Below are positions 1-64,000 of a stretch of 64,000 nt of DNA, one piece after another. The stretch's first letter is position 1. Each line of letters opens with the position of its first letter. The notes beneath the pieces were generated by a model that did no database searches, was not told the origin of the DNA, and saw nothing but the letters and a program-made list of their open reading frames with translations. This stretch comes from Halostella pelagica (lineage in GTDB: Archaea > Halobacteriota > Halobacteria > Halobacteriales > Natronoarchaeaceae), in contig CP040678.1 of NCBI GenBank assembly GCA_005954745.1, forward strand, positions 1,674,001-1,738,000, read 5' to 3'. A program made the position numbers and the translations under genes.

Positions 1-1337
1 ACTTCCTCGTCGAGGCGTTCGACGCGTGCAAGTTCCGCGTGGCCGGTAACGGGGTGGCCGTCGCTCGCCAGCACCACGTCGTCCTCGCGGATCTTCGACA
101 CCGCATCGTCAGTTCGGTCGGCGCGGAGTTCCCAGCGGCCGCCGTCGAGTTGCCGGCGGTCGGTCGGTTCGAGGTTGATCAGCGCCCGGTCGTCGTCCGC
201 TCGCTCCTCGCCGGTCTGTTCCCATAGCTTCGCGTACTCGCGGTGTGTCGCGCGGCGCTCCTCCTCGATAGCCCGGTAGAACCGGTCGAAGTACTCGCGT
301 TCCTCCTCGGGGATCGGCCGACCGATCTGGCCAGCTTTGGACTCCTGGTCGAGGCGGCCCGAGACGACCTGGCAGGTGTCCTGTTCGAAGCAGTAATCGC
401 AGACTGCGTCCGCCTCGTGCCCCGTCGGGACGCTCACGTCGTGTTCCATCGCCGCTATCTCGTTGCGCGTCCGGACGACGAACTTCAGCAGTCCGTCGCC
501 GACCGAGAACTCCTTGGCGGGCGAGAGGTCGCCGGTCGCCTCGGAGCGGTCCAGCGCGGAGTTTTTGGTGTACAGCAGCGTTCCTGTGTCGACCGGGACG
601 CCGCGCTCCTGCAGGATGAGCGCGTAGCAGGCAGCCTGGATCTTGTCGTGGAACCGCGGGTCGCGCTTGGTGTTCTTGCCCGTTTTGAGTTCGACGGGCA
701 TACCGCGCCTGATGGCGTCGGCACGGCCCTTGATGCCGAATCTCTGGCTGATGAGGGTCTGCTCGCTCCGCCACTCGTCCTGGTCGGTCAGGACGCCCTG
801 TTTCAGCCACCCCTCTATTGCCATCGCGTTCTGGCGGACCTCCTCCTCGACCTCCTCGGCCGTCTTGCCCAGCAGTCCGAGTTCGAGCCCCGCCTCCTCG
901 ACGCGGTCAGCGATGGAGTCGTCGAGGTCGCGCCCGCGGAGGAGGTCACCGAACACCTCGTGGACGATGGTCCCCTTGACGACGGGGTAGACCAGCGGAA
1001 TGCCCGATAGCTTGTTCAGATAGTACATCCGCGGGCACTGCACCCACGAGCGGACGTCGGTGACGTCCACGAGGAAGTCCGGTTCGAGCACGACGTAGGA
1101 GTCGCCCGTCGTCGCGTAGCCGCCGTCGTAGTCGTCCTCCTCGGCGTCCGTGACGCAGAGCTCCATCCCCGGTTCGACGAGTTCGGCCGTCTCGGTCCAC
1201 TTGCCCCATAGCGTCACCGGCACAGGGTCGGCGCCCTCTTCGAGTCGCAGGTCGACCTCCGCGAGGTCGCTCTCGCCGTACTGCGTGGAGACTGTCCGTA
1301 CCTCCGCTTCGCCGACGGCGGTCCCCCGTATATTCAC
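1..1337 (-). CDS. Dna2-like nuclease-helicase, N-terminal part (cut by window start)
   Basis: The reading frame is open from a GTG at 1337 to the window edge, about 445 codons without a stop. Residues 1-90 look like an OB-type fold. A Cas4/Dna2-type PD-(D/E)XK nuclease follows: Cys101 in WVQCPRMYYL, His126 in GTIVHEVF, Asp207 in GRADA, Glu216 and Lys218 in VELKTG, then Cys313, Cys316 and Cys322 in CDYCFEQDTC. Cys101 plus the last three cysteines are the usual 4Fe-4S ligands of this fold. Haloarchaeal proteins of this type continue into a superfamily 1 helicase that would lie outside the window. The expected role is processing of DNA flaps or ends in replication and repair. The nuclease assignment is firm; the helicase half is inferred. 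GTG was chosen because the conserved fold begins right after it. Confidence 0.85.
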   Translation of the reverse strand, partial: MNIRGTAVGEAEVRTVSTQYGESDLAEVDLRLEEGADPVPVTLWGKWTETAELVEPGMELCVTDAEEDDYDGGYATTGDSYVVLEPDFLVDVTDVRSWVQCPRMYYLNKLSGIPLVYPVVKGTIVHEVFGDLLRGRDLDDSIADRVEEAGLELGLLGKTAEEVEEEVRQNAMAIEGWLKQGVLTDQDEWRSEQTLISQRFGIKGRADAIRRGMPVELKTGKNTKRDPRFHDKIQAACYALILQERGVPVDTGTLLYTKNSALDRSEATGDLSPAKEFSVGDGLLKFVVRTRNEIAAMEHDVSVPTGHEADAVCDYCFEQDTCQVVSGRLDQESKAGQIGRPIPEEEREYFDRFYRAIEEERRATHREYAKLWEQTGEERADDDRALINLEPTDRRQLDGGRWELRADRTDDAVSKIREDDVVLASDGHPVTGHAELARVERLDEE

Positions 1338-1463
1338 AGTACCGATACAGACGCGGCGGTCGAAAAACGCTGTCGGTTGGGGCGAGCGCCGGCCGAGATA
1401 GCGACAAAACCGTACGAGGGCGGAAGGGAACGCTTTTCCGAACGACCGGCCTGACGACAGGTC

Positions 1464-2408
1464 GTGTCGCGTTCGCTCGTCGCGCTCGGACTGGCATTGC
1501 TGGGAACCGCTGCCGTCGGACTGACCGCCGTCGGGGCAGTGAACGCGCTGACCGGCGCGACGCCGGTCGCCCTCGGCGGCGTCGCCGGTCTGACTGTGCT
1601 CGGACAGCTCCGCGTCGTTTCCGCGGAGGGAGGCCGGCTGTACCGATCGGGCACCCGGACGGAGTTCGACCGCGGCGGCGCGCTGACCGCCGGCGCGGTC
1701 GTCGCCGGCGCGCTCGTGACCTACCCCCTCAGCGTCGACGCGGGCCTCGGACCGGTCGTCGCCGCGGCGCTTGTCGGCGTCATCGCTCCCTTCGTCACCG
1801 AGTACGATGTGTCGGCGTACTGCGGCGCGTTCGTCGGAATGGCCTCGGGATCGCTCGTCGGCTACGGGGGACTGGTGCTCGCTGCGGTCGTCGCGGGCGT
1901 CGCGTACGTCGTCTCCGGCGACGCGTTCGGCGGGTTCGGCGGCAAACTCGGTACCGTCGCGTTCGTCGGGTGCACGGCGGCCGTCGCGGCGACCGGCGCG
2001 GTGTACCCCGAGGTCGCGACCGACTGGCGCGTCGGTTGGCCGCTGCTGCTCGTCACGACCTTCGCCGCGGTCGCGACCTACCTGGCGCACGCTCGACTCG
2101 GCTACAGCGTCGTGCTGTCGTCGGGTGCGGTGGGACTCGCCGGCGGCCTCTTGCTTCCCGCCGCCCCGGGGGGCAGACCGCTGGCGGCGGCCGCCTTCTG
2201 CGCCACGTTCGCCGGGATGTCGAGCGCCCGTCGCCTACCGACAGCCGTCCACGCCGCGACCGCCGGCCTCCTCTGCGGCGTGCTGTTCGCGGCCGTCGCC
2301 GCGCGGTTCCCGGGATTGGGCGGGAAGCTTGGCACCATCGCGTTCGCCGCCTGCCTCGGCGTGTACGGGGTCGACGACCTTCGCTCGGCCGTCCGGACGG
2401 GGGCGTAA
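1464..2408 (+). CDS. Polytopic membrane protein with an internal repeat, function unknown
   Basis: A 314-residue, very hydrophobic protein starting at GTG with about nine predicted membrane segments rich in Ala, Gly and Val. The motif GGKLGTVAF near residue 160 recurs as GGKLGTIAF near residue 290, each next to a membrane segment, which suggests an internal duplication or two pseudo-equivalent halves. I do not recognise the family. It is divergent from the Dna2-like gene and followed on the same strand by two short soluble genes, so it may be first in a small transcription unit. A transporter or channel role is possible but unsupported. Confidence 0.7.
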   Translation: MSRSLVALGLALLGTAAVGLTAVGAVNALTGATPVALGGVAGLTVLGQLRVVSAEGGRLYRSGTRTEFDRGGALTAGAVVAGALVTYPLSVDAGLGPVVAAALVGVIAPFVTEYDVSAYCGAFVGMASGSLVGYGGLVLAAVVAGVAYVVSGDAFGGFGGKLGTVAFVGCTAAVAATGAVYPEVATDWRVGWPLLLVTTFAAVATYLAHARLGYSVVLSSGAVGLAGGLLLPAAPGGRPLAAAAFCATFAGMSSARRLPTAVHAATAGLLCGVLFAAVAARFPGLGGKLGTIAFAACLGVYGVDDLRSAVRTGA

Positions 2409-2458
2409 GCGTCTCTCCGACCGATACGTTCTTTCCCGTCGGTTCGCAACGTCCTGCT

Positions 2459-3010
2459 ATGCGGGTTCGAGAGTGGGACGACATCATGGAGGACGTCGTG
2501 GAACAGGACGTCGACCCCGAGGGCTGGCGCGCCGTCGCCGGCGACCGGGCCGGAGGCGTTGGCGAGGACCTCTACCTCGGCCACCCTTCGGGGGGCGTTT
2601 TTCACCTGAAGACGTACGCAAAGAACCCGTTCGACGTTCGCGGCGTCGGCGCGCGAGTCGCGCGGAACCTAGACGACGAGATCGGTTCCTACCTGCCCGA
2701 GGAGTCCGAGACCGGGCGGTTCGCCGTCCAGTCGCCGCCGGACGACGAGGACGAGGCCGAGGAGCAGGTCACGCATCTGGAAGAGGTGATCAAAGCGCAT
2801 CAGGACGCCCCGACGACGCCGGGCGACCTGTTCGACGACGTGATGGAGGCGATAGACAGTCCCGCGTTCGGGCCGATGGAGTACGACCAGTACGACCGCC
2901 CGGACGAACTAGAGGACCTCTCTACGACGTTCGAGGAGGCCGAGGACCTCCTCGAAACCGAGTTCGAGGAGCTAGTCGACGACGACGGCGTCGGCAGAGC
3001 GTTCCAGTGA
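2459..3010 (+). CDS. Conserved haloarchaeal acidic protein, unknown function
   Basis: A 183-residue soluble, strongly acidic protein that starts MRVREWDDIMEDVVEQDVDP. The ATG at 2459 was chosen because sequence upstream in the same frame is Arg-rich shadow of the preceding gene. The first 80 residues look folded (a DLYLGHPSGGVFHLKTYAKNPF segment) and the rest is a Glu/Asp-rich, probably helical tail. No catalytic motif is visible. It sits 50 bp after the membrane protein and just before an NTF2-like gene on the same strand. Confidence 0.75.
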   Translation: MRVREWDDIMEDVVEQDVDPEGWRAVAGDRAGGVGEDLYLGHPSGGVFHLKTYAKNPFDVRGVGARVARNLDDEIGSYLPEESETGRFAVQSPPDDEDEAEEQVTHLEEVIKAHQDAPTTPGDLFDDVMEAIDSPAFGPMEYDQYDRPDELEDLSTTFEEAEDLLETEFEELVDDDGVGRAFQ

Positions 3011-3041
3011 CTTCAAGCGGCCTCACGGCGTTCGTGTCCGT

Positions 3042-3446
3042 ATGACTGCTGTCGACACCGTCCGCGAGTACTACGAGTCGCTCCGCCGGGGAGAACCGCT
3101 GTACACGTACTTCGCCGAGGACGCACAAACTGCGAAGTTCGGCGTCTCCGAGTCGCTGGTCGGCTACGACGACATCGCGGAGGCGCTGCGGGAACAGACC
3201 CGGACGACCGAGGAATGGACGGTCGACACCCGACGACTCAGCGTGACAAAGCGGGGCGAGTACGCCTGGTTCAGCGACGAGGTCGACCTCGCCTGGACCG
3301 ACACCGAGAGCGGCAGACGCTTCGCGTTCCCGACTCGCTGGAGCGGGACGCTCGAACGACGGGATGAGGAGTGGGTGTTCGTCGAACTGCACGTCAGCGC
3401 ACCTCACCCGGAGCTTTCAGGCAGTGAGGGCGGTGACGGGGACTGA
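3042..3446 (+). CDS. SnoaL/NTF2-like domain protein
   Basis: A 134-residue protein matching the size and pattern of the SnoaL-like (NTF2 fold) family: an N-terminal helix (VREYYESLRRGE), a YTYFAEDAQ segment, a SLVGYDDIAEAL helix, then alternating beta strands with WTVDTRRLSV, YAWFSDEVDL, RRFAFPTRWSGTLERRDEEWVFVELHVS. Such proteins are small cone-shaped binding domains, sometimes enzymes, sometimes scavenging domains. No specific substrate can be inferred. It is followed 1 bp later by a small membrane protein, probably co-transcribed. Confidence 0.8.
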   Translation: MTAVDTVREYYESLRRGEPLYTYFAEDAQTAKFGVSESLVGYDDIAEALREQTRTTEEWTVDTRRLSVTKRGEYAWFSDEVDLAWTDTESGRRFAFPTRWSGTLERRDEEWVFVELHVSAPHPELSGSEGGDGD

Positions 3447-3447
3447 G

Positions 3448-3651
3448 ATGGTCGGGCCTTCTCTCTCCGACGAAGAAAGGGAGCAAAAGCGCAAGCGTCT
3501 GATGGCCGGGTTCGTCCTCCTCGTCGGCGGTTCGGCGGGTATGATCGCCGTCCAGGGCGGCGCTGACCTCGTCAGCGTCGCCGCCGTGACGGTCGCCGGA
3601 CTCCTTCTCGGACTCGTGCTCGTGTACTATCTGGCGACTATCGCCCCGTAG
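3448..3651 (+). CDS. Small two-helix membrane protein
   Basis: A 67-residue protein starting at the ATG at 3448, one base after the stop of the NTF2-like gene. A charged N-terminal stretch (LSDEEREQKRKRL) is followed by two hydrophobic segments, about residues 19-35 and 42-63, separated by a short turn. No family is recognised. The tight spacing suggests translational coupling with the upstream gene. Confidence 0.65.
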   Translation: MVGPSLSDEEREQKRKRLMAGFVLLVGGSAGMIAVQGGADLVSVAAVTVAGLLLGLVLVYYLATIAP

Positions 3652-3680
3652 CGAGTGGAGCAGGCGACTCCGCGGTGGAC

Positions 3681-4700
3681 TCACTCGCCCAGTGCGGTCC
3701 GGTGCTTCTCGGTGTCGAGATTCCGGCCCGAGATCGGTAGGACGACCGTTTTGCCGCTGAGTTCGTCGCGCATTCCGCGCATCGCAGCGACGCTCGCGGC
3801 GGCCGCCCCCTCGGCGACCAGCGACTCCTCGACGAGCAGGTCCCGCACGGCCGTCCTGATAGCGTCCTCGCTAACCAGACAGAAGTCGTCGAGGCGGTCG
3901 CGCAGCAGGTCGATAGTCATCGCGAACGGGACGCGCGTCGCGATGCCTTCGGCGAACGTTCCCATTTCGTCGGCCGGGTCGAGATGCCCCTCGTCCCAGG
4001 CCCGGTACATCGCGGGGGCCGCCTCGGACTGCGCGCCGACTACGGTCGCGTCCGCGAGTTCGCCGACAGTGAGACAGTATCCGGCGGCGCTCGACCCGCC
4101 GCCGACCGGACTGAACAGGTAATCAACCTCGGGGAGGTCTTCCACGATTTCGAGGCCGGCCGTCCCCACGCCTGCGACGAGTTTCGGCTCGTTCGCGGAG
4201 TGGACGTACCGATACCCCTCCGCGGCGGCCAGTTCTTCGGCGTGTTCTCGGGCATCGTCGAAGTCGTCGCCGTGGTGGACCACGTCGGCACCGAGTCGCT
4301 CCATCGCGGTTACTTTCGACGGGTTCGCGTCTCTGGGGACGGCGACGGTGACCGGCACGTCGAACGTCCGGCCGGCGTACGCCACGGACTGACCGTGGTT
4401 TCCGGTACTCGCGGCGATCAGGCCGGGGTCGCGGAACGCGTCGTCGAGGTCTGCGGCCAGCGTGACGCCGCCGCGAACCTTGAACGCGCCCGTCGGGAGG
4501 GTGTCCTCGCGCTTCAGGTAAACGTCGGCGTCGAACTCGGCGGAGAGCGGTTCGCTCCGAACCAGGGGCGTCCGCGGAAGGGTACGGCGAACGACGTGCC
4601 GAGCGCGATAGACGTCGGCGGTTTTCGGGGGCGTGCGGTCGTGATACGGGAATAGCGTAGTCTCGTCCGGCGATTCGACCGGATCGTACTGCGACGGCAT
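3681..4700 (-). CDS. ilvA: Threonine ammonia-lyase (threonine/serine dehydratase), PLP type
   Basis: This 339-residue protein is a fold type II pyridoxal-phosphate enzyme. Lys74 in TGAFKVRGG is the cofactor Schiff-base lysine, STGNHGQSVA binds the carboxylate of the substrate, and SPVGGGSSAAG is the phosphate-binding glycine loop. It would convert threonine to 2-oxobutyrate and ammonia, feeding isoleucine synthesis or threonine breakdown. It lacks the C-terminal ACT regulatory domain of biosynthetic IlvA, so it resembles short catabolic-type enzymes, and serine dehydratase activity is also possible. It converges with the small membrane protein and is followed on the same strand by a methyltransferase gene. 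Confidence 0.85.
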   Translation of the reverse strand: MPSQYDPVESPDETTLFPYHDRTPPKTADVYRARHVVRRTLPRTPLVRSEPLSAEFDADVYLKREDTLPTGAFKVRGGVTLAADLDDAFRDPGLIAASTGNHGQSVAYAGRTFDVPVTVAVPRDANPSKVTAMERLGADVVHHGDDFDDAREHAEELAAAEGYRYVHSANEPKLVAGVGTAGLEIVEDLPEVDYLFSPVGGGSSAAGYCLTVGELADATVVGAQSEAAPAMYRAWDEGHLDPADEMGTFAEGIATRVPFAMTIDLLRDRLDDFCLVSEDAIRTAVRDLLVEESLVAEGAAAASVAAMRGMRDELSGKTVVLPISGRNLDTEKHRTALGE

Positions 4701-4763
4701 GGTCCTGACTGCGCGGGGACACCTTGTAACGATACCGCCCCGGCAGACCGAACTGTCGGCCCC

Positions 4764-5381
4764 TCAGCGCTCCGCCAGGAAGAAGGGCTTCTGGGCGCCC
4801 TCTTCCTCAGCGCACGTGTCGTCGACGGACCACTCGTCGAGGACGGTAAACCCGGCCTCCCGGATCTGCTCGCGCGTCGCCTCGGAACCCGCGATGTGCC
4901 ATTCCATCGCTGCGCCGCTGTCGAGCCAATCCGGGTTCGAACCCTCCCACTCGACGTGGCCCTCGGAGACCAGTAGCGGGCTCCCCGGCTTCAGCACGCG
5001 TGCGAACTCGTCGATAACGCGTTGGTGTTCGGAAAGCGGTACGTGAATCAGCGAGTGGTACGCCGTGACAGCGTCGAACGCGTCGTCCTCGAACGGGAGC
5101 GCTGCCATGTCGCCCTGAACGAGCGCCGCGCGGGGAGCGTTCTCCGTCGCCAGGCGGAGCTGCTCGCCGGAGAAGTCGAGGCCGACCGCCGACACCGCCG
5201 CGCCGGCGAGAACCGGAGTCCCCTGACCGCAGCCGGCATCGAGCAACCGCGCGTCGTCCGGGAGGTCAGCCAGCAGATCGTCGAACAGGGTCGTCCCCAG
5301 CGTCTCGTCATCGGAGCGCTGTTCGGCGTACGTCTGAGCCAGTGAGTCGTACCCGTCTCGAACGGCTTTCCTGCCAGTCAT
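4764..5381 (-). CDS. Class I SAM-dependent methyltransferase
   Basis: A 205-residue Rossmann-type methyltransferase. Motif I is LLDAGCGQGTPVL, followed by GLDFSGEQL for the acidic ribose-binding end of strand 2, QGDMAALPFEDDAFDAV for the adenine-binding region, and VLKPGSPLLVSEG as the post-motif strand. The ATG at 5381 was chosen because the fold begins shortly after it (VRDGYDSLAQTYAEQ is the usual lead-in helix) and upstream codons look non-coding. The substrate is unknown; the layout is that of the Methyltransf_11 (UbiE/COQ5-like) family. Confidence 0.8.
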   Translation of the reverse strand: MTGRKAVRDGYDSLAQTYAEQRSDDETLGTTLFDDLLADLPDDARLLDAGCGQGTPVLAGAAVSAVGLDFSGEQLRLATENAPRAALVQGDMAALPFEDDAFDAVTAYHSLIHVPLSEHQRVIDEFARVLKPGSPLLVSEGHVEWEGSNPDWLDSGAAMEWHIAGSEATREQIREAGFTVLDEWSVDDTCAEEEGAQKPFFLAER

Positions 5382-5511
5382 TCGTTGCTTCTCCCCCCGG
5401 TGTTCGCAAGTATCTTGTGTCTCGGTCTCCCGCCAGCAACGTCCGCTACGGGCGAACCAAGCGAAAGCCGACGCGGAACAGGAGACGAAAGCGGAAAACA
5501 GAACGCTCCGA

Positions 5512-5823
5512 CTATTCCGTGGCAGCGAGGGACTCGGACTGTACGCTGGCAGGGTTGACCGGGGTCGCGACGACGCGTCCTGAAGCGTGGACTGCGATGT
5601 CGCAGTCGGCATAGCGGAACTCGACGCGTCCGCGAACCGAGTCCGCGTGGTCATCGGCCGATCGGAACAGTTGATCCAGCGCGTCCGGGTCCACGCAGTC
5701 GTGAAGCGGTTCGAGGGTTAGAGGGTCGGCGTCGACGGCGTCAGCGACGGCGAGTACGACGGCTTCGGTGAGCGTTTCGTCCTCGGCGTCGCGTTCGACT
5801 GGGGAGTGAATTTCCGTGGTCAC
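5512..5823 (-). CDS. HalOD1 output-domain protein
   Basis: A 103-residue protein that fits the haloarchaeal HalOD1 output domain: LTEAVVLAVADAVDADPLTLEPLHDCVDPDALDQLF followed by two short strands (VEFRYADCDIAVHASGRVVA). The domain occurs alone or as the output module of haloarchaeal signalling proteins; its biochemical action is not established. The GTG at 5823 is preceded by a purine-rich GAGGAG that can serve as a ribosome binding site. It is a stand-alone copy with no kinase or receiver beside it. Confidence 0.8.
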   Translation of the reverse strand: MTTEIHSPVERDAEDETLTEAVVLAVADAVDADPLTLEPLHDCVDPDALDQLFRSADDHADSVRGRVEFRYADCDIAVHASGRVVATPVNPASVQSESLAATE

Positions 5824-5938
5824 GTGTACTCTCCTCTTTGGGGCACACCCGTATGGCCTCCGTGGCTACAGTGATACAGCGGGGACGGCGGCAGGGGCTA
5901 TATGTATTCAGGTCAGTGCGGCCGCGGTACGAGATACC

Positions 5939-6895
5939 TCAGGGGTCGACGCGCTGCATCCACGTGTGAGGTGCGTCGATCTCGTCGTTCGTCGGCAGGT
6001 TCTCCGGGCGCTCCCACACGGCACCGGCGGCGGCGACGCCGCGTTCCTCGGTGACTCTCTCGAAGAACGCTTTCCCGCGTTCGTACTGCCGGCGCTTCAG
6101 ACCAAGACCGAGCGCGCGGCGGACGAGGCGGGCGAGCGGCCCCCGGCCCTTCCGTCGCTCGTCGAGTTTCCGGCGGAGGTCCGCGTACTCGTCGTCGAAC
6201 GCATGGTCCATCAGCAGTTCGGCGTACCCCTCGACGACGGTCATCGCGGCGTCGAGTTCCTTGAACGATTCGCGGTCCAGAGTGCCGTCGGTGACCGCGC
6301 CGATACCGCGTTCGAGTTGGTCTTCGAGGTGGTCGGAGAGCCAGGGTGCGGCCCCGAACTCGGCGGCGTGTGTCACCTCGTGGAAGGCGATCCAGCGGCG
6401 GAAGCGGGGGTACTCGACGTTCAGACTCTCGGCAGTGCGGACGATGTTCGGGCGGACGAAATACAGCGCGTGGTCGTCCGGGTCGTCCGCGAGCAAGAGG
6501 GGGTCGTACTGGCCGAGGACGTTGCGACCCAGAAAACCGAGCATGAAGCTCATCGAACCGGTGTTGACGACGCGTGCGGCACCGGGGAAGAAATCCGCAG
6601 TTTCGTCCTCCAGCGGTCGCATGAGTCGGGAGAACGTCTCGACGTTCGCATCGATCCAGTGATGGCGGTGTTGCACCTCGACGGCGCGAGGGAGGTCGAA
6701 ATTCAGGGCGGACACGTCGCGGACGCGCCGACGAGCGTCGCGGACGTCGTCGGCGTACCCGTCCCGTTCGGCGGCAGAGATATCGAGCGAGCCAGCGTCA
6801 GTCGACGCCTTCGCCGCCTCGGCGACTGCACTCCAGTCGATCGGACCGTCGCCCGACGCGGACGTAACGGCCCGGACGCTACGATAGAGACTCAC
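5939..6895 (-). CDS. Zinc-dependent metalloprotease, DUF2342 (zincin_2) family
   Basis: A 318-residue protein with HEVTH at residues 172-176, the HExxH zinc site of a gluzincin-like or zincin fold, placed in IAFHEVTHAAEF; the downstream EGYAELLMDHAF segment is a candidate for the third ligand. The family is annotated in actinobacteria and haloarchaea as DUF2342, sometimes as coenzyme F420 biosynthesis associated. There is no signal peptide or membrane segment, so it acts in the cytoplasm. Its substrate is unknown. The start is a GTG. Divergent or parallel neighbours give no functional clue. Confidence 0.85.
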   Translation of the reverse strand: MSLYRSVRAVTSASGDGPIDWSAVAEAAKASTDAGSLDISAAERDGYADDVRDARRRVRDVSALNFDLPRAVEVQHRHHWIDANVETFSRLMRPLEDETADFFPGAARVVNTGSMSFMLGFLGRNVLGQYDPLLLADDPDDHALYFVRPNIVRTAESLNVEYPRFRRWIAFHEVTHAAEFGAAPWLSDHLEDQLERGIGAVTDGTLDRESFKELDAAMTVVEGYAELLMDHAFDDEYADLRRKLDERRKGRGPLARLVRRALGLGLKRRQYERGKAFFERVTEERGVAAAGAVWERPENLPTNDEIDAPHTWMQRVDP

Positions 6896-6967
6896 AGTGA
6901 ATTCACTTGCGTCCGAGAGGACAAAACCCTTCTCCCGGAACCGGGGACGGCCGGCGGTTCGAGATCC

Positions 6968-7249
6968 TCAGGCGGTCTCTTCGACGGTGTACTCCGGTTC
7001 CTCTTCGAACTCCTCGCTACCGTCACCGCCGCCGCCGCGGAACTTCCTGACGACCGCGGCGGTCAAGACGAGCGCAACGAGACCGATCAGCACCTTCCCT
7101 CCGTTCCCGCTGCTTTCCTCCTCGACATCGACGGTCGTCCCGCCGTCACCCTCCAGCCTCTCGCTCGTGTCGCGTTCGCCGCTGATCCAACTGGGAGTGA
7201 ACTGGGGGTCGCCGTCGACGTGTAGTTCGAACAGTGTTATGTCGACCAT
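6968..7249 (-). CDS. Small C-terminally anchored membrane protein
   Basis: A 93-residue protein starting MVDITLFELHVDG. The ATG at 7249 was preferred over the upstream frame-in start at 7339 because a TATA-like box (7271-7280, minus strand) lies about 25-30 bp upstream, as for leaderless haloarchaeal transcripts. The N-terminal half is a short soluble domain, residues about 52-65 are low complexity, and GGKVLIGLVALVLTAAVV is a membrane helix followed by an acidic tail. No family is recognised. Confidence 0.65.
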   Translation of the reverse strand: MVDITLFELHVDGDPQFTPSWISGERDTSERLEGDGGTTVDVEEESSGNGGKVLIGLVALVLTAAVVRKFRGGGGDGSEEFEEEPEYTVEETA

Positions 7250-7270
7250 ACTGTCCCGTTCGATGGGGAC

Positions 7271-7280
7271 GGACTTATAC
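7271..7280 (-). promoter_or_regulatory. TATA box of the small membrane protein gene
   Basis: The minus-strand sequence GTATAAGTCC lies 22-31 bp upstream of the ATG at 7249, the spacing expected for leaderless transcription in haloarchaea. It decides between the two in-frame starts of this gene. Confidence 0.5.
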
Positions 7281-7516
7281 TGTCGGATGAAACCGGAGTG
7301 CGATCCGGCGTCCCGGTTCACCAGTACGACGGCGAACACGTCCGGTGATCGATGGGTGCCGAAGAGACAACGCGGTCGAAAGGACGGCGCGGTCGATGAC
7401 TGCCGGAACGACAGCGCGTTCGATCACCGGTGATATCGCGTAGACGAGCGGACCTCAACCGGAACCACCGTGTCGAAACGAACAACGTTTCGTATCAGGA
7501 GTTCGAAACGACATTC

Positions 7517-8581
7517 ATGAACGACGACCGGCGCGCGTTTCTAAACGACCTGCTCTCATCGGCGACTCCGTCGGGCTACGAGGCACCCGGTCAGCGAGTC
7601 TGGATAGACCGCGTGAGCGAGTACGCCGACGAGATACGCACGGACAGCTACGGCAATGCGGTCGCGGTGAGCGAGGGCGATGGACCCGCGGTAGCCGTCG
7701 CGGGTCACGCCGACCAGATCGGGTTTCTGGTCCGCGAGATAGACGACGATGGCCACGTCCACGTCGGGCGAGTCGGCGGCATCGACAAGACGGTCACGCG
7801 CGGCCAGCAGGTGACGATTCACGCCGCGGACGGACCGGTCCCCGGCGTCATCGGCCAGACGGCGATCCACGTCCGAGCGGACGACGACGAGGACGCCGGC
7901 GAGGAAGCTATCGCGGACCAGCACGTCGACATCGGCGCACCGGACGGCGAAACGGCCCGGGAACTCGTCACCGTCGGCGATCCGATCACGGTCGACGGCG
8001 CGGTGACGGACTTACAGGGGACGCGCGTCGCCGGTCCGGGGATGGACAACCGCACCGGGATGTGGGTCGCGGCCGAAACGTTCCGGAACGCGGCCCAGGC
8101 GGACGTGGACGCCACCGTCTACGCGGTCAGCACGGTTCAGGAGGAGGTCGGTCTTCACGGAGCCGAGATGGTCGGATTCGACCTCGACCTGGACGCGGTC
8201 GTCGTCGTCGACGTTGCGCACGCACTGGACTACCCCGACGCACCCAGTGACCGGGCAAGCGACGTGAGACTCGGCGACGGCCCGGTCGTCACCCGCGGGA
8301 ACGCGAACCACCCCGCACTCGCGGACTCGCTCCGGGAGACGGCCGAAGCCGAAGGGATAAGCGTGCAGTTGCAGTCGTCCCCGACCACCACCGGCACCGA
8401 CACGAACGCGTTCTTCACGGCCCGTGGCGGCGTGCCATCTGTCTATCTCGGTCTGCCAAACCGGTACATGCACACACCGGTCGAGGTGATCGACACGGAC
8501 GATATGACGGCTGCAGTTACACTTCTAGAGGCATTTGTTGCCGGTGCAAGCGAGCGCGCACCGTTTAGCGTCCCTATTTGA
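7517..8581 (+). CDS. M42 family metallopeptidase (glutamyl/deblocking aminopeptidase)
   Basis: A 354-residue co-catalytic dizinc aminopeptidase of family M42 (tetrahedral TET type). Metal-site motifs are in order: AVAGHADQIGFLV (His), AGPGMDNRTGMW (bridging Asp), QEEVGLHGAE (catalytic Glu and Glu ligand), VVDVAHALD (Asp) and RYMHTPVEVID (His). It would trim peptides from their N-terminus in the cytoplasm after proteasome digestion. The ATG at 7517 was chosen since the family starts a few residues before FLNDLLSSATPSGYE. It stands alone before the Sm/L37e pair. Confidence 0.9.
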   Translation: MNDDRRAFLNDLLSSATPSGYEAPGQRVWIDRVSEYADEIRTDSYGNAVAVSEGDGPAVAVAGHADQIGFLVREIDDDGHVHVGRVGGIDKTVTRGQQVTIHAADGPVPGVIGQTAIHVRADDDEDAGEEAIADQHVDIGAPDGETARELVTVGDPITVDGAVTDLQGTRVAGPGMDNRTGMWVAAETFRNAAQADVDATVYAVSTVQEEVGLHGAEMVGFDLDLDAVVVVDVAHALDYPDAPSDRASDVRLGDGPVVTRGNANHPALADSLRETAEAEGISVQLQSSPTTTGTDTNAFFTARGGVPSVYLGLPNRYMHTPVEVIDTDDMTAAVTLLEAFVAGASERAPFSVPI

Positions 8582-8628
8582 CCGCGCTTACCGGTACGTT
8601 TAAGCGTCCGTCGAAAGCCGTTTCCCGT

Positions 8629-8820
8629 ATGAGCGAACGTCCACTCGACGTGCTCGAAGCGTCCGTCGGTGACCAGGTGACCGTCCGACTGAAAGGCGGC
8701 GAGGAGTACGACGGGTTTCTCACCGGGTACGACCAGCACATGAACCTCGTTCTGGAGGACGCGGAAGGCGAAGACACAACGATTATACGCGGCGATAACG
8801 TCGTAACCATTATCCCATGA
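8629..8820 (+). CDS. Sm-like (LSm) RNA-binding protein
   Basis: A 63-residue archaeal LSm protein with the Sm1 motif ([31 protein letters not shown]) and the Sm2 motif ([13 protein letters not shown]). Such proteins form heptameric rings that bind oligo-U stretches in RNA. The length is close to the minimum known for the family. A TTTAAG sequence about 20 bp upstream is the likely TATA element, implying a leaderless message. Its stop overlaps the start of the L37e gene (ATGA), a gene order conserved across haloarchaea. Confidence 0.93.
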
Positions 8821-8990
8821 CTGGTGCAGGAACCCCGAGCCAGGGTAAGAAAAACACCACGACCCACGTCAAATGTCGTCGGTGTGGCGAAAAGTCGTAT
8901 CACGTCAAGAAAGGTAAATGCTCGTCGTGCGGGTTCGGTAAGTCGAGCAAGCAGCGCGGTTACGAGTGGCAGTCGAAAGCCGGCGAGTAA
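8817..8990 (+). CDS. rpl37e: 50S ribosomal protein L37e
   Basis: A 57-residue protein with a treble-clef zinc ribbon, [20 protein letters not shown], in a short basic ribosomal protein starting [13 protein letters not shown], as in archaeal and eukaryotic L37e (eL37) of the large subunit. The ATG overlaps the stop of the Sm gene by an ATGA, so the two are translationally coupled. The length and both CxxC pairs are intact. Confidence 0.95.
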
Positions 8991-9018
8991 CCGCCGACTG
9001 ACGAGTTTTCCTTTCTCT

Positions 9019-9055
9019 CGAAAACCACGCGCGTAGCGGTAGCCCCGTGGTTTCG
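9019..9055 (+). terminator. Hairpin after the Sm/L37e operon
   Basis: AAACCACG at 9022-9029 pairs with CGTGGTTT at 9046-9053, extended by CG/CG with one bulged base, around a GC-rich loop. It follows a pyrimidine-rich tract (TTTTCCTTTCTCTC, 9006-9019) just downstream of the L37e stop. It may mark the 3' end of the transcript. The 290 bp from here to purF otherwise shows only AT-rich patches (about 9068-9090) and no convincing gene. Confidence 0.4.
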
Positions 9056-9280
9056 GTGTACGAACGCTTCATTTATATTGTCTTATATAATGGCAGTTCT
9101 GGTTTGCAGTGTCTCCCCCAACAGGTTTCACCGCGCGCTAACGGCGTATGGGGTGGAGAGAGGATTGCTGAGTGCAGACGGTCAAAGAGTTGTTCACGAA
9201 CGTGTATATTTGTTACCGGAGAGACGGAGAATCAGACACGTTTGCGAGGATTTATCCCGGCCCGTTCTCTACAACCGTCC

Positions 9281-10735
9281 ATGTCAAACGGGCGGGCCGA
9301 GAGGCGATCCCAGGACGGCATGACCGAAAAGTGCGGCGTCGTCGGTATCTCGCTCGACGGACGCGATGCCGCACGCCCGCTTTACTACTCCCTATACGCG
9401 CTTCAGCACCGCGGGCAGGAATCAGCCGGTATCGTCACGCACGACGGGTTCCAGCAACACAGTCACGTAGAGATGGGACTGGTCGGAGACGCGTTCTCAG
9501 AGGACGACATTGAGAGCCTGAACGGGCCGTCGGGGATCGGTCACGTCCGATATCCCACTTCGGGCAGCGTCGACTCCAGTTGTGCACAGCCCTTCTCCGT
9601 CTCGTTCAAGAGCGGGTCGCTCGGGCTCTCGCACAACGGCAACCTCGTCAACGCCGACGAGATACGCGACGAACTCGCGGACTCCGGCCACGCGTTCACG
9701 TCCGACGGCGACACCGAAGTCATCGCCCACGACCTCGCGCGGAACCTGTTAGAGGAAGACCTCGTCCGTGCCGTCAAACAGACGATGACTCGTATCCACG
9801 GGTCGTACTCGCTCACTATCACGCACGACGATACGGTGATGGGCGTACGCGACCCGCAGGGCAACCGACCGCTCTGCATCGGCGAACTCGACGACGGGTA
9901 CATTCTCGCGAGCGAGAGTGCGGCCATCGACACGCTGGACGGAGAACTGGTCCGAGACGTCAAGCCCGGCGAACTCGTTATCCTCCGGGCGGACGGACAA
10001 GGGTTCGACAGCTACCAACTCGTCGAGCAGAAACAAACCGCACACTGCTTCTTCGAACACGTCTACTTCGCCCGCCCCGACAGCGTCATCGACGGGAAGC
10101 GCGTCTACGAAGTCCGGCGCGACCTGGGACGGAAGCTCTGGGAGGAAAGCGGCATCGACAGCGATGTTGTCCTCCCCGTTCCCGACTCCGGCCGAGCGTT
10201 CGCTTCGGGGTACGCCGAGGCCGCGGACGACGTCGAGTTCGCGGAAGGGCTGATGAAAAACCGCTACGTCGGCCGGACGTTCATCATGCCGACGCAGGAC
10301 GAGCGAGAGCGCGCGGTCCGCCTCAAGCTAAACCCCATCAAAAGCACCATCGAAGGGAAGACGGTCACGATCATCGACGACTCAATCGTCCGCGGCACGA
10401 CGTCGACCCAACTCGTCAAACTCCTCAAGGACGTGGGTGCCGAGGAGGTCAACGTCCGCATCGGCGCACCGCCCATCGTCGCGCCGTGTTACATGGGCAT
10501 CGACATGGCGAGCCGTGACGAACTCATCGCCAGCGACAAAAGCGTCGAGGAGGTCGCCGACGAGATCGATGCTGATAGCCTGGCGTACCTCTCGAAAGAC
10601 GCCGTCGCCGAGGTGCTCGAACAGTCCCGCGACGACCTCTGTATGGGCTGTGTCACCGGGGAATATCCCTATGACATCGAGGGCGAAGAGGCGGACCGGG
10701 AGATCACCCGGACAGAGGTTCCGGCCGACGACTGA
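9281..10735 (+). CDS. purF: Amidophosphoribosyltransferase
   Basis: The first committed enzyme of purine synthesis, making phosphoribosylamine from PRPP and glutamine. The N-terminal Ntn-type glutaminase begins at the Cys of EKCGVVGISL, with HRGQESAG and the HIGHVRYPTSGS-like segment GIGHVRYPTSGS; the C-terminal phosphoribosyltransferase has the PRPP loop TIIDDSIVRGTT. The Cys must be exposed by removal of a leader. Two in-frame ATGs exist: 9281 (17-residue leader) and 9320 (4-residue leader). A TTTATC element at 9251-9256 is placed for a leaderless start at 9281, so that start is given, with 9320 as the alternative. Cys residues near the C-terminus (LCMGCVTG) resemble those that bind a 4Fe-4S cluster in Bacillus-type enzymes. 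Confidence 0.93.
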   Translation: MSNGRAERRSQDGMTEKCGVVGISLDGRDAARPLYYSLYALQHRGQESAGIVTHDGFQQHSHVEMGLVGDAFSEDDIESLNGPSGIGHVRYPTSGSVDSSCAQPFSVSFKSGSLGLSHNGNLVNADEIRDELADSGHAFTSDGDTEVIAHDLARNLLEEDLVRAVKQTMTRIHGSYSLTITHDDTVMGVRDPQGNRPLCIGELDDGYILASESAAIDTLDGELVRDVKPGELVILRADGQGFDSYQLVEQKQTAHCFFEHVYFARPDSVIDGKRVYEVRRDLGRKLWEESGIDSDVVLPVPDSGRAFASGYAEAADDVEFAEGLMKNRYVGRTFIMPTQDERERAVRLKLNPIKSTIEGKTVTIIDDSIVRGTTSTQLVKLLKDVGAEEVNVRIGAPPIVAPCYMGIDMASRDELIASDKSVEEVADEIDADSLAYLSKDAVAEVLEQSRDDLCMGCVTGEYPYDIEGEEADREITRTEVPADD

Positions 10736-10879
10736 GCTAACTGATAGGGATCCTTATACTTCAGTTCGGTATTTCGATGACGTGGAGCCGTCGAATACCG
10801 GTCTACAGGTACAACGAACACTGTAAATAGGTAGCACACCACCGCCATCCTTTTCGTCCGATCGGAACGACCGACAACT

Positions 10880-11404
10880 ATGCCAGGCGCGACCTTTCTC
10901 CGCGGCGAGACTGTATCGCTCCGTACGGTCGAATCGGACGACATCGAGTTCCTCCGCGACGCCGTCAACCACCCCGACGTGTGGCGTACCACGCTGATGT
11001 CGACTCCGAAAAACGCCGAGCAAGAGCGGGAGTTCTTCGAAGAAGTCGTCTCGGACGAGGACTCGGTCGACCTGCTCGTCACCGCGGACGACCGGCCGGT
11101 CGGCATGGTATCGCTAAACGCCGTCGACGAGGAGAACGGCGTCGGCGAACTCGGCTACTGGATCGTGCCGGACGAGTGGGGCAACGGCTACGCGACGGAC
11201 GCCGCCCGGACGCTGACCGAGTATGCGTTCGACCAGCGTCGACTCCACCGCGTGCAGGCCCGCGTCGTGGCGTTCAACGACGCGTCGGCGCGTGTCCTGG
11301 AGAAGGCTGGGTTCGAACGCGAAGGGGTCCACCGCGAAGCCGTCTTCGTCGACGGCGAACATCGGGACGTCGTCTGGTACGCTCGGCTGGTGACTGACCA
11401 GTAG
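10880..11404 (+). CDS. GNAT N-acetyltransferase (RimJ/RimL type)
   Basis: A 174-residue acetyltransferase of the GNAT fold, Acetyltransf_3 type. LRTVESDDIEFLRDAVNHPDVWR is the usual N-terminal strand and helix, GELGYWIVPDEWGNGYATDA contains the acetyl-CoA loop (GNGYAT in place of the common Q/RxxGxG/A), and NDASARVLEKAGFEREG is the conserved C-terminal segment. These enzymes acetylate protein N-termini, amino acids or small amines; the substrate here is unknown. It stands between purF and a convergent DUF420 gene. Confidence 0.88.
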   Translation: MPGATFLRGETVSLRTVESDDIEFLRDAVNHPDVWRTTLMSTPKNAEQEREFFEEVVSDEDSVDLLVTADDRPVGMVSLNAVDEENGVGELGYWIVPDEWGNGYATDAARTLTEYAFDQRRLHRVQARVVAFNDASARVLEKAGFEREGVHREAVFVDGEHRDVVWYARLVTDQ

Positions 11405-11424
11405 AGATCGGACGGCGTCGCGGA

Positions 11425-11985
11425 TCAGTAGAAGAGATACAGCAGCGCGTACACTACCTCGCCGAGCGTGAACGAGATGAGCCAAAGCGCGGCGGCGACT
11501 CGGCCGACCGTCGCGTGCCTCGTCGACGGAAGCTCCGCCACCGAGTGCGTCCACGCGAGCAGGAGGACGTAGTAGACGAGCGGAATCGTGAGAATGGCGA
11601 GCAGAACGTGGATAGCCAGTATCGGGAGGTAGACGTACGTGTAGACGGTCTCCGGCCCGGGAAACGCCGCAGGGCCTTCCAGCACGATCCGGTACAGATA
11701 CAGCACGAGAAAGGTCGCGAACAGGCTGAACGTGATGAGCATCAGCGCTCGGTGGCGGCCGACTCGCCCGCGTCGGATCGCGTGGATCCCGCCAGCGATG
11801 GTTCCGATAGCCAGGGCGCTGAGGACGGCGTTTACGTGCGGGATGGCGTCGACGAACCACCCCGGCGCGCGGGGAAGGACGGTTCCCGGTATCGCACCGA
11901 GAGCGGCACCGAACACGAGCGCCAGCGAAACGGCAGTGAGCAGGCCCGTCGTCGCCGGAATGTGTTCTCTGACCCGGTGTTGCAT
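11425..11985 (-). CDS. DUF420 family membrane protein
   Basis: A 186-residue protein with five hydrophobic segments and conserved His residues in IPHVNAVLSALAI, GIHAIRRGRVGRHRALM and LAIHVLLAIL, the pattern of DUF420. Relatives are found near cytochrome oxidase genes in bacteria and have been linked to cytochrome caa3 assembly (CtaM). No oxidase genes are near it here, so the role in this organism is inference. The histidines could bind heme or copper. Confidence 0.85.
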   Translation of the reverse strand: MQHRVREHIPATTGLLTAVSLALVFGAALGAIPGTVLPRAPGWFVDAIPHVNAVLSALAIGTIAGGIHAIRRGRVGRHRALMLITFSLFATFLVLYLYRIVLEGPAAFPGPETVYTYVYLPILAIHVLLAILTIPLVYYVLLLAWTHSVAELPSTRHATVGRVAAALWLISFTLGEVVYALLYLFY

Positions 11986-12089
11986 AGCCTATCCTTATTG
12001 CCGCGGTCCCAAAGACGTTCCTTTCACGACTGGCAGAGATCGCGTTCCGTAGTATAATAATGAGCAAGCGCTACAGAGTTAATTACTAT

Positions 12090-12110
12090 AAGTATTCATA
12101 GCGAATACTT
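12090..12110. promoter_or_regulatory. Inverted repeat at the promoter of the metallo-beta-lactamase gene
   Basis: AAGTATTC (12090-12097) and GAATACTT (12103-12110) form a perfect 8-bp inverted repeat with a 5-bp spacer. It starts within a TATA-like ACTATAAGTA (12085-12094), so a bound protein would block or contact the promoter of the lipoprotein gene that follows. The surrounding intergenic stretch is AT-rich compared with the rest of the window. An operator is the likeliest reading; an RNA hairpin is possible. Confidence 0.5.
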
Positions 12111-12154
12111 GAGACTAGCGCACTGATTTGTGGATCCAGGTGTACTGTCGTGGC

Positions 12155-13561
12155 GTGTACAGACTCGGAACGGTTCTGATGGTCGTCCTCGTCGTTCTCT
12201 CGGGATGCGTCGGTGCCACCGGCGGGGACGGCGGACCCACCGAGAGCAACGTGACCACTTCGGAACTGACACCAACGGCGTCACCCGACGGTTCTGGAAA
12301 CGGGACGCTTGAACTGCACTTCATCAACGTCGGACAGGGCGCGGCGACGCTCGTGGTCGGGCCGTCGGGCGAGACGATGCTCGTCGACACGGGCCATTGG
12401 ACGGACGACGGTGACCACGTGCTTCGGTACCTGCGTCAGCGCGGGATCCACCGGATCGACTATCTGGTGACGACACACGCCGACGCCGACCACATCGGTG
12501 GACACGCTGCCGTCATCGAACACTACGAGACGAAAGCGAATGGGGTCGGAGCCGTCTACGACCCGGGGATCGCCGCCAGTACGGCGACGTACGACGAATA
12601 CCTGTCCGCCGTGGAGAAACACGATGTGACGCTGTACGAGACGCGGGAAGGCGATTCGATACCGATGGAGGGCATCGCTATCGACGTGCTCGGCCCGCCA
12701 GAGAAGCGACTCGACGACGGCGCGCGTAACGAGAACAACGTCGTCCTTCGACTGCGACACGGTTCCGTCTCGGCGCTCCTCCCCGGCGACGCCGAACACG
12801 TACAGGAAGCGCATCTCGTCGACACGTACGGCGTCGAACTGAACGCGACCGTCCTCGCGGCGGGCCATCACGGGTCCAAGACGAGCACCGGCGACGAACT
12901 GCTGACCGCGGTCAGTCCGGAAATGGTGGTGGTATCGAGCGCGTACGATTCTCCGTACGGCCATCCGCACAACGAGACGCTCCGCCGCCTCGCCGACTCG
13001 CTGATCCCGACCTACTGGACGGGGGTACACGGTGACGTAGTGGTGATCAGCGGTGGCGACGCCGTCAGCGTCCGAACCCAACAGAGCGCGGTGACCCAAC
13101 CGTTACGACTCCGCGACGCGTCGCCGGTCGCACCCGAAAACGGAACGGCTCCCGTCACGCGAGCGACGATCAGCGCCGGCGGTCCGGTGGACGACGCTCC
13201 GGCATCGACGGTAGTCGCGGACGGCGGTGCGGACCTGCGGATCGCCGCGGTCCACCAAGACGCCGCGGGCGACGATTACGAGAACCTGAACGGCGAGTAC
13301 GTGACGCTCGAAAACGCCGGCGATGACGATGTCGAACTCTCGGGATGGACGCTCTCGGATGAGTCCGGCGAGACGTACACGTTTCCGGACGGCGTCTCGC
13401 TGGCACCCGGCGAGTCAGTGACGATCTACAGCGGCAATGGAACGGACACCAGCACCGATCTGTACTGGGAGGCCGGGCGACCGATCTGGAACAACGGCGG
13501 CGACACCGTCACCGTCAGAAACGACCGGGGAGAACTCGTTGTTCAGGAGACGTACGGATGA
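12155..13561 (+). CDS. Secreted metallo-beta-lactamase-fold lipoprotein with lamin tail domain
   Basis: About 468 residues. A short signal ends in the lipobox VLSGC, so the protein is predicted to be lipid-anchored outside the cell. The core is a ComEC/Rec2-like MBL domain: ELHFINVGQGAATLV, THADADHIGGH (metal site HxDxDH), LLPGDAE and LAAGHHGSKTS. A C-terminal lamin-tail-like domain follows (LNGEYVTLENAGDDDVELSGW, then TYTFPDGVSLAPGESVTIYSG). The combination suggests an extracellular nuclease or phosphodiesterase. The start is uncertain: GTG at 12155 gives a compact signal; GTG at 12140 and TTG at 12128 are also in frame. Its stop overlaps the DUF3006 start (ATGA). Confidence 0.85.
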   Translation: MYRLGTVLMVVLVVLSGCVGATGGDGGPTESNVTTSELTPTASPDGSGNGTLELHFINVGQGAATLVVGPSGETMLVDTGHWTDDGDHVLRYLRQRGIHRIDYLVTTHADADHIGGHAAVIEHYETKANGVGAVYDPGIAASTATYDEYLSAVEKHDVTLYETREGDSIPMEGIAIDVLGPPEKRLDDGARNENNVVLRLRHGSVSALLPGDAEHVQEAHLVDTYGVELNATVLAAGHHGSKTSTGDELLTAVSPEMVVVSSAYDSPYGHPHNETLRRLADSLIPTYWTGVHGDVVVISGGDAVSVRTQQSAVTQPLRLRDASPVAPENGTAPVTRATISAGGPVDDAPASTVVADGGADLRIAAVHQDAAGDDYENLNGEYVTLENAGDDDVELSGWTLSDESGETYTFPDGVSLAPGESVTIYSGNGTDTSTDLYWEAGRPIWNNGGDTVTVRNDRGELVVQETYG

Positions 13562-13833
13562 ACGGAACGTACACTGGCGTAGTCGACCGGTTCGAAGACG
13601 ACAGCGCTGTCCTGTTGCTCGAACGCGACGGAGACGTAGTCGGGCAAGCGACGCTCCCCCGCGATTCCCTGCCCGAAGCGGCGAACCACGCCGACGCCGT
13701 GCTCACGGTGACGGTCGAGGATAACGCAGTGGAACGTCTCGAATACCGCCCGGACGAGACGAACCACCGCCGAGAGAACGCACAGGACCGGTTCGACCGG
13801 TTGTCCGAACGTCCGCCCGACGACGATAATTGA
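13558..13833 (+). CDS. DUF3006 domain protein
   Basis: A 91-residue acidic protein with the DUF3006 pattern: a strand-rich start (TYTGVVDRFEDDSAVLLLERDGDVVGQATLPRDSLPEAA split over about 40 residues) and a VLTVTVEDNAVERLEY strand pair, then a charged tail. DUF3006 genes commonly follow secreted MBL-fold ComEC-like genes in bacteria and archaea, as here with an ATGA overlap, which points to a joint function that is not established. No signal peptide is seen. Confidence 0.85.
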   Translation: MNGTYTGVVDRFEDDSAVLLLERDGDVVGQATLPRDSLPEAANHADAVLTVTVEDNAVERLEYRPDETNHRRENAQDRFDRLSERPPDDDN

Positions 13834-13951
13834 CGTGATCCTATAAATTTATTTGTCATTACTGCCCTAAAATATCCTATAACTTCACCTATTAATTTAT
13901 AAGAAAATTTCAGATAATTTGAAAAGGTTCTGTCTCGTTGTTCCGAGTGCA

Positions 13952-14089
13952 ATGTCCAATCAAGACGCACTCAAGTCGTTCCTCGCAGACCACCCACGAA
14001 TGATCGGCGCGCTGTTCATGATCCTGCTGCTGACTGCCTCGGCAGGGACGGCCGCAGCGGGAGTGGCTACAGGAACAGGTGGCCCCTAA
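13952..14089 (+). CDS. 45-residue single-helix membrane peptide (DUF7503-like)
   Basis: An ORF of 46 codons with ATG at 13952 and TAA at 14087. The peptide has a polar N-terminus (SNQDALKSFLADHPR), a hydrophobic helix (MIGALFMILLLTASAGTAAAG) and a short tail ending in GTGGP. It matches my memory of the small haloarchaeal DUF7503 family, which shares the HPRMIG start, the helix and a terminal Gly-Pro. It is preceded by an AT-rich stretch (13835-13925) that can hold its promoter. Its stop abuts the stop of the convergent CHAT protease gene with no spacer. Function unknown. Confidence 0.7.
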   Translation: MSNQDALKSFLADHPRMIGALFMILLLTASAGTAAAGVATGTGGP

Positions 14090-16207
14090 CTAGTTTTCGT
14101 CGACGGTCAGATCTACAGGCGACGACAGGTCATTCCAACGGAGTTCTCCGTCGAGTTGGACTGGGCTGCTGTGTGAGGAGAAGTAATCACGAAGTTCGGC
14201 CTCCGTCAGTCCTGTAGCTTCGCTTGGGCCCGGTAACAGACAATTCTCCGAAGTCTGTTGCAACTTAAGTAGTACCGTGGATCCGATCTGAAATTCCCTG
14301 GTCGGATACATACGAACGGATAGATCATACAAACCGTCATCACGGGGTGTAACCTCGCAGACGCCTGGCGGTCCTCCTTCGGATTGAGCAATATCTGCAC
14401 CGCCATCACCGACGATAAGATACTGATCACCGATGCGAGTGTGTTCCCGAACGAGGTCGACCGCCGCACGGAGCTTAAAGCCGAGGTTGATCAGATGGGC
14501 AAGGGCTTTCCCGATCTCGATAGCGTGTTCGTTCACTACGTCGCTTAGCGTTCCGACACCGCCGGTGGCACCGCGCTTTGCCATCGCTATCGCTTGGTTG
14601 TACGACCGACAGGCATTGAGCAGGAATACCTCGACATCGATCTCGTCGAGTTCCCGCACGTCGAGATCCCCATCCGAGCATTCGAGACCATCAGGAGTCG
14701 CGTGGCCGATGTAGTGAAGGAAATCTATGTTGCCGTCCAGAAGTAACGTTTCGAGTTCGTCGGTCGAGATCTGGACGTAGGACTCGACATTGTACGGAAG
14801 TTCGTCTCTGCGTCCGTACACGCTATCAAGGGAATCGTGTTCGGCTATCATCCGATCGTCATTGCAGACGACAGTGATATCTATTTGACTTGAGCGGTTT
14901 TCCCTCGACACCCGGTTCATGAACGCTTCGGTGGTTGCTTTCGTGGCTCCCCGAGGAACGTGCTTTCCGAACCAGGAGTGTTCGAGCGACTCGTTCGTCG
15001 TTTCCGGTTGGACGAACGTAACGTCGTCGTCGCCCGTCGTCGCCCCGGAACGAACCAGCGGTTGCGAAGTCTCTGATTCAGCGGTGCCACCGCCGGGTGC
15101 CCGTGAGTAGTTTGCCGCAGTCGTTCTCGGTCGAGAGATTCGAGTACCGCGCGGTTCCCGCACGATACCTAGTTCGTTCACCACGAAGGGAGTCGGTATG
15201 ATCCCCTCGGGACTCGACGGAATGTGTGCCGTGAGAGTCCACTGCGGGATGTACTCCGAGACGACTTCGTACGGTATCTGAAGGTACTGTTCTAATTGTT
15301 CCTGCAGCGGTTTGTCGTACAGTTCCGCGATATCGAACGGAAGGTACTGTTCGACCATTCGCCGCTCTCGGAGGTCCATCTGGTAGATGCCCTCCGTGCG
15401 CACGATACAGTCGAGGAAAAACACCTGCCGGAGAAGACACGAGACTTCGTCCTCGAACCACCGTCGACTGGCGAGGTCACGCGTGAAGCCGTTGGTCGTT
15501 TCGATCCTCGGTACGTCGCCCGCGACGACCTCTGCACCGAGATAAAAGGCGAGCGAAGAGACCGTATAGATGTACCTGTACTCCGGGGGAACGACGATCC
15601 TGATTCCCGTGTCCGGTGGCTCGATATGACTCGGAATCTCCAGCGAATCACCTCGTTCGAACAGCGGGGGATGACCACGGAGGGTCGGGTACGAACGTTC
15701 GCACGATGTCGTTTTTAGTGCCGACGAGAGAGTCCCAACGGCAGTCATGAGGTCGTGCGGGTCGTCCGGGACGGTTATCGTCCCTGCCGGCTGTTTATGA
15801 TACGACCGCATACCGAGGTACATCTCTGTGTTACCGTCGAACTCGATGTACAGATAGTTCCCACCAGTGTTGATCGTCATCCCGCTCGTCACCTGGAGAT
15901 ACACCTTGAGGGGGCCGTGAATATCGATACTGTAGGTAGCGGGTTCGAATTCCTTCGTTTCGTGAGATTTTATTTCAGTTTGGAATTCTCCATTCCCGTC
16001 ATGAATATGGACTCCGTCTAATCTGTCGATATACAGTCCTTTAGTCTCAAAACGACATGCCCGACTTACTGGAAACCAGAATTGGTCTGAGTTTACTTCG
16101 TCGAGAGTGACCGGGTCCGGGGTCCGGATCGTAAACTGGCGTTGTTCCGTGAAGTCGACTAACTTGATGCCAGTCGGATTATCCGTAGGCGAGTATTTGA
16201 TGGTCAT
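14090..16207 (-). CDS. CHAT domain (caspase-like) cysteine protease
   Basis: A 705-residue protein. The C-terminal part is a CHAT protease domain: His502 in FLHYIGHATPDGL and Cys533 in VFLLNACRSYNQA form the expected catalytic dyad, and CDDRMIAEH-like and RRDELPYNVE segments precede them. The first 400 residues have no TPR repeats and no recognised domain; they look beta-rich (residues 1-150) then mixed. There is no signal peptide or membrane segment, so it is cytoplasmic. Base composition is clearly less GC-rich than that of core neighbours. Known CHAT proteases act in host defence (for example cleaving gasdermins or Csx30) or in programmed cleavage; the target here is unknown. Confidence 0.85.
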   Translation of the reverse strand: MTIKYSPTDNPTGIKLVDFTEQRQFTIRTPDPVTLDEVNSDQFWFPVSRACRFETKGLYIDRLDGVHIHDGNGEFQTEIKSHETKEFEPATYSIDIHGPLKVYLQVTSGMTINTGGNYLYIEFDGNTEMYLGMRSYHKQPAGTITVPDDPHDLMTAVGTLSSALKTTSCERSYPTLRGHPPLFERGDSLEIPSHIEPPDTGIRIVVPPEYRYIYTVSSLAFYLGAEVVAGDVPRIETTNGFTRDLASRRWFEDEVSCLLRQVFFLDCIVRTEGIYQMDLRERRMVEQYLPFDIAELYDKPLQEQLEQYLQIPYEVVSEYIPQWTLTAHIPSSPEGIIPTPFVVNELGIVREPRGTRISRPRTTAANYSRAPGGGTAESETSQPLVRSGATTGDDDVTFVQPETTNESLEHSWFGKHVPRGATKATTEAFMNRVSRENRSSQIDITVVCNDDRMIAEHDSLDSVYGRRDELPYNVESYVQISTDELETLLLDGNIDFLHYIGHATPDGLECSDGDLDVRELDEIDVEVFLLNACRSYNQAIAMAKRGATGGVGTLSDVVNEHAIEIGKALAHLINLGFKLRAAVDLVREHTRIGDQYLIVGDGGADIAQSEGGPPGVCEVTPRDDGLYDLSVRMYPTREFQIGSTVLLKLQQTSENCLLPGPSEATGLTEAELRDYFSSHSSPVQLDGELRWNDLSSPVDLTVDEN

Positions 16208-16425
16208 TTCCCGGATACCTTCTGATGTAACTTCTATCGCAATGGAACGGTAAAAACGTGTTCCAAGACACTAAGTGTATTAACAATAACACGTTGCGTC
16301 GGTCAGCGCTACATCTATCCAGTGCAGTGCTATTCCGGCAGAAGTTGTGCGTGGGTGATGTCCGCGAAGGGAGATCACCTGCATCGACTTCGATGGGCGC
16401 TCGCGGTTTGCTTGCGCCGTTGCGA
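16208..16425. other. Intergenic region between the CHAT gene and tRNA-Leu
   Basis: About 220 bp, AT-rich next to the CHAT start (ATTAACAATAACACG near 16278) and more GC-rich towards the tRNA. It should hold the CHAT promoter on the minus strand. No ORF or repeat of the tRNA 3' end is seen. Confidence 0.4.
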
Positions 16426-16510
<85 letters not shown>

Positions 16511-16668
16511 TCGCGGCGTCTTGCTGCATTCATCTCTATCCAGTGGACTGATTAAAGGACTTTCGTTTCGTTCGCCGTTCCGGCGGCGAATTCCCGCGAG
16601 TACGCTCGTCGGTATCAGGGAGCAGTGAAAATCGGGGTGTTAAAACCGGTTCCCCCGTTACGGGGTGT

Positions 16669-17181
16669 ATGGCCAAGTACTCGACGGGCGGATCGTCGGG
16701 GTCAAGCGACGGCGACGCATGCGAACTCTGCGGGACCGAGAGCGACTCGCTCCGCGAAGCTAACGTCGCCGGCGCGCAGCTCCAGGTGTGTCAGGAGTGC
16801 GCACCCCACGACGATAACGCACACAAAGACGAGAAAAGCGAGACGAATCAGTCCCAGGGCGACGACCGACAGCGCAGGGCGGTACAGAACGCGGCGAAGT
16901 CCAGTCCCGCCTGGAACGACGACTCCGAACACTGGGAGGAGGAAGGCACGAACTACGACGACGACCAGTTGCCGTATCTGGTCTCTGACTACGGGAGCGT
17001 TCTGCAGGAAGCCAGGCAGGACGCCGGACTCCAGCGGGAGGAACTCGCTGAAGAACTCGACGCTGACGAGGCCGACCTGCTGGCGATAGAGCAGGGCCGA
17101 GCGACGCAAGCCGGCGTCGGCGGTAGTCTCGTCCGGGCGCTCGAACAGCGGCTAGACGTCGAACTGGCCGAGTCAACGTGA
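16669..17181 (+). CDS. mbf1: Multiprotein bridging factor 1-like transcription factor
   Basis: A 170-residue protein with an N-terminal zinc ribbon (CELCGTES, then CQEC), an acidic and Gln-rich linker of about 60 residues, and a C-terminal Cro-type helix-turn-helix (SVLQEARQDAGLQREELAEELDADEADLLAIEQGRA). This order is that of archaeal MBF1, which in eukaryotes bridges activators and TBP and in archaea also associates with ribosomes. A GTTAAAACC element about 30 bp upstream of the ATG is the likely TATA box. The linker is longer than in thermophilic homologues, as usual in haloarchaea. Confidence 0.88.
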   Translation: MAKYSTGGSSGSSDGDACELCGTESDSLREANVAGAQLQVCQECAPHDDNAHKDEKSETNQSQGDDRQRRAVQNAAKSSPAWNDDSEHWEEEGTNYDDDQLPYLVSDYGSVLQEARQDAGLQREELAEELDADEADLLAIEQGRATQAGVGGSLVRALEQRLDVELAEST

Positions 17182-17332
17182 ATTTCGGCACACCGTGGTT
17201 GCGGCAGCCGTTCGATAGACGGACCGTCGTGTGAATAGAGTCGGCGCGTCAGTCGTCGAATCCGCCGAGACCCACGGGCGACAGTGTCGTCGGCGGTCAG
17301 CTTTTTGCCGGTCCGGCGTGTCGGAACGTCTG

Positions 17333-18532
17333 ATGAGCAGACAAGCCGCTGCCGAACCGTACACGACGAGGTTCGAGACGGGGATTTCGGCAGTAGACGG
17401 CAGGGACGTGACGCTGGAGACGACGTATTTCTACCCCCAGAGCGGCGGACAGCCCGCGGACCGAGGAAAGATAGACGGCAAGGAAGTGGTGGACGTACAG
17501 GTAACCGACGACGGCGTAGTCCACCGTCTGGCCGAGGCACCCGGGTGGCGGCCGGGCCACAGGGCGCTCTGTGAGGTCGACTGGTCGTTCCGCATGTACT
17601 GCATGCGCGCTCACACAGCCAGTCACGCACTGTACGGTGCCGGCCGGAGGGTGTTAGACGACCTCGGATACGGCGGGTTCGGTATCGACGACAAGAAGAT
17701 CCGGATCGATTTCCGGACCACAACGGACGTGACGGACGAGACGCTCGTCGAACTCGAACGCCTGGTCAACGAGGCGGTCTGGGACTCCCGGGACGTTTCC
17801 TGGGAAGAGGTTCCGGTCGAGGACGCACGCGAACGCGACGATGTCGCGTTCAACACGAAGACCGAGGAGGGAGTGTTCGGCGATAGCGACACCGTCCGCG
17901 TGGTCACTATCGAGGGATGGGACGCGGCCGCGTGCGGTGGCACACACGTCCGGAACACGCGAGAGATAGGTCCCGTAACCGTGATCGGTAGGTCGAACCC
18001 CGGAGAGGGGCTGACGCGCGTCGAGTTCGCAGTCGGAACGGCCGGTATCGACCGCCGGACGACCGAGAAGTCGGCCGCGTTCGAGGCGAGTACCGTTCTC
18101 GGGGCGAACGTGACGGAGGTCCCTCAAGCCGCCCGACGCCTTCAGGACGAGGTCGCCGAATTAGAGGCGGAAGTCGAGGAGTTGCGAGAAAACCTGCTCG
18201 ACCGACGAGTCGCGGACCTGTGCGAAGATGTCGAAGAGCGCGGCGGACGAACCGTGGTCGCGGGGACGGTCGAAGGAGTGGGGCCAAACGACGTCGACGA
18301 CGTGGTTCGGGAACTGGCCGGAGACGTCGCTGACGTGGTCGCACTGGTCGGGAGCGACCGTCCGCCGTTCGTGGTGGTGGGGTCAGAAACGGGTGCTACA
18401 GACGTTATCGACGACGTTACCGCCGAGTTCGGAGGTGGTGGCGGCGGTTCGGACCGCGTCGCACAGGCGGGCGGACTCGACGGTGATCCGGACAGAGTCG
18501 TCGAGTACCTGAAGACTGGCGACTCGCCTTGA
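17333..18532 (+). CDS. alaX: Alanyl-tRNA editing protein AlaX, long form
   Basis: A 399-residue free-standing editing protein that hydrolyses Ser- or Gly-tRNA(Ala). The N-terminal barrel has YFYPQSGGQPADRG; the editing site zinc ligands are His94 and His98 (HTASH) and Cys201 and His205 (CGGTH). A coiled-coil region (about residues 270-300, RRLQDEVAELEAEVEELREN) and a C-terminal DHHA1/C-Ala-like domain (FGGGGGGSDRVAQAGG) follow, so it is the AlaX-L type. The catalytic aminoacylation domain of AlaRS is absent. The ATG at 17333 was chosen because the fold starts shortly after it. Confidence 0.9.
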   Translation: MSRQAAAEPYTTRFETGISAVDGRDVTLETTYFYPQSGGQPADRGKIDGKEVVDVQVTDDGVVHRLAEAPGWRPGHRALCEVDWSFRMYCMRAHTASHALYGAGRRVLDDLGYGGFGIDDKKIRIDFRTTTDVTDETLVELERLVNEAVWDSRDVSWEEVPVEDARERDDVAFNTKTEEGVFGDSDTVRVVTIEGWDAAACGGTHVRNTREIGPVTVIGRSNPGEGLTRVEFAVGTAGIDRRTTEKSAAFEASTVLGANVTEVPQAARRLQDEVAELEAEVEELRENLLDRRVADLCEDVEERGGRTVVAGTVEGVGPNDVDDVVRELAGDVADVVALVGSDRPPFVVVGSETGATDVIDDVTAEFGGGGGGSDRVAQAGGLDGDPDRVVEYLKTGDSP

Positions 18533-18568
18533 GAGTGAGGGCCGTTACGGTGGGACAAAACAGGGCGG

Positions 18569-18671
18569 CGTGAGAACCGCTCTCACGGATCCCCGCTGGC
18601 TGCAAGCCAACAGGACAGGCATGACCTGCCAGCGTTAGATTGGATGGGTTTCTTCAACCTAAATTTTTTTA
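18569..18671 (+). ncRNA. Hairpin-rich stretch ending in a T tract: terminator or small RNA
   Basis: Between the AlaX stop and the next gene the sequence holds a series of inverted repeats: CGTGAG (18569-18574) with CTCACG (18582-18587); CGCTGG (18594-18599) with CCAGCG (18629-18634), enclosing CAGG/CCTG (18616-18619, 18625-18628); and GGTT (18647-18650) with AACC (18656-18659), directly followed by seven T residues (18664-18670). The last hairpin plus T tract is terminator-like. The earlier hairpins could belong to the 3' UTR of alaX or to a separate small RNA. No ORF is present. Confidence 0.4.
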
Positions 18672-18761
18672 TTCCGGGGAGAGTAAAACAGTCCAGACTG
18701 GCTGGAAATCAACAATAGGACCGTTGAGGTCTCCGTTATGGAAAAGGAACCGACCACCATT

Positions 18762-18769
18762 GATATATC
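18762..18769 (+). promoter_or_regulatory. TATA box of the FilR1-type regulator gene
   Basis: GATATATC lies about 30 bp upstream of the ATG at 18798, which fits a leaderless or nearly leaderless transcript. Confidence 0.45.
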
Positions 18770-18797
18770 CGGAAACCCCCATTTATGAGCAAAGATA

Positions 18798-19607
18798 ATG
18801 CACGGAACGCTTGATACGCTGGAGTTCGTCGTCGGGTCCTCGGCACGTCGCGAAGTGTTGTCGAGGTTGGCGTCGGGACCAGCGACCCGACAGACGGTGC
18901 TCGACGAAACGCCGTCGAGCAAATCTTCGGTGTACGATTCGCTGAACAAACTCGACGAACACGGGTTAGTGTACCAACAGGAAGACAACACATGGGCGAC
19001 GACGGCGGCAGGACAGGTACTGTCGGACGCGATAGCGCGATGCGAGCGGACTGGATCGGTCCTCAGCGAGGACGGCGAGTATTGGGAGCGCCACGACGCA
19101 TCTGGAGTTCCCGATAAGTTCAGAGCGGAGTTCTTCACGCTGGACGATCACGAGATAATTCGGTCGCCGGACTCGGACCCGTACCGGGCGTCCCGACGCG
19201 TGGCTGACGAGATCGCCGCCGCGGAATGTATCTCAGTTGTCACTCCCGTCTATCACGACCGGTACGCGGAAGCGCTTAACGAATCACCGGACAGTGACCG
19301 ACGACTCGTCGTCACCCCGGAGATGATCCAGCGGATAGTCGTGGACAGTTCCGAAGAGGTCGAGGGCGCAAAACACGTCGAGTCGAGGGTGTACGACGCG
19401 TCGTTCGCGATGGCAGTCTCCGACGAGACGCTGTTGCTGTCGCTGCCAAAACTCGACGGCTCGTACGACCCTCAGACCGAGGTAGTTGTAGAGACTGACG
19501 CTGCCGTCGATTGGGGGGCCCGCCTGTTCGAATATCTCTGGGAGCGGGCGGAAGATACCGAGCAGTTCGTAGCGGACCGGTACGACGAGTCCGAACGGGA
19601 CGCGTAA
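18798..19607 (+). CDS. Winged-helix regulator with FilR1-like middle domain
   Basis: A 269-residue transcription regulator. Residues 1-75 are a winged helix-turn-helix of ArsR/IclR type (GSSARREVLSRLASGPATRQTV, then SKSSVYDSLNKLDEHGLV). The remaining region matches the FilR1-type ligand or sensor domain common in haloarchaeal regulators (RRVADEIAAAECISVVTPVYHDRYAEAL, and LVVTPEMIQRI). The ligand and target genes are unknown. It ends 38 bp before an acyl-CoA dehydrogenase gene on the same strand, which may be a target. Confidence 0.82.
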   Translation: MHGTLDTLEFVVGSSARREVLSRLASGPATRQTVLDETPSSKSSVYDSLNKLDEHGLVYQQEDNTWATTAAGQVLSDAIARCERTGSVLSEDGEYWERHDASGVPDKFRAEFFTLDDHEIIRSPDSDPYRASRRVADEIAAAECISVVTPVYHDRYAEALNESPDSDRRLVVTPEMIQRIVVDSSEEVEGAKHVESRVYDASFAMAVSDETLLLSLPKLDGSYDPQTEVVVETDAAVDWGARLFEYLWERAEDTEQFVADRYDESERDA

Positions 19608-19644
19608 CGTTCACCTTTTTTACTTCACCATCGAAGAGTATGGT

Positions 19645-20817
19645 ATGGAGTTATCCGCCGAACAACGCGCCGTCCGCGACGTGGTCCGAGAGTTCGCCGA
19701 GGAGGAGATCCGTCCCGTGGCACGTGAGGCCGACGAACACCAGTCGTTCCCGGAGGACGTGTGGGACGGCCTCGCAGACCTCGATCTCACGGGGCTTACG
19801 GTTCCCGAAGAGTACGGTGGATACGACGCGGACCGCCTCACCTACAGCGTGGTCAACGAGCAGGTCGCTTACGGGACGCTCTCGGTCGCGACGGCCCTTT
19901 CGGTCCACTGCCTCGCGACCTCCTGCATCGCGACGTTCGGGAGCGAGGACCAGAAGGAGCGCTGGCTGCCGGAGATGGCCGACGGCCGACCGGTCGGCGC
20001 GTTCGCGCTCTCGGAGGCGGAGGCGGGGTCAAACCCGGCGGAGATGACCACCGAGGCGCGCAGGGAGGGCGACGAGTACGTCATCAACGGCGACAAGCAG
20101 TGGATCACGAACGGGGAGCGCTCCGGCGTCGTTATCCTCTTCGCCAAGACCGACCGGGACGACCCGAACAGTATCACGCAGTTTCTCGTGCCGAAAGACG
20201 CCGCTGAGGTTTCCTCGGCGAGCGGCCGGACGCAGTCCGGCGACACGGATGGTCTCGAAGTGGGCAAGAAGGAGGACAAACTCGGCCTGCGGGCGAGCGA
20301 CACCACGTCTCTCACGTTCGACGACGTTCGGATCCCCGCGGAGAACCGCCTGACTGAGGAGGGGAAAGGACTGAGCGCCGCGCTCTCGATCCTCACCGGC
20401 GGCCGGATCGGCATCGCGTCGCAGTCGGTCGGCCTGGCACAGTCCGCACTGGACGAGGCGAAAGCGTACGCCGGGGAGCGCGAGCAGTTCGGCAAACCGA
20501 TCGGTGACATCCAGACGATACGGCACAAACTCGCGGACATGGCGACGCAGGTTCGGGCGAGTCGCCTGTTGACGCGGGACGCCGCCGCGCGCGAGGACCG
20601 CGGCGAATCCGTCCGGATGGGCGCGAGCATGGCGAAGTACTTCGCCAGCGAGGCGGCGATGGACGTGACCAACGAGGCGGTCCAGATCCACGGCGGGTAC
20701 GGCTACGTCACCGAGGGCGACGTCGAACGCCTCTACCGCGACGCGAAGATCACGACTATCTACGAGGGCACGAGCGAGATCCAGAAGACGGTGATCGCCC
20801 GGGAGATGCTTGACTAG
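19645..20817 (+). CDS. Acyl-CoA dehydrogenase
   Basis: A 390-residue flavoenzyme of the acyl-CoA dehydrogenase family. FALSEAEAGSNPAEM and WITNGE are the FAD-contacting middle-domain motifs, and the C-terminal QIHGGYGYVTEGDVERLYRD and TIYEGTSEIQKTVIARE segments carry the family signature 2 and the usual catalytic Glu region (YEGT). It would oxidise acyl-CoA to enoyl-CoA with electron transfer flavoprotein as acceptor, in fatty-acid or branched-chain amino-acid breakdown. Chain-length specificity cannot be read. A T-rich element about 27 bp upstream of the ATG is a likely promoter. Confidence 0.93.
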   Translation: MELSAEQRAVRDVVREFAEEEIRPVAREADEHQSFPEDVWDGLADLDLTGLTVPEEYGGYDADRLTYSVVNEQVAYGTLSVATALSVHCLATSCIATFGSEDQKERWLPEMADGRPVGAFALSEAEAGSNPAEMTTEARREGDEYVINGDKQWITNGERSGVVILFAKTDRDDPNSITQFLVPKDAAEVSSASGRTQSGDTDGLEVGKKEDKLGLRASDTTSLTFDDVRIPAENRLTEEGKGLSAALSILTGGRIGIASQSVGLAQSALDEAKAYAGEREQFGKPIGDIQTIRHKLADMATQVRASRLLTRDAAAREDRGESVRMGASMAKYFASEAAMDVTNEAVQIHGGYGYVTEGDVERLYRDAKITTIYEGTSEIQKTVIAREMLD

Positions 20818-20888
20818 TCGGCCTGCACTCTTTCGGACGTATCCTTCCGTTCGGACGTGGTCTGCTGTGTGATGGCTTCCAAGCGCTA

Positions 20889-21404
20889 CTATACTTCGTC
20901 GACCGGGGTCGCGGGAACGCCGGTAACCGTCTGGTCAGGTTCGACATCGTCAACGACGACTGCACCGGCCCCGACGGCGGCGTTTTCACCGACGGTGATC
21001 GCGCCGAGAAGCGTCACGTTCGCCCCGAGAACCACCCCGTCCTCGACGGTCGGATGGCGTTTGACGGGCCGCGGATCGTTCCCGCCGAGGGTACAGCCGT
21101 GGTGCATGTGAACGTCGTCGCCGACCGTTGCCGTCTCGCCGATGACGACGCCCGCGCCGTGGTCGATGAACAGGCGGCGACCGACCGTCGCCGCCGGGTG
21201 GATCTCGATACCGGTCAGGAAGCGAGCGAACTGCGAGAGAAGCCGCGCGGTCAGGTGGAAGTTGCGGTTCCAGAGCACGTGTGCGACCCTATAGAACCAG
21301 ACCGCGTGCAGCCCGGGGTAACAAAGCGCCACTTCGATCGCGCTTTTGGCCGCCGGGTCGCGTTCCAGCGCCGCCCGGACGTCTTCGCGAACGGACCTAA
21401 ACAT
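20889..21404 (-). CDS. cysE: Serine O-acetyltransferase
   Basis: A 171-residue left-handed beta-helix acetyltransferase. An N-terminal helical part ([20 protein letters not shown]) precedes hexapeptide repeats, with [26 protein letters not shown] holding the catalytic His region and [24 protein letters not shown] the last coils. It makes O-acetylserine from serine and acetyl-CoA, the first step of cysteine synthesis. The length is that of the short EpsC/archaeal CysE form, lacking the long N-terminal extension of E. coli CysE. The ATG at 21404 fits the family start; the upstream frame is non-coding. Confidence 0.88.
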
Positions 21405-21680
21405 CGTCCCCCTTCGGAGACTGCGCCGTCCGGATTCGAGACTGGAGCGCAACCGAGAGTCGGGACCCGCAGCAACACCACTCCCGAGAGGCACGCAGTC
21501 GGTCGATAACGGTGCCGGTGGAGTGGATAGAAGACACCATGCGATACACTCGTCCGTTCGCCCCCAAAACGGGTTCGGTTCGGCTGTTCGGTTTCGGACC
21601 GGTTCGGTAACCCCAGCGGGACCCGGTTCGGATCGTTCCCAGCCGATAGTAACTTGCGAGGGGAGCGCGTAGCGCCGCTC

Positions 21681-22214
21681 GTGCCGTACGAGGAGTACGA
21701 TGCCGTCGTCTACGACATGGATGGGACCCTCGCCGAACTCAACGTCGATTGGCGGGTCGTCGAGGAGGACGTCGCGGCGGTGTACGAGGCCGCCGGCGTC
21801 GACCCCAAGGGGCGGGATCTCTGGGGCCTTCTGGAAGATGCGCGAGACCACGGTCTGTTCGAATCGGTGAACGCCGAGATAGCAGACCACGAGCAGGCGG
21901 GCGCACGCCGGTCCCGGCGGCTACCGCTCGCAGACGAGGTCGGGACCCTCGACCGCCCGGTGGGAGTCTGTTCGCTGAACTGTTCCGACGCTTGCGACAT
22001 CGCGCTGGAGCGTCACGGCCTGGCAAAGCACGTTTCGACCGTCGTCGGTCGGGACACGGTCGAGACGTGGAAACCAGACCCCGAACCGCTTCTGGCGGCA
22101 GTCGACGCGCTCGGCGTGGACCCGGCCGACGCCGTGTTCGTCGGCGACTCCGAACGGGACGAACTGACGGCCGAACGGGCCGGGACGGCGTTCGTCTTCG
22201 AGACGCGACGCTGA
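21681..22214 (+). CDS. HAD superfamily hydrolase
   Basis: A 177-residue HAD phosphatase with motif I YDMDGT (Asp12 nucleophile, Asp14), motif II near [11 protein letters not shown], motif III Lys in ETWKPDPEP, and motif [11 protein letters not shown]. It resembles phosphoglycolate phosphatase-like subfamily IA enzymes. A substrate cannot be assigned. The GTG at 21681 puts the nucleophile close to the N-terminus as usual; a TTG at 21654 would add nine residues. Confidence 0.82.
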
Positions 22215-22230
22215 CACCGTCGTCGCTCGC

Positions 22231-22470
22231 TTACTGCCGCTGTCGCTCCCGGAGAAACAGGCCCGTTCCGGTCACTAACCACAGTAATGCGCCGACCCTG
22301 ATGACGAACTCGACTCGGTCGGCCCACGTCGGCAACGTCACGAACAGCGAGAGGACTACGACGAGCGGAACGCCGGCGAGGATAGTCGTGAGGAACGTGA
22401 GTTGCATCACGTACGTGTAATCGACGCCCTCCCGGTCGACCGGTTCGCCGTCGTCGACGCGCTCTGGCAC
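22231..22470 (-). CDS. DUF5822-like small membrane protein
   Basis: A 79-residue protein starting MPERVDDGEPVDREGVDYTY from a GTG at 22470. Two membrane helices follow (MQLTFLTTILAGVPLVVVLS and VIRVGALLWLVTGTGLFL) with DLPTWADRVEF-like linker. The pattern fits the haloarchaeal DUF5822 family as I remember it. The start is supported by a TATA element (22495-22502 on the minus strand) 25-32 bp upstream, so the message is leaderless. Function unknown. Confidence 0.68.
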   Translation of the reverse strand: MPERVDDGEPVDREGVDYTYVMQLTFLTTILAGVPLVVVLSLFVTLPTWADRVEFVIRVGALLWLVTGTGLFLRERQRQ

Positions 22471-22494
22471 TGATACGCTCTGGTCGCCGAGCGG

Positions 22495-22502
22495 TATAAT
22501 AC
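22495..22502 (-). promoter_or_regulatory. TATA box of the DUF5822-like gene
   Basis: The minus-strand sequence GTATTATA lies 25-32 bp upstream of the GTG at 22470, which decides that start and implies a leaderless transcript. Confidence 0.5.
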
Positions 22503-22526
22503 GTGACGGTTCGCGCCGGACGCGGT

Positions 22527-22757
22527 TCACAGCGGCCGTACGGCGATGTACGCGCCGACGCCGACCGCGATCAGGCCGATGGCTCGGACCGGAAGCGTGT
22601 ACTTCGTGGGCGGACTCCAGTCGTCGCCGTACTGGCCCCTGTCTCTGGGGCCGCGTCCGACCATCTGTAACTGGACGAACGCGGCCGGAAATGCGATCAG
22701 GAACAGGCCGAAACCGATGGAGAGGACGACTGCGAGTAGTTCGCGGGTTCCGTACAT
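22527..22757 (-). CDS. Small two-helix membrane protein
   Basis: A 76-residue protein with an N-terminal helix (ELLAVVLSIGFGLFLIAFPAAF), a short polar loop with WSPPTKYTLPVR, and a second helix (AIGLIAVGVGAYIAV). No family is recognised. It lies 57 bp upstream of the DUF5822-like gene on the same strand and is divergent from panB. Confidence 0.65.
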   Translation of the reverse strand: MYGTRELLAVVLSIGFGLFLIAFPAAFVQLQMVGRGPRDRGQYGDDWSPPTKYTLPVRAIGLIAVGVGAYIAVRPL

Positions 22758-22840
22758 ATCCGAGCGCTCTCACCCACGGTACGAAAAACTATCCGTGATC
22801 GAGTCGGTGGCTTTTATCGCGCGGCGCGCCAAGGGAGCGT

Positions 22841-23650
22841 ATGACTACCGTACCGGCGGTCCAGGAGAAAGCCGGAGCGAAGCCTATCACGATGATCACC
22901 GCGTACGACGCGCCGACCGCGTCGCTCGTCGACGAGGCCGACATCGACATCGTGCTCGTGGGAGACAGCGTCGGGAACGCGTCGCTCGGTTACGAGTCGA
23001 CCCTCCCGGTGACAGTCGACGAGATGGCGAGCAGGACCGGCGCTGTCGTTCGCGGCACCGACGAGACGCTCGTCGTCGCCGACATGCCGTTTCTCTCCGT
23101 CGGCACCGGTCGAGAGACGAGCATCGAAAACGCCGGCCGGATGATCAAAGAGGAGGGCGCAGACGCGGTGAAACTGGAGTGTGGTCCGCACACGGTCGAA
23201 CTGACCGAACGGCTGGTGCAACTGGGTATCCCAGTGATGGCGCATCTGGGGCTGACGCCGCAACACGTCAACCAGTTGGGCGGGTACACGCGCCAGGGGA
23301 CGACGGACGACGCCGCACAGCGGATCATCGATCTCGCCGTCGACCACGAGCAGGCGGGGGCGTTCTCGCTCGTCCTCGAACACGTCCCGTCGAATCTCGC
23401 CGCGTCAGTGACGGACGCGCTCGACATCCCGACTATCGGCATCGGTGCGGGCCCGGAGACCGATGGACAGGTGCTCGTGTTCAACGACGTCGTCGGACTG
23501 GGCGAGCGGACGCCGCCGTTCGCGAAGCAGTTCGGCGACGTCAGAAGCGAGATCAAAGGGGCGGTCGGCGAGTACGTCGAGGCCGTCGAATCCGGGGAGT
23601 ATCCGGCGGACGAACACAGTCACGAAACCGAGTACGACGATATCGACTGA
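22841..23650 (+). CDS. panB: 3-methyl-2-oxobutanoate hydroxymethyltransferase
   Basis: A 269-residue enzyme that makes ketopantoate from 2-oxoisovalerate and methylene donor, the first step to pantothenate and coenzyme A. The TIM-barrel signature is clear: MITAYDAPTASLVDEADID, LVGDSVGNASLGYEST (metal-binding Asp), DMPFLSVGTG, KLECG, VMAHLGLTPQHVNQLGGY, and TIGIGAGPETDGQVLVFNDVVGL. A CTTTTATCG element about 30 bp upstream of the ATG is a likely TATA box. Length and motifs are complete. Confidence 0.95.
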   Translation: MTTVPAVQEKAGAKPITMITAYDAPTASLVDEADIDIVLVGDSVGNASLGYESTLPVTVDEMASRTGAVVRGTDETLVVADMPFLSVGTGRETSIENAGRMIKEEGADAVKLECGPHTVELTERLVQLGIPVMAHLGLTPQHVNQLGGYTRQGTTDDAAQRIIDLAVDHEQAGAFSLVLEHVPSNLAASVTDALDIPTIGIGAGPETDGQVLVFNDVVGLGERTPPFAKQFGDVRSEIKGAVGEYVEAVESGEYPADEHSHETEYDDID

Positions 23651-23759
23651 CTGCGGTATCTACCGGGAGATATCGAACGGAACGGATATCGGCCGACGGC
23701 CGTCACCTCCGAAGCGACCGACTGGCCTACAGATACTCACAAACGACTCCAGCGGCCGG

Positions 23760-24530
23760 TCAGAGCCCCTCGAAGAACTGTTCGAGCGCGGAGTTGAACG
23801 CGCGAGGCTGTTCGAGCATCGCGAGGTGCGCGGCGTCCTCGACGACGGCGAGCGCCGCGTCCGGCAGTTCGTCGGCGAGATACTCGTGGAACCAGGGGGG
23901 CGTGAGGCGGTCGTTCGCGCCGACGACAGCGAGCGCGGGCACGTCTATCTCGTCGAGACGGTCGCGCACGTCGAACGTGTGACACGTCCGGAAGTCCCGT
24001 TCCGTCACCGCACGTCCGGACTCGCGCATGGCCTGTTCGGAGAGTTCCGCGAGGTCGCCGTCAGGGTCGTCGAACAGTCGTCCCGGGCCGTGGAGGAATT
24101 CCACGACGCGGTCCCAGTCGCTCGCCAGCCATTGCAGGAGGTCCTCGTTGACCGAGAGTCGAGCGCCGGTGCCCGCCAGAACGACCGCTTCGGGATCGAA
24201 CTCCCGTTCGAGAACGACGTGCATGACAACGGCACCGCCGAGCGAGTTACCGACGAGGACCCCTGCGTCAGTCTCCTCCGCGACCGCGATAACGTCGTCC
24301 GCGTACGCCGAGAGCGTGCTGTACCCCGCTGTCGCGTCGATGTCGTCAGAGTCGCCGTGGCCGCTCAGATCCAGCGCGGCGACCGGCCGGTCGTCGGCCA
24401 GTCGAAACTGCGACTTCCACACCGCGTTCGTGCCTCCGCTCCCGTGGACGCAAAGCAGCGGCGTCCCGTCGCCGCCCCGGTCTGAGCGGCGGTAGGCCGT
24501 CTCACGGCCCTGATGGGTGATTGTTTCCAT
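23760..24530 (-). CDS. Alpha/beta hydrolase
   Basis: A 256-residue alpha/beta-hydrolase. LLCVHGSGGTNAVW forms the oxyanion loop, VGNSLGGAV is the nucleophile elbow (Ser), NDRLTPPWF carries the acid Asp region, and DAAHLAMLEQP the catalytic His. The triad is complete, so it is probably an esterase or related hydrolase; the substrate is unknown. The ATG at 24530 was chosen because the family starts close to it. Confidence 0.85.
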   Translation of the reverse strand: METITHQGRETAYRRSDRGGDGTPLLCVHGSGGTNAVWKSQFRLADDRPVAALDLSGHGDSDDIDATAGYSTLSAYADDVIAVAEETDAGVLVGNSLGGAVVMHVVLEREFDPEAVVLAGTGARLSVNEDLLQWLASDWDRVVEFLHGPGRLFDDPDGDLAELSEQAMRESGRAVTERDFRTCHTFDVRDRLDEIDVPALAVVGANDRLTPPWFHEYLADELPDAALAVVEDAAHLAMLEQPRAFNSALEQFFEGL

Positions 24531-24651
24531 ACGTGACGTTCGTCTGGAACGACCATAAAACTCAACATCGGCGGCGACCGAATGACGTGTGAACCGCAAT
24601 TCGGCCGAAGTCCCGAACAACCGGTACGTCGGGGGGACATTTAGCAAACAC

Positions 24652-24658
24652 TTATATA
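24652..24658 (+). promoter_or_regulatory. TATA box of the DUF7127/CDC48 operon
   Basis: TTATATA within CTTATATACC lies 32-38 bp upstream of the ATG at 24690, predicting a transcript with a very short leader. Confidence 0.5.
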
Positions 24659-24689
24659 CCTTGAACGCTAACTTTTGGTTAGTACCAAC

Positions 24690-24944
24690 ATGAATATCAC
24701 CCAACTTGCCGAGAGCGACGGACGGGTCGTCCGCGAATACGAGTACACCGACAACCTCGTGATCGCGGCCGATCTCGGGCCCTCGGTTGCCGACGCCAAC
24801 GTCGACGTCGTTGCAGGCACCGCGATCGTCGTCACCGGCGACGGCGACGACGAGTCGCAGATCGAAATCGAACTTCCTGACGGGGACGCGGAAGTGTTTA
24901 TGAAAAACGGCGTCCTCACTATCGAACTGGAGGAGGAACTATGA
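24690..24944 (+). CDS. DUF7127 family protein (Hsp20-like fold)
   Basis: An 84-residue acidic protein with repeated beta strands ([20 protein letters not shown], then [19 protein letters not shown], ending in [10 protein letters not shown]) that looks like a minimal alpha-crystallin/Hsp20-type sandwich. It belongs to the family annotated DUF7127, found next to CDC48 in haloarchaea. Its stop overlaps the ATG of the CDC48 gene (ATGA at 24941), so it may act as a partner or adaptor of that ATPase; this is inference. The ATG at 24690 was preferred over the in-frame TTG at 24675. Confidence 0.78.
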
Positions 24945-27205
24945 ATCTCACTGTCAAGCCACTGAAACAGAAAGACGCGGGGCGTGGACTCGCGGCTATT
25001 GACCGGGCGACGATGCAGGAACTGGGCCTCGAAAACGGCGACTACATCCTCATCGGCACGGGCGAAGACCGCGCTGTTGCGCGCGTCTGGCCCGGCTACC
25101 CCGAAGACGAGGGGAAGGCGATCATCCGGATCGACGGTCGCCTCCGGCAGGAAGCCAACGTCGGCATCGACGACCGTATCGAGGTCGAGAAGGCCGACGT
25201 CAACCCCGCAACGAGCGTGACGGTCGCACTCCCCCAGAACCTCCGTATCCGGGGCAACATCGGCCCGCTCGTCCGCGACAAGCTCTCCGGGCAGGCCGTA
25301 ACCGAGGGTCAGACGGTCCCGTTCCCGCTTTCGTTCGGCCCCATGTCGAACAGCGGCCAGTCCGTCCCGCTCAAGATCGCCTCGACCGACCCGAGCGGAA
25401 CGGTCGTCATCACCGACTCGACCGACATCCAGATCAGCGAGAAACCGGCCGAGCAGATCAGTGGTGCGGAGTCCGGCGCTGGCGGGAGCGACAGCCCCAA
25501 CGTGACCTACGAGGACATCGGCGGGCTGGACAGGGAACTCGAACAGGTCCGCGAGATGATCGAGTTGCCGATGCGCCACCCCGAACTGTTCCAGCAACTC
25601 GGCATCGAACCGCCGAAAGGCGTCCTCCTGCACGGCCCGCCGGGGACCGGGAAGACGCTGATGGCGAAGGCCGTCGCCAACGAGATAGACGCCTACTTCG
25701 ACACTATCTCCGGGCCGGAGATCATGTCGAAATACTACGGCGAGAGCGAGGAACAACTCCGCGAGGTGTTCGAGGAAGCCGAGGAGAACGCGCCTGCAAT
25801 CGTGTTCATCGACGAACTCGATTCCATCGCGCCCAAGCGCGAGGAAGCTGGCGGCGACGTCGAACGCCGCGTCGTCGCACAGCTACTCTCGCTGATGGAC
25901 GGGCTCGACGAACGCGGGGAGATAATCGTCATCGGCGCGACGAACCGCGTCGACGCCATCGACCCCGCGCTCCGCCGCGGCGGTCGGTTCGACCGCGAGA
26001 TCGAGATCGGCGTCCCGGACAAGGAGGGTCGCCGAGAGATCCTGCAGGTCCACACCCGCGGCATGCCGCTGGTTGACAGCATCGACCTGGATCAGTACGC
26101 GGAGAACACGCACGGCTTCGTCGGGGCCGACCTCGAATCGCTGACGAAAGAGGCAGCGATGAACGCGCTCCGGCGTATCCGCCCCGACCTCGACCTCGAT
26201 TCCGATCAGATAGACGCCGACGTACTCGACAAACTGCAGGTAACCGAGGCCGACTTCAAGGAGGCACTGAAGGGGATCGACCCATCCGCGCTCCGCGAGG
26301 TGTTCGTCGAGGTGCCAGACACCACGTGGGACGACGTCGGCGGTCTGGAAGACACTAAGGAACGGCTCCGCGAAACCGTCCAGTGGCCGCTCGACTACCC
26401 CGAAGTGTTCGACCAGATGGACATGGAGGCCGCGAAGGGCGTGCTGATGTACGGCCCGCCCGGGACCGGGAAGACGCTGATGGCGAAAGCCGTCGCCAAC
26501 GAATCCCAGAGCAACTTCATCTCCGTCAAAGGGCCCGAACTGCTCAACAAGTTCGTGGGCGAGTCCGAGAAGGGCGTCCGCGAAGTGTTCAGCAAGGCCC
26601 GTGAGAACGCCCCGACCGTGGTGTTCTTCGACGAGATAGACTCCATCGCCGGCGAACGCGGTCGCGGGTCCGGCGGCGGGAGCGAGGTCAGCGAACGCGT
26701 CGTCTCCCAGTTGCTGACCGAACTCGACGGGCTCGAAGAACTGGAAGACGTCGTCGTCATCGCGACGACTAACCGTCCCGACCTCATCGACAACGCCCTG
26801 CTCCGGCCGGGCCGTCTCGACCGTCACGTCCACGTGCCGGTCCCCGAGGAGGAGGCGCGCCGCCGGATCTTCGAGGTCCACACGCGGGACAAACCGCTGG
26901 CCGACGACGTCGACCTCGAATGGTTGGCCGCGGAGACGGACGGATACGTCGGCGCTGACATCGAAGCGCTCGTCCGCGAGGCGTCGATGGCCGCGTCCCG
27001 CGAGTTCATCAACTCCGTCGACCCCGACGATATCGGCGAAAGCGTCGGAAACGTTCGTGTGAACCGCGAACACTTCGAGCAGGCGCTCGACGAGGTTACT
27101 CCCAGCGTCACCGAGGAGATCCGCGAGCAGTACGAGGAGATAGAAGAGCAGTTCGACCGGACCGAAGTCGATTCCGAGGATCAGGTCACCCGGACGTTCC
27201 AGTAG
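24941..27205 (+). CDS. cdc48: CDC48/VAT family AAA ATPase
   Basis: A 754-residue double AAA+ unfoldase. Residues 1-185 form the double-psi barrel and CDC48 N domains ([19 protein letters not shown]). D1 has Walker A GPPGTGKT near residue 235 and Walker [14 protein letters not shown]2 has GPPGTGKT near residue 507 and [13 protein letters not shown]; both have arginine-finger regions (RRGGRFDRE and RPGRLDRH). It unfolds proteins for the proteasome. The C-terminus ends in a Glu-rich tail, lacking a clear HbYX motif. It is translationally coupled to DUF7127. Haloarchaea usually have several paralogues. Confidence 0.95.
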
Positions 27206-27368
27206 AACGGGTTTGCGACGGGGGCTCCGCGACCTTCCCACCGCAAAACCGTTCACGAGAACTGCCTCGACACGCGACGGTTACCCGCGTGACGTAATCG
27301 TCTCCGTCATTTCCGAGACGCGACAGAGGCGACGAACCTTTTTTGAGCCCTGCACGTAGAGAAACAGT

Positions 27369-27875
27369 ATGAGCCGTTCGCTAAGCGGGGTCCTCCTCAA
27401 GGGGATCGGCGTCGTCGTGGTGCTGATGCTCGTTCTGAGCGTCGTCAGCACGATACTCAGCGTACTGCTGGGGATAGTTGCCACGATCGTTTCGCTCGTG
27501 GTCACCGTTACGGTCCTCCTCGTCGTCGCGCTCGCCGCGTTCGGTCTGGTTTCGTTGCTCGGTGACGACGACTCGTCAGATCCCACGGACCGGCGAGTCC
27601 CTGATTCGCGTAGCGGCATGCGGAACGTGGAACAGTCGACCGGATGGCGGAAGTGGCTCCCCCAGGGGAACGGACACAGCGGCGACGCGGCCGAGCGTGA
27701 CCCGGAGGACCGCCTCCGCGAACGGTACGTCGCCGGAGAGATTAACGAGGCCGAGTTCGAGCGCAAGATGGGCCTCCTCCTCGGGTCGGACGACACGGAA
27801 AAGCGTCTCGACGAGCGCAATACCAGGGAGTACGATACGTACGGCCGGGATAGCGACAGACTCTGGGAACGGTAG
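27369..27875 (+). CDS. Membrane protein with a C-terminal SHOCT domain
   Basis: A 168-residue protein. Residues 8-65 hold two hydrophobic segments rich in Val and Leu; then a polar linker and, near residues 113-140, DPEDRLRERYVAGEINEAEFERKMGLLL (given here as its start, GEINEAEFERKM core), the SHOCT motif of short C-terminal domains thought to mediate oligomerisation. The tail is charged. Function unknown. It is a single gene convergent with the peroxiredoxin gene. Confidence 0.78.
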   Translation: MSRSLSGVLLKGIGVVVVLMLVLSVVSTILSVLLGIVATIVSLVVTVTVLLVVALAAFGLVSLLGDDDSSDPTDRRVPDSRSGMRNVEQSTGWRKWLPQGNGHSGDAAERDPEDRLRERYVAGEINEAEFERKMGLLLGSDDTEKRLDERNTREYDTYGRDSDRLWER

Positions 27876-27899
27876 TGTGAGGCAGTTCGCGGTAGTTCT

Positions 27900-28355
27900 C
27901 TACTCCAGATCGTCCAGGATTTCGTCGGCGTGGCCGTCCGGGTCGACGCCCTCGTAAGAGCGCTCAATCTCGCCAGTTTCGTCGATGACGTACGTGTTCC
28001 GGAACACGCCGTCGAAGGTGTTGCCGAACATCTGCTTCTCGCCGTACGAGTCGTACAGCGTCGCTACTTCGCCTCGCCCGTCAGAGAGCAGCGTGACGGG
28101 GAGGTCGTGGTCCTGCTCGAATTCCTTCAGGTCCTCGACGCTGTCATCGCTGATACCGATGACGGCGACGTCGCGGTCCTCAAACGCGGCCCAGTTGTCC
28201 CGAAAGCCACAGGCCTCAGTGGTACATCCGTCCGTGTTCGCGCGCGGGTAGAAGTACAGGATGACTCGTTGGCCACGGAAGTCGGACAGCGAAACGGGAT
28301 CGCCGTTCTGGTTGGGTAATTCGAACTCGGGAGCGGTCTGGCCGTCACAGAGCAT
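27900..28355 (-). CDS. bcp: Thioredoxin-dependent peroxiredoxin, Bcp/PrxQ type
   Basis: A 151-residue peroxiredoxin. Cys44 in NTDGCTTEACGFRD is the peroxidatic cysteine and Cys49, five residues on, is the resolving cysteine typical of the PrxQ subfamily. FRGQRVILYFYPRANT and the SDGRGEVATLYDSYGEK segment complete the fold. It reduces hydroperoxides with thioredoxin or similar reductants in the cytoplasm. A TATA-like ATATTATAAA (28374-28383, either strand) sits 19-28 bp upstream of the ATG, consistent with a leaderless message. Confidence 0.93.
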   Translation of the reverse strand: MLCDGQTAPEFELPNQNGDPVSLSDFRGQRVILYFYPRANTDGCTTEACGFRDNWAAFEDRDVAVIGISDDSVEDLKEFEQDHDLPVTLLSDGRGEVATLYDSYGEKQMFGNTFDGVFRNTYVIDETGEIERSYEGVDPDGHADEILDDLE

Positions 28356-28395
28356 AGACGCTTAGCGGGGTTGATATTATAAACTGTTTCCGCTT

Positions 28396-29349
28396 TCAGT
28401 CGAGGCGTTCGGCGGCGTCTCGCTGGACGAGCGGTTCGACGTTCTGTTCCGGGAGTTGCACTACGTCTTCCGCCGCCAGTTCGTACTCTCGCTCGTCGAT
28501 ACCGAGGATCTGACCGACGTCCTGCGTAATGCGGACGGTTGCGCGGTCCGTTTCCGTACCGGCGTCGGACGCGTCGCCACCGGCGGACGCGGCGCTGTCG
28601 TCCGATTCAGGTCCGTCAGCGTGTTCGTCGGATGTGGCGCGTCCGTCACCCGACGTACCGCCACTCGTCTTGGGTCCGATGTCGCCGTCCACCTGCGTCT
28701 CACCGTCGCCTGTGTGCGCCTCGGTGGACTGCGCGCGTTCACGCTCCGCTTCCGCAATGGCGTCGGGAACGCCGGATTCGGCGTCCACCGGGTGTTCGCC
28801 CGACGGTGAATCGGGCTCAGCCGAGGCCGTAGACGAATCCGGTTCGGCGTCCGGACCGTCGCCCATCAGGTCCGCGGCGCTGACGCCGTCGTCCGCGTCC
28901 GTCTTCGTTTCCGCGTCCGTCTCCGCTTCGGTGCGGTCGGCCGTCGGCGATTCGGCGGTCGCGTTGCCGGAGAGCACGTCTAACACGTGGTCCTTGTTCG
29001 CCTCGATCCGGTCGACGATGTCGCCGAACAGTTCCTTCTCCTCGGTTGTCAGCCCCTCCTCGTCGGCGGGCATACCGGCGGCGGCGAGGCTTGCGCGCTT
29101 GACTATCTTGCCCATCCGGCGCTCATACACGGCTTCGACGACCTCCTCGGCGGTCTCTATCTCGTCGGTTAGTCGGCCGACATCGGGGTTCGAGAAGGGG
29201 TCGTCGGCCTCCGCCGCCGCGCTATCTCGCCGGTCTTTGAGTTCAGAAATGTACTCGCCGACGTCCCCGTAGAACGAGTCGCGGAGATGCTGCAGGCTGT
29301 CCTTCTGTCGCTCTTTGCTCTGGACAGACCGCAGTTCGTCGAGGTTCAT
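28396..29349 (-). CDS. gins15: Archaeal GINS complex subunit (Gins15/51 type)
   Basis: A 317-residue protein. The N-terminal 115 residues are helical and match the GINS A domain (LDELRSVQSKERQKDSLQHL, then FGDIVDRIEANKDHVLD). Residues about 120-265 are an Asp/Glu/Ser/Thr-rich disordered linker, and the last 50 residues (RATVRITQDVGQILGIDERE, then LAAEDVVQLPEQNVEPLV) are the small beta-rich B domain. This A-then-B order is that of the archaeal Gins51/15 subunit, which bridges MCM helicase, primase and Cdc45/GAN. The ATG overlaps the primase stop (ATGA). The acidic linker is far longer than in non-halophiles. Confidence 0.85.
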   Translation of the reverse strand: MNLDELRSVQSKERQKDSLQHLRDSFYGDVGEYISELKDRRDSAAAEADDPFSNPDVGRLTDEIETAEEVVEAVYERRMGKIVKRASLAAAGMPADEEGLTTEEKELFGDIVDRIEANKDHVLDVLSGNATAESPTADRTEAETDAETKTDADDGVSAADLMGDGPDAEPDSSTASAEPDSPSGEHPVDAESGVPDAIAEAERERAQSTEAHTGDGETQVDGDIGPKTSGGTSGDGRATSDEHADGPESDDSAASAGGDASDAGTETDRATVRITQDVGQILGIDEREYELAAEDVVQLPEQNVEPLVQRDAAERLD

Positions 29350-30557
29350 TGTTCTTCACCTTTCTCGGCTTGGCCGCGGGCCATCAAGAAGACGCCCACG
29401 TGTTCCGATACGGTCTGTGCTCCCTCTGCGACCGTAAAAGTATCGCCGTTCAGAGACACTTCGCCGAAGTCGGGGTTACCGACCGGCGGCAGGTCGGACA
29501 CGTCGGTCACGTCCACGGCGATCGAGTGGCCGGTGAACGTCTCGGGGACAGCGTCGCGAAGCGGGTCGAAGTCCTCGATCGCCGGTCGGTCGAGCCGTTT
29601 CACTTCGAGGCCGCTTCCGCCGTGGAGGCTCCCGGGAAGGCGGATGAGACGGTTGGTGTCGGTCGTTACGGGTTCGTCGATGGGTGCCGTCTCCGTTTCG
29701 AGCACGTCCTCTGCGAGCGTCCGGGCGATCTGGAAAAAGGCAGGATGGACGTCGACGTTGCCCGCGCGGATCTGGTCCGCGTTCGTCGTCGCGGCGGTGA
29801 GAAACGCTTCGGCCCGGCCGGAGCCGATCCGGTCGAACTCCTGTAGGCGGTCCAGAGCGTCGTCCTCGTCCATCGCGAGCAGTTCGTCTACGAACGCGCA
29901 GATCCGGTCGTGAACGCGCTTGCTCCACCCGCCAGTCGTATCGAGCGTGCGCTTTTGCGCCGGCGTCTCGCGGCCCATCCCGGCGACTGTCTCCGTGTCG
30001 ACGAGGTCCTCGAACTCGACGTCGATCCCCCGGACGTAGTCGACGATCTCCCGGCGGCGGTCGCTGTCGAGAGCGCGAACGCCCTCGTCGCGGACGTGGA
30101 CGTGATAGCCGCGCCCGCCGGAGAAGACGACCGTGAGATCCTCGAATCCGAAATCCGTTTCGAGGAGGTCGAGTAGACGCAAAAGCGCGTCCTTGCAGGC
30201 ATCGAGCATCTCGGGGTAGGCCGTCGTCTCGGGGTCGACGGCAGGGAGGTGGTCCGCGTCGAGGTCGAAGATCAGGTCGGCCGACCGCCACCCCTTTTCG
30301 CTCATCGAATTCGCGCTCGGGTCCTCGTAGCGCCCGGCCGAGAAGTAGACGTGTCGCGGGCGCTTGCGCTGGAGGAACTCGTCTATCGACCCGATGTCGA
30401 ACAGCGAGCGGTGCCGGACCATCGTCGTTCCCGGCCCCTCTGTCCAGGGGATGAACCCCCACTCCCGGTCCGGGGCGTCCGGCGGGGGCGTTATCTCCGC
30501 GCGCCGGTAGTGATCGCGAAAGCGGCCGCGGAGATACCCACGAGTGTGCTCCTCCAT
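29346..30557 (-). CDS. priS: DNA primase small (catalytic) subunit
   Basis: A 403-residue archaeo-eukaryotic primase subunit. Asp98 and Asp100 in LIFDLDADHLP are the metal-binding catalytic acids; FSGGRGYHVHV is the conserved SGGRGxHxHV-type motif that binds the nucleotide phosphates. FIPW and RHRSLF segments at the N-terminus fit archaeal PriS. It makes RNA or DNA primers together with PriL, which is not in the window. Its stop overlaps the GINS gene start, an arrangement conserved in archaea. Confidence 0.95.
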   Translation of the reverse strand: MEEHTRGYLRGRFRDHYRRAEITPPPDAPDREWGFIPWTEGPGTTMVRHRSLFDIGSIDEFLQRKRPRHVYFSAGRYEDPSANSMSEKGWRSADLIFDLDADHLPAVDPETTAYPEMLDACKDALLRLLDLLETDFGFEDLTVVFSGGRGYHVHVRDEGVRALDSDRRREIVDYVRGIDVEFEDLVDTETVAGMGRETPAQKRTLDTTGGWSKRVHDRICAFVDELLAMDEDDALDRLQEFDRIGSGRAEAFLTAATTNADQIRAGNVDVHPAFFQIARTLAEDVLETETAPIDEPVTTDTNRLIRLPGSLHGGSGLEVKRLDRPAIEDFDPLRDAVPETFTGHSIAVDVTDVSDLPPVGNPDFGEVSLNGDTFTVAEGAQTVSEHVGVFLMARGQAEKGEEQ

Positions 30558-30642
30558 GTCGTCACCTCGGTTATCAGGGAGACGGTAAAACGTTGCCGAA
30601 CCCGACTACGCTCTCGGTCGCCCATCGCGACAGTCCGTCGAC

Positions 30643-31119
30643 TTATCGGCGGATGATGTCGGAAAGCCGTTCCGTGATCCCGGCGTCGGAGCCGAGTTTC
30701 AGGTAGTACGCGTCGCCGCCGTCCTCGTAGTAGTTGTCGATGCGGCGTTTGATCTCGAAGCCGAGATGCTCGTAGAACTGGAGCGCGTTCTCGTTTGTCG
30801 TTCGCGCGTGACACGTCACCGTCGCGTGGTCCTCCGCGACACGGGCGACTAGCTGTTCGCCCAGTCCGCCGCCCCGATGTTCCGGATCGACCGCGAGAAA
30901 TAGGATATAGCCGTCGCGTCGCGCCGCCGCCAGCCCGATCAGGTCGTCGTCGACGAACGCGACGTGAACTGTCGACCGACGATAGGCATCCGTGAAAAAG
31001 CTCCGTCGCTGTTTCAACACGCCGTCCTCTTTCCGGATGCGCTCTTTCAGATCCCACGCCTCCTCGACGTGTTCGTCGCTGCCGGATCCGACGACTCGAA
31101 TATCGACCTTGACGCTCAC
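30643..31119 (-). CDS. GNAT N-acetyltransferase (RimI-like)
   Basis: A 158-residue GNAT protein with FLAVDPEHRGGGLGEQLVARV as strand 4 and the acetyl-CoA loop (RGGGLG), and NENALQFYEHLGFEIKRRI as the C-terminal motif, the RimI pattern. It may acetylate protein N-termini, but small-molecule substrates are possible. The GTG at 31119 was chosen because a TATA-like AATATAAT (31143-31150) lies 24-31 bp upstream; the in-frame ATG at 31155 would sit upstream of that box. Confidence 0.85.
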   Translation of the reverse strand: MSVKVDIRVVGSGSDEHVEEAWDLKERIRKEDGVLKQRRSFFTDAYRRSTVHVAFVDDDLIGLAAARRDGYILFLAVDPEHRGGGLGEQLVARVAEDHATVTCHARTTNENALQFYEHLGFEIKRRIDNYYEDGGDAYYLKLGSDAGITERLSDIIRR

Positions 31120-31142
31120 TGCTACAGAGTAGTGGTTTCGCG

Positions 31143-31150
31143 AATATAAT
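31143..31150 (-). promoter_or_regulatory. TATA box of the RimI-like gene
   Basis: The minus-strand sequence ATTATATT lies 24-31 bp upstream of the GTG at 31119, pointing to a leaderless transcript and ruling against the ATG at 31155. Confidence 0.5.
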
Positions 31151-31238
31151 TCCACCGGCCCCCCTCTCTCATCCGCTCTCAGCCGACCTCCAGTCTCGCG
31201 ATCCGAACTCCCAAGCGGGCGGACCGAGAACGGGAACT

Positions 31239-31649
31239 ATGTCCTACGAACTCCGCGACCACACGGCGGACGTCGCGGTGGCCGCCGACGGCGACACGCT
31301 CGGGGAGACGTTCGCGGCCGTCGCCGACGGACTGACGGCGGCAATGTGCGAAACTGTTCCTGACGACGGCGAGCGGTTCGAACTGACTGTCACCGCGGAG
31401 AGCAGGGAGGCGCTGCTGTTCGACTTCCTCGACGAACTGATATTTCAGCGCGACGTGCGGAGCGTGCTCCCCGCCGACCACGAGGCGTCCGTCGAGAGCG
31501 ATGGCGACAAGTGGACGGTGACCGCGAGCGCCCGTGGCGTCCCGTTCTCCTCGGTTCACGCCCGTGAGATCAAGGCCGTTACCTACTCGGAGATGGATCT
31601 TTCCCGAACTGGCGACGGGTGGGAGGCCTACGTCGTCTTCGACGTGTAG
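31239..31649 (+). CDS. Archease
   Basis: A 136-residue archease, the activator of the RNA ligase RtcB. The family pattern is complete: YELRDHTADVAVAADGDTL with metal-binding Asp residues near the N-terminus, LLFDFLDELIF in the middle, and REIKAVTYSEM near the C-terminus. It speeds RtcB guanylylation and turnover in tRNA splicing and RNA repair. It lies 110 bp upstream of rtcB on the same strand, so the two may share a transcript. Confidence 0.95.
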   Translation: MSYELRDHTADVAVAADGDTLGETFAAVADGLTAAMCETVPDDGERFELTVTAESREALLFDFLDELIFQRDVRSVLPADHEASVESDGDKWTVTASARGVPFSSVHAREIKAVTYSEMDLSRTGDGWEAYVVFDV

Positions 31650-31759
31650 CGCGCTACCCGGTTCCGGATGCGCGGCAACGCGGTGTTTCGTCACCCGGGT
31701 CGCGACCTGTCGAACGCGGAGACGAAACGTATTCCGGTCCGCCGGACCGATACCCGGAT

Positions 31760-33217
31760 ATGACCACCTACGACGCAGACGGCATCACGCTCGAAAAAGT
31801 GCGTGAGTACGTCTGGGAGATCCCGCAGGAGGGAGACATGCGAACCCCGGCACGAGTGCTGGCAAGCGAGGCTCTGCTGGACGAAATCAGCGACGACAAG
31901 ACCCTCCAGCAGATCAAAAACGCGACGCACCTCCCCGGCATAACGAACCACGCCATCTGCATGCCCGACGGCCACCAGGGGTACGGCTTCCCCGTCGGTG
32001 GAGTCGGTGCGTTGGACGCCAAAAACGGCTGTATCTCGCCCGGAGCGGTCGGCTACGACATCAACTGCGGCGTCAGGATGATGACGACGAACCTGACGTA
32101 CGACGACGTTCGGGGCAACGAGGAGGAACTCGTCGACGCCCTGTTCGCCAACGTTCCCTCGGGACTCGGCGGCGGCGGCATCGTCAAGGGCGACGCCGAC
32201 GCTATCGAGGGGATCCTCGCCCGCGGCGTCGAGTGGGCCGTCGAAGAAGGGTACGGCGTCGAGGACGACCTGCGAGCGTGCGAGGACGAAGGACGGCGTC
32301 CCGACGCCGACCCGTCCGCCGTCTCGCAGAAGGCGAAAGACCGGGGGCGAAACCAGATAGGAAGCCTCGGGAGCGGCAACCACTTCCTCGAGATCCAGCG
32401 CGTGACGGACGTGTTCCGCGAAGACGTGGGCGACGCGTTCGACCTCCGAGAGGACCAGATAGTCGTCCTGATCCACTGCGGAAGCCGCGGACTGGGCCAC
32501 CAGGTCTGTAACGACTACCTGCGGAAGATAGAGAAACAACACGCCGACCTGCTCGACCGGCTACCGGACAAGGAACTGGCCGCCGCGCCCGCTGGATCCG
32601 AACTGGCCGAGGAGTACTACGGCGCGATGTGCGCCGCGATCAACTTCGCGTGGGTGAATCGCCAGTTGATCATGCACCGCACTCGCCGCGTGTTCGAACG
32701 CGTCTTCGACCGGACGTGGGAGCAGATGGAGATGCAGTTGTTGTACGACGTCGCCCACAACATCGCGAAAAAGGAGTCCCACGACGTCGACGGTGAGAGC
32801 CGCGAACTGTACGTTCACCGCAAGGGTGCGACCCGCGCGTTCCCGGCGGGCCATCCGGAGGTACCCGCGGCGTACCGCGATGTCGGCCAACCGATCATTA
32901 TCCCCGGGAGCATGGGCGCGGGGAGTTACGTCCTTCGCGGCGGCGACAAGTCGATGACGGAGACGTTCGGATCGACGGCCCACGGCGCTGGCCGCCTGAT
33001 GAGTCGCACGGCGGCCAAGGACACCTACTGGGGCGGTGACGTACAGGACGAACTGGAGCAAGATGGCGTCTACGTCAAGGCCCAGAGCGGCGCGACAGTC
33101 GCCGAGGAAGCGCCGGGCGTCTACAAGGACGTCGACGAAGTCGTCCGCGTCTCCGACGCCCTCGGTATCGGCGACAAGGTGGCGCGCACGTTCCCCGTCT
33201 GCAACATCAAAGGGTGA
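31760..33217 (+). CDS. rtcB: tRNA-splicing ligase RtcB
   Basis: A 485-residue GTP-dependent RNA ligase joining 2',3'-cyclic phosphate (or 3'-phosphate) ends to 5'-OH ends. GYDINCGVR contains the metal-binding Cys, PDGHQGYGFPVG and GSGNHFLEIQ are metal and substrate motifs, LIHCGSRGLGHQV binds manganese, and GAGRLMSR near the C-terminus carries the guanylylated His (STAHGAGR). No intein is present, unlike in some archaeal RtcB genes. The ATG at 31760 gives the standard length. Confidence 0.95.
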   Translation: MTTYDADGITLEKVREYVWEIPQEGDMRTPARVLASEALLDEISDDKTLQQIKNATHLPGITNHAICMPDGHQGYGFPVGGVGALDAKNGCISPGAVGYDINCGVRMMTTNLTYDDVRGNEEELVDALFANVPSGLGGGGIVKGDADAIEGILARGVEWAVEEGYGVEDDLRACEDEGRRPDADPSAVSQKAKDRGRNQIGSLGSGNHFLEIQRVTDVFREDVGDAFDLREDQIVVLIHCGSRGLGHQVCNDYLRKIEKQHADLLDRLPDKELAAAPAGSELAEEYYGAMCAAINFAWVNRQLIMHRTRRVFERVFDRTWEQMEMQLLYDVAHNIAKKESHDVDGESRELYVHRKGATRAFPAGHPEVPAAYRDVGQPIIIPGSMGAGSYVLRGGDKSMTETFGSTAHGAGRLMSRTAAKDTYWGGDVQDELEQDGVYVKAQSGATVAEEAPGVYKDVDEVVRVSDALGIGDKVARTFPVCNIKG

Positions 33218-33436
33218 TCAATTGATCCGGAACTCGCTCCCTTCGTCTTCGTCCACCTCGCTTTCGTCGTCCTCCGCGAACAGTTTCCGCGCGGTGAGCG
33301 TCACGGTCGCTTCCGGCGAATCGTCGTCCTCCCACGGGCTCTCGTAGACGGAGAGTTCCGCCTCCGTAACGTCCCAGCCGGCGTCTTCCAGTAACGATAC
33401 GAGTTCTCGTTGTTCGTCGAGTACGTCCTCGTTCAT
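33218..33436 (-). CDS. Small acidic haloarchaeal protein, unknown function
   Basis: A 72-residue protein with pI well below 4. LDEQRELVSLLEDAGWDVTEAE looks like a helix and strand followed by ATVTLTARKLF and a long Asp/Glu tail. Its ATG overlaps the stop of the upstream gene (33433), so it is co-translated with the zinc-ribbon protein. It abuts the rtcB stop. No family is recognised. Confidence 0.65.
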   Translation of the reverse strand: MNEDVLDEQRELVSLLEDAGWDVTEAELSVYESPWEDDDSPEATVTLTARKLFAEDDESEVDEDEGSEFRIN

Positions 33437-33729
33437 GGGTTGAAATCGAACCGCGGCGTGTCTTCGAGCGACGGTCCCTCGTCTACCTCGCGCCCCTCGT
33501 CGTACTTGACGTAATTGAGATAGAACGTCCTACCGCACCCGTCGTCCGCGTCCGCACGGCCGATGCAGACGAATTCGATACCGTCGGCGCTCTCGTAATC
33601 ACCGGTCGTACTGGCGTACTCGCGGTCGCCCTTCGGGTCTTTCGTGACGGACTTGTCCCGCAGGTAAGGATCGCGGTCTATCTCGACGACCGCGTCGCAG
33701 TACGGACAGGTGTAGGTGACGGAGACCAC
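33433..33729 (-). CDS. Small zinc-ribbon protein, unknown function
   Basis: A 98-residue protein starting at GTG with CPYC near the N-terminus and further Cys residues in VCIGRADADDGCGRTFYLNY, which could complete a zinc site. The middle (YLRDKSVTKDPKGDREYAS) is basic for a haloarchaeal protein. No family is recognised. It is coupled to the following 72-residue gene by a 4-bp overlap. Confidence 0.68.
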   Translation of the reverse strand: MVSVTYTCPYCDAVVEIDRDPYLRDKSVTKDPKGDREYASTTGDYESADGIEFVCIGRADADDGCGRTFYLNYVKYDEGREVDEGPSLEDTPRFDFNP

Positions 33730-33910
33730 GTCGGCAAGTACGGCCCCCGTGAAGTTATCTCCAGCGGGAGTAGCCGTGGTGCGGGCGTCCCGTATCGGAT
33801 AGCGAACAGACGGCCACGGATCTCGCGAGGGGGTTCACCGTACACTCGCCTCGTCCGCCCTCGCGCCAGTTCGTCAGGTCACGACGGGTCTGGTTCCGGT
33901 ATCGGTTATA

Positions 33911-34111
33911 AACCCTCGGCCCACCAATGGGCCGGGCGCAGGGACGCGAGCGACAGTGAGCGTCCTGCGCTGCGGGGAAGGGCAGGCGCTCGGAGCGTGC
34001 CTCCGCGATCGCAGGCTCGCGCAAACTTGCGGGCCTGGGCCAACGCGCGAACGAAGTGAGCGCGTTGCGGAGGACATAGAAAGGGCGCAGCGACCCCTGC
34101 CAAGGGGTCGC
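33911..34111 (+). repeat. GC-rich multi-hairpin intergenic element
   Basis: The 430-bp gap between two genes contains no credible ORF but at least five strong inverted repeats in 200 bp: CGGCCCA/TGGGCCG (33917-33923, 33928-33934), GCGCAGG/CCTGCGC (33936-33942, 33964-33970, extended by ACGC/GCGT), GGCA..CGCT/AGCG..TGCC (33981-33990, 33994-34001), CAACGCGC/GCGCGTTG (34041-34048, 34060-34067) and GCGACCCC/GGGGTCGC (34090-34097, 34104-34111). A TATA-like GGTTATAAACC (33904-33914), itself palindromic, lies just before. It does not show the conserved motifs of RNase P RNA or SRP RNA. It may be a structured RNA or a dispersed palindromic repeat. Confidence 0.5.
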
Positions 34112-34161
34112 AAGGGCTTTCTGGGGCAAGGGCTTTGTCCGCGGCCGGTTTTGGACGATGT

Positions 34162-35013
34162 ATGATCGACGAGACGGTCGAAGAGATAGAGGAGATGCAG
34201 ACCCACAGCTCCTCCGTCGTCGCGGTGAACGCGACTCGCGCGTTAGAGGAGTTGCTCGACCGGGAGTTCGCGACCGTCGAGGAGTTCCACAGGGACCTGG
34301 AGCGAAACAGCAAGACGCTCCGCCGGGCCAACCACTCGCACGCGTCGCTCCAGAACGCGCTCCGCGAGGTCGAGCGCACGGTGTTGAACTCGGAGGACAG
34401 TTCCGTCGATGACGCGAAAGGACGGCTCAAACAGGTGATAGAGCGCGTCGTCGACGACGTGGAAACGGGGAAGGGTCGAGCGGCGGAACACGCCGTGTCG
34501 TATCTCGATGACGGGATGACGATCCTGACCCACGACTACTCCTCGACGGTGCTAGAGGCGATAGAGCGTGCCGTCCAGAACGGGACATATCTCGACGTTT
34601 ATGTGACGGAGGGCCGTCCGCGCTATCTCGGTCGACGGACGGCCCGGACGCTCGCGGAGATGGACCGTGTGGAGACGACGCTGGTCACTGACGCCGCCAG
34701 CGGGCACGTGATGTCCGACGTGGACCGCGTCGTGACAGGAATGACCTGTATCGCCGAGGACACGCTGTACAACCGCGTCGGGACCTTTCCCATCGCAGCG
34801 ACGGCGGACCAGGTCGGCGTCCCGATGACCGTGGTCGGGTCCGGCGCGAAGATAATCGAGGAAGGATTCGTCTTCGAGAACGAGTACCGGTCGGGGAGCG
34901 AAGTGATGCGCGAACCGACCGAAGGGTTCGGCATCGAGAACCCGAGTTACGATGCCACGCCAGTCGATCTACTGACCGACGTGGTCACGGACGAGGGTCG
35001 GCAGGACCTCTGA
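34162..35013 (+). CDS. Ribose-1,5-bisphosphate isomerase / eIF2B-like protein
   Basis: A 283-residue protein of the IF-2B/MtnA/R15P isomerase superfamily: an N-terminal helical region (about residues 1-110) and a Rossmann-like domain with LTHDYSSTV, VTEGRPRYLGRRTA, LVTDAASGHV, GMTCIAEDTLYNRVGTFPIAA and NPSYDATPVDLLTDVVTDEG. The motif set fits archaeal e2b2/R15P isomerase, which works with AMP phosphorylase and type III RuBisCO in nucleoside breakdown; a translation factor role was the older annotation. Lacking neighbours of that pathway, the exact reaction remains open. The ATG at 34162 was chosen over 34158 (other frame) and 34135. Confidence 0.82.
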   Translation: MIDETVEEIEEMQTHSSSVVAVNATRALEELLDREFATVEEFHRDLERNSKTLRRANHSHASLQNALREVERTVLNSEDSSVDDAKGRLKQVIERVVDDVETGKGRAAEHAVSYLDDGMTILTHDYSSTVLEAIERAVQNGTYLDVYVTEGRPRYLGRRTARTLAEMDRVETTLVTDAASGHVMSDVDRVVTGMTCIAEDTLYNRVGTFPIAATADQVGVPMTVVGSGAKIIEEGFVFENEYRSGSEVMREPTEGFGIENPSYDATPVDLLTDVVTDEGRQDL

Positions 35014-35074
35014 ACGGCTTCCGCCCGGATTTCGCCCCCGACCTGTTTTCTCGCTCGCCGTCGAACGTCCGGTG

Positions 35075-35995
35075 ATGAGCGACGCACTCGCGCGGACTGA
35101 TTGGACGCACGAACACGTGACCGTCAACGGCGTGCGCCTGCATTACGTCGCCGCAGGACCACGTGACGGAACGCCGGTCGTGCTGCTTCACGGCTTCCCG
35201 GAGTTCTGGTACTCTTGGCGGCGACAGATCCCCGCGCTCGCCGACGCGGGCTATCGCGTCGTGGCGGTCGACCTGCGGGGCTACAACGTCTCGGAGAAAC
35301 CACGCGGCGTAGCGGCCTACCGCGTCGCGGAACTCGCCGCCGACGTGGCGGGGCTGATCGACGCGCTGGCAGACGGCGCTGGACACGTCATCGGCCACGA
35401 CTGGGGCGGTAACGTCGCGTGGGAGACGGCCGCCCGACACCCCGAAACGGTCGAATCGCTCGTCGTCATGAACGCACCGCATCCGGGACCGCTTCTACGC
35501 GAACTGAAGCGCCCGGAACAGGCCCGCCGGATGTGGTATACGCTCCTGTTCCAACTACCGTGGCTTCCCGAACGGCTGTTTCGCGCTGACGACTTCGCAC
35601 TCGTCGGGCGGATGTTCAGGGAAGCACCAGTACGTCCGAACGCCTTCACCGAGACAGACGTTCGTCGCTACAAGCAGGCGCTGGCCCGGTCCGGGGCACT
35701 CACGTCGGCACTGAACTACTACCGTGCGCTCGGACGGGGGATTGTCAAGCAGACGGTGGGTGAGTCGGCCGGCGGCGCGACGCTATCGAGGACCCGGATC
35801 GATCAGGACACGCTGGTGCTGTGGGGGCTGGAAGACGCCGCGCTTTCCCCGCGCCTGCTCGACGGGATCGAACAGTGGGTACCGAACGTCCGGATCCAGC
35901 GTCTGGTCGACACGAGTCACTGGGTCCAGGCCGACGCACCGGGGGAGGTAAACGCCCACTGTCTGGAGTTTCTCGACGGTGTAACCGTTGCGTGA
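35075..35995 (+). CDS. Alpha/beta hydrolase, epoxide-hydrolase-like
   Basis: A 306-residue alpha/beta hydrolase: LLHGFPEFWYSWRRQIP contains the HGxP oxyanion motif typical of epoxide hydrolases and haloalkane dehalogenases, and GHDWGGNVAWE has an Asp nucleophile at the elbow (HDWGG) rather than Ser. VLWGLEDAALSP holds the acid region and TSHWVQADAPGEV the His. Tyrosines in the cap (for example in RRYKQAL) would assist ring opening. Epoxide hydrolase is the best guess. A GTG three bases upstream of the ATG could also be used. Confidence 0.85.
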   Translation: MSDALARTDWTHEHVTVNGVRLHYVAAGPRDGTPVVLLHGFPEFWYSWRRQIPALADAGYRVVAVDLRGYNVSEKPRGVAAYRVAELAADVAGLIDALADGAGHVIGHDWGGNVAWETAARHPETVESLVVMNAPHPGPLLRELKRPEQARRMWYTLLFQLPWLPERLFRADDFALVGRMFREAPVRPNAFTETDVRRYKQALARSGALTSALNYYRALGRGIVKQTVGESAGGATLSRTRIDQDTLVLWGLEDAALSPRLLDGIEQWVPNVRIQRLVDTSHWVQADAPGEVNAHCLEFLDGVTVA

Positions 35996-36005
35996 GTCTG
36001 TAGCC

Positions 36006-36043
36006 GCGACCTACGCGACCTCGACCCATACCCCGGACTCATC
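36006..36043. repeat. Direct repeat copy 1 near the end of the dehydrogenase gene
   Basis: This stretch, GCGACCTACGCGACCTCGAC onward to CGGACTCATC, recurs with a few substitutions at 36062-36100. The second copy is the 3' end of the Gfo/Idh/MocA gene. Copy 1, lying just downstream of that gene, would encode the same closing residues ESG-WVEVA plus a stop in the minus-strand frame. Confidence 0.75.
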
Positions 36044-36061
36044 GTCTGCGAACGTGCAGTC

Positions 36062-36100
36062 GCGAACCTACGCGACTTCGACCCATTCCCCGGACTCATC
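36062..36100. repeat. Direct repeat copy 2 (3' end of the dehydrogenase gene)
   Basis: The second copy of the roughly 38-bp direct repeat; it codes for the last residues (DESGEWVEVA) of the oxidoreductase. The copies are 56-58 bp apart, start to start. Confidence 0.75.
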
Positions 36101-37180
36101 ACTACGTTCGACGGCGTCGAGCACTTTCTGTGCCGCGTATCCGTCCTCGAAGTTCGGTGCGAACTCGTCGCCCGCATCGACGGCAGAGAGGAACTCGTAG
36201 TTCTCGTGGACGAACGTGTGCTCCCAGCCGATGACGTGGCCAGGGGGCCACCAGTGGTCGATGTACGGGTCGTCCTCGTCCGTGACGAGGACCGTCTCGT
36301 ATCCCCGGTTCCCCTCTCGGAGGACTTCGAGTTCGTTGAGCCGTTCCAACGAGAAGCGCACGCTCCCCTTCGAACCGTGGATCTCGATGCTGTGGTCGTT
36401 CTTGTGGCCGTTCGCGAACCGCGACGCTTCGAACGTTCCGATCGCACCGTTCGCGAACTCCGCCTGCGCCGAGTAGGCGTCGTCGACCGTTACCGGTCGC
36501 GTTTCGTTCCCGCCCTCTAGGGGTCGTTCGTCGACGAACGTCTCTAAGTGTCCGCTGACGCGTTCGATCTCGCCGGCTCGGTCCCCGACGAGAAATCGAG
36601 CGAGGTCGACCGTGTGCGCGCCGAGGTCGCCGAGCGCGCCGCTTCCCGCCATCTCCTCGTCGTTGCGCCAGGACCAGGGCTCCTCGGGGTCGACCAACCA
36701 GTCCTGCAGGTACGTCCCCCGGAAGTGGTGGATGTCCCCGAGTTCGCCTGCCTCGATCATGTTCCGCGCGTACTGGATAGCGGGGACGAACCTGTAGTTG
36801 AACGCACAACCGGCCGTTACGCCGGCGTCTCGTGCGGCGTCGCGCATCTCTCGGGCGGATTCCAGCGTCGGAGCGAGCGGTTTCTCGCAGAAAACGGGCG
36901 TGCCGGCGTCGAGCGCCGCGATACTGGGTTCCGCGTGGACGTGGTTCGGCCCGAGGTTGTAGAACACGTCGACTTCGTCGATAACGTCGCGCCAGTCGGT
37001 CGCTGTTCGGGAGAATCCGAGGCGGTCCGCGGCGTCAGCGAGGGCTGACTCGTCACGTCCGACGACCACCTCGCGTTCGATGTCCGGTGCGTCCGGAAAG
37101 AACATCGGCAACCGCGCTACCGCGTTCGCGTGGGCTTTTCCCATGAACCCGTACCCGAGAACGCCGACCTGTATGGTCAT
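36068..37180 (-). CDS. Gfo/Idh/MocA family oxidoreductase
   Basis: A 370-residue NAD(P)-dependent sugar or polyol dehydrogenase. The N-terminal Rossmann domain has GVLGYGFMGKAHANA; CEKPLAPTLESAREM is the EKP motif with the catalytic Lys; GALGDLGAHTVDLARFL contains the GxxxDxxxH signature of the substrate domain. Likely substrates are inositol, hexoses or their derivatives. A similar but distinct paralogue lies at 46644-47738 in the carbohydrate cluster. The 3' end is part of a direct repeat. The stop of the preceding hydrolase is 72 bp away, convergent. Confidence 0.9.
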   Translation of the reverse strand: MTIQVGVLGYGFMGKAHANAVARLPMFFPDAPDIEREVVVGRDESALADAADRLGFSRTATDWRDVIDEVDVFYNLGPNHVHAEPSIAALDAGTPVFCEKPLAPTLESAREMRDAARDAGVTAGCAFNYRFVPAIQYARNMIEAGELGDIHHFRGTYLQDWLVDPEEPWSWRNDEEMAGSGALGDLGAHTVDLARFLVGDRAGEIERVSGHLETFVDERPLEGGNETRPVTVDDAYSAQAEFANGAIGTFEASRFANGHKNDHSIEIHGSKGSVRFSLERLNELEVLREGNRGYETVLVTDEDDPYIDHWWPPGHVIGWEHTFVHENYEFLSAVDAGDEFAPNFEDGYAAQKVLDAVERSDESGEWVEVA

Positions 37181-37307
37181 GGGGTAGTGTTCAATATGAC
37201 CGCGTTTCAGTGTTTCTTCAGCGGCGCTAGGTCACTGTTCGGATAGTGTAAGTCCGGGCAAATTATCAGCAATAACTGATATACGACTGGAAACCGTCTC
37301 CGCTATT

Positions 37308-38099
37308 ATGGACAAGCGTCGCAGTCACACCCCCGGACGACTCACCCGCCGTCGGCTTCTCGTCGGGATGGGCGTGACTGCGACGGTCGTCGGTGGAGCG
37401 TCTATCACTACGGAAGCGTTCTCTTCCGTGACTGGCTCTCGACTGACGAATCTGAACGTCGCCGACGACCCCGACGCACTCATCAGCTTACTGGTCAACG
37501 ATACGGTCCGGAAGAACAATCGGGGGCTTCTCGTAGAGATCGAAAACAACACCACTGGAACTGTCGATTTTAGCGTTACGCTTGACGACCCATCCCACGG
37601 AACACTGTACAACAACAATCCGACGCTCGGGGCCGGTAGCTCGCAGCGGGTCGAGATCACGGCTGAAGTCAAGGACGTCCAAGTCCCGTTTACTATCGTC
37701 GGTACGTCACCGAACTTTCAGTTCGAGGCGGCGCGAGAAACGACCGCGGTGTCCGGCAACACCAGCGGCGCAGTGACCATCGACAAGGTCAAAAAGTTCA
37801 GTGCGAACGACTGGGACGAGAACTGGACGATACAAACGGTAAAAGTGAGTAGCCAAAACGAACTCGACCGCGTCGAATACGAAGTGACCGACAGCAACGG
37901 CGAGACGCGGGCCACTCGAACTGACACCGCCTCCGGGACGAGGTACGTGCGGAAAGGGCAAGGGAACGCCCCCGCGATAACCCTCGAACCCGACGACAGC
38001 GGATACGACGTACAGGGAGGGACGACGTACGAACTGACGGTTACCGCGTTCGACGTCCAGAACAACTTCGATTCCGTTACGCGGACAGATACCGCTTGA
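37308..38099 (+). CDS. Exported protein with Tat-type leader, first gene of a surface cassette
   Basis: A 263-residue protein with an N-terminal twin-arginine leader (LTRRRLLVGMGVTATVVGG) ending near TEAFSSV. The mature part is beta-strand rich, Asn/Thr/Ser rich and has several N-glycosylation sequons (NDT, NTT, NTS, NWT). LLVEIENNTTGTVDFSVTL and GAGSSQRVEITAEV fit an Ig-like or camelysin-like sandwich, and a second domain follows (LDRVEYEVTDSNGETRATR). The sequence after the leader resembles that of the 39730-40335 protein in layout. I do not recognise a named family; a cell-surface or filament subunit is inferred. Confidence 0.75.
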   Translation: MDKRRSHTPGRLTRRRLLVGMGVTATVVGGASITTEAFSSVTGSRLTNLNVADDPDALISLLVNDTVRKNNRGLLVEIENNTTGTVDFSVTLDDPSHGTLYNNNPTLGAGSSQRVEITAEVKDVQVPFTIVGTSPNFQFEAARETTAVSGNTSGAVTIDKVKKFSANDWDENWTIQTVKVSSQNELDRVEYEVTDSNGETRATRTDTASGTRYVRKGQGNAPAITLEPDDSGYDVQGGTTYELTVTAFDVQNNFDSVTRTDTA

Positions 38100-38149
38100 A
38101 CGTTTCGGGTCGGAAAGCAGTGTGACCGACAGTCAGATCCGGATCACCG

Positions 38150-38686
38150 TCATCGCGGTCGATCCATCTCTCCGAGGTGGTACTTGTTACTCGTGTAGGT
38201 GTGTACGGCCGCGGAGACGGCGAACAGGGAAACAACCAGCAACCCCCATCCAATCGCCGGGACAGGGTCCGTCGGTAGCACCTCAACCCACACGCCGCCC
38301 AGGATCACCACGCCGACGACGGACAGCCCCAGATAGTAGACGCCCCAGGGTATCGAGCCCTCCGGAACCACGTCCATGTATACGTCTAACTCGTCCGCTG
38401 CCTCTGTGAGTTCGATCTCGTGGTTCTCGTATTCGATCATGCCCGAGTCAGCGAGCGCTGGGAGGTGCGTCTGCTGAAGGGACGTGTACACGCGCTTTCG
38501 CTCCGCAGAGGTCAGTTCCGGGACGTCTTTCTCTTCTTCCCAGGCCGCGACCTGTTCGGCCAGGTCCGAAAGGGTCACTGGCCCGTCTTCCTGCTTGCAG
38601 AACTGGATCGTGTACCGCCGACGGTGGTTGCTGAGCAACGAGAACACCTCGTCTTTGTCCGAGAGGCCACCGTTCTGGGTCGCCAT
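38150..38686 (-). CDS. DUF7344 winged-helix protein with membrane anchor
   Basis: A 178-residue protein. Residues 10-100 form the haloarchaeal DUF7344 winged helix-turn-helix (DEVFSLLSNHRRRYTIQFC, LSDLAEQVAAWEEE, RVYTSLQQTHLPALADSGMI), a DNA-binding fold. Two membrane helices follow (VYYLGLSVVGVVILGGVWV and IGWGLLVVSLFAVSAAVHTY). It is thus a membrane-tethered one-component regulator or a membrane protein with a DNA-binding-like head. It sits inside the surface-protein cassette on the opposite strand, so it may sense the envelope and control the cassette. Confidence 0.8.
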   Translation of the reverse strand: MATQNGGLSDKDEVFSLLSNHRRRYTIQFCKQEDGPVTLSDLAEQVAAWEEEKDVPELTSAERKRVYTSLQQTHLPALADSGMIEYENHEIELTEAADELDVYMDVVPEGSIPWGVYYLGLSVVGVVILGGVWVEVLPTDPVPAIGWGLLVVSLFAVSAAVHTYTSNKYHLGEMDRPR

Positions 38687-38820
38687 TCTTGTTTCTGGTC
38701 AATGAACTAATGTATGATATTGTTTTCGCACTGCCACATCGTTCGACGCGTCACTGAAAATCGGGTTTTATCCAGGTTGGACTGAAACGCTGCGAACCGA
38801 AGGGAAGTAACCCCGGACTC

Positions 38821-39324
38821 TCAGTTGGATCTGCAGTCGTACTGCACGTTCTCTGCAGTGACGGCCGCACCGTCAACTGCCACGGAATCGCCCTCCGCCG
38901 AAACCCTGACCGTCACGTCCGTCTGCCCGCTCTCCTCGACATCGCCCGTACAGCCGAGTTCGATCGTGTCCGATCCGTCCGGTGCGAGCGTCTCCGGCGT
39001 CGATCGAACCTCGAAAAGATCCCCTGTTCCACCGTCGACCGTCGCTTCGGTGACTGTGACATTCTGGTCGAACTGATTGTGAACCGTGACTACCTCCTGC
39101 GGTTGCTCGTCTGTGTAACAGAAGAACCACACGCACTCGTAATTGCGTATCTCCTCTCCGGCGTATCCGTCGTCGTGAAGCCCGAGAAACGCGTTTTCCG
39201 GAGCAGCGGCGTTCACGTTGACTCCTCGATCCGCCGCTGATGTCGTGAAGCCGCTGCTCTGTGCGGCGAGAATGAGCGCGCCAACCACCAGTAGCACCAC
39301 TCCCAACCGCTTGAGCACCGTCAT
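38821..39324 (-). CDS. Exported DUF1102-like surface protein
   Basis: A 167-residue protein with an N-terminal hydrophobic leader (LGVVLLVVGALILAA) followed by a segment ADRGVNVNAAAPENAFLGL that resembles the ADRSVNVSVAGDSSAFLQL segment of the 39730-40335 protein. A Cys pair (ECVWFFCYTDE) and two further Cys (GCTGDVEESG, YDCRSN) could form disulphides outside the cell. The mature part looks like a beta sandwich with an NQTVT-like sequon (NVTVTE). It lacks an obvious membrane anchor beyond the leader. Function unknown; part of the cassette on the minus strand. Confidence 0.75.
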   Translation of the reverse strand: MTVLKRLGVVLLVVGALILAAQSSGFTTSAADRGVNVNAAAPENAFLGLHDDGYAGEEIRNYECVWFFCYTDEQPQEVVTVHNQFDQNVTVTEATVDGGTGDLFEVRSTPETLAPDGSDTIELGCTGDVEESGQTDVTVRVSAEGDSVAVDGAAVTAENVQYDCRSN

Positions 39325-39729
39325 CGGTGTACGGAGGTATCTCCCTCGCTGTGAGTCGGTACTCGCTGTTTGCGTCTCGACCGAACGTCGTTGTATTGGA
39401 ACGTAACCTGTGCAAGCATGTCTGGCTGAGCCACTGAGTCGTTCTCGCGCATGCGTGGTCTGGACGTGAACCGGCGACAGTGGGTGGCCACGAGCGAAAA
39501 GAGGCAGTCCTTTCGAGCGGTACCACGTTGGAACGACATTTCAATCGTATTTAATTTATATCTCACTCGCATTATTACTTTCGGGGTCGGAGCGTGTTTT
39601 TGGCGTTCAAGAGAGGCTTTCGCGGAGTTCAAGATCGACTTGCGGAACATTCAAGCTCACTAATACAAAGGGGGCGGGCTGTATTTGGAGAAATAAGCAC
39701 GACCTACCGTGCGAACGGAAACTACAATC
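39325..39729. other. Intergenic region with AT-rich promoter patches
   Basis: About 400 bp between divergent surface-protein genes. There is an AT-rich TATA-like stretch (TATTTAATTTATATCTC near 39548-39566) and a GAAATAAGC element near 39690 about 35-40 bp before the next ATG. A 70-codon ORF at 39451-39663 is unconvincing. The long region suggests regulated divergent promoters. Confidence 0.4.
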
Positions 39730-40335
39730 ATGAGAATGAATCGTCGGAACGTACTAATCGGATTGGCAACGGCAACAGTCGGCGGCGGAGCTGCATTCAG
39801 CTCCGGTGCATTTAGCACAGTCGAAGCCGACCGCAGCGTGAACGTGAGCGTTGCGGGCGACAGCAGTGCTTTCTTACAACTGGACCCGACCCCCAGTGAT
39901 TACGCCCAAGAGAACGGTGGAACGCTCCAGATCGATCTGGACGGGACGAACGCCGGCGGGTCCGGGATCAACACGAACGCGACGACGGCGATCGATCCGC
40001 TGTTTACTGCCGAGAATCAGGGCGATTCGGGCGGGATCGACCTCTATATAGACACTGACGACACTAACTCCACAGTCAATGCCGGAACTGCGATAGAAAA
40101 CACCGTGAAGGACTCCAGCAGTAACACGCTCGGCACTATCGAATTTATCTTCAAGGACTCGAACGATAACGTGATCGTCGACAACAGCACGACCAACTCG
40201 GTCAACCTGGCCTCTCAGGGCGCGACCGAGAATATCTCTCTCGAGATCAACGTGCCCGACATCAACCCGAGTAACATTGCCAGCAGTTCGCTACTCAGTT
40301 CGATTACCGTAGTCGCCAAAGACGACGGAACGTAG
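39730..40335 (+). CDS. Exported DUF1102/TasA-like surface protein, candidate filament subunit
   Basis: A 201-residue protein. The leader MNRRNVLIGLATATVGGG has paired arginines; cleavage probably falls after GAFS, leaving a mature protein beginning TVEADRSVNVSV. The mature part is rich in Asn, Ser, Thr and beta strands, has at least four N-glycosylation sequons (NVS, NST twice, NIS), and is less acidic than cytoplasmic neighbours. FSSGAFSTVEADRSV-type starts are typical of haloarchaeal DUF1102 proteins, whose organisation recalls bacterial TasA/camelysin subunits made with SipW. The ATG at 39730 was chosen for the compact leader. Confidence 0.75.
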   Translation: MRMNRRNVLIGLATATVGGGAAFSSGAFSTVEADRSVNVSVAGDSSAFLQLDPTPSDYAQENGGTLQIDLDGTNAGGSGINTNATTAIDPLFTAENQGDSGGIDLYIDTDDTNSTVNAGTAIENTVKDSSSNTLGTIEFIFKDSNDNVIVDNSTTNSVNLASQGATENISLEINVPDINPSNIASSSLLSSITVVAKDDGT

Positions 40336-40545
40336 CGACAGATAGTCGCTCTCGTGGGCAGTATCGGGCAGTGGTTCGTTCGGCCGCGGTTCGCAATGAC
40401 CGCGGTACGAAATCCGTCTTCTCTCTTCGAAACCAGCCGTTCAAGGGGACGAATACCGACTCGGGACTGTTCTCAAGCCGACCATTCGCTCCTTCACGCG
40501 AGTCAATACAAAGGTAATCTGTTTCTTAGGGTGGAGTAGACCCTC

Positions 40546-41733
40546 ATGCGGCGGAACCTCCTCGTAGTCGGCGCGGTTCTCCTCCTCGGTTTCGCAGTTC
40601 CGACTGCGGCAGTGGCGTTCGACGGACCGAGAACTGACGAGGCCGGGGTCGTCTCCCTCGCACCCCACGACGGGGGGAACGGACAGTACGCAAGCGTCGA
40701 CGACGGCGAACTCGTCGTTGAACTCGACTCCCTGAACGGCGACGCCGAGACGACCGTCGACGACGTGTTCACAGTCACGTTGACCGGTGACGAACCGCGG
40801 TACGTCGCGGTTCGACACGACGCCGACGGCGTGACCGTCTATCGCGACGGCGACCCGTCGAACTCCGTCGAGGGCCGTGCAAACGCTGTCAGGCTCTCGC
40901 CCGGCGAGACGCTGTCGGTCGGGATCGCCGCTGACACCCACGGCCGCGAAGGAGTTCTAATGAACGCAATCAGCGTTATGTCGTGGTCCCCTGACGAGGA
41001 AACGCCCGGCGGCCAGCGTCCGGGAGAGACCAACGACAGAGGCGATGGCACAGACTCCGGGAACTCTGATCCGGTGTCAGTCAGAACGAGCATCGACCGG
41101 ACGGAACTAACCGCCGGCGAGAGCGTGAACGTGACGGCAGTCGTTTCCAACGGCGGGAGCAACTCGGCCGAGGTGCCGGTTCGGCTCTACATCGACGGCG
41201 TCGTCGTCGATGAGCGCCGAGTTCTGGTCTCGGGCGGCGAGAACCGAACGGTGACCTTCACCCGGCAGTTCCAGCGGGCGGGCGAGTACACTGTCGGAAC
41301 GGACGATGCCGATCCAACTATCGTCACCGTTTCACCGGCCCAAGGCCCCGCCCCCCGGTTCGCAGTAACGAACGCGACGGTAGGCGACGAGAAGATCGCA
41401 CCGGGCGACGATATGAGTGTCACAGCGAACGTATCGAACAACGGTAGCGCCGACGGGACGTTCGTCGCGGAACTCGAAGTTGACGGCGTCGTCGTCGCCA
41501 CGCAGCGAGTCGCCGTTTCCGCGGGCGAAACCAGGACGGTGACGTTCGAGACCCCGGTCGATAGCACCGGCACGTTCGCGGTGAGCGTGAGCGGAACGGA
41601 CGCGGGTTCGGTAACCGTCGCTTCCTCCGACGAGACTCCCCTCGGCGACCTGACTGAATATCCCGGCTCCGTTCTCGCCGTGGTGCCGCCGCTCGCTTTC
41701 GGGGTGGTTTTTGTCCGATTCAAGCGCCAATGA
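40546..41733 (+). CDS. Exported protein: DUF1102-like domain, two CARDB domains, C-terminal anchor
   Basis: A 395-residue protein with a Sec-type leader (LLVVGAVLLLGFAVPTAAVAF). Residues 30-150 resemble a DUF1102/camelysin-type sandwich (YASVDDGELVVELDSLNGDA). Two CARDB-type Ig-like repeats follow, each starting with a strand and SVNVTAVVSNGGSNSAEVPV or MSVTANVSNNGSADGTFVAE, each with VNVTxxVSN pattern. A C-terminal hydrophobic segment (VLAVVPPLAFGVVFV) followed by RFKRQ anchors it in the membrane. The protein would be a membrane-anchored surface or base subunit. It ends 43 bp before the signal peptidase gene. Confidence 0.8.
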   Translation: MRRNLLVVGAVLLLGFAVPTAAVAFDGPRTDEAGVVSLAPHDGGNGQYASVDDGELVVELDSLNGDAETTVDDVFTVTLTGDEPRYVAVRHDADGVTVYRDGDPSNSVEGRANAVRLSPGETLSVGIAADTHGREGVLMNAISVMSWSPDEETPGGQRPGETNDRGDGTDSGNSDPVSVRTSIDRTELTAGESVNVTAVVSNGGSNSAEVPVRLYIDGVVVDERRVLVSGGENRTVTFTRQFQRAGEYTVGTDDADPTIVTVSPAQGPAPRFAVTNATVGDEKIAPGDDMSVTANVSNNGSADGTFVAELEVDGVVVATQRVAVSAGETRTVTFETPVDSTGTFAVSVSGTDAGSVTVASSDETPLGDLTEYPGSVLAVVPPLAFGVVFVRFKRQ

Positions 41734-41776
41734 CAGGAGAGAAATAATTACGGTGTAGTAACATCATGGAGGACAT

Positions 41777-42898
41777 GTGAGACTGCGAACCCTACTGAAG
41801 GGTACGCTGGAGGCGCTCGCCGTCGTCGTCATAGTGTCGATGCTGCTCGGGCAGGTACTCGGTCAGCCGATACTCCTCGGCTACGTCACGACGAGCAGCA
41901 TGGAACCGACGGTCGACGCGGGTGACGGTTTCGTCGCAGTCCCGACCGCAGTCACTGGCGACGTGGAGAAGGGCGATGTCGTCGTGTTCGAAGCGAGCGA
42001 GATACAGGGCGGCGGTCTGACGACCCATCGGGTCGTCGACAGGACTCCGGAGGGGTACGTTACCAAGGGAGACGCGAACCCCTTCACGGACCAGGACGGG
42101 GATGAACCGCCGGTCAAAGACCGCCAGATTCGAGCGGAAGCGCTTCAGGTAGGCGGAACGGTTGTTACGGTCCCGCACCTCGGTACGGCTATCACGACTG
42201 TCCGAAGCGTAGTTGGGACGGTCGTAGGCCCGATCGCGGGCGGAAGCATCGGCGGGGTGTTCGTTGCCGTCGGTCTGGCGTTAGTCGCTCTCGCCTGGCT
42301 CACAGACGGCGGGGAACGCATCGTCTCCAGGGTGCGGTCCCGACCCAACGTTTTCGACCGACGACTGCTGTTCGGGCTGCTGTTGCTGGTGGTTGTCGTT
42401 CCGACGACGGCGGCGATGGTCGTTCCGTCAGGAGCGACCGAGTACGGCCTTCTTGTCGCCGAGGAACCCGAGGACGAGCAGTTAGTCGTCGAGGCCGGCG
42501 GACAGACAAGCGTCGAATACGTCGTGGAAAACGACGGTATCGTTCCCGTCGTCGCGGTCGTTGAACCGAACAGTGAGGGCGTTACTGTCGACGAGCGCCG
42601 GCAGTACGCGTCAGCCAGGGGATCGAGTACCGCAACCCTGACGCTAGAGGGCGGTGAATCGACGGGTGTCCACTACCGCGAGGTGACCGAACGACGGTAT
42701 CTCGCCGTACTACCGATGTCAGTGCTGGTGACGCTGCACGACATCCACCCTCTCGTCGCGATGGCGACAGTCGATCTCATTACCGCGTTCCTCGTCGGGT
42801 CGCTCGTCGTCCTCGTCGCGGGAGCGAGAAACCAACGTATCCGGTCCGCCACGCGGGACCGGCCGTTGGCGGCGCGGCTGCGGCGGTGGTTGTTTTGA
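41777..42898 (+). CDS. Signal peptidase I with C-terminal extension
   Basis: A 373-residue protein. The N-terminal 140 residues are a family S26B signal peptidase: membrane helix about residues 11-30, catalytic Ser41 in TTSSMEPT, His84 in LTTHRVVD (archaeal and ER type, where His replaces the bacterial Lys), and YVTKGDANPFTDQD as the acid region. Then come two more membrane helices (about 155-175 and 198-215), an outside domain of about 90 residues and a last helix near 325-345. Standard archaeal peptidases stop far earlier. The start is GTG with a GGAGGA ribosome site 4 bp upstream. It probably processes the surface proteins of this cassette. Confidence 0.88.
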   Translation: MRLRTLLKGTLEALAVVVIVSMLLGQVLGQPILLGYVTTSSMEPTVDAGDGFVAVPTAVTGDVEKGDVVVFEASEIQGGGLTTHRVVDRTPEGYVTKGDANPFTDQDGDEPPVKDRQIRAEALQVGGTVVTVPHLGTAITTVRSVVGTVVGPIAGGSIGGVFVAVGLALVALAWLTDGGERIVSRVRSRPNVFDRRLLFGLLLLVVVVPTTAAMVVPSGATEYGLLVAEEPEDEQLVVEAGGQTSVEYVVENDGIVPVVAVVEPNSEGVTVDERRQYASARGSSTATLTLEGGESTGVHYREVTERRYLAVLPMSVLVTLHDIHPLVAMATVDLITAFLVGSLVVLVAGARNQRIRSATRDRPLAARLRRWLF

Positions 42899-43001
42899 AT
42901 GGAATTTCAGTTATAATTATGTATCTTCAGTCACATTCGCTTCGTATGACCGGAGTGTTGGCGCTGAATGGCGGCGAAATCCAGGGAGGAACGGGGTCGC
43001 C

Positions 43002-44153
43002 GTGAGCGACTTCGTCCCGCCACGCGTCCGACTGGTTGCTGCCAGACACGGACGGCAACTGGCTGTCGCGTTCGCTCTCCTGGGACTCGTGGCGCTGGCT
43101 CTCTCCGGGTCTGTTGTGACGAACTCGGCGGCGACGACAGTCACCGAACAGCGAAACGTTCAGTCCGTCGAATCGACAGTCGAGACGAGCGCAGTCGTAG
43201 CGTCGAACGATTCGCTCTGGGAGGCCGGGACGCGGCTGGAGAACAACCCGCGGTACCTGAAAAACGACACGCCAGTGTTGACGATCACGCCGACGACGAC
43301 GGCACCAGACGGAACAAGCGTCACGCACGAGGTGCGTCTCGGAACGCGTGCGACGGCCGACGGGGAGGTGTTCTGGGAGGAGTCGGAGACGCTAGTATCA
43401 GAGACGACGACAGCGACGAACGGAACGGCGACGTCGAACGCGACGGTGGATATCCGCGAACTCGACCGCCGACTCAACCGGACCGCAACCAGGCTCTCGA
43501 ACGTCGGGACGATGGAAGTGCGGCTTCACCTGGTGACGACGTACGACACCGGCGATTACGTCGGTGAGATAACTGCGACCGCACCGCTGGAAGTGACGCG
43601 GAACGCGTACTGGGTCGACGGCGATGTCGCGGCGCAACAGACTCACCAGACGCCGGTGACACGCGAATCGAGTTCCTCGCCGGATTACACGACCGCGATG
43701 TTGCTGTTTGCCGGTTCGACCGGCGCGTTCGCCGCCAGCGCTATCCTCTGGCTCAGACGCGAGGACGCCGTCGACGTGGACGCGATCAGACAGGAGATCC
43801 ACGAACGTCGCCACGAGGAGTGGATATCGAAGGGTGCGATCCCGATGTGGATGGACAAGGACCACGTCCAGCTTGACACGCTAGAGGACGTCGTCGACGT
43901 CGCCATCGACGCGAACCAGCGGGTGATTCACGACCCGCGCTGGGACCTGTTCGCCGTCATCGAGGGCGATATGATCTACTACTACTGCAAGAACGGCTCC
44001 TGGGAGCAGATGGCGTGGCCGAGCGTCGACTCGATGGAACCGAGCAACGTCGAAGGCATCGAATCGTCGGGCGTCGGGACCGAAAGCTCGCCCGGTGGCG
44101 GCCGAGGGGCTCCGCCCGACCCGGACGACGAGGACGCCTGGGAGCAGTTATAG
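43002..44153 (+). CDS. DUF5305 membrane protein
   Basis: A 383-residue protein with an N-terminal helix (LAVAFALLGLVALALSGSVV), an extracellular part of about 190 residues (beta-rich, many sequons, ending near YWVDGDVAA), a second helix (YTTAMLLFAGSTGAFAASAI) and a cytoplasmic domain of about 130 residues rich in charges (HERRHEEWISKGAIP, LDTLEDVVDVAIDANQRV). This is the DUF5305 family layout. It is usually next to signal peptidase I genes in haloarchaea. Start is GTG, with GGGAGGA 14 bp upstream; a TATA element near 42912-42920 may give it its own promoter. Function unknown. Confidence 0.8.
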   Translation: MSDFVPPRVRLVAARHGRQLAVAFALLGLVALALSGSVVTNSAATTVTEQRNVQSVESTVETSAVVASNDSLWEAGTRLENNPRYLKNDTPVLTITPTTTAPDGTSVTHEVRLGTRATADGEVFWEESETLVSETTTATNGTATSNATVDIRELDRRLNRTATRLSNVGTMEVRLHLVTTYDTGDYVGEITATAPLEVTRNAYWVDGDVAAQQTHQTPVTRESSSSPDYTTAMLLFAGSTGAFAASAILWLRREDAVDVDAIRQEIHERRHEEWISKGAIPMWMDKDHVQLDTLEDVVDVAIDANQRVIHDPRWDLFAVIEGDMIYYYCKNGSWEQMAWPSVDSMEPSNVEGIESSGVGTESSPGGGRGAPPDPDDEDAWEQL

Positions 44154-44187
44154 CAAAGTCACCGGCCACCGCGACCCGAGTCGGTTA

Positions 44188-45159
44188 TCACTCCGCCCAG
44201 TACGCTTCGCCGGGCATCGTCTCGAAGACGACGCGCTGGAGCACGTCGACAGCTTTCTCCAGACCTTCGGAGGAACTAGTCAGGGAGTCCTCGTGTTCGA
44301 TAGAGAGCGCGCCGTCGTAGCCCACCATCCGGAGTGTGGAGACGACGTCTTTCCAGTGATCTTCACCGTGGCCGTAGCCGATAGAGCGGAACAGCCACGA
44401 ACGGTTCGGCTCGTCGGTGTAGGAGGTGGTGTCGAGCACTCCTTTCTCGCGGGCGTTCGCGTCGTACACTTTCGTGTCTTTGGCATGGAAGTGATGAATC
44501 GCGTCGTGGTCGCCGAGCAAGCGGATAGCCTCGGTCACGTCGATACCCTGCCAGTAGAGGTGTGAGGGGTCGAAGTTCGCGCCGATGCGTTCGTTGGTCG
44601 ACTCCCGCAGGCGCAACAGGCCGTGCGGTTCGTACACCAGCATGTTGGGATGCATCTCGATAGCGACGTTCACACCGTGGTCAGTGGCGTGTTCGGCGAT
44701 GTCTTCCCAGTACGGGATCGCGACCTCCTCCCACTGGTACTCGTGTGCGTCGGCGTGTTCGCTCGGCCAGGGAGCGGTGATCCAGTTCGGCACCTCGTCG
44801 TTCGGCCCACCGGCGGGAAGTCCCGAGAAAGTGGTGACCGCGTTTACGTCTAACTGGTCGGCCAACGCTATCGCCTCGCGGAGTTCGCGGTCGGCCCGGT
44901 TTGCGGTTCCCTCATCCGGATGGATCGGATTGTTGTGGGTCGCAAGCGCGCTGATCCGCACGTCGTGTTCGTCGAGCACGTCCTGCAACTCGGCCTGGGC
45001 CTCTTCGTCGTCCAGATACTCCTCGCGCGGGAGGTGCGTGTCCCCGGGGTGTCCGCCGACGCCGGGTTCCACGGCGTCGACGCCGATACCGTCGAGATAC
45101 GCGAGCGCTTCTTCCAGCGACTTGCCGTAAAGCGGTGGCGTGTGGACGCCGATATCCAT
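44188..45159 (-). CDS. Sugar phosphate isomerase/epimerase (xylose isomerase-like TIM barrel)
   Basis: A 323-residue protein of the AP endonuclease 2 / xylose isomerase-like TIM barrel family. MDIGVHTPPLYGKSLEEAL is the start of the barrel; metal ligands are likely in NVAIEMHPNML (Glu, His), IGANFDPSHLYWQG (Asp, His), HHFHAKDTKV (His, Asp) and ALSIEHEDSL (Glu). Relatives act on inositol or keto-sugars, or as 3-dehydroshikimate dehydratase-like enzymes. Location between the surface cassette and a sugar cluster with two Gfo/Idh/MocA genes suggests polyol or sugar catabolism. The ATG at 45159 fits the barrel start. Confidence 0.87.
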   Translation of the reverse strand: MDIGVHTPPLYGKSLEEALAYLDGIGVDAVEPGVGGHPGDTHLPREEYLDDEEAQAELQDVLDEHDVRISALATHNNPIHPDEGTANRADRELREAIALADQLDVNAVTTFSGLPAGGPNDEVPNWITAPWPSEHADAHEYQWEEVAIPYWEDIAEHATDHGVNVAIEMHPNMLVYEPHGLLRLRESTNERIGANFDPSHLYWQGIDVTEAIRLLGDHDAIHHFHAKDTKVYDANAREKGVLDTTSYTDEPNRSWLFRSIGYGHGEDHWKDVVSTLRMVGYDGALSIEHEDSLTSSSEGLEKAVDVLQRVVFETMPGEAYWAE

Positions 45160-45209
45160 GTGTGACGGTGCGTCATCCCGAAGCAAAAAGACGGGGGGAA
45201 AACAGGACT

Positions 45210-46343
45210 TCAGGGCCGCTCGCCGGGATCGGGTCGTTCGCCGAGCGTCACGTTCACCGTCGTCCGGTTTCCGTCGCGTATCACTGTCAGTTCAACCTCG
45301 TCGCCGGGCGACGCCTCGGTCGCGAGGTAACTGCCGAGTTGCTCCTGCGAACTGACGTTCTGCCCGGCGACGGCGACGATCACGTCACCACCGACGGGAA
45401 CCTCCTGGCCGTCGACGACCTCCGAGTCATCGCTCCCTTGCAACGTTCCGTCCGCGGGGCCGCCCTCGACCGTCTGATAGACGAGTACCCCCTCGCTCAC
45501 GTTGAGCCCGTTCGCCTCCGCCACCGTCGGCGTCACTGGAACCGAACGGATTCCCAGATAGGGATTGGCGTACGAGCCGTTCTCTGCGAGTTCCGGAACG
45601 ACTCGGTTGACCAGTTCGGGCGAGATAGCGAACCCGACGTTATCCCCGCCGCCGGCGCGGTTCACTCCGACGACGTCACCGTCGCACGTGACTAACGGAC
45701 CGCCGCTGTTTCCAGGGTTTATCGGCGCGTCAGTCTGGAGCGTGTCGGGAATTCGGAACCCGGTTCCAGTCGCCATCGACCGGTTGACGCCGCTGATGAT
45801 ACCGTGGGTCATCGTCCCTTCCAGACCGAACGGGCTGCCGATCGCGGCCACCCGTTCGCCGACCGACGGACTTTCGTCGGCCACCGAGAGCGCGGCGGCG
45901 CTTTCCGGCGTTTCGTTCACGCGGAGCACCGCGAGGTCAGTGTACACGTCCGTCCCCGTCACGTTCGCCGTCACCGTCGTGCCGTCGCTGAACTTGACTT
46001 CGACGGTGTCGGGAATGGAACGCTCACCCCCGGCCTGGCCCTGTCTCGCGCCCGTTACGACGTGTTCGTTAGTTACGATCTGTCCCGCGCCGTCGTCCGT
46101 CTCGTAGACGAACCCGGATCCCTCTCCGCGGTCAGTCATCACCTGGACGACGCCTGGTCTCGTCTCGTCGTACAGTTGCGTGTAATTACAGTCGCCCGTC
46201 GCCGTCGCGTTCTCTTCCTGTTGCGCGTACACGTCCTCGTCGGTTGGTATCTGAGCGAACGCGGGAACCGCAACGGCGACCGCGAGCGTGAGAAACACGA
46301 CGCCGAGAGCGCCGATAGCGACTCCAACCGCCTTCTGAGACAT
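45210..46343 (-). CDS. HtrA/DegP-like serine protease (S1C) with PDZ domain
   Basis: A 377-residue exported trypsin-like protease. A hydrophobic leader or anchor covers residues 4-30. The triad is His94 (TNEHVV), Asp136 (VYTDLAVL) and Ser213 (NPGNSGGPL). A single PDZ domain follows (about residues 270-370, with GPADGTLQGSDDSEVV and GDVIVAVAGQNVSS). It would degrade misfolded proteins at the cell surface. Cys52 and Cys220 might form a disulphide. Its proximity to the surface cassette and sugar cluster may be incidental. Confidence 0.9.
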   Translation of the reverse strand: MSQKAVGVAIGALGVVFLTLAVAVAVPAFAQIPTDEDVYAQQEENATATGDCNYTQLYDETRPGVVQVMTDRGEGSGFVYETDDGAGQIVTNEHVVTGARQGQAGGERSIPDTVEVKFSDGTTVTANVTGTDVYTDLAVLRVNETPESAAALSVADESPSVGERVAAIGSPFGLEGTMTHGIISGVNRSMATGTGFRIPDTLQTDAPINPGNSGGPLVTCDGDVVGVNRAGGGDNVGFAISPELVNRVVPELAENGSYANPYLGIRSVPVTPTVAEANGLNVSEGVLVYQTVEGGPADGTLQGSDDSEVVDGQEVPVGGDVIVAVAGQNVSSQEQLGSYLATEASPGDEVELTVIRDGNRTTVNVTLGERPDPGERP

Positions 46344-46643
46344 ACGACGGATGACGGTCGTGCGAGCGATAAACGGGGCCTATCGTTTAGCGGTGTTTCG
46401 ACTGTTCCATTCAGTAACCTGAACTTACGATTCGCCGGTGTCACGCGGTTCCGACTCGGGTGAGAGAATACGGGCCGTCCGCGGCCGTGTCTCGTGACCA
46501 AGAAGCCAGTCGGTTGTTGAAAACGGACGTAGAGAATCGTTACGACACCGGATGAGTGAACTAGGTAGATCGGTGAAGTAGATAACTGATAGGTCAGGGA
46601 AGCGGCGAACGGTACTGAGAGAGCGGCGGCCGAAACCGCCGGG
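46344..46643. other. Intergenic region with no gene seen
   Basis: About 300 bp between two minus-strand genes. It should hold the protease promoter, but no TATA box is obvious. No ORF, RNA gene or strong repeat was found. Confidence 0.4.
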
Positions 46644-47738
46644 CTAGTCCACCTGGATCTCCGCGTCGTTGCTCGAACGGATCTCGACTGCTCGGTTTTC
46701 CTGGCTGGAACGGTAGATGGCGTCGATGACGCGCTGGACGGTCAGGGCCTGCTTCATCGTATTGCGGTCCGGAGCCTCGCCCGACTCGACCGCGTCGAGG
46801 AAGGCCCGCTGTTCGGACTTGTGTGCGTCGTTCGGTTGGGTGTCGACGGACGTGTCCGTCAGGTGGTCGGTACCGACGCCGCTCGATTCGTACAGCGTCA
46901 GGTCACCGGTGGCCTTGTCGAATTTTGCCCCGGCCTCGGTGCCCCGGATGATGAAGTCCTGGCTGTTCTCCCGGTTCGTCGCCCAGGCGGCTTCGAGAGA
47001 GATCGTTGACCCGTCAGCGCAGCGGATCAGCGCGCTCGCGGAGTCGTCGACGTTGAACCCCTCCGGACCGATGTCTTCGCCCCACATCTCGATGAACGAG
47101 TACTCCTCGCGGTCGCCGAACTGCGCGCGGGTCTGGCCGGACACCTCGACGACTTCGGGGAAGTCGAGAAAGTAAAGCGCGAGGTCGATCGCGTGGACGC
47201 CGATGTCGATCAGCGATCCCCCGCCAGCGATCTCTTTCGAGGTGAACCAGGAACCGCGTCCCGGGATGCCGCGCCGACGGATGTAATTCGCCTCGATGTG
47301 GCGAATGTCGCCGAACCGGCCGTTCCGCTGATGCCCCTTTATCACTTCGACGGGGTTGGCGTACCGGTTGTTGAACCCCGCCATGCAGAACCCGTCCGCG
47401 GCGTTCGCAGCCTCGACGATGCGCTTCGCGCTCTCGATCGAGTGCGCGAGAGGTTTCTCCAGCAGTACGTCGAGGCCGGCGTCCAGAGCGTCCGTTGCGT
47501 ACTCTTCGTGAAACTTGTTCGGCGTCGTAATGACCACGGCGTCTGCGATGTCGAACAGTTCCGTGTGGTCGTCGTATGCCGCGATGCCGTACGTGCTGGT
47601 GAAGTGTGACCGGGCCTCGGCGTCGATATCCATCCCACCGACGACGTTCGCGCCGAGTTCCCGGAGTCGGTCGACGTGGTACTGGCCGATGTTCCCGAGT
47701 CCGATAAGCCCGACTCGGGGCGACGTGGTATCAGTCAT
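46644..47738 (-). CDS. Gfo/Idh/MocA family oxidoreductase
   Basis: A 364-residue sugar or polyol dehydrogenase: GLIGLGNIGQYHVDRL as the dinucleotide-binding loop, LEKPLAHSIESAKRIV with the catalytic EKP, and GGGSLIDIGVHAIDLALYFL with the GxxxDxxxHxxD substrate site. It differs from the 36068-37180 paralogue throughout. It lies downstream of the carbohydrate ABC transporter on the same strand, as expected for an enzyme acting on the imported sugar. Substrate unknown. Confidence 0.9.
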   Translation of the reverse strand: MTDTTSPRVGLIGLGNIGQYHVDRLRELGANVVGGMDIDAEARSHFTSTYGIAAYDDHTELFDIADAVVITTPNKFHEEYATDALDAGLDVLLEKPLAHSIESAKRIVEAANAADGFCMAGFNNRYANPVEVIKGHQRNGRFGDIRHIEANYIRRRGIPGRGSWFTSKEIAGGGSLIDIGVHAIDLALYFLDFPEVVEVSGQTRAQFGDREEYSFIEMWGEDIGPEGFNVDDSASALIRCADGSTISLEAAWATNRENSQDFIIRGTEAGAKFDKATGDLTLYESSGVGTDHLTDTSVDTQPNDAHKSEQRAFLDAVESGEAPDRNTMKQALTVQRVIDAIYRSSQENRAVEIRSSNDAEIQVD

Positions 47739-47821
47739 TGTTTAGGGTTCGCTCGTACCCGCGTTTAACTCTTTCAGGATCAGTATCAGAACCTGTACGA
47801 CTGTTCGATACGAGTGGCGCA

Positions 47822-48025
47822 TCAGTACAGCTGTTTCTCCTGTTCTTCGGTTTCTTTTTCCTCCTCCGCTTCGCGTTTGAGTCGCCGCCGGCCCCGCCGA
47901 TACTGGCGGATACCCGGGATGATCTTGTGCTTTAGGTCGAGACCGAACGATACGATACCGTACACCCAGAAGAAAAACAGTATCGTCCCGCCACCGAAGT
48001 AAACGAGTTCGGCCGTACCGACCAT
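47822..48025 (-). CDS. Small membrane protein of the ABC transporter operon
   Basis: A 67-residue protein with one or two hydrophobic segments (LVYFGGGTILFFFWVYGIVSF), a basic stretch (RQYRRGRRRLKR) and an acidic, Glu-rich tail (EAEEEKETEEQEKQLY). The ATG at 48025 was chosen because a strong ribosome binding site, GGGAGGTGA, lies eight bases upstream; the GTG at 48037 is in that site. It follows the ATPase gene with overlap. It may be an accessory subunit; no family is recognised. Confidence 0.72.
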   Translation of the reverse strand: MVGTAELVYFGGGTILFFFWVYGIVSFGLDLKHKIIPGIRQYRRGRRRLKREAEEEKETEEQEKQLY

Positions 48026-48026
48026 T

Positions 48027-49217
48027 TCAGGCGTCACCTCCCGTTTCGCCGCGCTCGGCCCGCCCTTCGGTGACGGGCGTCGTCGTGATGTCGTGGGTGA
48101 TCGCTTCGCCCGAGGTAGTGTCGAACAGGTGGACCTTCGAGCGGTCGAGAACGATATTCACCTCTTCGTCCTCCTGTATGTCGGAGTCGGGATCGACACT
48201 CATCAGTAGCTGACCGCTGCCGCGGCTTTCGGTACCCATCGTCGCCTCCTGGGCACCCTCGAGCAGTAGGTAGACGAATATCTCGTCACCCATCGGCTCC
48301 ATAACGTCGGTACGTGCGGGGATCCGATTCGTCGGGTACTGCAACCCCTCGTCGACGGCAACCGGATAGATGTCTTCCGGTCGGATACCCATCGTCACCC
48401 GCTGTCCGACCGAGAGGCCGTCTATCGTCCCCGGGTCGAGCGCCACGTCGAAATACTCGGTTTCGAGCCCGTTCTGCGTGACTTCCCCGTCGACGAAGTT
48501 CATCGACGGCGACCCGATAAATCCCGCGACGAACAGGTTTTCGGGCGAGTTGTAACAGGTCAGTGGCGGGTCGATCTGCTGGAGTTCGCCGGCGTCGATC
48601 ACGGCGATCCGGTCCGACATTGTCATCGCCTCGGCCTGGTCGTGAGTGACGTACACGATAGTCGTGTCCAGTTCCTTGTGGAGCCGCTGAAGCTCCGTCC
48701 GCATGTGAACGCGGAGTTTCGCGTCGAGGTTGGCCAGCGGTTCGTCCATCAGGAACACCTCCGGTTCCCGGACGATCGCCCGAGCGATGGCGACACGCTG
48801 TCGCTGTCCGCCCGACATCTCGTCCGGCATCCGGTCTAACATCCCCTCTAGCTGGACGATGTCGGCCGCGTTGTCGACGCGACGGTCTATCTCCTCCTTG
48901 TCGTAATCGCGGAGGCGAAGGCCGAAGCTGATGTTGTCGTACACGTCCATATGCGGGAACAGCGCGATGTTCTGGAACACCATCGCGACCCCGCGGTCTT
49001 TCGGCGGTAGTTTGGTAACGTTCCTGTCACCGATGTACACCTCGCCTTCAGTCGGTTTCGTCAGCCCGGCGATCATCTCCATCGTCGTCGACTTCCCACA
49101 GCCCGACGGACCGACGAGACAGACGAACTCCCCGTCCCGGAGGTCGAGGTTCATGTCGTCGACGGCGGTGACGTCTTCGTACCGTTTCGTGATGTGTTCG
49201 AGTGTGACTTTTGCCAT
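48027..49217 (-). CDS. Carbohydrate ABC transporter ATPase, UgpC/MsmK type
   Basis: A 396-residue ATPase. Walker A GPSGCGKST, Q-loop region near FQNIALFPHMDVYDN, signature MSGGQRQR, Walker B VFLMDEPLANLDAKLR and switch His in VTHDQAEAMT are intact. The C-terminal 150 residues form the OB/TOBE regulatory domain of MalK/UgpC type. It powers the two permeases upstream. The gene follows the second permease closely and is coupled to the small membrane protein. The regulatory domain may also interact with other proteins, as MalK does with MalT in bacteria. Confidence 0.93.
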   Translation of the reverse strand: MAKVTLEHITKRYEDVTAVDDMNLDLRDGEFVCLVGPSGCGKSTTMEMIAGLTKPTEGEVYIGDRNVTKLPPKDRGVAMVFQNIALFPHMDVYDNISFGLRLRDYDKEEIDRRVDNAADIVQLEGMLDRMPDEMSGGQRQRVAIARAIVREPEVFLMDEPLANLDAKLRVHMRTELQRLHKELDTTIVYVTHDQAEAMTMSDRIAVIDAGELQQIDPPLTCYNSPENLFVAGFIGSPSMNFVDGEVTQNGLETEYFDVALDPGTIDGLSVGQRVTMGIRPEDIYPVAVDEGLQYPTNRIPARTDVMEPMGDEIFVYLLLEGAQEATMGTESRGSGQLLMSVDPDSDIQEDEEVNIVLDRSKVHLFDTTSGEAITHDITTTPVTEGRAERGETGGDA

Positions 49218-49219
49218 GG

Positions 49220-50176
49220 TTACTCCTTGAGCGCACCTGCGGTGAGTCCGCTAACTATCCGTTCCTGTGCAACGACGACGAGGATGACGACCGGCAACAC
49301 GCCGATGACGCTCGCGGCCGCCATCAGATTGAACGACGTCGTGTACTGCGTCTGGTAGCTCAGTATCCCGCCGACAAGCGGCGACCACTGTTCGGGTTGG
49401 TTACTCAGCGCCATGATCGAACTGAAGAAGTACTCGTTGTACACGGCGATGAACGTCAGCACGGATGCGGTCGCGACGCCGGGGGCCGAAAGCGGGATGA
49501 TGACCCGGAACAGGGCTCCGAGTCGCGTCGTCCCCTCCACGCGGGCGGCGTCCTCCAGCCCCTCGGGTATCTGCCCGTAGAACGTCGTGAGGATGAAGAT
49601 AGAGAGTGGCAGGAACAGCGCACTGAACGGCAGCACCATAGCCCCGGGCGTGTTCACCAGTCGCGGCGGCTTGAACAGTTCCACGCCGACGAACGGTAGG
49701 ACGACCACGTTCCCGGTAAACGCCTCGAACAGCGGCACCAGAAACGCCGCCGGAGGGAAATACGAGATCGCGAGGATCCCGAGCATCAACACGCCGCGTC
49801 CGGGGAACTCCAACCTGCCGAAGACGTAGCCCGCGAGGCTGGCGATGAACAGCACGATGACCGTGGTGATGAGCGCCAGCACGAAACTGTTGAACACGTA
49901 GAGGTGGAACGGTATCTGCTGGAACACCTCGACGAACGCCTCCCAGTTGAATCCCTGCGGACGCAGGAACGGCAGGTCCCAGTTGCCCTGGCGGATGAGG
50001 CTGTTCGGCGTCAGCGCCAGAACGAGCAGCCAGTAGAACGGAAACAGTGTCGTCACGAGGAAAAACAGCGTGACGACGTAAAACAGCGACCTGTAGAGCC
50101 GGTTCCGCTGCTCGGTGTCCTCGATCACGCCCTGCGTCCACCGTGCCAGCGGCCCGTCTGATGTTTCGGACGCCAT
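49220..50176 (-). CDS. Carbohydrate ABC transporter permease, MalG type
   Basis: A 318-residue permease with about six membrane helices and the EAA loop (EGLEDAARVEGTTRLGALFRVIIPL), the coupling helix that contacts the ATPase. FPFYWLLVLALTPNS at the N-terminus is typical of MalG/UgpE. It pairs with the 50178-51200 subunit, one base apart. The C-terminal end is AGALKE, after a SGLT segment. Confidence 0.92.
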   Translation of the reverse strand: MASETSDGPLARWTQGVIEDTEQRNRLYRSLFYVVTLFFLVTTLFPFYWLLVLALTPNSLIRQGNWDLPFLRPQGFNWEAFVEVFQQIPFHLYVFNSFVLALITTVIVLFIASLAGYVFGRLEFPGRGVLMLGILAISYFPPAAFLVPLFEAFTGNVVVLPFVGVELFKPPRLVNTPGAMVLPFSALFLPLSIFILTTFYGQIPEGLEDAARVEGTTRLGALFRVIIPLSAPGVATASVLTFIAVYNEYFFSSIMALSNQPEQWSPLVGGILSYQTQYTTSFNLMAAASVIGVLPVVILVVVAQERIVSGLTAGALKE

Positions 50177-50177
50177 G

Positions 50178-51200
50178 TCAGAACCCCTCCCTGTACTGCT
50201 GGTATATCACGCCGAGCACCGCTATCGCGATGACGCCGGCGGTGACGAACGCGACGGCGGACGAGAGGCCGCGCTGGGTTGTGAACGTCGAGACGACCAT
50301 ACAGGACAGCGACGGGACGACGGAGCAACTCGACGAGATGTCGATCAGCCCGTAGATCCGCATCGCGTCGATGGTCCGGAACAGGACCGCGACGCCGAGC
50401 GTCGGGAGTATCAACGGGAACGTGATCAACCGAAACTGCTGCCAGCGGGACGCTCCGGCGACTTTCGCCACGTCGTAGAGGCTGCGGTCGATGCTCTGGA
50501 GGCCCGCCAGGATCAGCAACGCCATGAACGCCGACGTCTTCCAGATATCCGCGACGATAGCGAGCAACAGCCCGCTCGCCGGGTCGTTGAGCGTGTTCGT
50601 CTCGGCGACGATGCCGTACGGGGCGAGAATGTCCGTCGCGAACCCCGCGCTCGGGTGGAACATCAGGAAGAAGATCATCCCCTGAATGACGATCGGGATC
50701 GCCCAGGGAATGATGATCGCCACGCGGACCCACCGCCGGCCGTAGAAGTCCTGGTCGAGGACGAGCGCCTGCCCGAAGCCGATGAGGGTCTCGAAAAAGA
50801 CGCTGACGACTGTGAAGATGAGCGTTACTGCGAGCGCGCTTCTGAGAAGCCGCTCGACGTGAACGAAGGGAAACTCACCGTTTACCGTCACGTCTCCCCA
50901 CAGAAACTGCGTGGTTCCGGGGAAGTTGCTGTCGGCCTCGCCGGTGAACAGGTCGACGTAATGCTCGAAGCCGACCCACTCCGCGTCGCCGACTCCGATG
51001 ACGTTCGTGTACAGCGACAGTTCGAACGTCCGCAGTAGCGGGTACAGTGCGATGGCCCCGAGCAGGATAAAGACGGGCGTCAGTAGTAGGTACGCGAAGC
51101 CGGTCTCGCCGAGGTTCTCCATCCAGCGGACGGCGGACACAAGCGCCCCTGATTTCCGCGATTCGCGGGTCGGGGCGCTCTCTGGCTCTTCGGCGCTCAT
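50178..51200 (-). CDS. Carbohydrate ABC transporter permease, MalF type
   Basis: A 340-residue permease with an N-terminal helix (TGFAYLLLTPVFILLGAIAL), the AIIIPWAIPIVIQGMIFFL region and the EAA-like loop (DVAKVAGASRWQQFRLITFPL). It includes an exported loop of about 60 residues after the first helix, containing DLFTGEADSNFPGTTQFLWG. With the MalG-type subunit it forms the channel. It follows the solute-binding protein gene by 3 bp. Confidence 0.92.
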   Translation of the reverse strand: MSAEEPESAPTRESRKSGALVSAVRWMENLGETGFAYLLLTPVFILLGAIALYPLLRTFELSLYTNVIGVGDAEWVGFEHYVDLFTGEADSNFPGTTQFLWGDVTVNGEFPFVHVERLLRSALAVTLIFTVVSVFFETLIGFGQALVLDQDFYGRRWVRVAIIIPWAIPIVIQGMIFFLMFHPSAGFATDILAPYGIVAETNTLNDPASGLLLAIVADIWKTSAFMALLILAGLQSIDRSLYDVAKVAGASRWQQFRLITFPLILPTLGVAVLFRTIDAMRIYGLIDISSSCSVVPSLSCMVVSTFTTQRGLSSAVAFVTAGVIAIAVLGVIYQQYREGF

Positions 51201-51203
51201 CAG

Positions 51204-52646
51204 TTACCCTTCTTCCGTGTCCTCCAGTGCACCCTGGAGGTCTTCCATCGCCTGGGAGGCGCTTTTCGACCCGGCGACGGCGCTGTTTGCCTCCTGTGCG
51301 ATGACGCCGGACTGGTTCGGCCACACCTCAGTTACGGGCCGCGGCATCACGTTCTGGCCGGCGAGTCGCAGCGTGTCCATGTACTCGCCGATCGGTTCGA
51401 TGCTCTCTGCCTCCTGGGACTCGAACAGTTCGGGTTTCGGCGGAAGCCAGCCCCAGATGTCGAGCATCCCGAGATACACCTCGTCCTGCATTGCCGTCCT
51501 GATGACCTCCATCGCGGCGTCCGTCCGATTGGAGTTGGGGTTGAGGACGACGTGCCACCCGCCGAGCGCCGCCGTCGTGCCGCCAGTACCGGGTTGTGCA
51601 GCCTCCCCCTCCGGGACGGAGTAGGGGATCGGCATTGCCCCGTACGCGTCGGTCCCCAGTTCGTCGGCGTTCAGGGTGATGGCGTACGGCCAGTTCCGCT
51701 GCATGACCGCTTCGCCGTTGAGGATCTCCTCGCGAGCGTCCTCCTCTTGCCACGACGTGATCTCGGTGGGGGCGATCCCCTCCGCGTAGTTGCCGAAGCT
51801 CTCGTCGACGCCGTCTACGAACGTCCGCATCATGCGGAGCGAGTTGATCGTCTCCTGTTCGTTGACGGTCACCGGCCGGTCACCGACGGGTCCAAAGAGG
51901 TTCTCCCGCCCGCCGAAGTACGCGCCGCCCCACGACGACATGACCTCATTGAACGTACAGCAGGCCGTACCGCCGTAGTTCTCCCACTGCGTGGCGAGGC
52001 CGTAACTGGCATCGGATGCCTCCGTTATCTCCGCGGTGAGATGCGACCACTCCTCCCAGGTCATCGGTTCGGTTGCCCACTGCTCGAAGTCGGAGTCGTC
52101 GTAGCCGGCCTCCCGCGCGTAGTCCTTTCGGTACTGCATCGTTGGGAAGTCCGGAAAGTACGGGAGGCCGAAGAGGTCGCCGCTGTCGGGGTCGCGGGCG
52201 GTGGCCGTGAACCCCTCGAAGAACTCGTCCTCGATGGTCTGGAGTTCGCTATCGTCCAGTTCGTCGCTCATGTTCGCGACCAGACCGTTCTGGATGAACA
52301 CGTTCAGCCAGCCGTTGTCCATCAGCATCAGGTCGGGTTCCGCTTCTCCGGCGTTGAGCAGTTCCACGTAATTGCTCCGGCGCTCACCGGTATCGTTCGC
52401 ACCCTGCTGGAATTCGATGCTGATCTCGTCATCGAGCCCGTTTTCGTGGTAGAGATCCCGGATCTGGTCCGGGATCTCCTGTGCGGCGCTCGGGTCGTAC
52501 CCCCACACGACGGTGTTTTCGCCACCGCCGGAGTCGCCGTAAATACAGCCCGCTAATCCGGTCGCAACCCCCGACGCTCCCGCCGCCTTTACGAACGTCC
52601 GACGGGACACCCCCCGTCCGCCGTTTCGCGGATCTTTGCCAGTCAT
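51204..52646 (-). CDS. Extracellular carbohydrate-binding lipoprotein (ABC solute-binding protein)
   Basis: A 480-residue family 1 solute-binding protein. The leader has a Tat motif (GVSRRTFVKAAGASG) and a lipobox (GLAGC), so it is exported folded and lipid-anchored at Cys34. TVVWGYDPSAAQEIPDQIRD is the first strand and helix of the mature lobe, and RREDARE-like EEDAREEILNGEAVMQRNWP fits the ligand cleft of MalE/UgpB-type proteins. The ATG at 52646 was chosen for the leader; the ten residues upstream look non-coding. The sugar is unknown. It is the first gene of the transporter operon. Confidence 0.9.
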   Translation of the reverse strand: MTGKDPRNGGRGVSRRTFVKAAGASGVATGLAGCIYGDSGGGENTVVWGYDPSAAQEIPDQIRDLYHENGLDDEISIEFQQGANDTGERRSNYVELLNAGEAEPDLMLMDNGWLNVFIQNGLVANMSDELDDSELQTIEDEFFEGFTATARDPDSGDLFGLPYFPDFPTMQYRKDYAREAGYDDSDFEQWATEPMTWEEWSHLTAEITEASDASYGLATQWENYGGTACCTFNEVMSSWGGAYFGGRENLFGPVGDRPVTVNEQETINSLRMMRTFVDGVDESFGNYAEGIAPTEITSWQEEDAREEILNGEAVMQRNWPYAITLNADELGTDAYGAMPIPYSVPEGEAAQPGTGGTTAALGGWHVVLNPNSNRTDAAMEVIRTAMQDEVYLGMLDIWGWLPPKPELFESQEAESIEPIGEYMDTLRLAGQNVMPRPVTEVWPNQSGVIAQEANSAVAGSKSASQAMEDLQGALEDTEEG

Positions 52647-52674
52647 TGCCAACCAGATTATCGGTTGTCTCGGC

Positions 52675-52711
52675 ACTTATAAGTATGGGGGTAAGGTACA
52701 ACTACTGTTGT
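52675..52711 (-). promoter_or_regulatory. Promoter and inverted repeat upstream of the transporter operon
   Basis: A palindromic TATA-like ACTTATAAGT (52675-52684) lies 29-38 bp upstream of the lipoprotein ATG at 52646. On its upstream side, ACAAC (52698-52702) and GTTGT (52707-52711) form an inverted repeat with a 4-bp spacer. Such a position suits a TrmB-type regulator acting at the promoter; the neighbouring TrmB gene is the obvious candidate. The match to any known TrmB site was not tested. Confidence 0.5.
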
Positions 52712-52785
52712 TAATAGATCCGACCAGTCCGAGAACGTACCTGTCGGTGCTGAATGGCGCGCGGGAAGGCGGGAGAAGGACCTCG

Positions 52786-53862
52786 TTACTCGATGGCTGT
52801 GATCGTGATACGTTCTGCTTCGACCGATTCGATCATCGCTCCCCACCCGCCGACGGTGTACGTCTCAGTTCCAGTGTGTATCGTCAACTGGACCTGTCCA
52901 GCCAGCTGTGAGGGCAGGCGCTCGTCGCGGTCTGACGCCGAGGCGCTCGCGTAGTCGGTTTCGACGATGTTCCCCGAGAGTTCGACTCGTTCGCCGGTCT
53001 CCGTGTCGTATCCGTCGACGGTCACCCGGACGGTCGCACCGTCGTCGACGAGCGGGCCAACGTCCCGAACACACTGTCTGATCTCGACATACGTTATCGG
53101 CGGGTCCGTCCGCCCTTTGACGTACAGGGAGTCCCACTGTTCCCAGAGACAGGTCAGGAAAAACCAGTGGAAGACGTACGTGTGGGTCCGGTCGTCCACG
53201 AGGATGCCGTACTCGTTGACCGAACTGGCGTGCGGCGAGAAACACGTCCACGCGCGGTCGACGAGCGCGACGAACGGTGACGGTAGTTCCCGGTGGCGGG
53301 CCTCGGTGCAGGTCGTTTCGAGTTCCGATTCGTCTGGAAGCGCAGTCGCGTCTCCGGCCGGGGCGTACAGGGAGAGTTTGACATCGACGCCCGCCTCGCG
53401 GGCCGTCCGGAGCGCGGGAGCCAGACGCTCGTACCGGTTCGCAGGCACCGACAGTTGCACCTGGTTGTCGGCAGATTCGATGCGGGACTCGGCCCTCTCG
53501 ATCACCGTTTCGAACCGCGTGACGATGCTCACCTTGTGGTTGTCTATCGCGGGACGGTTCCACCGCTCTTCGATCTCCTCGGCGGCGTCGGAGAACCGCT
53601 CGGCGAGCGTCTGCAGGTCCTGAAGCACCTCCGCCGGGTCGTGTGCGCGAGCGTGCAAACTATCCTGCTGATACGTTTCGACGTACCCCTTGTCCTCCAA
53701 ATCGCGGAGAACGTCGTATATCCGCGGGTCAGGCACCGAACTCGCCTCGGCGATGTCGGTCGCCGAGGACGCGCCGAGTTCGAGGACTGCAACGTACGCC
53801 TCCGCCTGATACGGCGACAGGCCGGCGTCCTGCAGAGTCTCCGTCAGATCGCTGCTATCCAT
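52786..53862 (-). CDS. TrmB family transcriptional regulator
   Basis: A 358-residue sugar-sensing regulator. Residues 1-80 are the TrmB winged helix (LSPYQAEAYVAVLELGASSATDIAEASSVPDPRIYDVLRDLEDKGY). A coiled-coil follows, then the TrmB C-terminal sugar-binding domain (FETVIERAESRIESADNQVQLSVPANRYERL, and GWGAMIESVEAE). It lies directly upstream of the ABC transporter operon on the same strand, so it probably represses or activates it in response to the transported sugar. Confidence 0.9.
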   Translation of the reverse strand: MDSSDLTETLQDAGLSPYQAEAYVAVLELGASSATDIAEASSVPDPRIYDVLRDLEDKGYVETYQQDSLHARAHDPAEVLQDLQTLAERFSDAAEEIEERWNRPAIDNHKVSIVTRFETVIERAESRIESADNQVQLSVPANRYERLAPALRTAREAGVDVKLSLYAPAGDATALPDESELETTCTEARHRELPSPFVALVDRAWTCFSPHASSVNEYGILVDDRTHTYVFHWFFLTCLWEQWDSLYVKGRTDPPITYVEIRQCVRDVGPLVDDGATVRVTVDGYDTETGERVELSGNIVETDYASASASDRDERLPSQLAGQVQLTIHTGTETYTVGGWGAMIESVEAERITITAIE

Positions 53863-53920
53863 GCTTCCTCCAGCGTCCGATGGTCGCGTCGCATCTCTGT
53901 GTACCTCGTTTCCCGCCCCC

Positions 53921-54910
53921 TCAGTCTTTCCCTTTTGCGGGCCAGGACGGCCGCTTCGGCGCTTCGATGCGCTCTATCTCAGCCTCGGAGAGTGACACGC
54001 GTAGCGCGCCGACGTTTTCTTCGAGATGGTCGACCGAACGCGGGCCGATGATCGGCGCGTCGACAACGTCTTTGTGGAGGAGCCACGCCAGACTCACCTG
54101 TGCGGGCGACGTGCCTTTCTCGTCGGCGATATCGCGGATCTCGTCTAACACCTCCCAGTTCGCCTCCGTAAAGCGGTTCTGCGTGTACTCGTCCGCGTCG
54201 GCCCGCAGGCCCTCTTCGGGGTCCGAACCGCGGTCGTACTTCCCGGTGAGGAACCCGCCCGCCAGCGGCGACCAAGGAATGACGCCGACCCCCTCCTGTT
54301 CGCAGACGGGCAGGAGGTTCGCCTCCTCGTGACGGTCCACGGCGTTGTACTCGGGCTGCATGCAGACGAACCGCTCGTAGTTCTCGATATCCGCGGTGTA
54401 CAGCGCCCGCTGGAACTTCCAGTTCGGCATCGTCGAGGCACCGACGTATCGGACTTTCCCCTCGTTCACGAGGTGGTCGAGCGCCGACAGCGTCTCCTCG
54501 ACCGGCGTACTGTCGTCCCAGCGGTGGATCTGGTACAGGTCGATGTACTCGGTTCCGAGGCGGTCGAGGCTCTTTTCCACCTGTTCGAGGACGTGTTTTC
54601 GCGACAGTCCCTGCCCGTTCGGACCCTCGCGCATCCGACCGTACACCTTCGTCGCGAGGACGAGTTCGTCCCGCCGACCGCTGATCGCGTCACCGACTAT
54701 CTCCTCGCTCTCCCCTTGCGAGTAGACGTTGGCGGTGTCGAGGAAGTTGATCCCGAGGTCTATCGCCCGGTCGATTATCTCCTTGCTCTGTTCACTGTCG
54801 CCGATCATCCACGGCTCGTCGGACCCGAAGTTCATGCACCCGAGACAGAACCGCGACACTTCCAGGCCGGTTTCGCCGATCGACGTGTACTCCATCTCAC
54901 TGTCCGTCAT
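53921..54910 (-). CDS. Aldo/keto reductase
   Basis: A 329-residue NADPH-dependent oxidoreductase of the AKR superfamily. DTANVYSQGESEEIVG contains catalytic Asp and Tyr, LATKVYGRM the Lys, and DLYQIHRWDD the His, so the tetrad is complete. GPRSVDHLEENVGAL binds the cofactor. It resembles the YajO/AKR11-12-type enzymes that reduce sugars and aldehydes. It lies upstream of the TrmB gene on the same strand, so it may belong to the same regulon. The ATG at 54910 was preferred to 54925. Confidence 0.9.
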   Translation of the reverse strand: MTDSEMEYTSIGETGLEVSRFCLGCMNFGSDEPWMIGDSEQSKEIIDRAIDLGINFLDTANVYSQGESEEIVGDAISGRRDELVLATKVYGRMREGPNGQGLSRKHVLEQVEKSLDRLGTEYIDLYQIHRWDDSTPVEETLSALDHLVNEGKVRYVGASTMPNWKFQRALYTADIENYERFVCMQPEYNAVDRHEEANLLPVCEQEGVGVIPWSPLAGGFLTGKYDRGSDPEEGLRADADEYTQNRFTEANWEVLDEIRDIADEKGTSPAQVSLAWLLHKDVVDAPIIGPRSVDHLEENVGALRVSLSEAEIERIEAPKRPSWPAKGKD

Positions 54911-55051
54911 GTGAAGTCCTACCACAGCAGGCAGTAAAATAACTGGCGCGGCGGTGAACGGGAGTTCGGCTACCGTACCGCTAACTCCCTGTGAGTGATC
55001 TCCCGAACGCTAAGCCAGTTTGGCGGGCCACCCGAACGCTAAACCCGCTAG

Positions 55052-55861
55052 ATGTCGGAGTTCGTGTACATGTCGTCGCCGCTCGGTTCCGTCCGACGAC
55101 CGGAACACACCGGAGACCGTCGGTGTTGGCCCTGTACCGTCGCCAACGGTCTCGTTCTCGTCGCTGTCAGCGTCGCCGTCGCGTTCGTCAGCCGGGTCGC
55201 GGCGCTGGCCGTGCTCGTCCTCGGTGCCGTCGCCATCGCCGTCCGCGGCTATCTGGTGCCGTACACGCCCCATTTCGCGCCGGCACTCGGCGCGGTGTTC
55301 CCGGTCGATTTCCACGAAGAACCCGGTCCGAGCGGTTCGCTCGGGCGTGAAGCCGACGGCGAGGACGTTCTCGCCGCGCTGGTGGCGGCCGACGTAATCG
55401 TCGCGGACGGCGAGACGCTGTATCTCACCGACGAGTTCCGCGAGCGCTGGCGTAGGGAGGTGGCCGCCCTTCGTGAACTCGCCGACGGCCGGTTCGTCGC
55501 GGCTGTCGCCGACGCCGCGCCGCGGGCTTCCGGGGCGCGCGTCGAGCGGCGACGCGGACACACTGCCGTCGTCGTCGAACCGGACACGGGGTCCGTTACC
55601 GACGAGCGACGGCTTGCCTATCCCGTTGCGCTCGCGGAGGTCGGTGCCGTGAGAGCGCTTGCGGGGCGAGTCTCCGACCCGGAGAGCCGGGCAGCGGCGG
55701 CCGAACCGCTCCGTCGGTTTCTGGAAACGTGCCCGTCCTGCGAGGGCCGAGTCGAGGAGACGACCGCACAGCAGTGTTGCGGCGCGCCGACGAATCCGCG
55801 AGAGGGACCGCAGGCGGTGCTTGCCTGTGCAGACTGCGGCGAACGGCTGGCCACCCTCTGA
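55052..55861 (+). CDS. Conserved protein with membrane helices and a C-terminal zinc ribbon
   Basis: A 269-residue protein. Two hydrophobic segments (about residues 31-48 and 50-66) follow an N-terminal Cys pair (RRCWPCTVAN). The middle is soluble and helical (VLAALVAADVIVADGETLYL, then ERWRREVAALRELADG). A C-terminal ribbon has CPSCEG, CC and CADCG. Possibly a haloarchaeal family; I do not recognise it. The ATG at 55052 is given, but 55070 is also in frame. Two near-identical CCCGAACGCTAA stretches occur just upstream (about 55001 and 55031). Confidence 0.68.
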   Translation: MSEFVYMSSPLGSVRRPEHTGDRRCWPCTVANGLVLVAVSVAVAFVSRVAALAVLVLGAVAIAVRGYLVPYTPHFAPALGAVFPVDFHEEPGPSGSLGREADGEDVLAALVAADVIVADGETLYLTDEFRERWRREVAALRELADGRFVAAVADAAPRASGARVERRRGHTAVVVEPDTGSVTDERRLAYPVALAEVGAVRALAGRVSDPESRAAAAEPLRRFLETCPSCEGRVEETTAQQCCGAPTNPREGPQAVLACADCGERLATL

Positions 55862-55943
55862 CGCGTCAGATCGGGTGTGAGTCGTGACCGTATGTCGCCG
55901 ACGCAGGGACAGCGATACCGGTACGCAGTTACAACCGTCACTA

Positions 55944-57008
55944 TCAGGGCTCGAACTCCGGCGGTTCGTCGCGGCCGATCCGTATCTCGTAGGCCTCCAG
56001 GTCCTCGAAGGCGGCGACCTGACCGCCGATAGTGACCTCTTCGCCGTCTTGCGATTCAACGGTGAGTCCCGCGACTTCCTCGCTGGCCTCGAACGCGATG
56101 TCGACGACTTTCCCCCGGATCAGTCGCGACTCCCCGGTCGTGACGTCTCGCCCCTGGATCGTGGCGTAGAACTCGCCGCCGGCCTCGATCAGGTTCTTCA
56201 CGCACCGGCGAATCGACGCGTATCGGCGGGGAAACGGCCGGTCCGTGCCGTCCGCGGCGAGCGTCCTCGCCGCGGTCGTCCACAGGACCGTCCCGAAGAA
56301 CCCCGAGACGAGGAACCCGAGCGCCGACCGGTTGAAGATGACTCCGTAACGGTCCTGGTCGTCCCGAAGAGCGTCCTGCGTGGCGTAGATGGAATACTCG
56401 CCGTCGGCTACGGCGACGACCGGCGTGGTGATACCTCGACGGGCTCGGGCGGTCGTACAGACGCGCATGTAGTCGAACTCGTCAGGGTCCGGCGCTTCCG
56501 CGGCGGGCGTTATCAGGAGTTCGACGCTCACGCCGTTTTGCTGGGCGGTCGCGAGTTTATCCTCGAACCGCTCTAGGAGTTCCGGCGTCAGCGAGAGCGC
56601 CAGTTCGTACTCCGCCGCCTCGATGACCTCCTCCAGATATCGGAGGATCGTCGACCGCGATTTGACCAGAGACACCGCCTCGGTGTCGCGCGCCGGTGCC
56701 GTATACCGGGACTCCAGTTCGTCGATCATCTCGGTCAGCGACCCCTTGATCTCCGAGTACGCGTCGTCGGGGTCGACGGCGATTATCTTCATCGGTCTGG
56801 ACTCCCGGAGTTCGACCAGACCCCGGTCGCTGAGGCTTCTTACCGTGTCGTACACGCGCGGTTGCGGTATCTCCGTTCGGTCCGCGATCTCGCTGGCGGT
56901 TAGCTGTCCGTGTTCGAGTACTGCCAGATACGCCTCTATCTCGTATTCGCCCAGATTGAACCGTTCGCCCACCCGTTCCATCGTCGAGCGAAGGTCGTCC
57001 GTCGTCAT
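55944..57008 (-). CDS. TrmB family transcriptional regulator (second copy)
   Basis: A 354-residue protein with an N-terminal winged helix ([45 protein letters not shown]) and a TrmB sugar-binding domain ([37 protein letters not shown]). It is a paralogue of the 52786-53862 protein but quite diverged. It is close to TrmB of Halobacterium in size, which controls sugar and central metabolism genes; its targets here are not obvious. The convergent neighbour and the PAC2 gene give no clue. Confidence 0.88.
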
Positions 57009-57098
57009 ATCTCACTCACTGCACTCGCGGCGTAAATGATTTACCGAAAACCGAGTAGCACCTGGTTACGAAAACGAGTTTGTCGCGAACGACAGCGC

Positions 57099-57842
57099 TC
57101 ACATGTACATCCGGTCTTCGGGCCTTTCCCCGTCGGGAGCCCGGTCGATGCGCTCGGAGAGGTTGGCGTAGTACTGCTGGACCTGTGTTGCGAACTCCCG
57201 AAGCGGGTCGGTATCTATCGGAACGTCGTGAATCGCGCTGACGGTGTCGAGCAATCGAAGGGCGGCCTCGACGTCCGGCGCTTGCGCGTGCACGGGCGTC
57301 ACGAGGACACCGACGCGGAGGTCCGTTTCCATCCCGCGCTCCATCAACGCGGCGTTCGCACCGTCGAGGAAGCCGTTTTGCATCGGCGGTGCATCGACCT
57401 CGTCGAGGTGGGCCTCCCGGTAGTCGTCAGTCGCCACGTAGAACGTCCGATGAGCGTCCGGCCCGTGAGCGAACGGGATTCCCGAGAGAACAGTCACATC
57501 CGTAACGTCGTTTGCAACGGTCCAATCGACGACGGCCTCGCCGAACGAGTCCGCCGCCCAGACGGGGACGAACAGTTCCGACAGCAGGAGCGTCGCGTCC
57601 AGACCGTCACGAGAGAGGATCTGAGTCGGATGGCGGGGTCTCCCCTCCTCGAACGGCGTGATAGAGGGGATCCCCTCCGCTCTGACGTGACCCTGCGGTT
57701 CGAGTTCGAGATGGTCGGCGAGGTAGTCGACTGCCGTCAGTCCCGCGAGACCGAACCCGGAAAATCCCGCAATGACGGTTTCGGACGGCGCACTCTCCTG
57801 ACTGACGCGGAACGTTGGCTCGCCGCGATCACGTGCGGTCAT
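57099..57842 (-). CDS. PAC2 family protein (proteasome assembly chaperone-like)
   Basis: A 247-residue protein of the PAC2 fold: VIAGFSGFGLAGLTAVDYLADHL, LSELFVPVWAADSFGEAVVDW, VTVLSGIPFAHGPDAH, DGANAALMERGMETDLRVGVL and ALRLLDTVSAI. PAC2 proteins are ATP-grasp-neighbouring or proteasome assembly chaperone homologues in archaea. Its role in haloarchaea is not established. Confidence 0.87.
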   Translation of the reverse strand: MTARDRGEPTFRVSQESAPSETVIAGFSGFGLAGLTAVDYLADHLELEPQGHVRAEGIPSITPFEEGRPRHPTQILSRDGLDATLLLSELFVPVWAADSFGEAVVDWTVANDVTDVTVLSGIPFAHGPDAHRTFYVATDDYREAHLDEVDAPPMQNGFLDGANAALMERGMETDLRVGVLVTPVHAQAPDVEAALRLLDTVSAIHDVPIDTDPLREFATQVQQYYANLSERIDRAPDGERPEDRMYM

Positions 57843-57926
57843 ACCGCCTCATACGGGGGCTAGGCATGTCAAACAGGCGGCGAACGAACCACACACCTCT
57901 TTTATCCCGGTGCCGAGAGGGGAGAC

Positions 57927-58892
57927 GTGCAACTGAACGGCGTGCTCCAGACGACCGCGCTCCGCTGGGTAGAGGAGAACGTTCCCGGCTATGTCGTCGA
58001 TGCAGGGATGGCGGTCCTCATCGTCGTCGTCGGGTGGTACCTCTCGATCCTCGCGGTCCGACTGCTCGGTCGGCCGGTCGCACGTCGGTTCCGGCGGCCG
58101 AGCATCACGCGGACCATCCTGCGAAGTATCCGAACCGCCGTTTTGTTACTCGCGGTCAGCGCCGCCGCGGTGCGGATCGGATGGTTCAGGCCGGGGGAAG
58201 TACTCATCTCGGTGACAGTTCTGTCGGCTGTTCTCGGTATCATCCTCGCGCCCATCGCCGGCAGCATCATCAACGGCCTATTCGTTCTCGCGGACCAGCC
58301 GTTCGAGATCGGCGACATGATCGAACTGGCGGACAGAGGGGAGCGCGGCTACGTCGAGGAGATCACGCTTCGCTACACGAAGATGTTCACTCTCGACAAC
58401 ACCTTCATCGTCATCCCGAATTCGACTATCCGGGAGCGCGACGTGATAAACCACTCCGCGGAGGACGAGCGAACCCGTCTGTCGCTGTCGATCCTCGTGA
58501 CGTACGAGAGCGACATCGACCTCGCTCGGACGATCACCGAGCGGGCGGCCCGCGACGTCGAGGAAATCATTTCCGGCGGGCCGAGCATCCGGATCGGCGG
58601 CGGTCGCTATCCGGCCGCACCGACCTGTTACGTCGACGAATACGCCGATGACGGAGTGCTTCTCACGTTACGGTACTGGGCGAAACAACCGTACAAACTG
58701 TTGACTGTCCGCTCGAAGGTGAACGAGCGGATCTGGTCGTCGCTGGAGGAAACGGACGATGTAACTATCGCTTATCCGCACAGACACCTCGTGTTCGACG
58801 ACACGAGCGGAACCGCGGACGTGACTCTCGGCGAATCGGAACCGAATCAGGGGCGGTCAACCAGTCGGTCGGGTTCCGAGGAGCGCGAGTGA
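57927..58892 (+). CDS. Mechanosensitive ion channel, MscS family
   Basis: A 321-residue MscS-type channel starting at GTG. Three membrane helices cover residues 25-125; the third, lined with Ala and Gly (LGIILAPIAGSIINGLFVLADQPFEIGDMIEL), is the pore helix and its beta-domain entry. A soluble vestibule with LRYTKMFTLDNTFIVIPNSTIRERDVINHS follows. It releases solutes on hypo-osmotic shock. The start (QLNGVLQTTALRW) contains no signal peptide. Confidence 0.93.
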   Translation: MQLNGVLQTTALRWVEENVPGYVVDAGMAVLIVVVGWYLSILAVRLLGRPVARRFRRPSITRTILRSIRTAVLLLAVSAAAVRIGWFRPGEVLISVTVLSAVLGIILAPIAGSIINGLFVLADQPFEIGDMIELADRGERGYVEEITLRYTKMFTLDNTFIVIPNSTIRERDVINHSAEDERTRLSLSILVTYESDIDLARTITERAARDVEEIISGGPSIRIGGGRYPAAPTCYVDEYADDGVLLTLRYWAKQPYKLLTVRSKVNERIWSSLEETDDVTIAYPHRHLVFDDTSGTADVTLGESEPNQGRSTSRSGSEERE

Positions 58893-58975
58893 TGGTGTCA
58901 GTCACAGGAGAAATCGGATGTGCCGTCGCATCTCGACAAGGCCACGTAATCGGAGACAAACGGTAACATAGGGCT

Positions 58976-59380
58976 TCAGTCGCGACCGACAGTTACTATC
59001 TCGCACGAGAGCCGCGCCCTGAGGAATTTCTCGATATCCGGTTCGTTGTACAGTCTCCGGAAAATCCGCCGCAGTCGACCGATCTGCTTGTGTCCGATAA
59101 CCACTACGTCCGCCTCCTCGGCGACGGCTTCGTTCAGTATCGACTCCTCGATCAGAAAGCCCGATCGAACGATGAAACGAGTGTTCGAAAGCGCACCGAA
59201 CTCCCGTTCGACGGCCCGTCTCAGGCTCGCTCGCGTAACGTCTTTCCCGTTCTGATAGAGGTTAACGTGAAGGACGGTGAGTTCGGCGTCGTTTTCGTCC
59301 GCGATGCTGATAGCCTCGGTGAGCGTCTCCCGGGAATGCATAGAGAGCGGATAGCGAACAGGGACGACAATGCAGTCCAT
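58976..59380 (-). CDS. Universal stress protein UspA family
   Basis: A 134-residue UspA-fold protein: MDCIVVPVRYPLSMHSRETL at the N-terminal strand, LTVLHVNLYQNGKDVTR, and EEADVVVIGHKQIGRLRRI near the C-terminal strand. It lacks a clear GxxG-9x-GS/T ATP-binding motif, so it may be a non-ATP type. Function is unknown. Confidence 0.88.
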   Translation of the reverse strand: MDCIVVPVRYPLSMHSRETLTEAISIADENDAELTVLHVNLYQNGKDVTRASLRRAVEREFGALSNTRFIVRSGFLIEESILNEAVAEEADVVVIGHKQIGRLRRIFRRLYNEPDIEKFLRARLSCEIVTVGRD

Positions 59381-59573
59381 CAGATAGACTCATCTCCCGG
59401 ATCCCAGTAAGTCTTCACAAACGTCGGGCAGAGCGACATCACAGTTTCAGACTAGGTTACGACCGGGTAGGTATGACGTCGGCAGCGATCAAGGGTTACT
59501 GTCGCGAGTCGGTTGACCAGCCACCGCGACGCACAGATAGGGCTTAAACCGCTGTATCTCCTAGTCGTCGGCT

Positions 59574-59813
59574 ATGGAGACGCGTACGACGCCGGCAGGC
59601 GAGACGGTGTACGTCGACCGAAGCGACGGCGAACGCGGGTCGGACGGACCCTTCTTTGTCGCCTATCGAACGCCCGAGAGAGAGCAAAAGTACGGGTGGT
59701 TCTGCGCTAACTGCGAGACGTTCGACAACGCGATGGACGCGATGGGACGCATCGAGTGCAACGTCTGCGGTAACTTCCGGAAACCGACCGAGTGGGACGC
59801 CGCGCACGAGTAA
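59574..59813 (+). CDS. DUF5816 family zinc-ribbon protein
   Basis: A 79-residue protein with two Cys pairs (FCANCETF and CNVCGN) that probably bind zinc. The pattern fits the haloarchaeal DUF5816 family: ETVYVDRSDGERGSDGPFFV, then FVAYRTPEREQKYGWFCANC. A GGGCTTAAACC element about 30 bp upstream of the ATG is a likely TATA box for a leaderless message. It is followed 60 bp later by the DUF7116-like gene. Function unknown. Confidence 0.8.
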   Translation: METRTTPAGETVYVDRSDGERGSDGPFFVAYRTPEREQKYGWFCANCETFDNAMDAMGRIECNVCGNFRKPTEWDAAHE

Positions 59814-59872
59814 CTGAACGATTTCTGTCCTGTGAGAAAGCTTATTACCCGTCCCGTGGTACTCCGACGTGA

Positions 59873-60193
59873 ATGGGACCTGTTAACACGAACCTCGACG
59901 AACAGGCCAGATCGATCTTCAGCGACCTTGGGTACACCGTCTCCGGCGACGGGGCGGAGTTCCGCGCCGAGCGAGAGTGGAAGTCCGTTCACGTAACAGT
60001 GACCGAAGAGCCCAACGAAACGCCGGACACCGGCCACTTGCGCTGTTTCGTTACCTCCGAGGACCAGGCACCGGGACTCCGACGGAGTCTCACGCGCGCA
60101 GACCCGGAGTACGAGTGGGCGATCATCTCCGTCGAGGACGACAACGACTACGAAGTCGTTCGCGCGCCGCCCTGTCGTAGCACCGCGCTTTAG
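59873..60193 (+). CDS. Small haloarchaeal protein, DUF7116-like
   Basis: A 106-residue acidic protein: LDEQARSIFSDLGYTVSGDG, then KSVHVTVTEEPN and TGHLRCFVTSEDQAPGLRR with the conserved Cys, ending ISVEDDNDYEVVRAPP. It looks like the haloarchaeal family annotated DUF7116, as I remember it; confidence in that label is moderate. Its stop overlaps by 3 bp the stop of the convergent aminotransferase gene. Confidence 0.7.
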   Translation: MGPVNTNLDEQARSIFSDLGYTVSGDGAEFRAEREWKSVHVTVTEEPNETPDTGHLRCFVTSEDQAPGLRRSLTRADPEYEWAIISVEDDNDYEVVRAPPCRSTAL

Positions 60194-61386
60194 CCGAGGC
60201 GGTCGCTCGTCGCCGAGAGACCGACCTCCACGTCGACGGCCGCTCCCTTCTCGTCCAACACGTCTCCAAGCGCCGAGAGCAGGTAGGACACGTTCTTCGG
60301 CCGTGCCGAGTAGCCCATACAACCGATGCGGAAGATGTCGCCCGACAGGTCGCCGAGGCCGCCGGCTATCTCCAGGTCGTACTGGTCGAGCAGCACCTGG
60401 ATCACCTCCCCGTCGGAAACCCCGTCAGGCACGCGAACGGCGTTGAGGCTGGGGAGCCAGTACTCGTCCGGCGCGTTCATTTCGAGACCCATCGCCTCGA
60501 CGCCGGCTTTGAGCGCTCGGGCGACGTCGAGATGACGCTCCCAGCGGCTCTCGATCCCCTCCTCGGCGACGAGACGGAGCGCTTCGCGGAGGGCGTACAC
60601 GTTCGTTATCGGCGCGGTGTGGTGGTACGCTCGCTCCTCCCCCCAGTAGCCTTCGAGCAGTGAGAGGTCCAGATACCAGGAGCGCACCGGGTTCTCTCGC
60701 CCGAGTACCTTGTCCATCGCCCTGTCGTTCAGCGTGAGCGGACTCGCGCCGGGCGGACAGGAGAGACACTTCTGCGGGCCGGCGTACGCCACGTCGACGC
60801 CCCACTCGTCGACCCGCAACTCGACGCCGCCGAGTGACGTGACGCAGTCGGCGATCACGTAGGCGTCGTGTTCGTGTGCGATGCCGGTTAGTTCGGGGAC
60901 ATCGGGCTGTTTGACCCCGGTACTCGTCTCGGCGTGGACGAACCCGAACACGTCCGGCTGGTGCTCATCGAACGCCGCTTCGACGTCTGCCGGGTCAAGC
61001 GGTTCGCCCCACGGCGCGTCGACGCGAACCACCTCGCCGCCGGCGCGTTCCGCCATGCTCTCCATGCGGCCGCCGAAGTAGCCGTTCGTTGGCACGAGCA
61101 TCGTATCGCCGGGTTCGACGACGTTGCCGATGGCCGCCTCCATCGCGGCCGATCCCGTTCCGGAGACCGGGATCGTCCACTGATTGTCGGTTCGAAACGT
61201 GTACCGCAACAGCTCCTGGACCTCGTTCATCAGTTCGATAAACGATGGGTCGAGATGCCCGACCAGCGGCGTACTCATTGCTCGGAGAACCCGCGGATGA
61301 ACGTCGCTTGGGCCCGGCCCCATGAGTGTCCTATCCGGAGGCGTCAACTCGCCGACTTCGGGTGCGTCCTGAGCGTTGCGAACCAT
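60190..61386 (-). CDS. Class V aminotransferase, alanine-glyoxylate or serine-glyoxylate type
   Basis: A 398-residue PLP enzyme of the class V family. LMGPGPSDVHPRVLRAM is the N-terminal motif of alanine-glyoxylate aminotransferases; SGTGSAAMEAAIGN binds the phosphate, VIADCVTSLGG has the pyridine-N Asp, and AGPQKCLSCPPG contains the cofactor Lys. SARPKNV at the C-terminus binds the substrate carboxylate. It would interconvert alanine or serine with glyoxylate or pyruvate. The ATG at 61386 was chosen for the family's start; the ATG at 61410 is also possible. Confidence 0.9.
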   Translation of the reverse strand: MVRNAQDAPEVGELTPPDRTLMGPGPSDVHPRVLRAMSTPLVGHLDPSFIELMNEVQELLRYTFRTDNQWTIPVSGTGSAAMEAAIGNVVEPGDTMLVPTNGYFGGRMESMAERAGGEVVRVDAPWGEPLDPADVEAAFDEHQPDVFGFVHAETSTGVKQPDVPELTGIAHEHDAYVIADCVTSLGGVELRVDEWGVDVAYAGPQKCLSCPPGASPLTLNDRAMDKVLGRENPVRSWYLDLSLLEGYWGEERAYHHTAPITNVYALREALRLVAEEGIESRWERHLDVARALKAGVEAMGLEMNAPDEYWLPSLNAVRVPDGVSDGEVIQVLLDQYDLEIAGGLGDLSGDIFRIGCMGYSARPKNVSYLLSALGDVLDEKGAAVDVEVGLSATSDRLG

Positions 61387-61473
61387 GGTCTCACTTGCGC
61401 CGGAATCCATCAAAAAGCCTCGTCTCTCGGATTCCGGCCGACACTTAACTTACCGGACGCTGATAGGACCGTC

Positions 61474-62031
61474 ATGGCACTCGCACAGACCGGCGAGGGC
61501 ACCGCCAGTATCGTCGAACAGGTGCTCGAACGTTTCGTGGGCGACCTCGTCGCCGCCCTGCCGAAACTCATCGCCGGTGTGATATTTCTCCTCGTCGCGC
61601 TCGTCGGCATCAAGTTCGTCATGCTGGTTGTTCGGTGGGGCCTGAAGCGTGTGTTCGCGCGCGAAGAACCGGTGTATCGTCAGTTTCTCTCCCGGATCGT
61701 CGCCATCCTCCTGTGGTTCGCCGTCGCGCTCGCGTTTCTCTCCGTCGTCGGACTGGGCCGCATCGCGGCCGCGCTCGGGACGGCGAGCGGGTTCGTCGCG
61801 CTGGGCGTCTCCTACGCGCTCTCGGGGATGATCGAGGACGCCGTCGCCGGGATATACCTCCTGCGAGACCCCGACTTCATGCCCGGTGATACGGTTACCT
61901 CGGGCGACACGACCGGCGAGGTGAAAGCTATCGAACTGCGCAAGACCCGCCTGACGGTCGACGGCGATACGCTCGTCCGCGCGAACGGCGAGATAGAGTC
62001 CGAGTGGACGAAACACAAATCCGAGACATAG
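61474..62031 (+). CDS. Mechanosensitive channel-like membrane protein (MscS domain)
   Basis: A 185-residue protein with three hydrophobic segments and a short MscS-like beta domain (LSGMIEDAVAGIYLLRDPDFMPGDTVT, then GEVKAIELRKTRLTVDGDTLVRANG). The ASGFVALGVSYALSGM segment resembles the pore helix of MscS. It is much shorter than MscS because the C-terminal vestibule domain is absent. It may be a minimal channel. A second MscS-type protein is at 57927-58892. Confidence 0.87.
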   Translation: MALAQTGEGTASIVEQVLERFVGDLVAALPKLIAGVIFLLVALVGIKFVMLVVRWGLKRVFAREEPVYRQFLSRIVAILLWFAVALAFLSVVGLGRIAAALGTASGFVALGVSYALSGMIEDAVAGIYLLRDPDFMPGDTVTSGDTTGEVKAIELRKTRLTVDGDTLVRANGEIESEWTKHKSET

Positions 62032-62102
62032 AGCGCCTGACGTGCCACTGTCTACCACGACGCCGAGGAACTTATGCGGAGTCGCTGCGTAGTTTCGGTA
62101 TC

Positions 62103-63080
62103 ATGATGGTCGGCCACGCGCTGCTCGCGTTCGCCTTGGTTTCCGGGACACTCTCCCTGGCCGGGCGCTCCCGCGAGCGAGCGCTCTCAGTCGGCCTCAT
62201 CGCCGCCGGATTCGCCGTCGTCCCTGACGCGGACATGGTGTACGCCCTGGCCGGCCTCCTCGACGCGAACTACGATAGCGTCTTCTCGGTCACAGAGGCC
62301 TTCTGGGAGACGAGCACGGTCGTCCATCGCTCAGTGACTCACTCGCTGGTCGTCGCGGTGCCAGCGGCGGTCGCGTTCGGGCTCTGGACGGCGGAGTCAC
62401 GTGTCGTGCGCGCCAGTGCCGCCGCGCTGGCCGTTGCGCTCGTCACCGCCGCACACCTGATCACGGGTCCGCTCGCGGCGCTCGTGATGGTCGCGTTTCT
62501 CGTCAGCGGATTCGTCGTCTCGTCGCTGGCGGATTCACAGGGGAAAGCTGGGCCGGTGACGGTCTTCGGGGCCGCAGTAGTCGGGATCTGGTCGCACCCC
62601 TGGGGAGACATGTTCACCGGGGAGGCGCCGCACCTGTTCTACCCTCTTACCGATAGCGCCGCGGTCGAGCGCGTCGCACTCTCACCGGATCCGACGTTGC
62701 ACCTGCTTGGCGCGTTCGGCCTGGAGATCGCGACGCTGTGGCTGGCCGCGCTGGTGTACTGTTATATTTCTAATATCTCTATCTCCGAGAACGTAAATCG
62801 ACGGGCCGCGCTGGGCGTCGTTTACGGCGTCGCCGTGCTGGCGATAGATCCGCCGACGCTCTCGGTGTCGTACCAGTTCGTATTCAGTATCGTCGCCGTC
62901 GGTATCCTCGCTGCGGTCCCGTTCAGTCGGGCGCGGCTTCGAACGCGATTCCCCGGCGATCTGAGCCTCCCGGACCGGATGACGACGCCGGAGGGGGTAC
63001 TGAGGGCACTGTTGACCGGTCTCGCCGGCCTCACTGCGGCATTGCTCGCGTACACCGCTGCGTACGTACTTTTCGTCTGA
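62103..63080 (+). CDS. Membrane-bound metal-dependent hydrolase (YdjM type)
   Basis: A 325-residue membrane protein of the LexA-regulated YdjM/DUF457 family: MMVGHALLAF with an early His, FAVVPDADMVYAL with a PDxD-type motif, HRSVTHSLVVAV with HRxxTHS, and WSHPWGDMF with HxxxD. These His and Asp residues form the family's predicted metal site at the membrane. The C-terminal half has five further membrane segments. The ATG at 62103 was preferred to the upstream GTG-type starts. Substrate unknown. Confidence 0.88.
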   Translation: MMVGHALLAFALVSGTLSLAGRSRERALSVGLIAAGFAVVPDADMVYALAGLLDANYDSVFSVTEAFWETSTVVHRSVTHSLVVAVPAAVAFGLWTAESRVVRASAAALAVALVTAAHLITGPLAALVMVAFLVSGFVVSSLADSQGKAGPVTVFGAAVVGIWSHPWGDMFTGEAPHLFYPLTDSAAVERVALSPDPTLHLLGAFGLEIATLWLAALVYCYISNISISENVNRRAALGVVYGVAVLAIDPPTLSVSYQFVFSIVAVGILAAVPFSRARLRTRFPGDLSLPDRMTTPEGVLRALLTGLAGLTAALLAYTAAYVLFV

Positions 63081-63241
63081 GCGCCGTCTGTGCGCGTGCC
63101 GTTTCCGAACGACCGATACGCCTCGGTTTTTTAAACAGATATTCCGAACCGGTTTCAGCGATAGTCTTGGTTCCCGCCATGACTGGATAATTACAATACC
63201 GCAACACCAACCTTTTACCCGTGACGGGTCCACGCAATGCT

Positions 63242-63859
63242 ATGGCAGACGCGGACATCGACATGCTGTTTCGCGACCGGCGAATCAACGCCGGTATCGC
63301 GTGGCTCCTCGTCGGGTTTCTGGGAGTGATAGCGGTCGTGGAACTAGTCGACGGCGAGTTCCTCTGGGCGGGGTTCGCGGCGACCGTCTGCGTGCTCTCG
63401 TTGCTCCCCATCGTCGCGTACAGGTCGGCTGAAGTGATGCTTCCCTGGGAGGTCGTCGCCGTCGCCGCGCTCCCGGTTCTCGGCCGCACGGTCGCGACAG
63501 TGCCGGTGACCGGGAACCTCGCAACGTACCTATCAGTCGCCGCTGTTGCACTCATCATCGCGGTCCAGTTGCAAGTGTTCACGTCGGTCGAGATGACGTA
63601 CGGGTTCGCAATCCTCTTCGTCGTCGTGACGACGATGGCCGCGGCCGGGACGTGGGCGGTCGTCCGGTGGGCCGCGGATATCCAACTCGGAACCGGATTT
63701 CTCGTCGGCTACGAAGACCCCGAATACGCGCTGATGATCGAGTTCGTCTACTCGTTCGTGGTAGGTATCGTCGCCGGCGTCGTGTTCGAACTGTACTTCC
63801 GCCGGAGAGTTGACACGCACGAACGGCTTCCTGAAGAGGTCGCGGAGGGGGTACAATGA
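63242..63859 (+). CDS. Polytopic membrane protein, unknown function
   Basis: A 205-residue protein with about six membrane helices (for example AGIAWLLVGFLGVIAVVELV and GNLATYLSVAAVALIIAV) and a charged C-terminus (RRRVDTHERLPEEVAEGVQ). No family is recognised. It is coupled to the following gene by an ATGA overlap at 63856. A likely promoter lies in the 160-bp gap upstream. Confidence 0.7.
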   Translation: MADADIDMLFRDRRINAGIAWLLVGFLGVIAVVELVDGEFLWAGFAATVCVLSLLPIVAYRSAEVMLPWEVVAVAALPVLGRTVATVPVTGNLATYLSVAAVALIIAVQLQVFTSVEMTYGFAILFVVVTTMAAAGTWAVVRWAADIQLGTGFLVGYEDPEYALMIEFVYSFVVGIVAGVVFELYFRRRVDTHERLPEEVAEGVQ

Positions 63860-64000
63860 AACTACGCGACAGAGTCGGGATCTCGGAGAACCGGCAGGCA
63901 CAGATCACGTACGTCATGGAGATCGGTCTGGTCGTCCTCTTTTTCCTCGGGATGGAGCGCGGCAGCGTCGGCGTCATGGTCAACTGCGCGGTGGGTCTGG
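63856..64000 (+). CDS. Membrane protein, cut by window end
   Basis: The first 48 codons of a protein starting MKLRDRVGISENRQAQITYV and entering a hydrophobic helix (VMEIGLVVLFFLGM). The ATG overlaps the stop of the preceding membrane protein gene. The two probably form a pair; nothing more can be said from this fragment. Confidence 0.7.
   Translation, partial: MKLRDRVGISENRQAQITYVMEIGLVVLFFLGMERGSVGVMVNCAVGL

Follow-up and report, generated by a model that had tools for sequence, protein, structure and literature searches.

Tat-fimbriae (tafi) are fibres of haloarchaea, and TafA is given as their core component (Galeva et al., iScience 2025, 28:111793, as cited in PMC12687288). A pilus of this kind is represented in the PDB by entry 9P0A ("Natrinema sp. 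J7-2 Tafi pilus", released 2025-07-23). TasA fibres form by donor-strand assembly (PMC9674648). We analyzed a window of 64,000 nucleotides from Halostella pelagica (contig CP040678.1, positions 1,674,001 to 1,738,000) and describe a cassette that very probably serves to make thin fibres of the tafi kind on the cell surface. The fibre system is one already known, namely the haloarchaeal tafi.

Layout of the cassette and its pilin

All seven genes listed between 37308 and 44153 by the initial annotation were confirmed at their coordinates (Table 1; proteins are named after the first coordinate). Four of these proteins (37308, 38821, 39730 and 40546) have export leaders, as had been proposed, and export is mixed: the pilin (39730) and the 37308 protein use Tat, the other exported proteins Sec. 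The exported proteins had also been called beta-rich and sequon-rich. Structure models bear out the former for two of them; the latter had to be dropped, since their 5, 1, 5 and 5 N-X-S/T sites are no more than composition predicts (p 0.37, 0.72, 0.53 and 0.11).

Table 1. Features of the cassette in window coordinates.
Feature	Position	Strand	Evidence
Two-part exported protein with Tat leader, predicted minor/tip subunit	37308..38099	+	TafE model 3.7e-7; TafC-like slot beside DUF7344
DUF7344 winged-helix-type protein, predicted cassette regulator	38150..38686	-	PF24035 E 1.2e-28
Small Sec-exported protein, candidate minor or chaperone-like subunit	38821..39324	-	TafC-model N-half 45 bits; profile match; slot comparison
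tafi pilin (J7-2 type; NCBIfam TafE-like), predicted shaft subunit	39730..40335	+	phmmer 9P0A, Foldseek, TafE model, Tat leader
Conserved post-leader segment of pilin, predicted first strand/donor strand	39829..39885	+	Motif profile 26.2 bits; strand E3-9 in model
CARDB protein, membrane-anchored, N-terminal pilin-like domain; predicted fibre base/anchor	40546..41733	+	Two CARDB matches, E 1.6e-15
Signal peptidase I, SEC11/SipW (Ser-His-Asp) type	41777..42898	+	TIGR02228 55.1 bits, over cut-off
DUF5305 membrane protein, predicted assembly/anchoring factor	43002..44153	+	PF17231 E 2e-44

The strongest evidence concerns the 39730 protein, which has no Pfam match even at E 1 and aligns with 9P0A over its full length (phmmer 9.9e-29), at an identity of 46% overall and 41% in the mature part. 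Its AlphaFold model (pLDDT 78, pTM 0.77) likewise finds 9P0A as the best PDB fold match (Foldseek E 4e-8), followed by the donor-strand pilins FimA, Caf1, AbpA and the Sulfolobus thread. The Tat leader covers residues ~1-33 (MRMNRRNVL...STVEA, twin-arginine motif MNRRNVLIGL), and the mature protein begins DRSVNVSVAGDSSAFL, the predicted donor strand. All 51 relatives of the pilin family (51/51) carry a Tat leader; part of the invariance that MRMNRRNV shows in alignment A1 is due to ascertainment, as this peptide served as a search pattern. The earlier suggestion of a donor-strand-exchange subunit is therefore supported as to pilin identity and, judging from the model, fold type; the exchange itself is what we would expect by homology. 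The predicted sandwich is of the donor-strand type with 9P0A first, but the anticipated likeness to the archaeal bundling pilus AbpA (7UEG) is weak (Foldseek E 0.018, prob 0.89, TM 0.38) and TasA is absent among the 50 fold matches listed.

Three exported proteins match the NCBIfam Taf models; the 39730 protein reaches 50 bits with TafA and 83 bits with TafE, and the 38821 protein 45 bits with TafC, all under the curated cut-offs (TafA 190, TafC 410 and TafE 155 bits). Canonical TafA was not found in this genome. The solved pilin 9P0A itself reaches only 77 bits with TafE, also under the cut-off, so these thresholds mark a subgroup rather than tafi as a whole. Both 9P0A and the 39730 protein score higher with TafE than with TafA (83 against 50 bits for the latter). 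Because NCBI names the TafE family 'adapter', the shaft role of the TafE-like protein rests on 9P0A.

The post-leader segment and the candidate minor subunits

A similar segment had been noted behind three of the leaders. Since cross-matches among the exported proteins in iterative searches are partly driven by the leaders, they were checked by profile comparison and by a motif profile built from 94 post-leader segments of relatives, the window excluded. Among 270 window ORFs exactly the three proteins in question rank first: 39730 (26.2 bits), 38821 (17.4) and 37308 (9.5). The similarity is real, though the match of 37308 is marginal taken alone because scores of up to 11.7 occur among 5,400 shuffled ORFs. 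For the segment of the pilin itself (39829..39885) we infer a donor role.

Profile comparison matches the 38821 protein to the pilin across its N-terminal 79 columns, which agrees with the N-terminal segment the two have in common. This protein has 4 Cys and occupies the slot held by TafA in canonical tafi loci. The core of its model resembles PapD-like Ig folds, at low confidence (pLDDT 63 overall and under 50 for the first 41 residues), and we take these matches as a hint only. The cassette is a variant: canonical TafA is missing, and its slot is taken by a Sec-exported PapD-like protein.

Given this divergent slot, and the preference of the 39730 protein for the TafE model, one might argue that the 38821 protein forms the shaft and that 39730 is only an adapter, as the TafE name implies. 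We consider this unlikely: the subunit of the solved J7-2 filament is of the 39730 type with the same preference for TafE, many complete cassettes, including that of a congener, have no 38821-like gene, and the 38821 model is closer to PapD-like folds than to pilins. The 37308 gene is equally absent from the orthologous locus of the congener, where the pilin, CARDB, peptidase, DUF5305 and DUF7344 genes are all kept at the same site. Relatives of the 37308 family occur in the same orientation in five other loci (L017, L019, L025, L027 and L077).

Predicted anchor, peptidase and conserved gene order

The N-terminal domain of the CARDB protein matches the pilin family in profile comparison (prob 97%, E 5.6e-11), and there is a transmembrane segment towards each end (residues 3-27 and 372-393). 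A role as membrane-anchored base of the fibre, as put forward earlier, is plausible from these sequence features. Its apparent Tat motif (MRRNLLVV) is a false positive of the leader regex, as are those of L029 and L076, whose starts had been set at an in-frame codon further upstream; the motif is missing from the 37 counterparts of the window protein.

The proposed signal peptidase I with a long extension was also recovered. It belongs to the Ser-His SEC11/SipW type, residues S41, H84, D99 and D105 are invariant, and its C-terminal extension is conserved and includes further transmembrane segments. The general archaeal signal peptidase I model is matched; the SipW equivalog NF046067 gives 37.3 bits, under its cut-off of 190 bits. 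The genome has a second, reduced cassette elsewhere, and its two TIGR02228 matches over the cut-off, 41777 included, both lie inside fibre cassettes. DUF5305 and the signal peptidase are found together in almost every locus read; the DUF5305 protein has a transmembrane segment at 16-44, an extracytoplasmic domain, a second transmembrane segment at 233-251 and a cytoplasmic tail. The DUF7344 protein, with two C-terminal transmembrane segments, is kept in nearly all loci of relatives.

The gene order, which we looked for in other haloarchaea, is conserved: DUF7344 / pilin > CARDB > signal peptidase > DUF5305. Pilin, CARDB, peptidase and DUF5305 genes are contiguous in 16 of 17 relatives on genome contigs, the 17th being cut by the contig end. 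Except in L026 (no match in the stretch read), each has DUF7344 close by on the opposite strand. It might be argued that, as fibre assembly in this organism is deduced from homology, the proteins act at the surface without a filament, for instance in an S-layer-associated or sensing complex. With a full-length match at 46% identity to a solved filament subunit and conservation of the whole cassette, this is very improbable.

We are therefore rather confident that the locus is a tafi-type cassette of the Natrinema J7-2 type, not the tafA-containing type, and the initial idea of a surface-filament cassette with its own signal peptidase holds. Homology to the solved pilin, its fold, the leaders, the catalytic residues, the conserved gene order and the pilin-like anchor domain all point this way. 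In the proposed mechanism, the pilin would be exported folded via Tat and cut by the cassette's own peptidase directly ahead of the first beta strand. The freed N-terminal strand would be donated to the adjacent subunit, so that the pilin polymerizes. The 37308 and 38821 proteins, with the same N-terminal segment, may be minor subunits that act at the tip, as initiators or in a chaperone-like way. The base of the fibre would be held by the CARDB protein, in which a membrane anchor carries a pilin-like domain. DUF5305 is a putative membrane assembly or anchoring partner, and DUF7344 presumably controls expression of the cassette.

Seven mostly unnamed genes thus become one machine with a solved relative. 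The core tafi parts are pilin, anchor, peptidase, DUF5305 and regulator, and the variable ones are TafA, TafC and the 37308- and 38821-like subunits. Divergence is faster in the pilin gene than in the remaining cassette genes.

Relation to TasA-type fibres and known tafi

Membership of the pilin in the TasA/camelysin family was rejected, as Pfam and NCBIfam give no match: neither PF12389 nor the SipW-class leader TIGR04088 is found in the window proteins, and Pfam finds none in 18 pilin relatives either. That the genes form a TasA/camelysin-type biofilm fibre cassette is extremely unlikely: the SEC11/SipW-type peptidase (37 bits with the SipW model), the weak AbpA fold match and the DUF5305 and peptidase genes flanking true camelysin-family proteins in other archaea would fit, but the window proteins have no camelysin/TasA match or SipW-class leader and the tafi pilin is the best match by sequence and by fold.

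The TasA analogy fails for the pilin family by sequence and survives as a parallel at the cassette level. In genomes of the phylum that are not haloarchaeal, true TasA/camelysin-family proteins occur together with DUF5305 and signal peptidases, and a Sec-exported tafi-like cassette was found outside Halobacteria. These are hints that the parts used here for export and anchoring are shared with TasA-like fibres of other archaea. We would give slightly less than an even chance to a broader reading, in which DUF5305 and the SEC11/SipW-type peptidase (often with DUF7344) form a chassis on which archaea in general build donor-strand fibres: tafi in haloarchaea, and fibres of TasA/camelysin type in several families of the phylum outside this group. 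As such a chassis would serve both, tafi would derive from a Sec-exported DUF1102/TasA-like fibre and have changed to Tat export. DUF5305 would then have a predicted function for the first time, in anchoring or assembling the fibre. Being shared, the DUF5305-peptidase pair links haloarchaeal tafi to TasA-type fibres in a way that can be tested, and it can serve to spot such cassettes in archaeal genomes that lack annotation.

Among the known systems, TasA/TapA/SipW of Bacillus subtilis resembles the window in that fibre subunit genes come with their own Ser-His signal peptidase. Compared with this system and AbpA, the window has no camelysin/TasA sequence match and no SipW-class leader, and its pilin is exported by Tat instead of Sec. 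The Sulfolobus thread Saci_0406 (7PNB) and chaperone-usher pilins (FimA) are donor-strand beta-sandwich fold neighbours of the window pilin, whereas sequence similarity to them was not found and an usher is absent from the tafi cassettes read. Canonical tafi loci, whose tafA passes the NCBI cut-off, also hold TafC, TafE, DUF7344, the CARDB protein, signal peptidase and DUF5305, each of which has a homologue in the window; the window differs in the Sec-exported protein that replaces canonical TafA and in the order at the ends. Closest is the J7-2 tafi pilus. The mature pilin sequence of the window has diverged from it, and the Natrinema-type cassettes L015, L028 and L076 have a protein of ~1,030 aa which the window does not. 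Nonetheless, both have a full-length homologous Tat-leader pilin with the same predicted fold, and a near relative of 9P0A (L015, 73% identical) lies in the gene order of the window.

Identity of the cassette and its pilin

All seven genes described in the initial annotation were found in the window, and the borders of the cassette are clear because it is flanked by a Gfo/Idh/MocA oxidoreductase and a TIM-barrel protein. Judged by sequence and structure model, the decisive result for its identity is the match to 9P0A, a pilus subunit deposited as 'Structure of Natrinema sp. J7-2 Tafi pilus'. It aligns with the pilin (the 39730 protein, named like the others by start coordinate) across residues 1-197 (E 9.9e-29; 46% identity over the whole chain) and is the top fold match of the pilin model (E 4e-8). 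A protein of Natrinema ejinorense (L015) is 73% identical to 9P0A, and gene order there is the same as in the window. The tafi cassette in the window is genuine, looks functional and belongs to the J7-2 type.

Tafi are Tat-dependent haloarchaeal fimbriae with TafA as core component (as cited in PMC12687288). The NCBIfam models TafE, TafC and TafA match the 39730, 38821 and 37308 proteins, with scores under the model cut-offs. The solved J7-2 pilin itself fails the TafE and TafA cut-offs, so these delimit a subgroup; since it scores higher for TafE than for TafA, the filament subunit of the J7-2 type is a TafE-like protein, and the 39730 protein is therefore predicted to form the shaft in Halostella pelagica. 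Over its mature part the pilin is 41% identical to 9P0A, against 26-33% to its congeners (L074, L075), although the peptidase and DUF5305 protein share 61-63% with their counterparts there, a pattern suggestive of pilin alleles that diverge fast or are exchanged.

Features of the window cassette and of the compared loci
Locus	Coordinates	Strand	Feature
Window	37308-38099		exported protein, Tat leader
Window	38150-38686	-	DUF7344
Window	38821-39324	-	small Sec-exported protein
Window	39730-40335		Tat-exported protein
Window	40546-41733		CARDB protein, hydrophobic segments close to both termini
Window	41777-42898		signal peptidase I
Window	43002-44153		DUF5305
L012	5281-9230 (G000:C1 about 2543280-2547229)		reduced cassette: DUF5305, small exported protein, pilin-like Tat protein, signal peptidase
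L088	7761-13442		tafi-like cassette: DUF7344, two Sec-leader DUF1102-type pilins, extended peptidase, DUF5305
L015	6461-9559		~1,030-aa protein
L026	4555-7638		~1,030-aa protein
L027	5714-8812		~1,030-aa protein
L028	6482-9556		~1,030-aa protein
L068	10807-13881		~1,030-aa protein
L076	10268-13366		~1,030-aa protein
L072	11543-15919		exported TafC-like protein, 1,458 aa

Core and accessory genes

Gene order is conserved in relatives: DUF7344 (opposite strand), pilin, CARDB, peptidase and DUF5305 recur with few exceptions in 17 named-genome relatives and 20 further loci. Just these five are left at the orthologous site of the congener L074, beside the same MocA neighbour. Genes like 37308 and 38821 were not found at that site; they are accessory, which fits tip or other minor subunits. 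Several cassettes of the same type carry inserted proteins of ~1,030 aa adjoining the 38821-like gene, with CARDB similarity and N-termini like those of archaeal type IV pilins (SPLVGVILLFAIV). The TafC-like protein in the tafi cassette of L072, of the same family, is a candidate giant adhesin.

A second, reduced cassette, in which CARDB and DUF7344 are absent, lies ~0.83 Mb away in the same genome. The archaeal signal peptidase I model has three matches in this genome; the two above cut-off both sit in these fibre cassettes.

Probable export, cleavage and assembly

A Tat leader is present on the pilin in 51/51 family members, whereas Sec leaders are found on the CARDB proteins and on most proteins of the 38821 type. 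The peptidase is of the SEC11/SipW type, with invariant Ser41-His84-Asp99/Asp105 and a conserved extracytoplasmic extension. If the leader is cut after VEA, the strand released would be DRSVNVSV..., which comes first in the pilin model. The fold neighbours of this model behind 9P0A are the donor-strand pilins FimA, FimF, Caf1, PapE, AbpA and the Sulfolobus thread. The N-terminal domain of the CARDB protein resembles the pilin (hhalign probability 97%, E 5.6e-11); with a membrane segment at its other end, the protein has the architecture expected of an anchor. The 38821 protein shares an N-terminal segment with the pilin; its modelled core, of low confidence, resembles PapD-like folds, including fimbrial chaperones. 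We infer strand exchange, anchoring and regulation for Halostella pelagica. The post-leader segment initially noted in three proteins is strongly common to two and marginal in the third; the description of the four exported proteins as sequon-rich fails a composition test.

Relation to camelysin cassettes and canonical tafA loci

By sequence, the window pilins are not members of the TasA/camelysin family. Of the suggested likeness to TasA and AbpA, the similarity in fold to AbpA is weak but the cassette-level parallel is real. In loci placed outside Halobacteria by kinship labels alone ('same phylum' for L088), DUF5305 genes adjoin one or two signal peptidases and several camelysin-family proteins with SipW-class leaders (PF12389, TIGR04088; exported proteins tested in L082, L083, L087, L089 and L091). 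Adjoining signal peptidases and exported proteins were seen in these five and in L084, L085 and L086. The tafi-like cassette of L088 is complete: its leaders are of the Sec type, the CARDB slot is filled by a short DUF1102 protein, and its DUF1102 pilins can be aligned to the pilin family of the window (profile E 1.5e-9). Together these cassettes suggest that DUF5305 and peptidase form a shared chassis, with tafi as its Tat-exported branch.

Among 195 haloarchaeal genomes, DUF5305 is present in 158 and the TafA model has matches in 142 (18 above cut-off), many of the weaker ones spanning the leader region only. TafC-type proteins carry Tat leaders in canonical tafA loci (L062-L065), but at the 17 loci from named genomes (L015-L030) most of them have Sec leaders, which means that this minor subunit has switched its route of export. 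A search of the Halostella pelagica genome found no canonical TafA elsewhere. True-tafA loci hold TafC, DUF7344, TafA, TafE and a CARDB protein; the terminal positions are taken by signal peptidase and DUF5305. These are the same parts as in the window, where the 38821 gene occupies the slot of tafA; tafi are an already known kind, to which this cassette adds an informative variant make-up.
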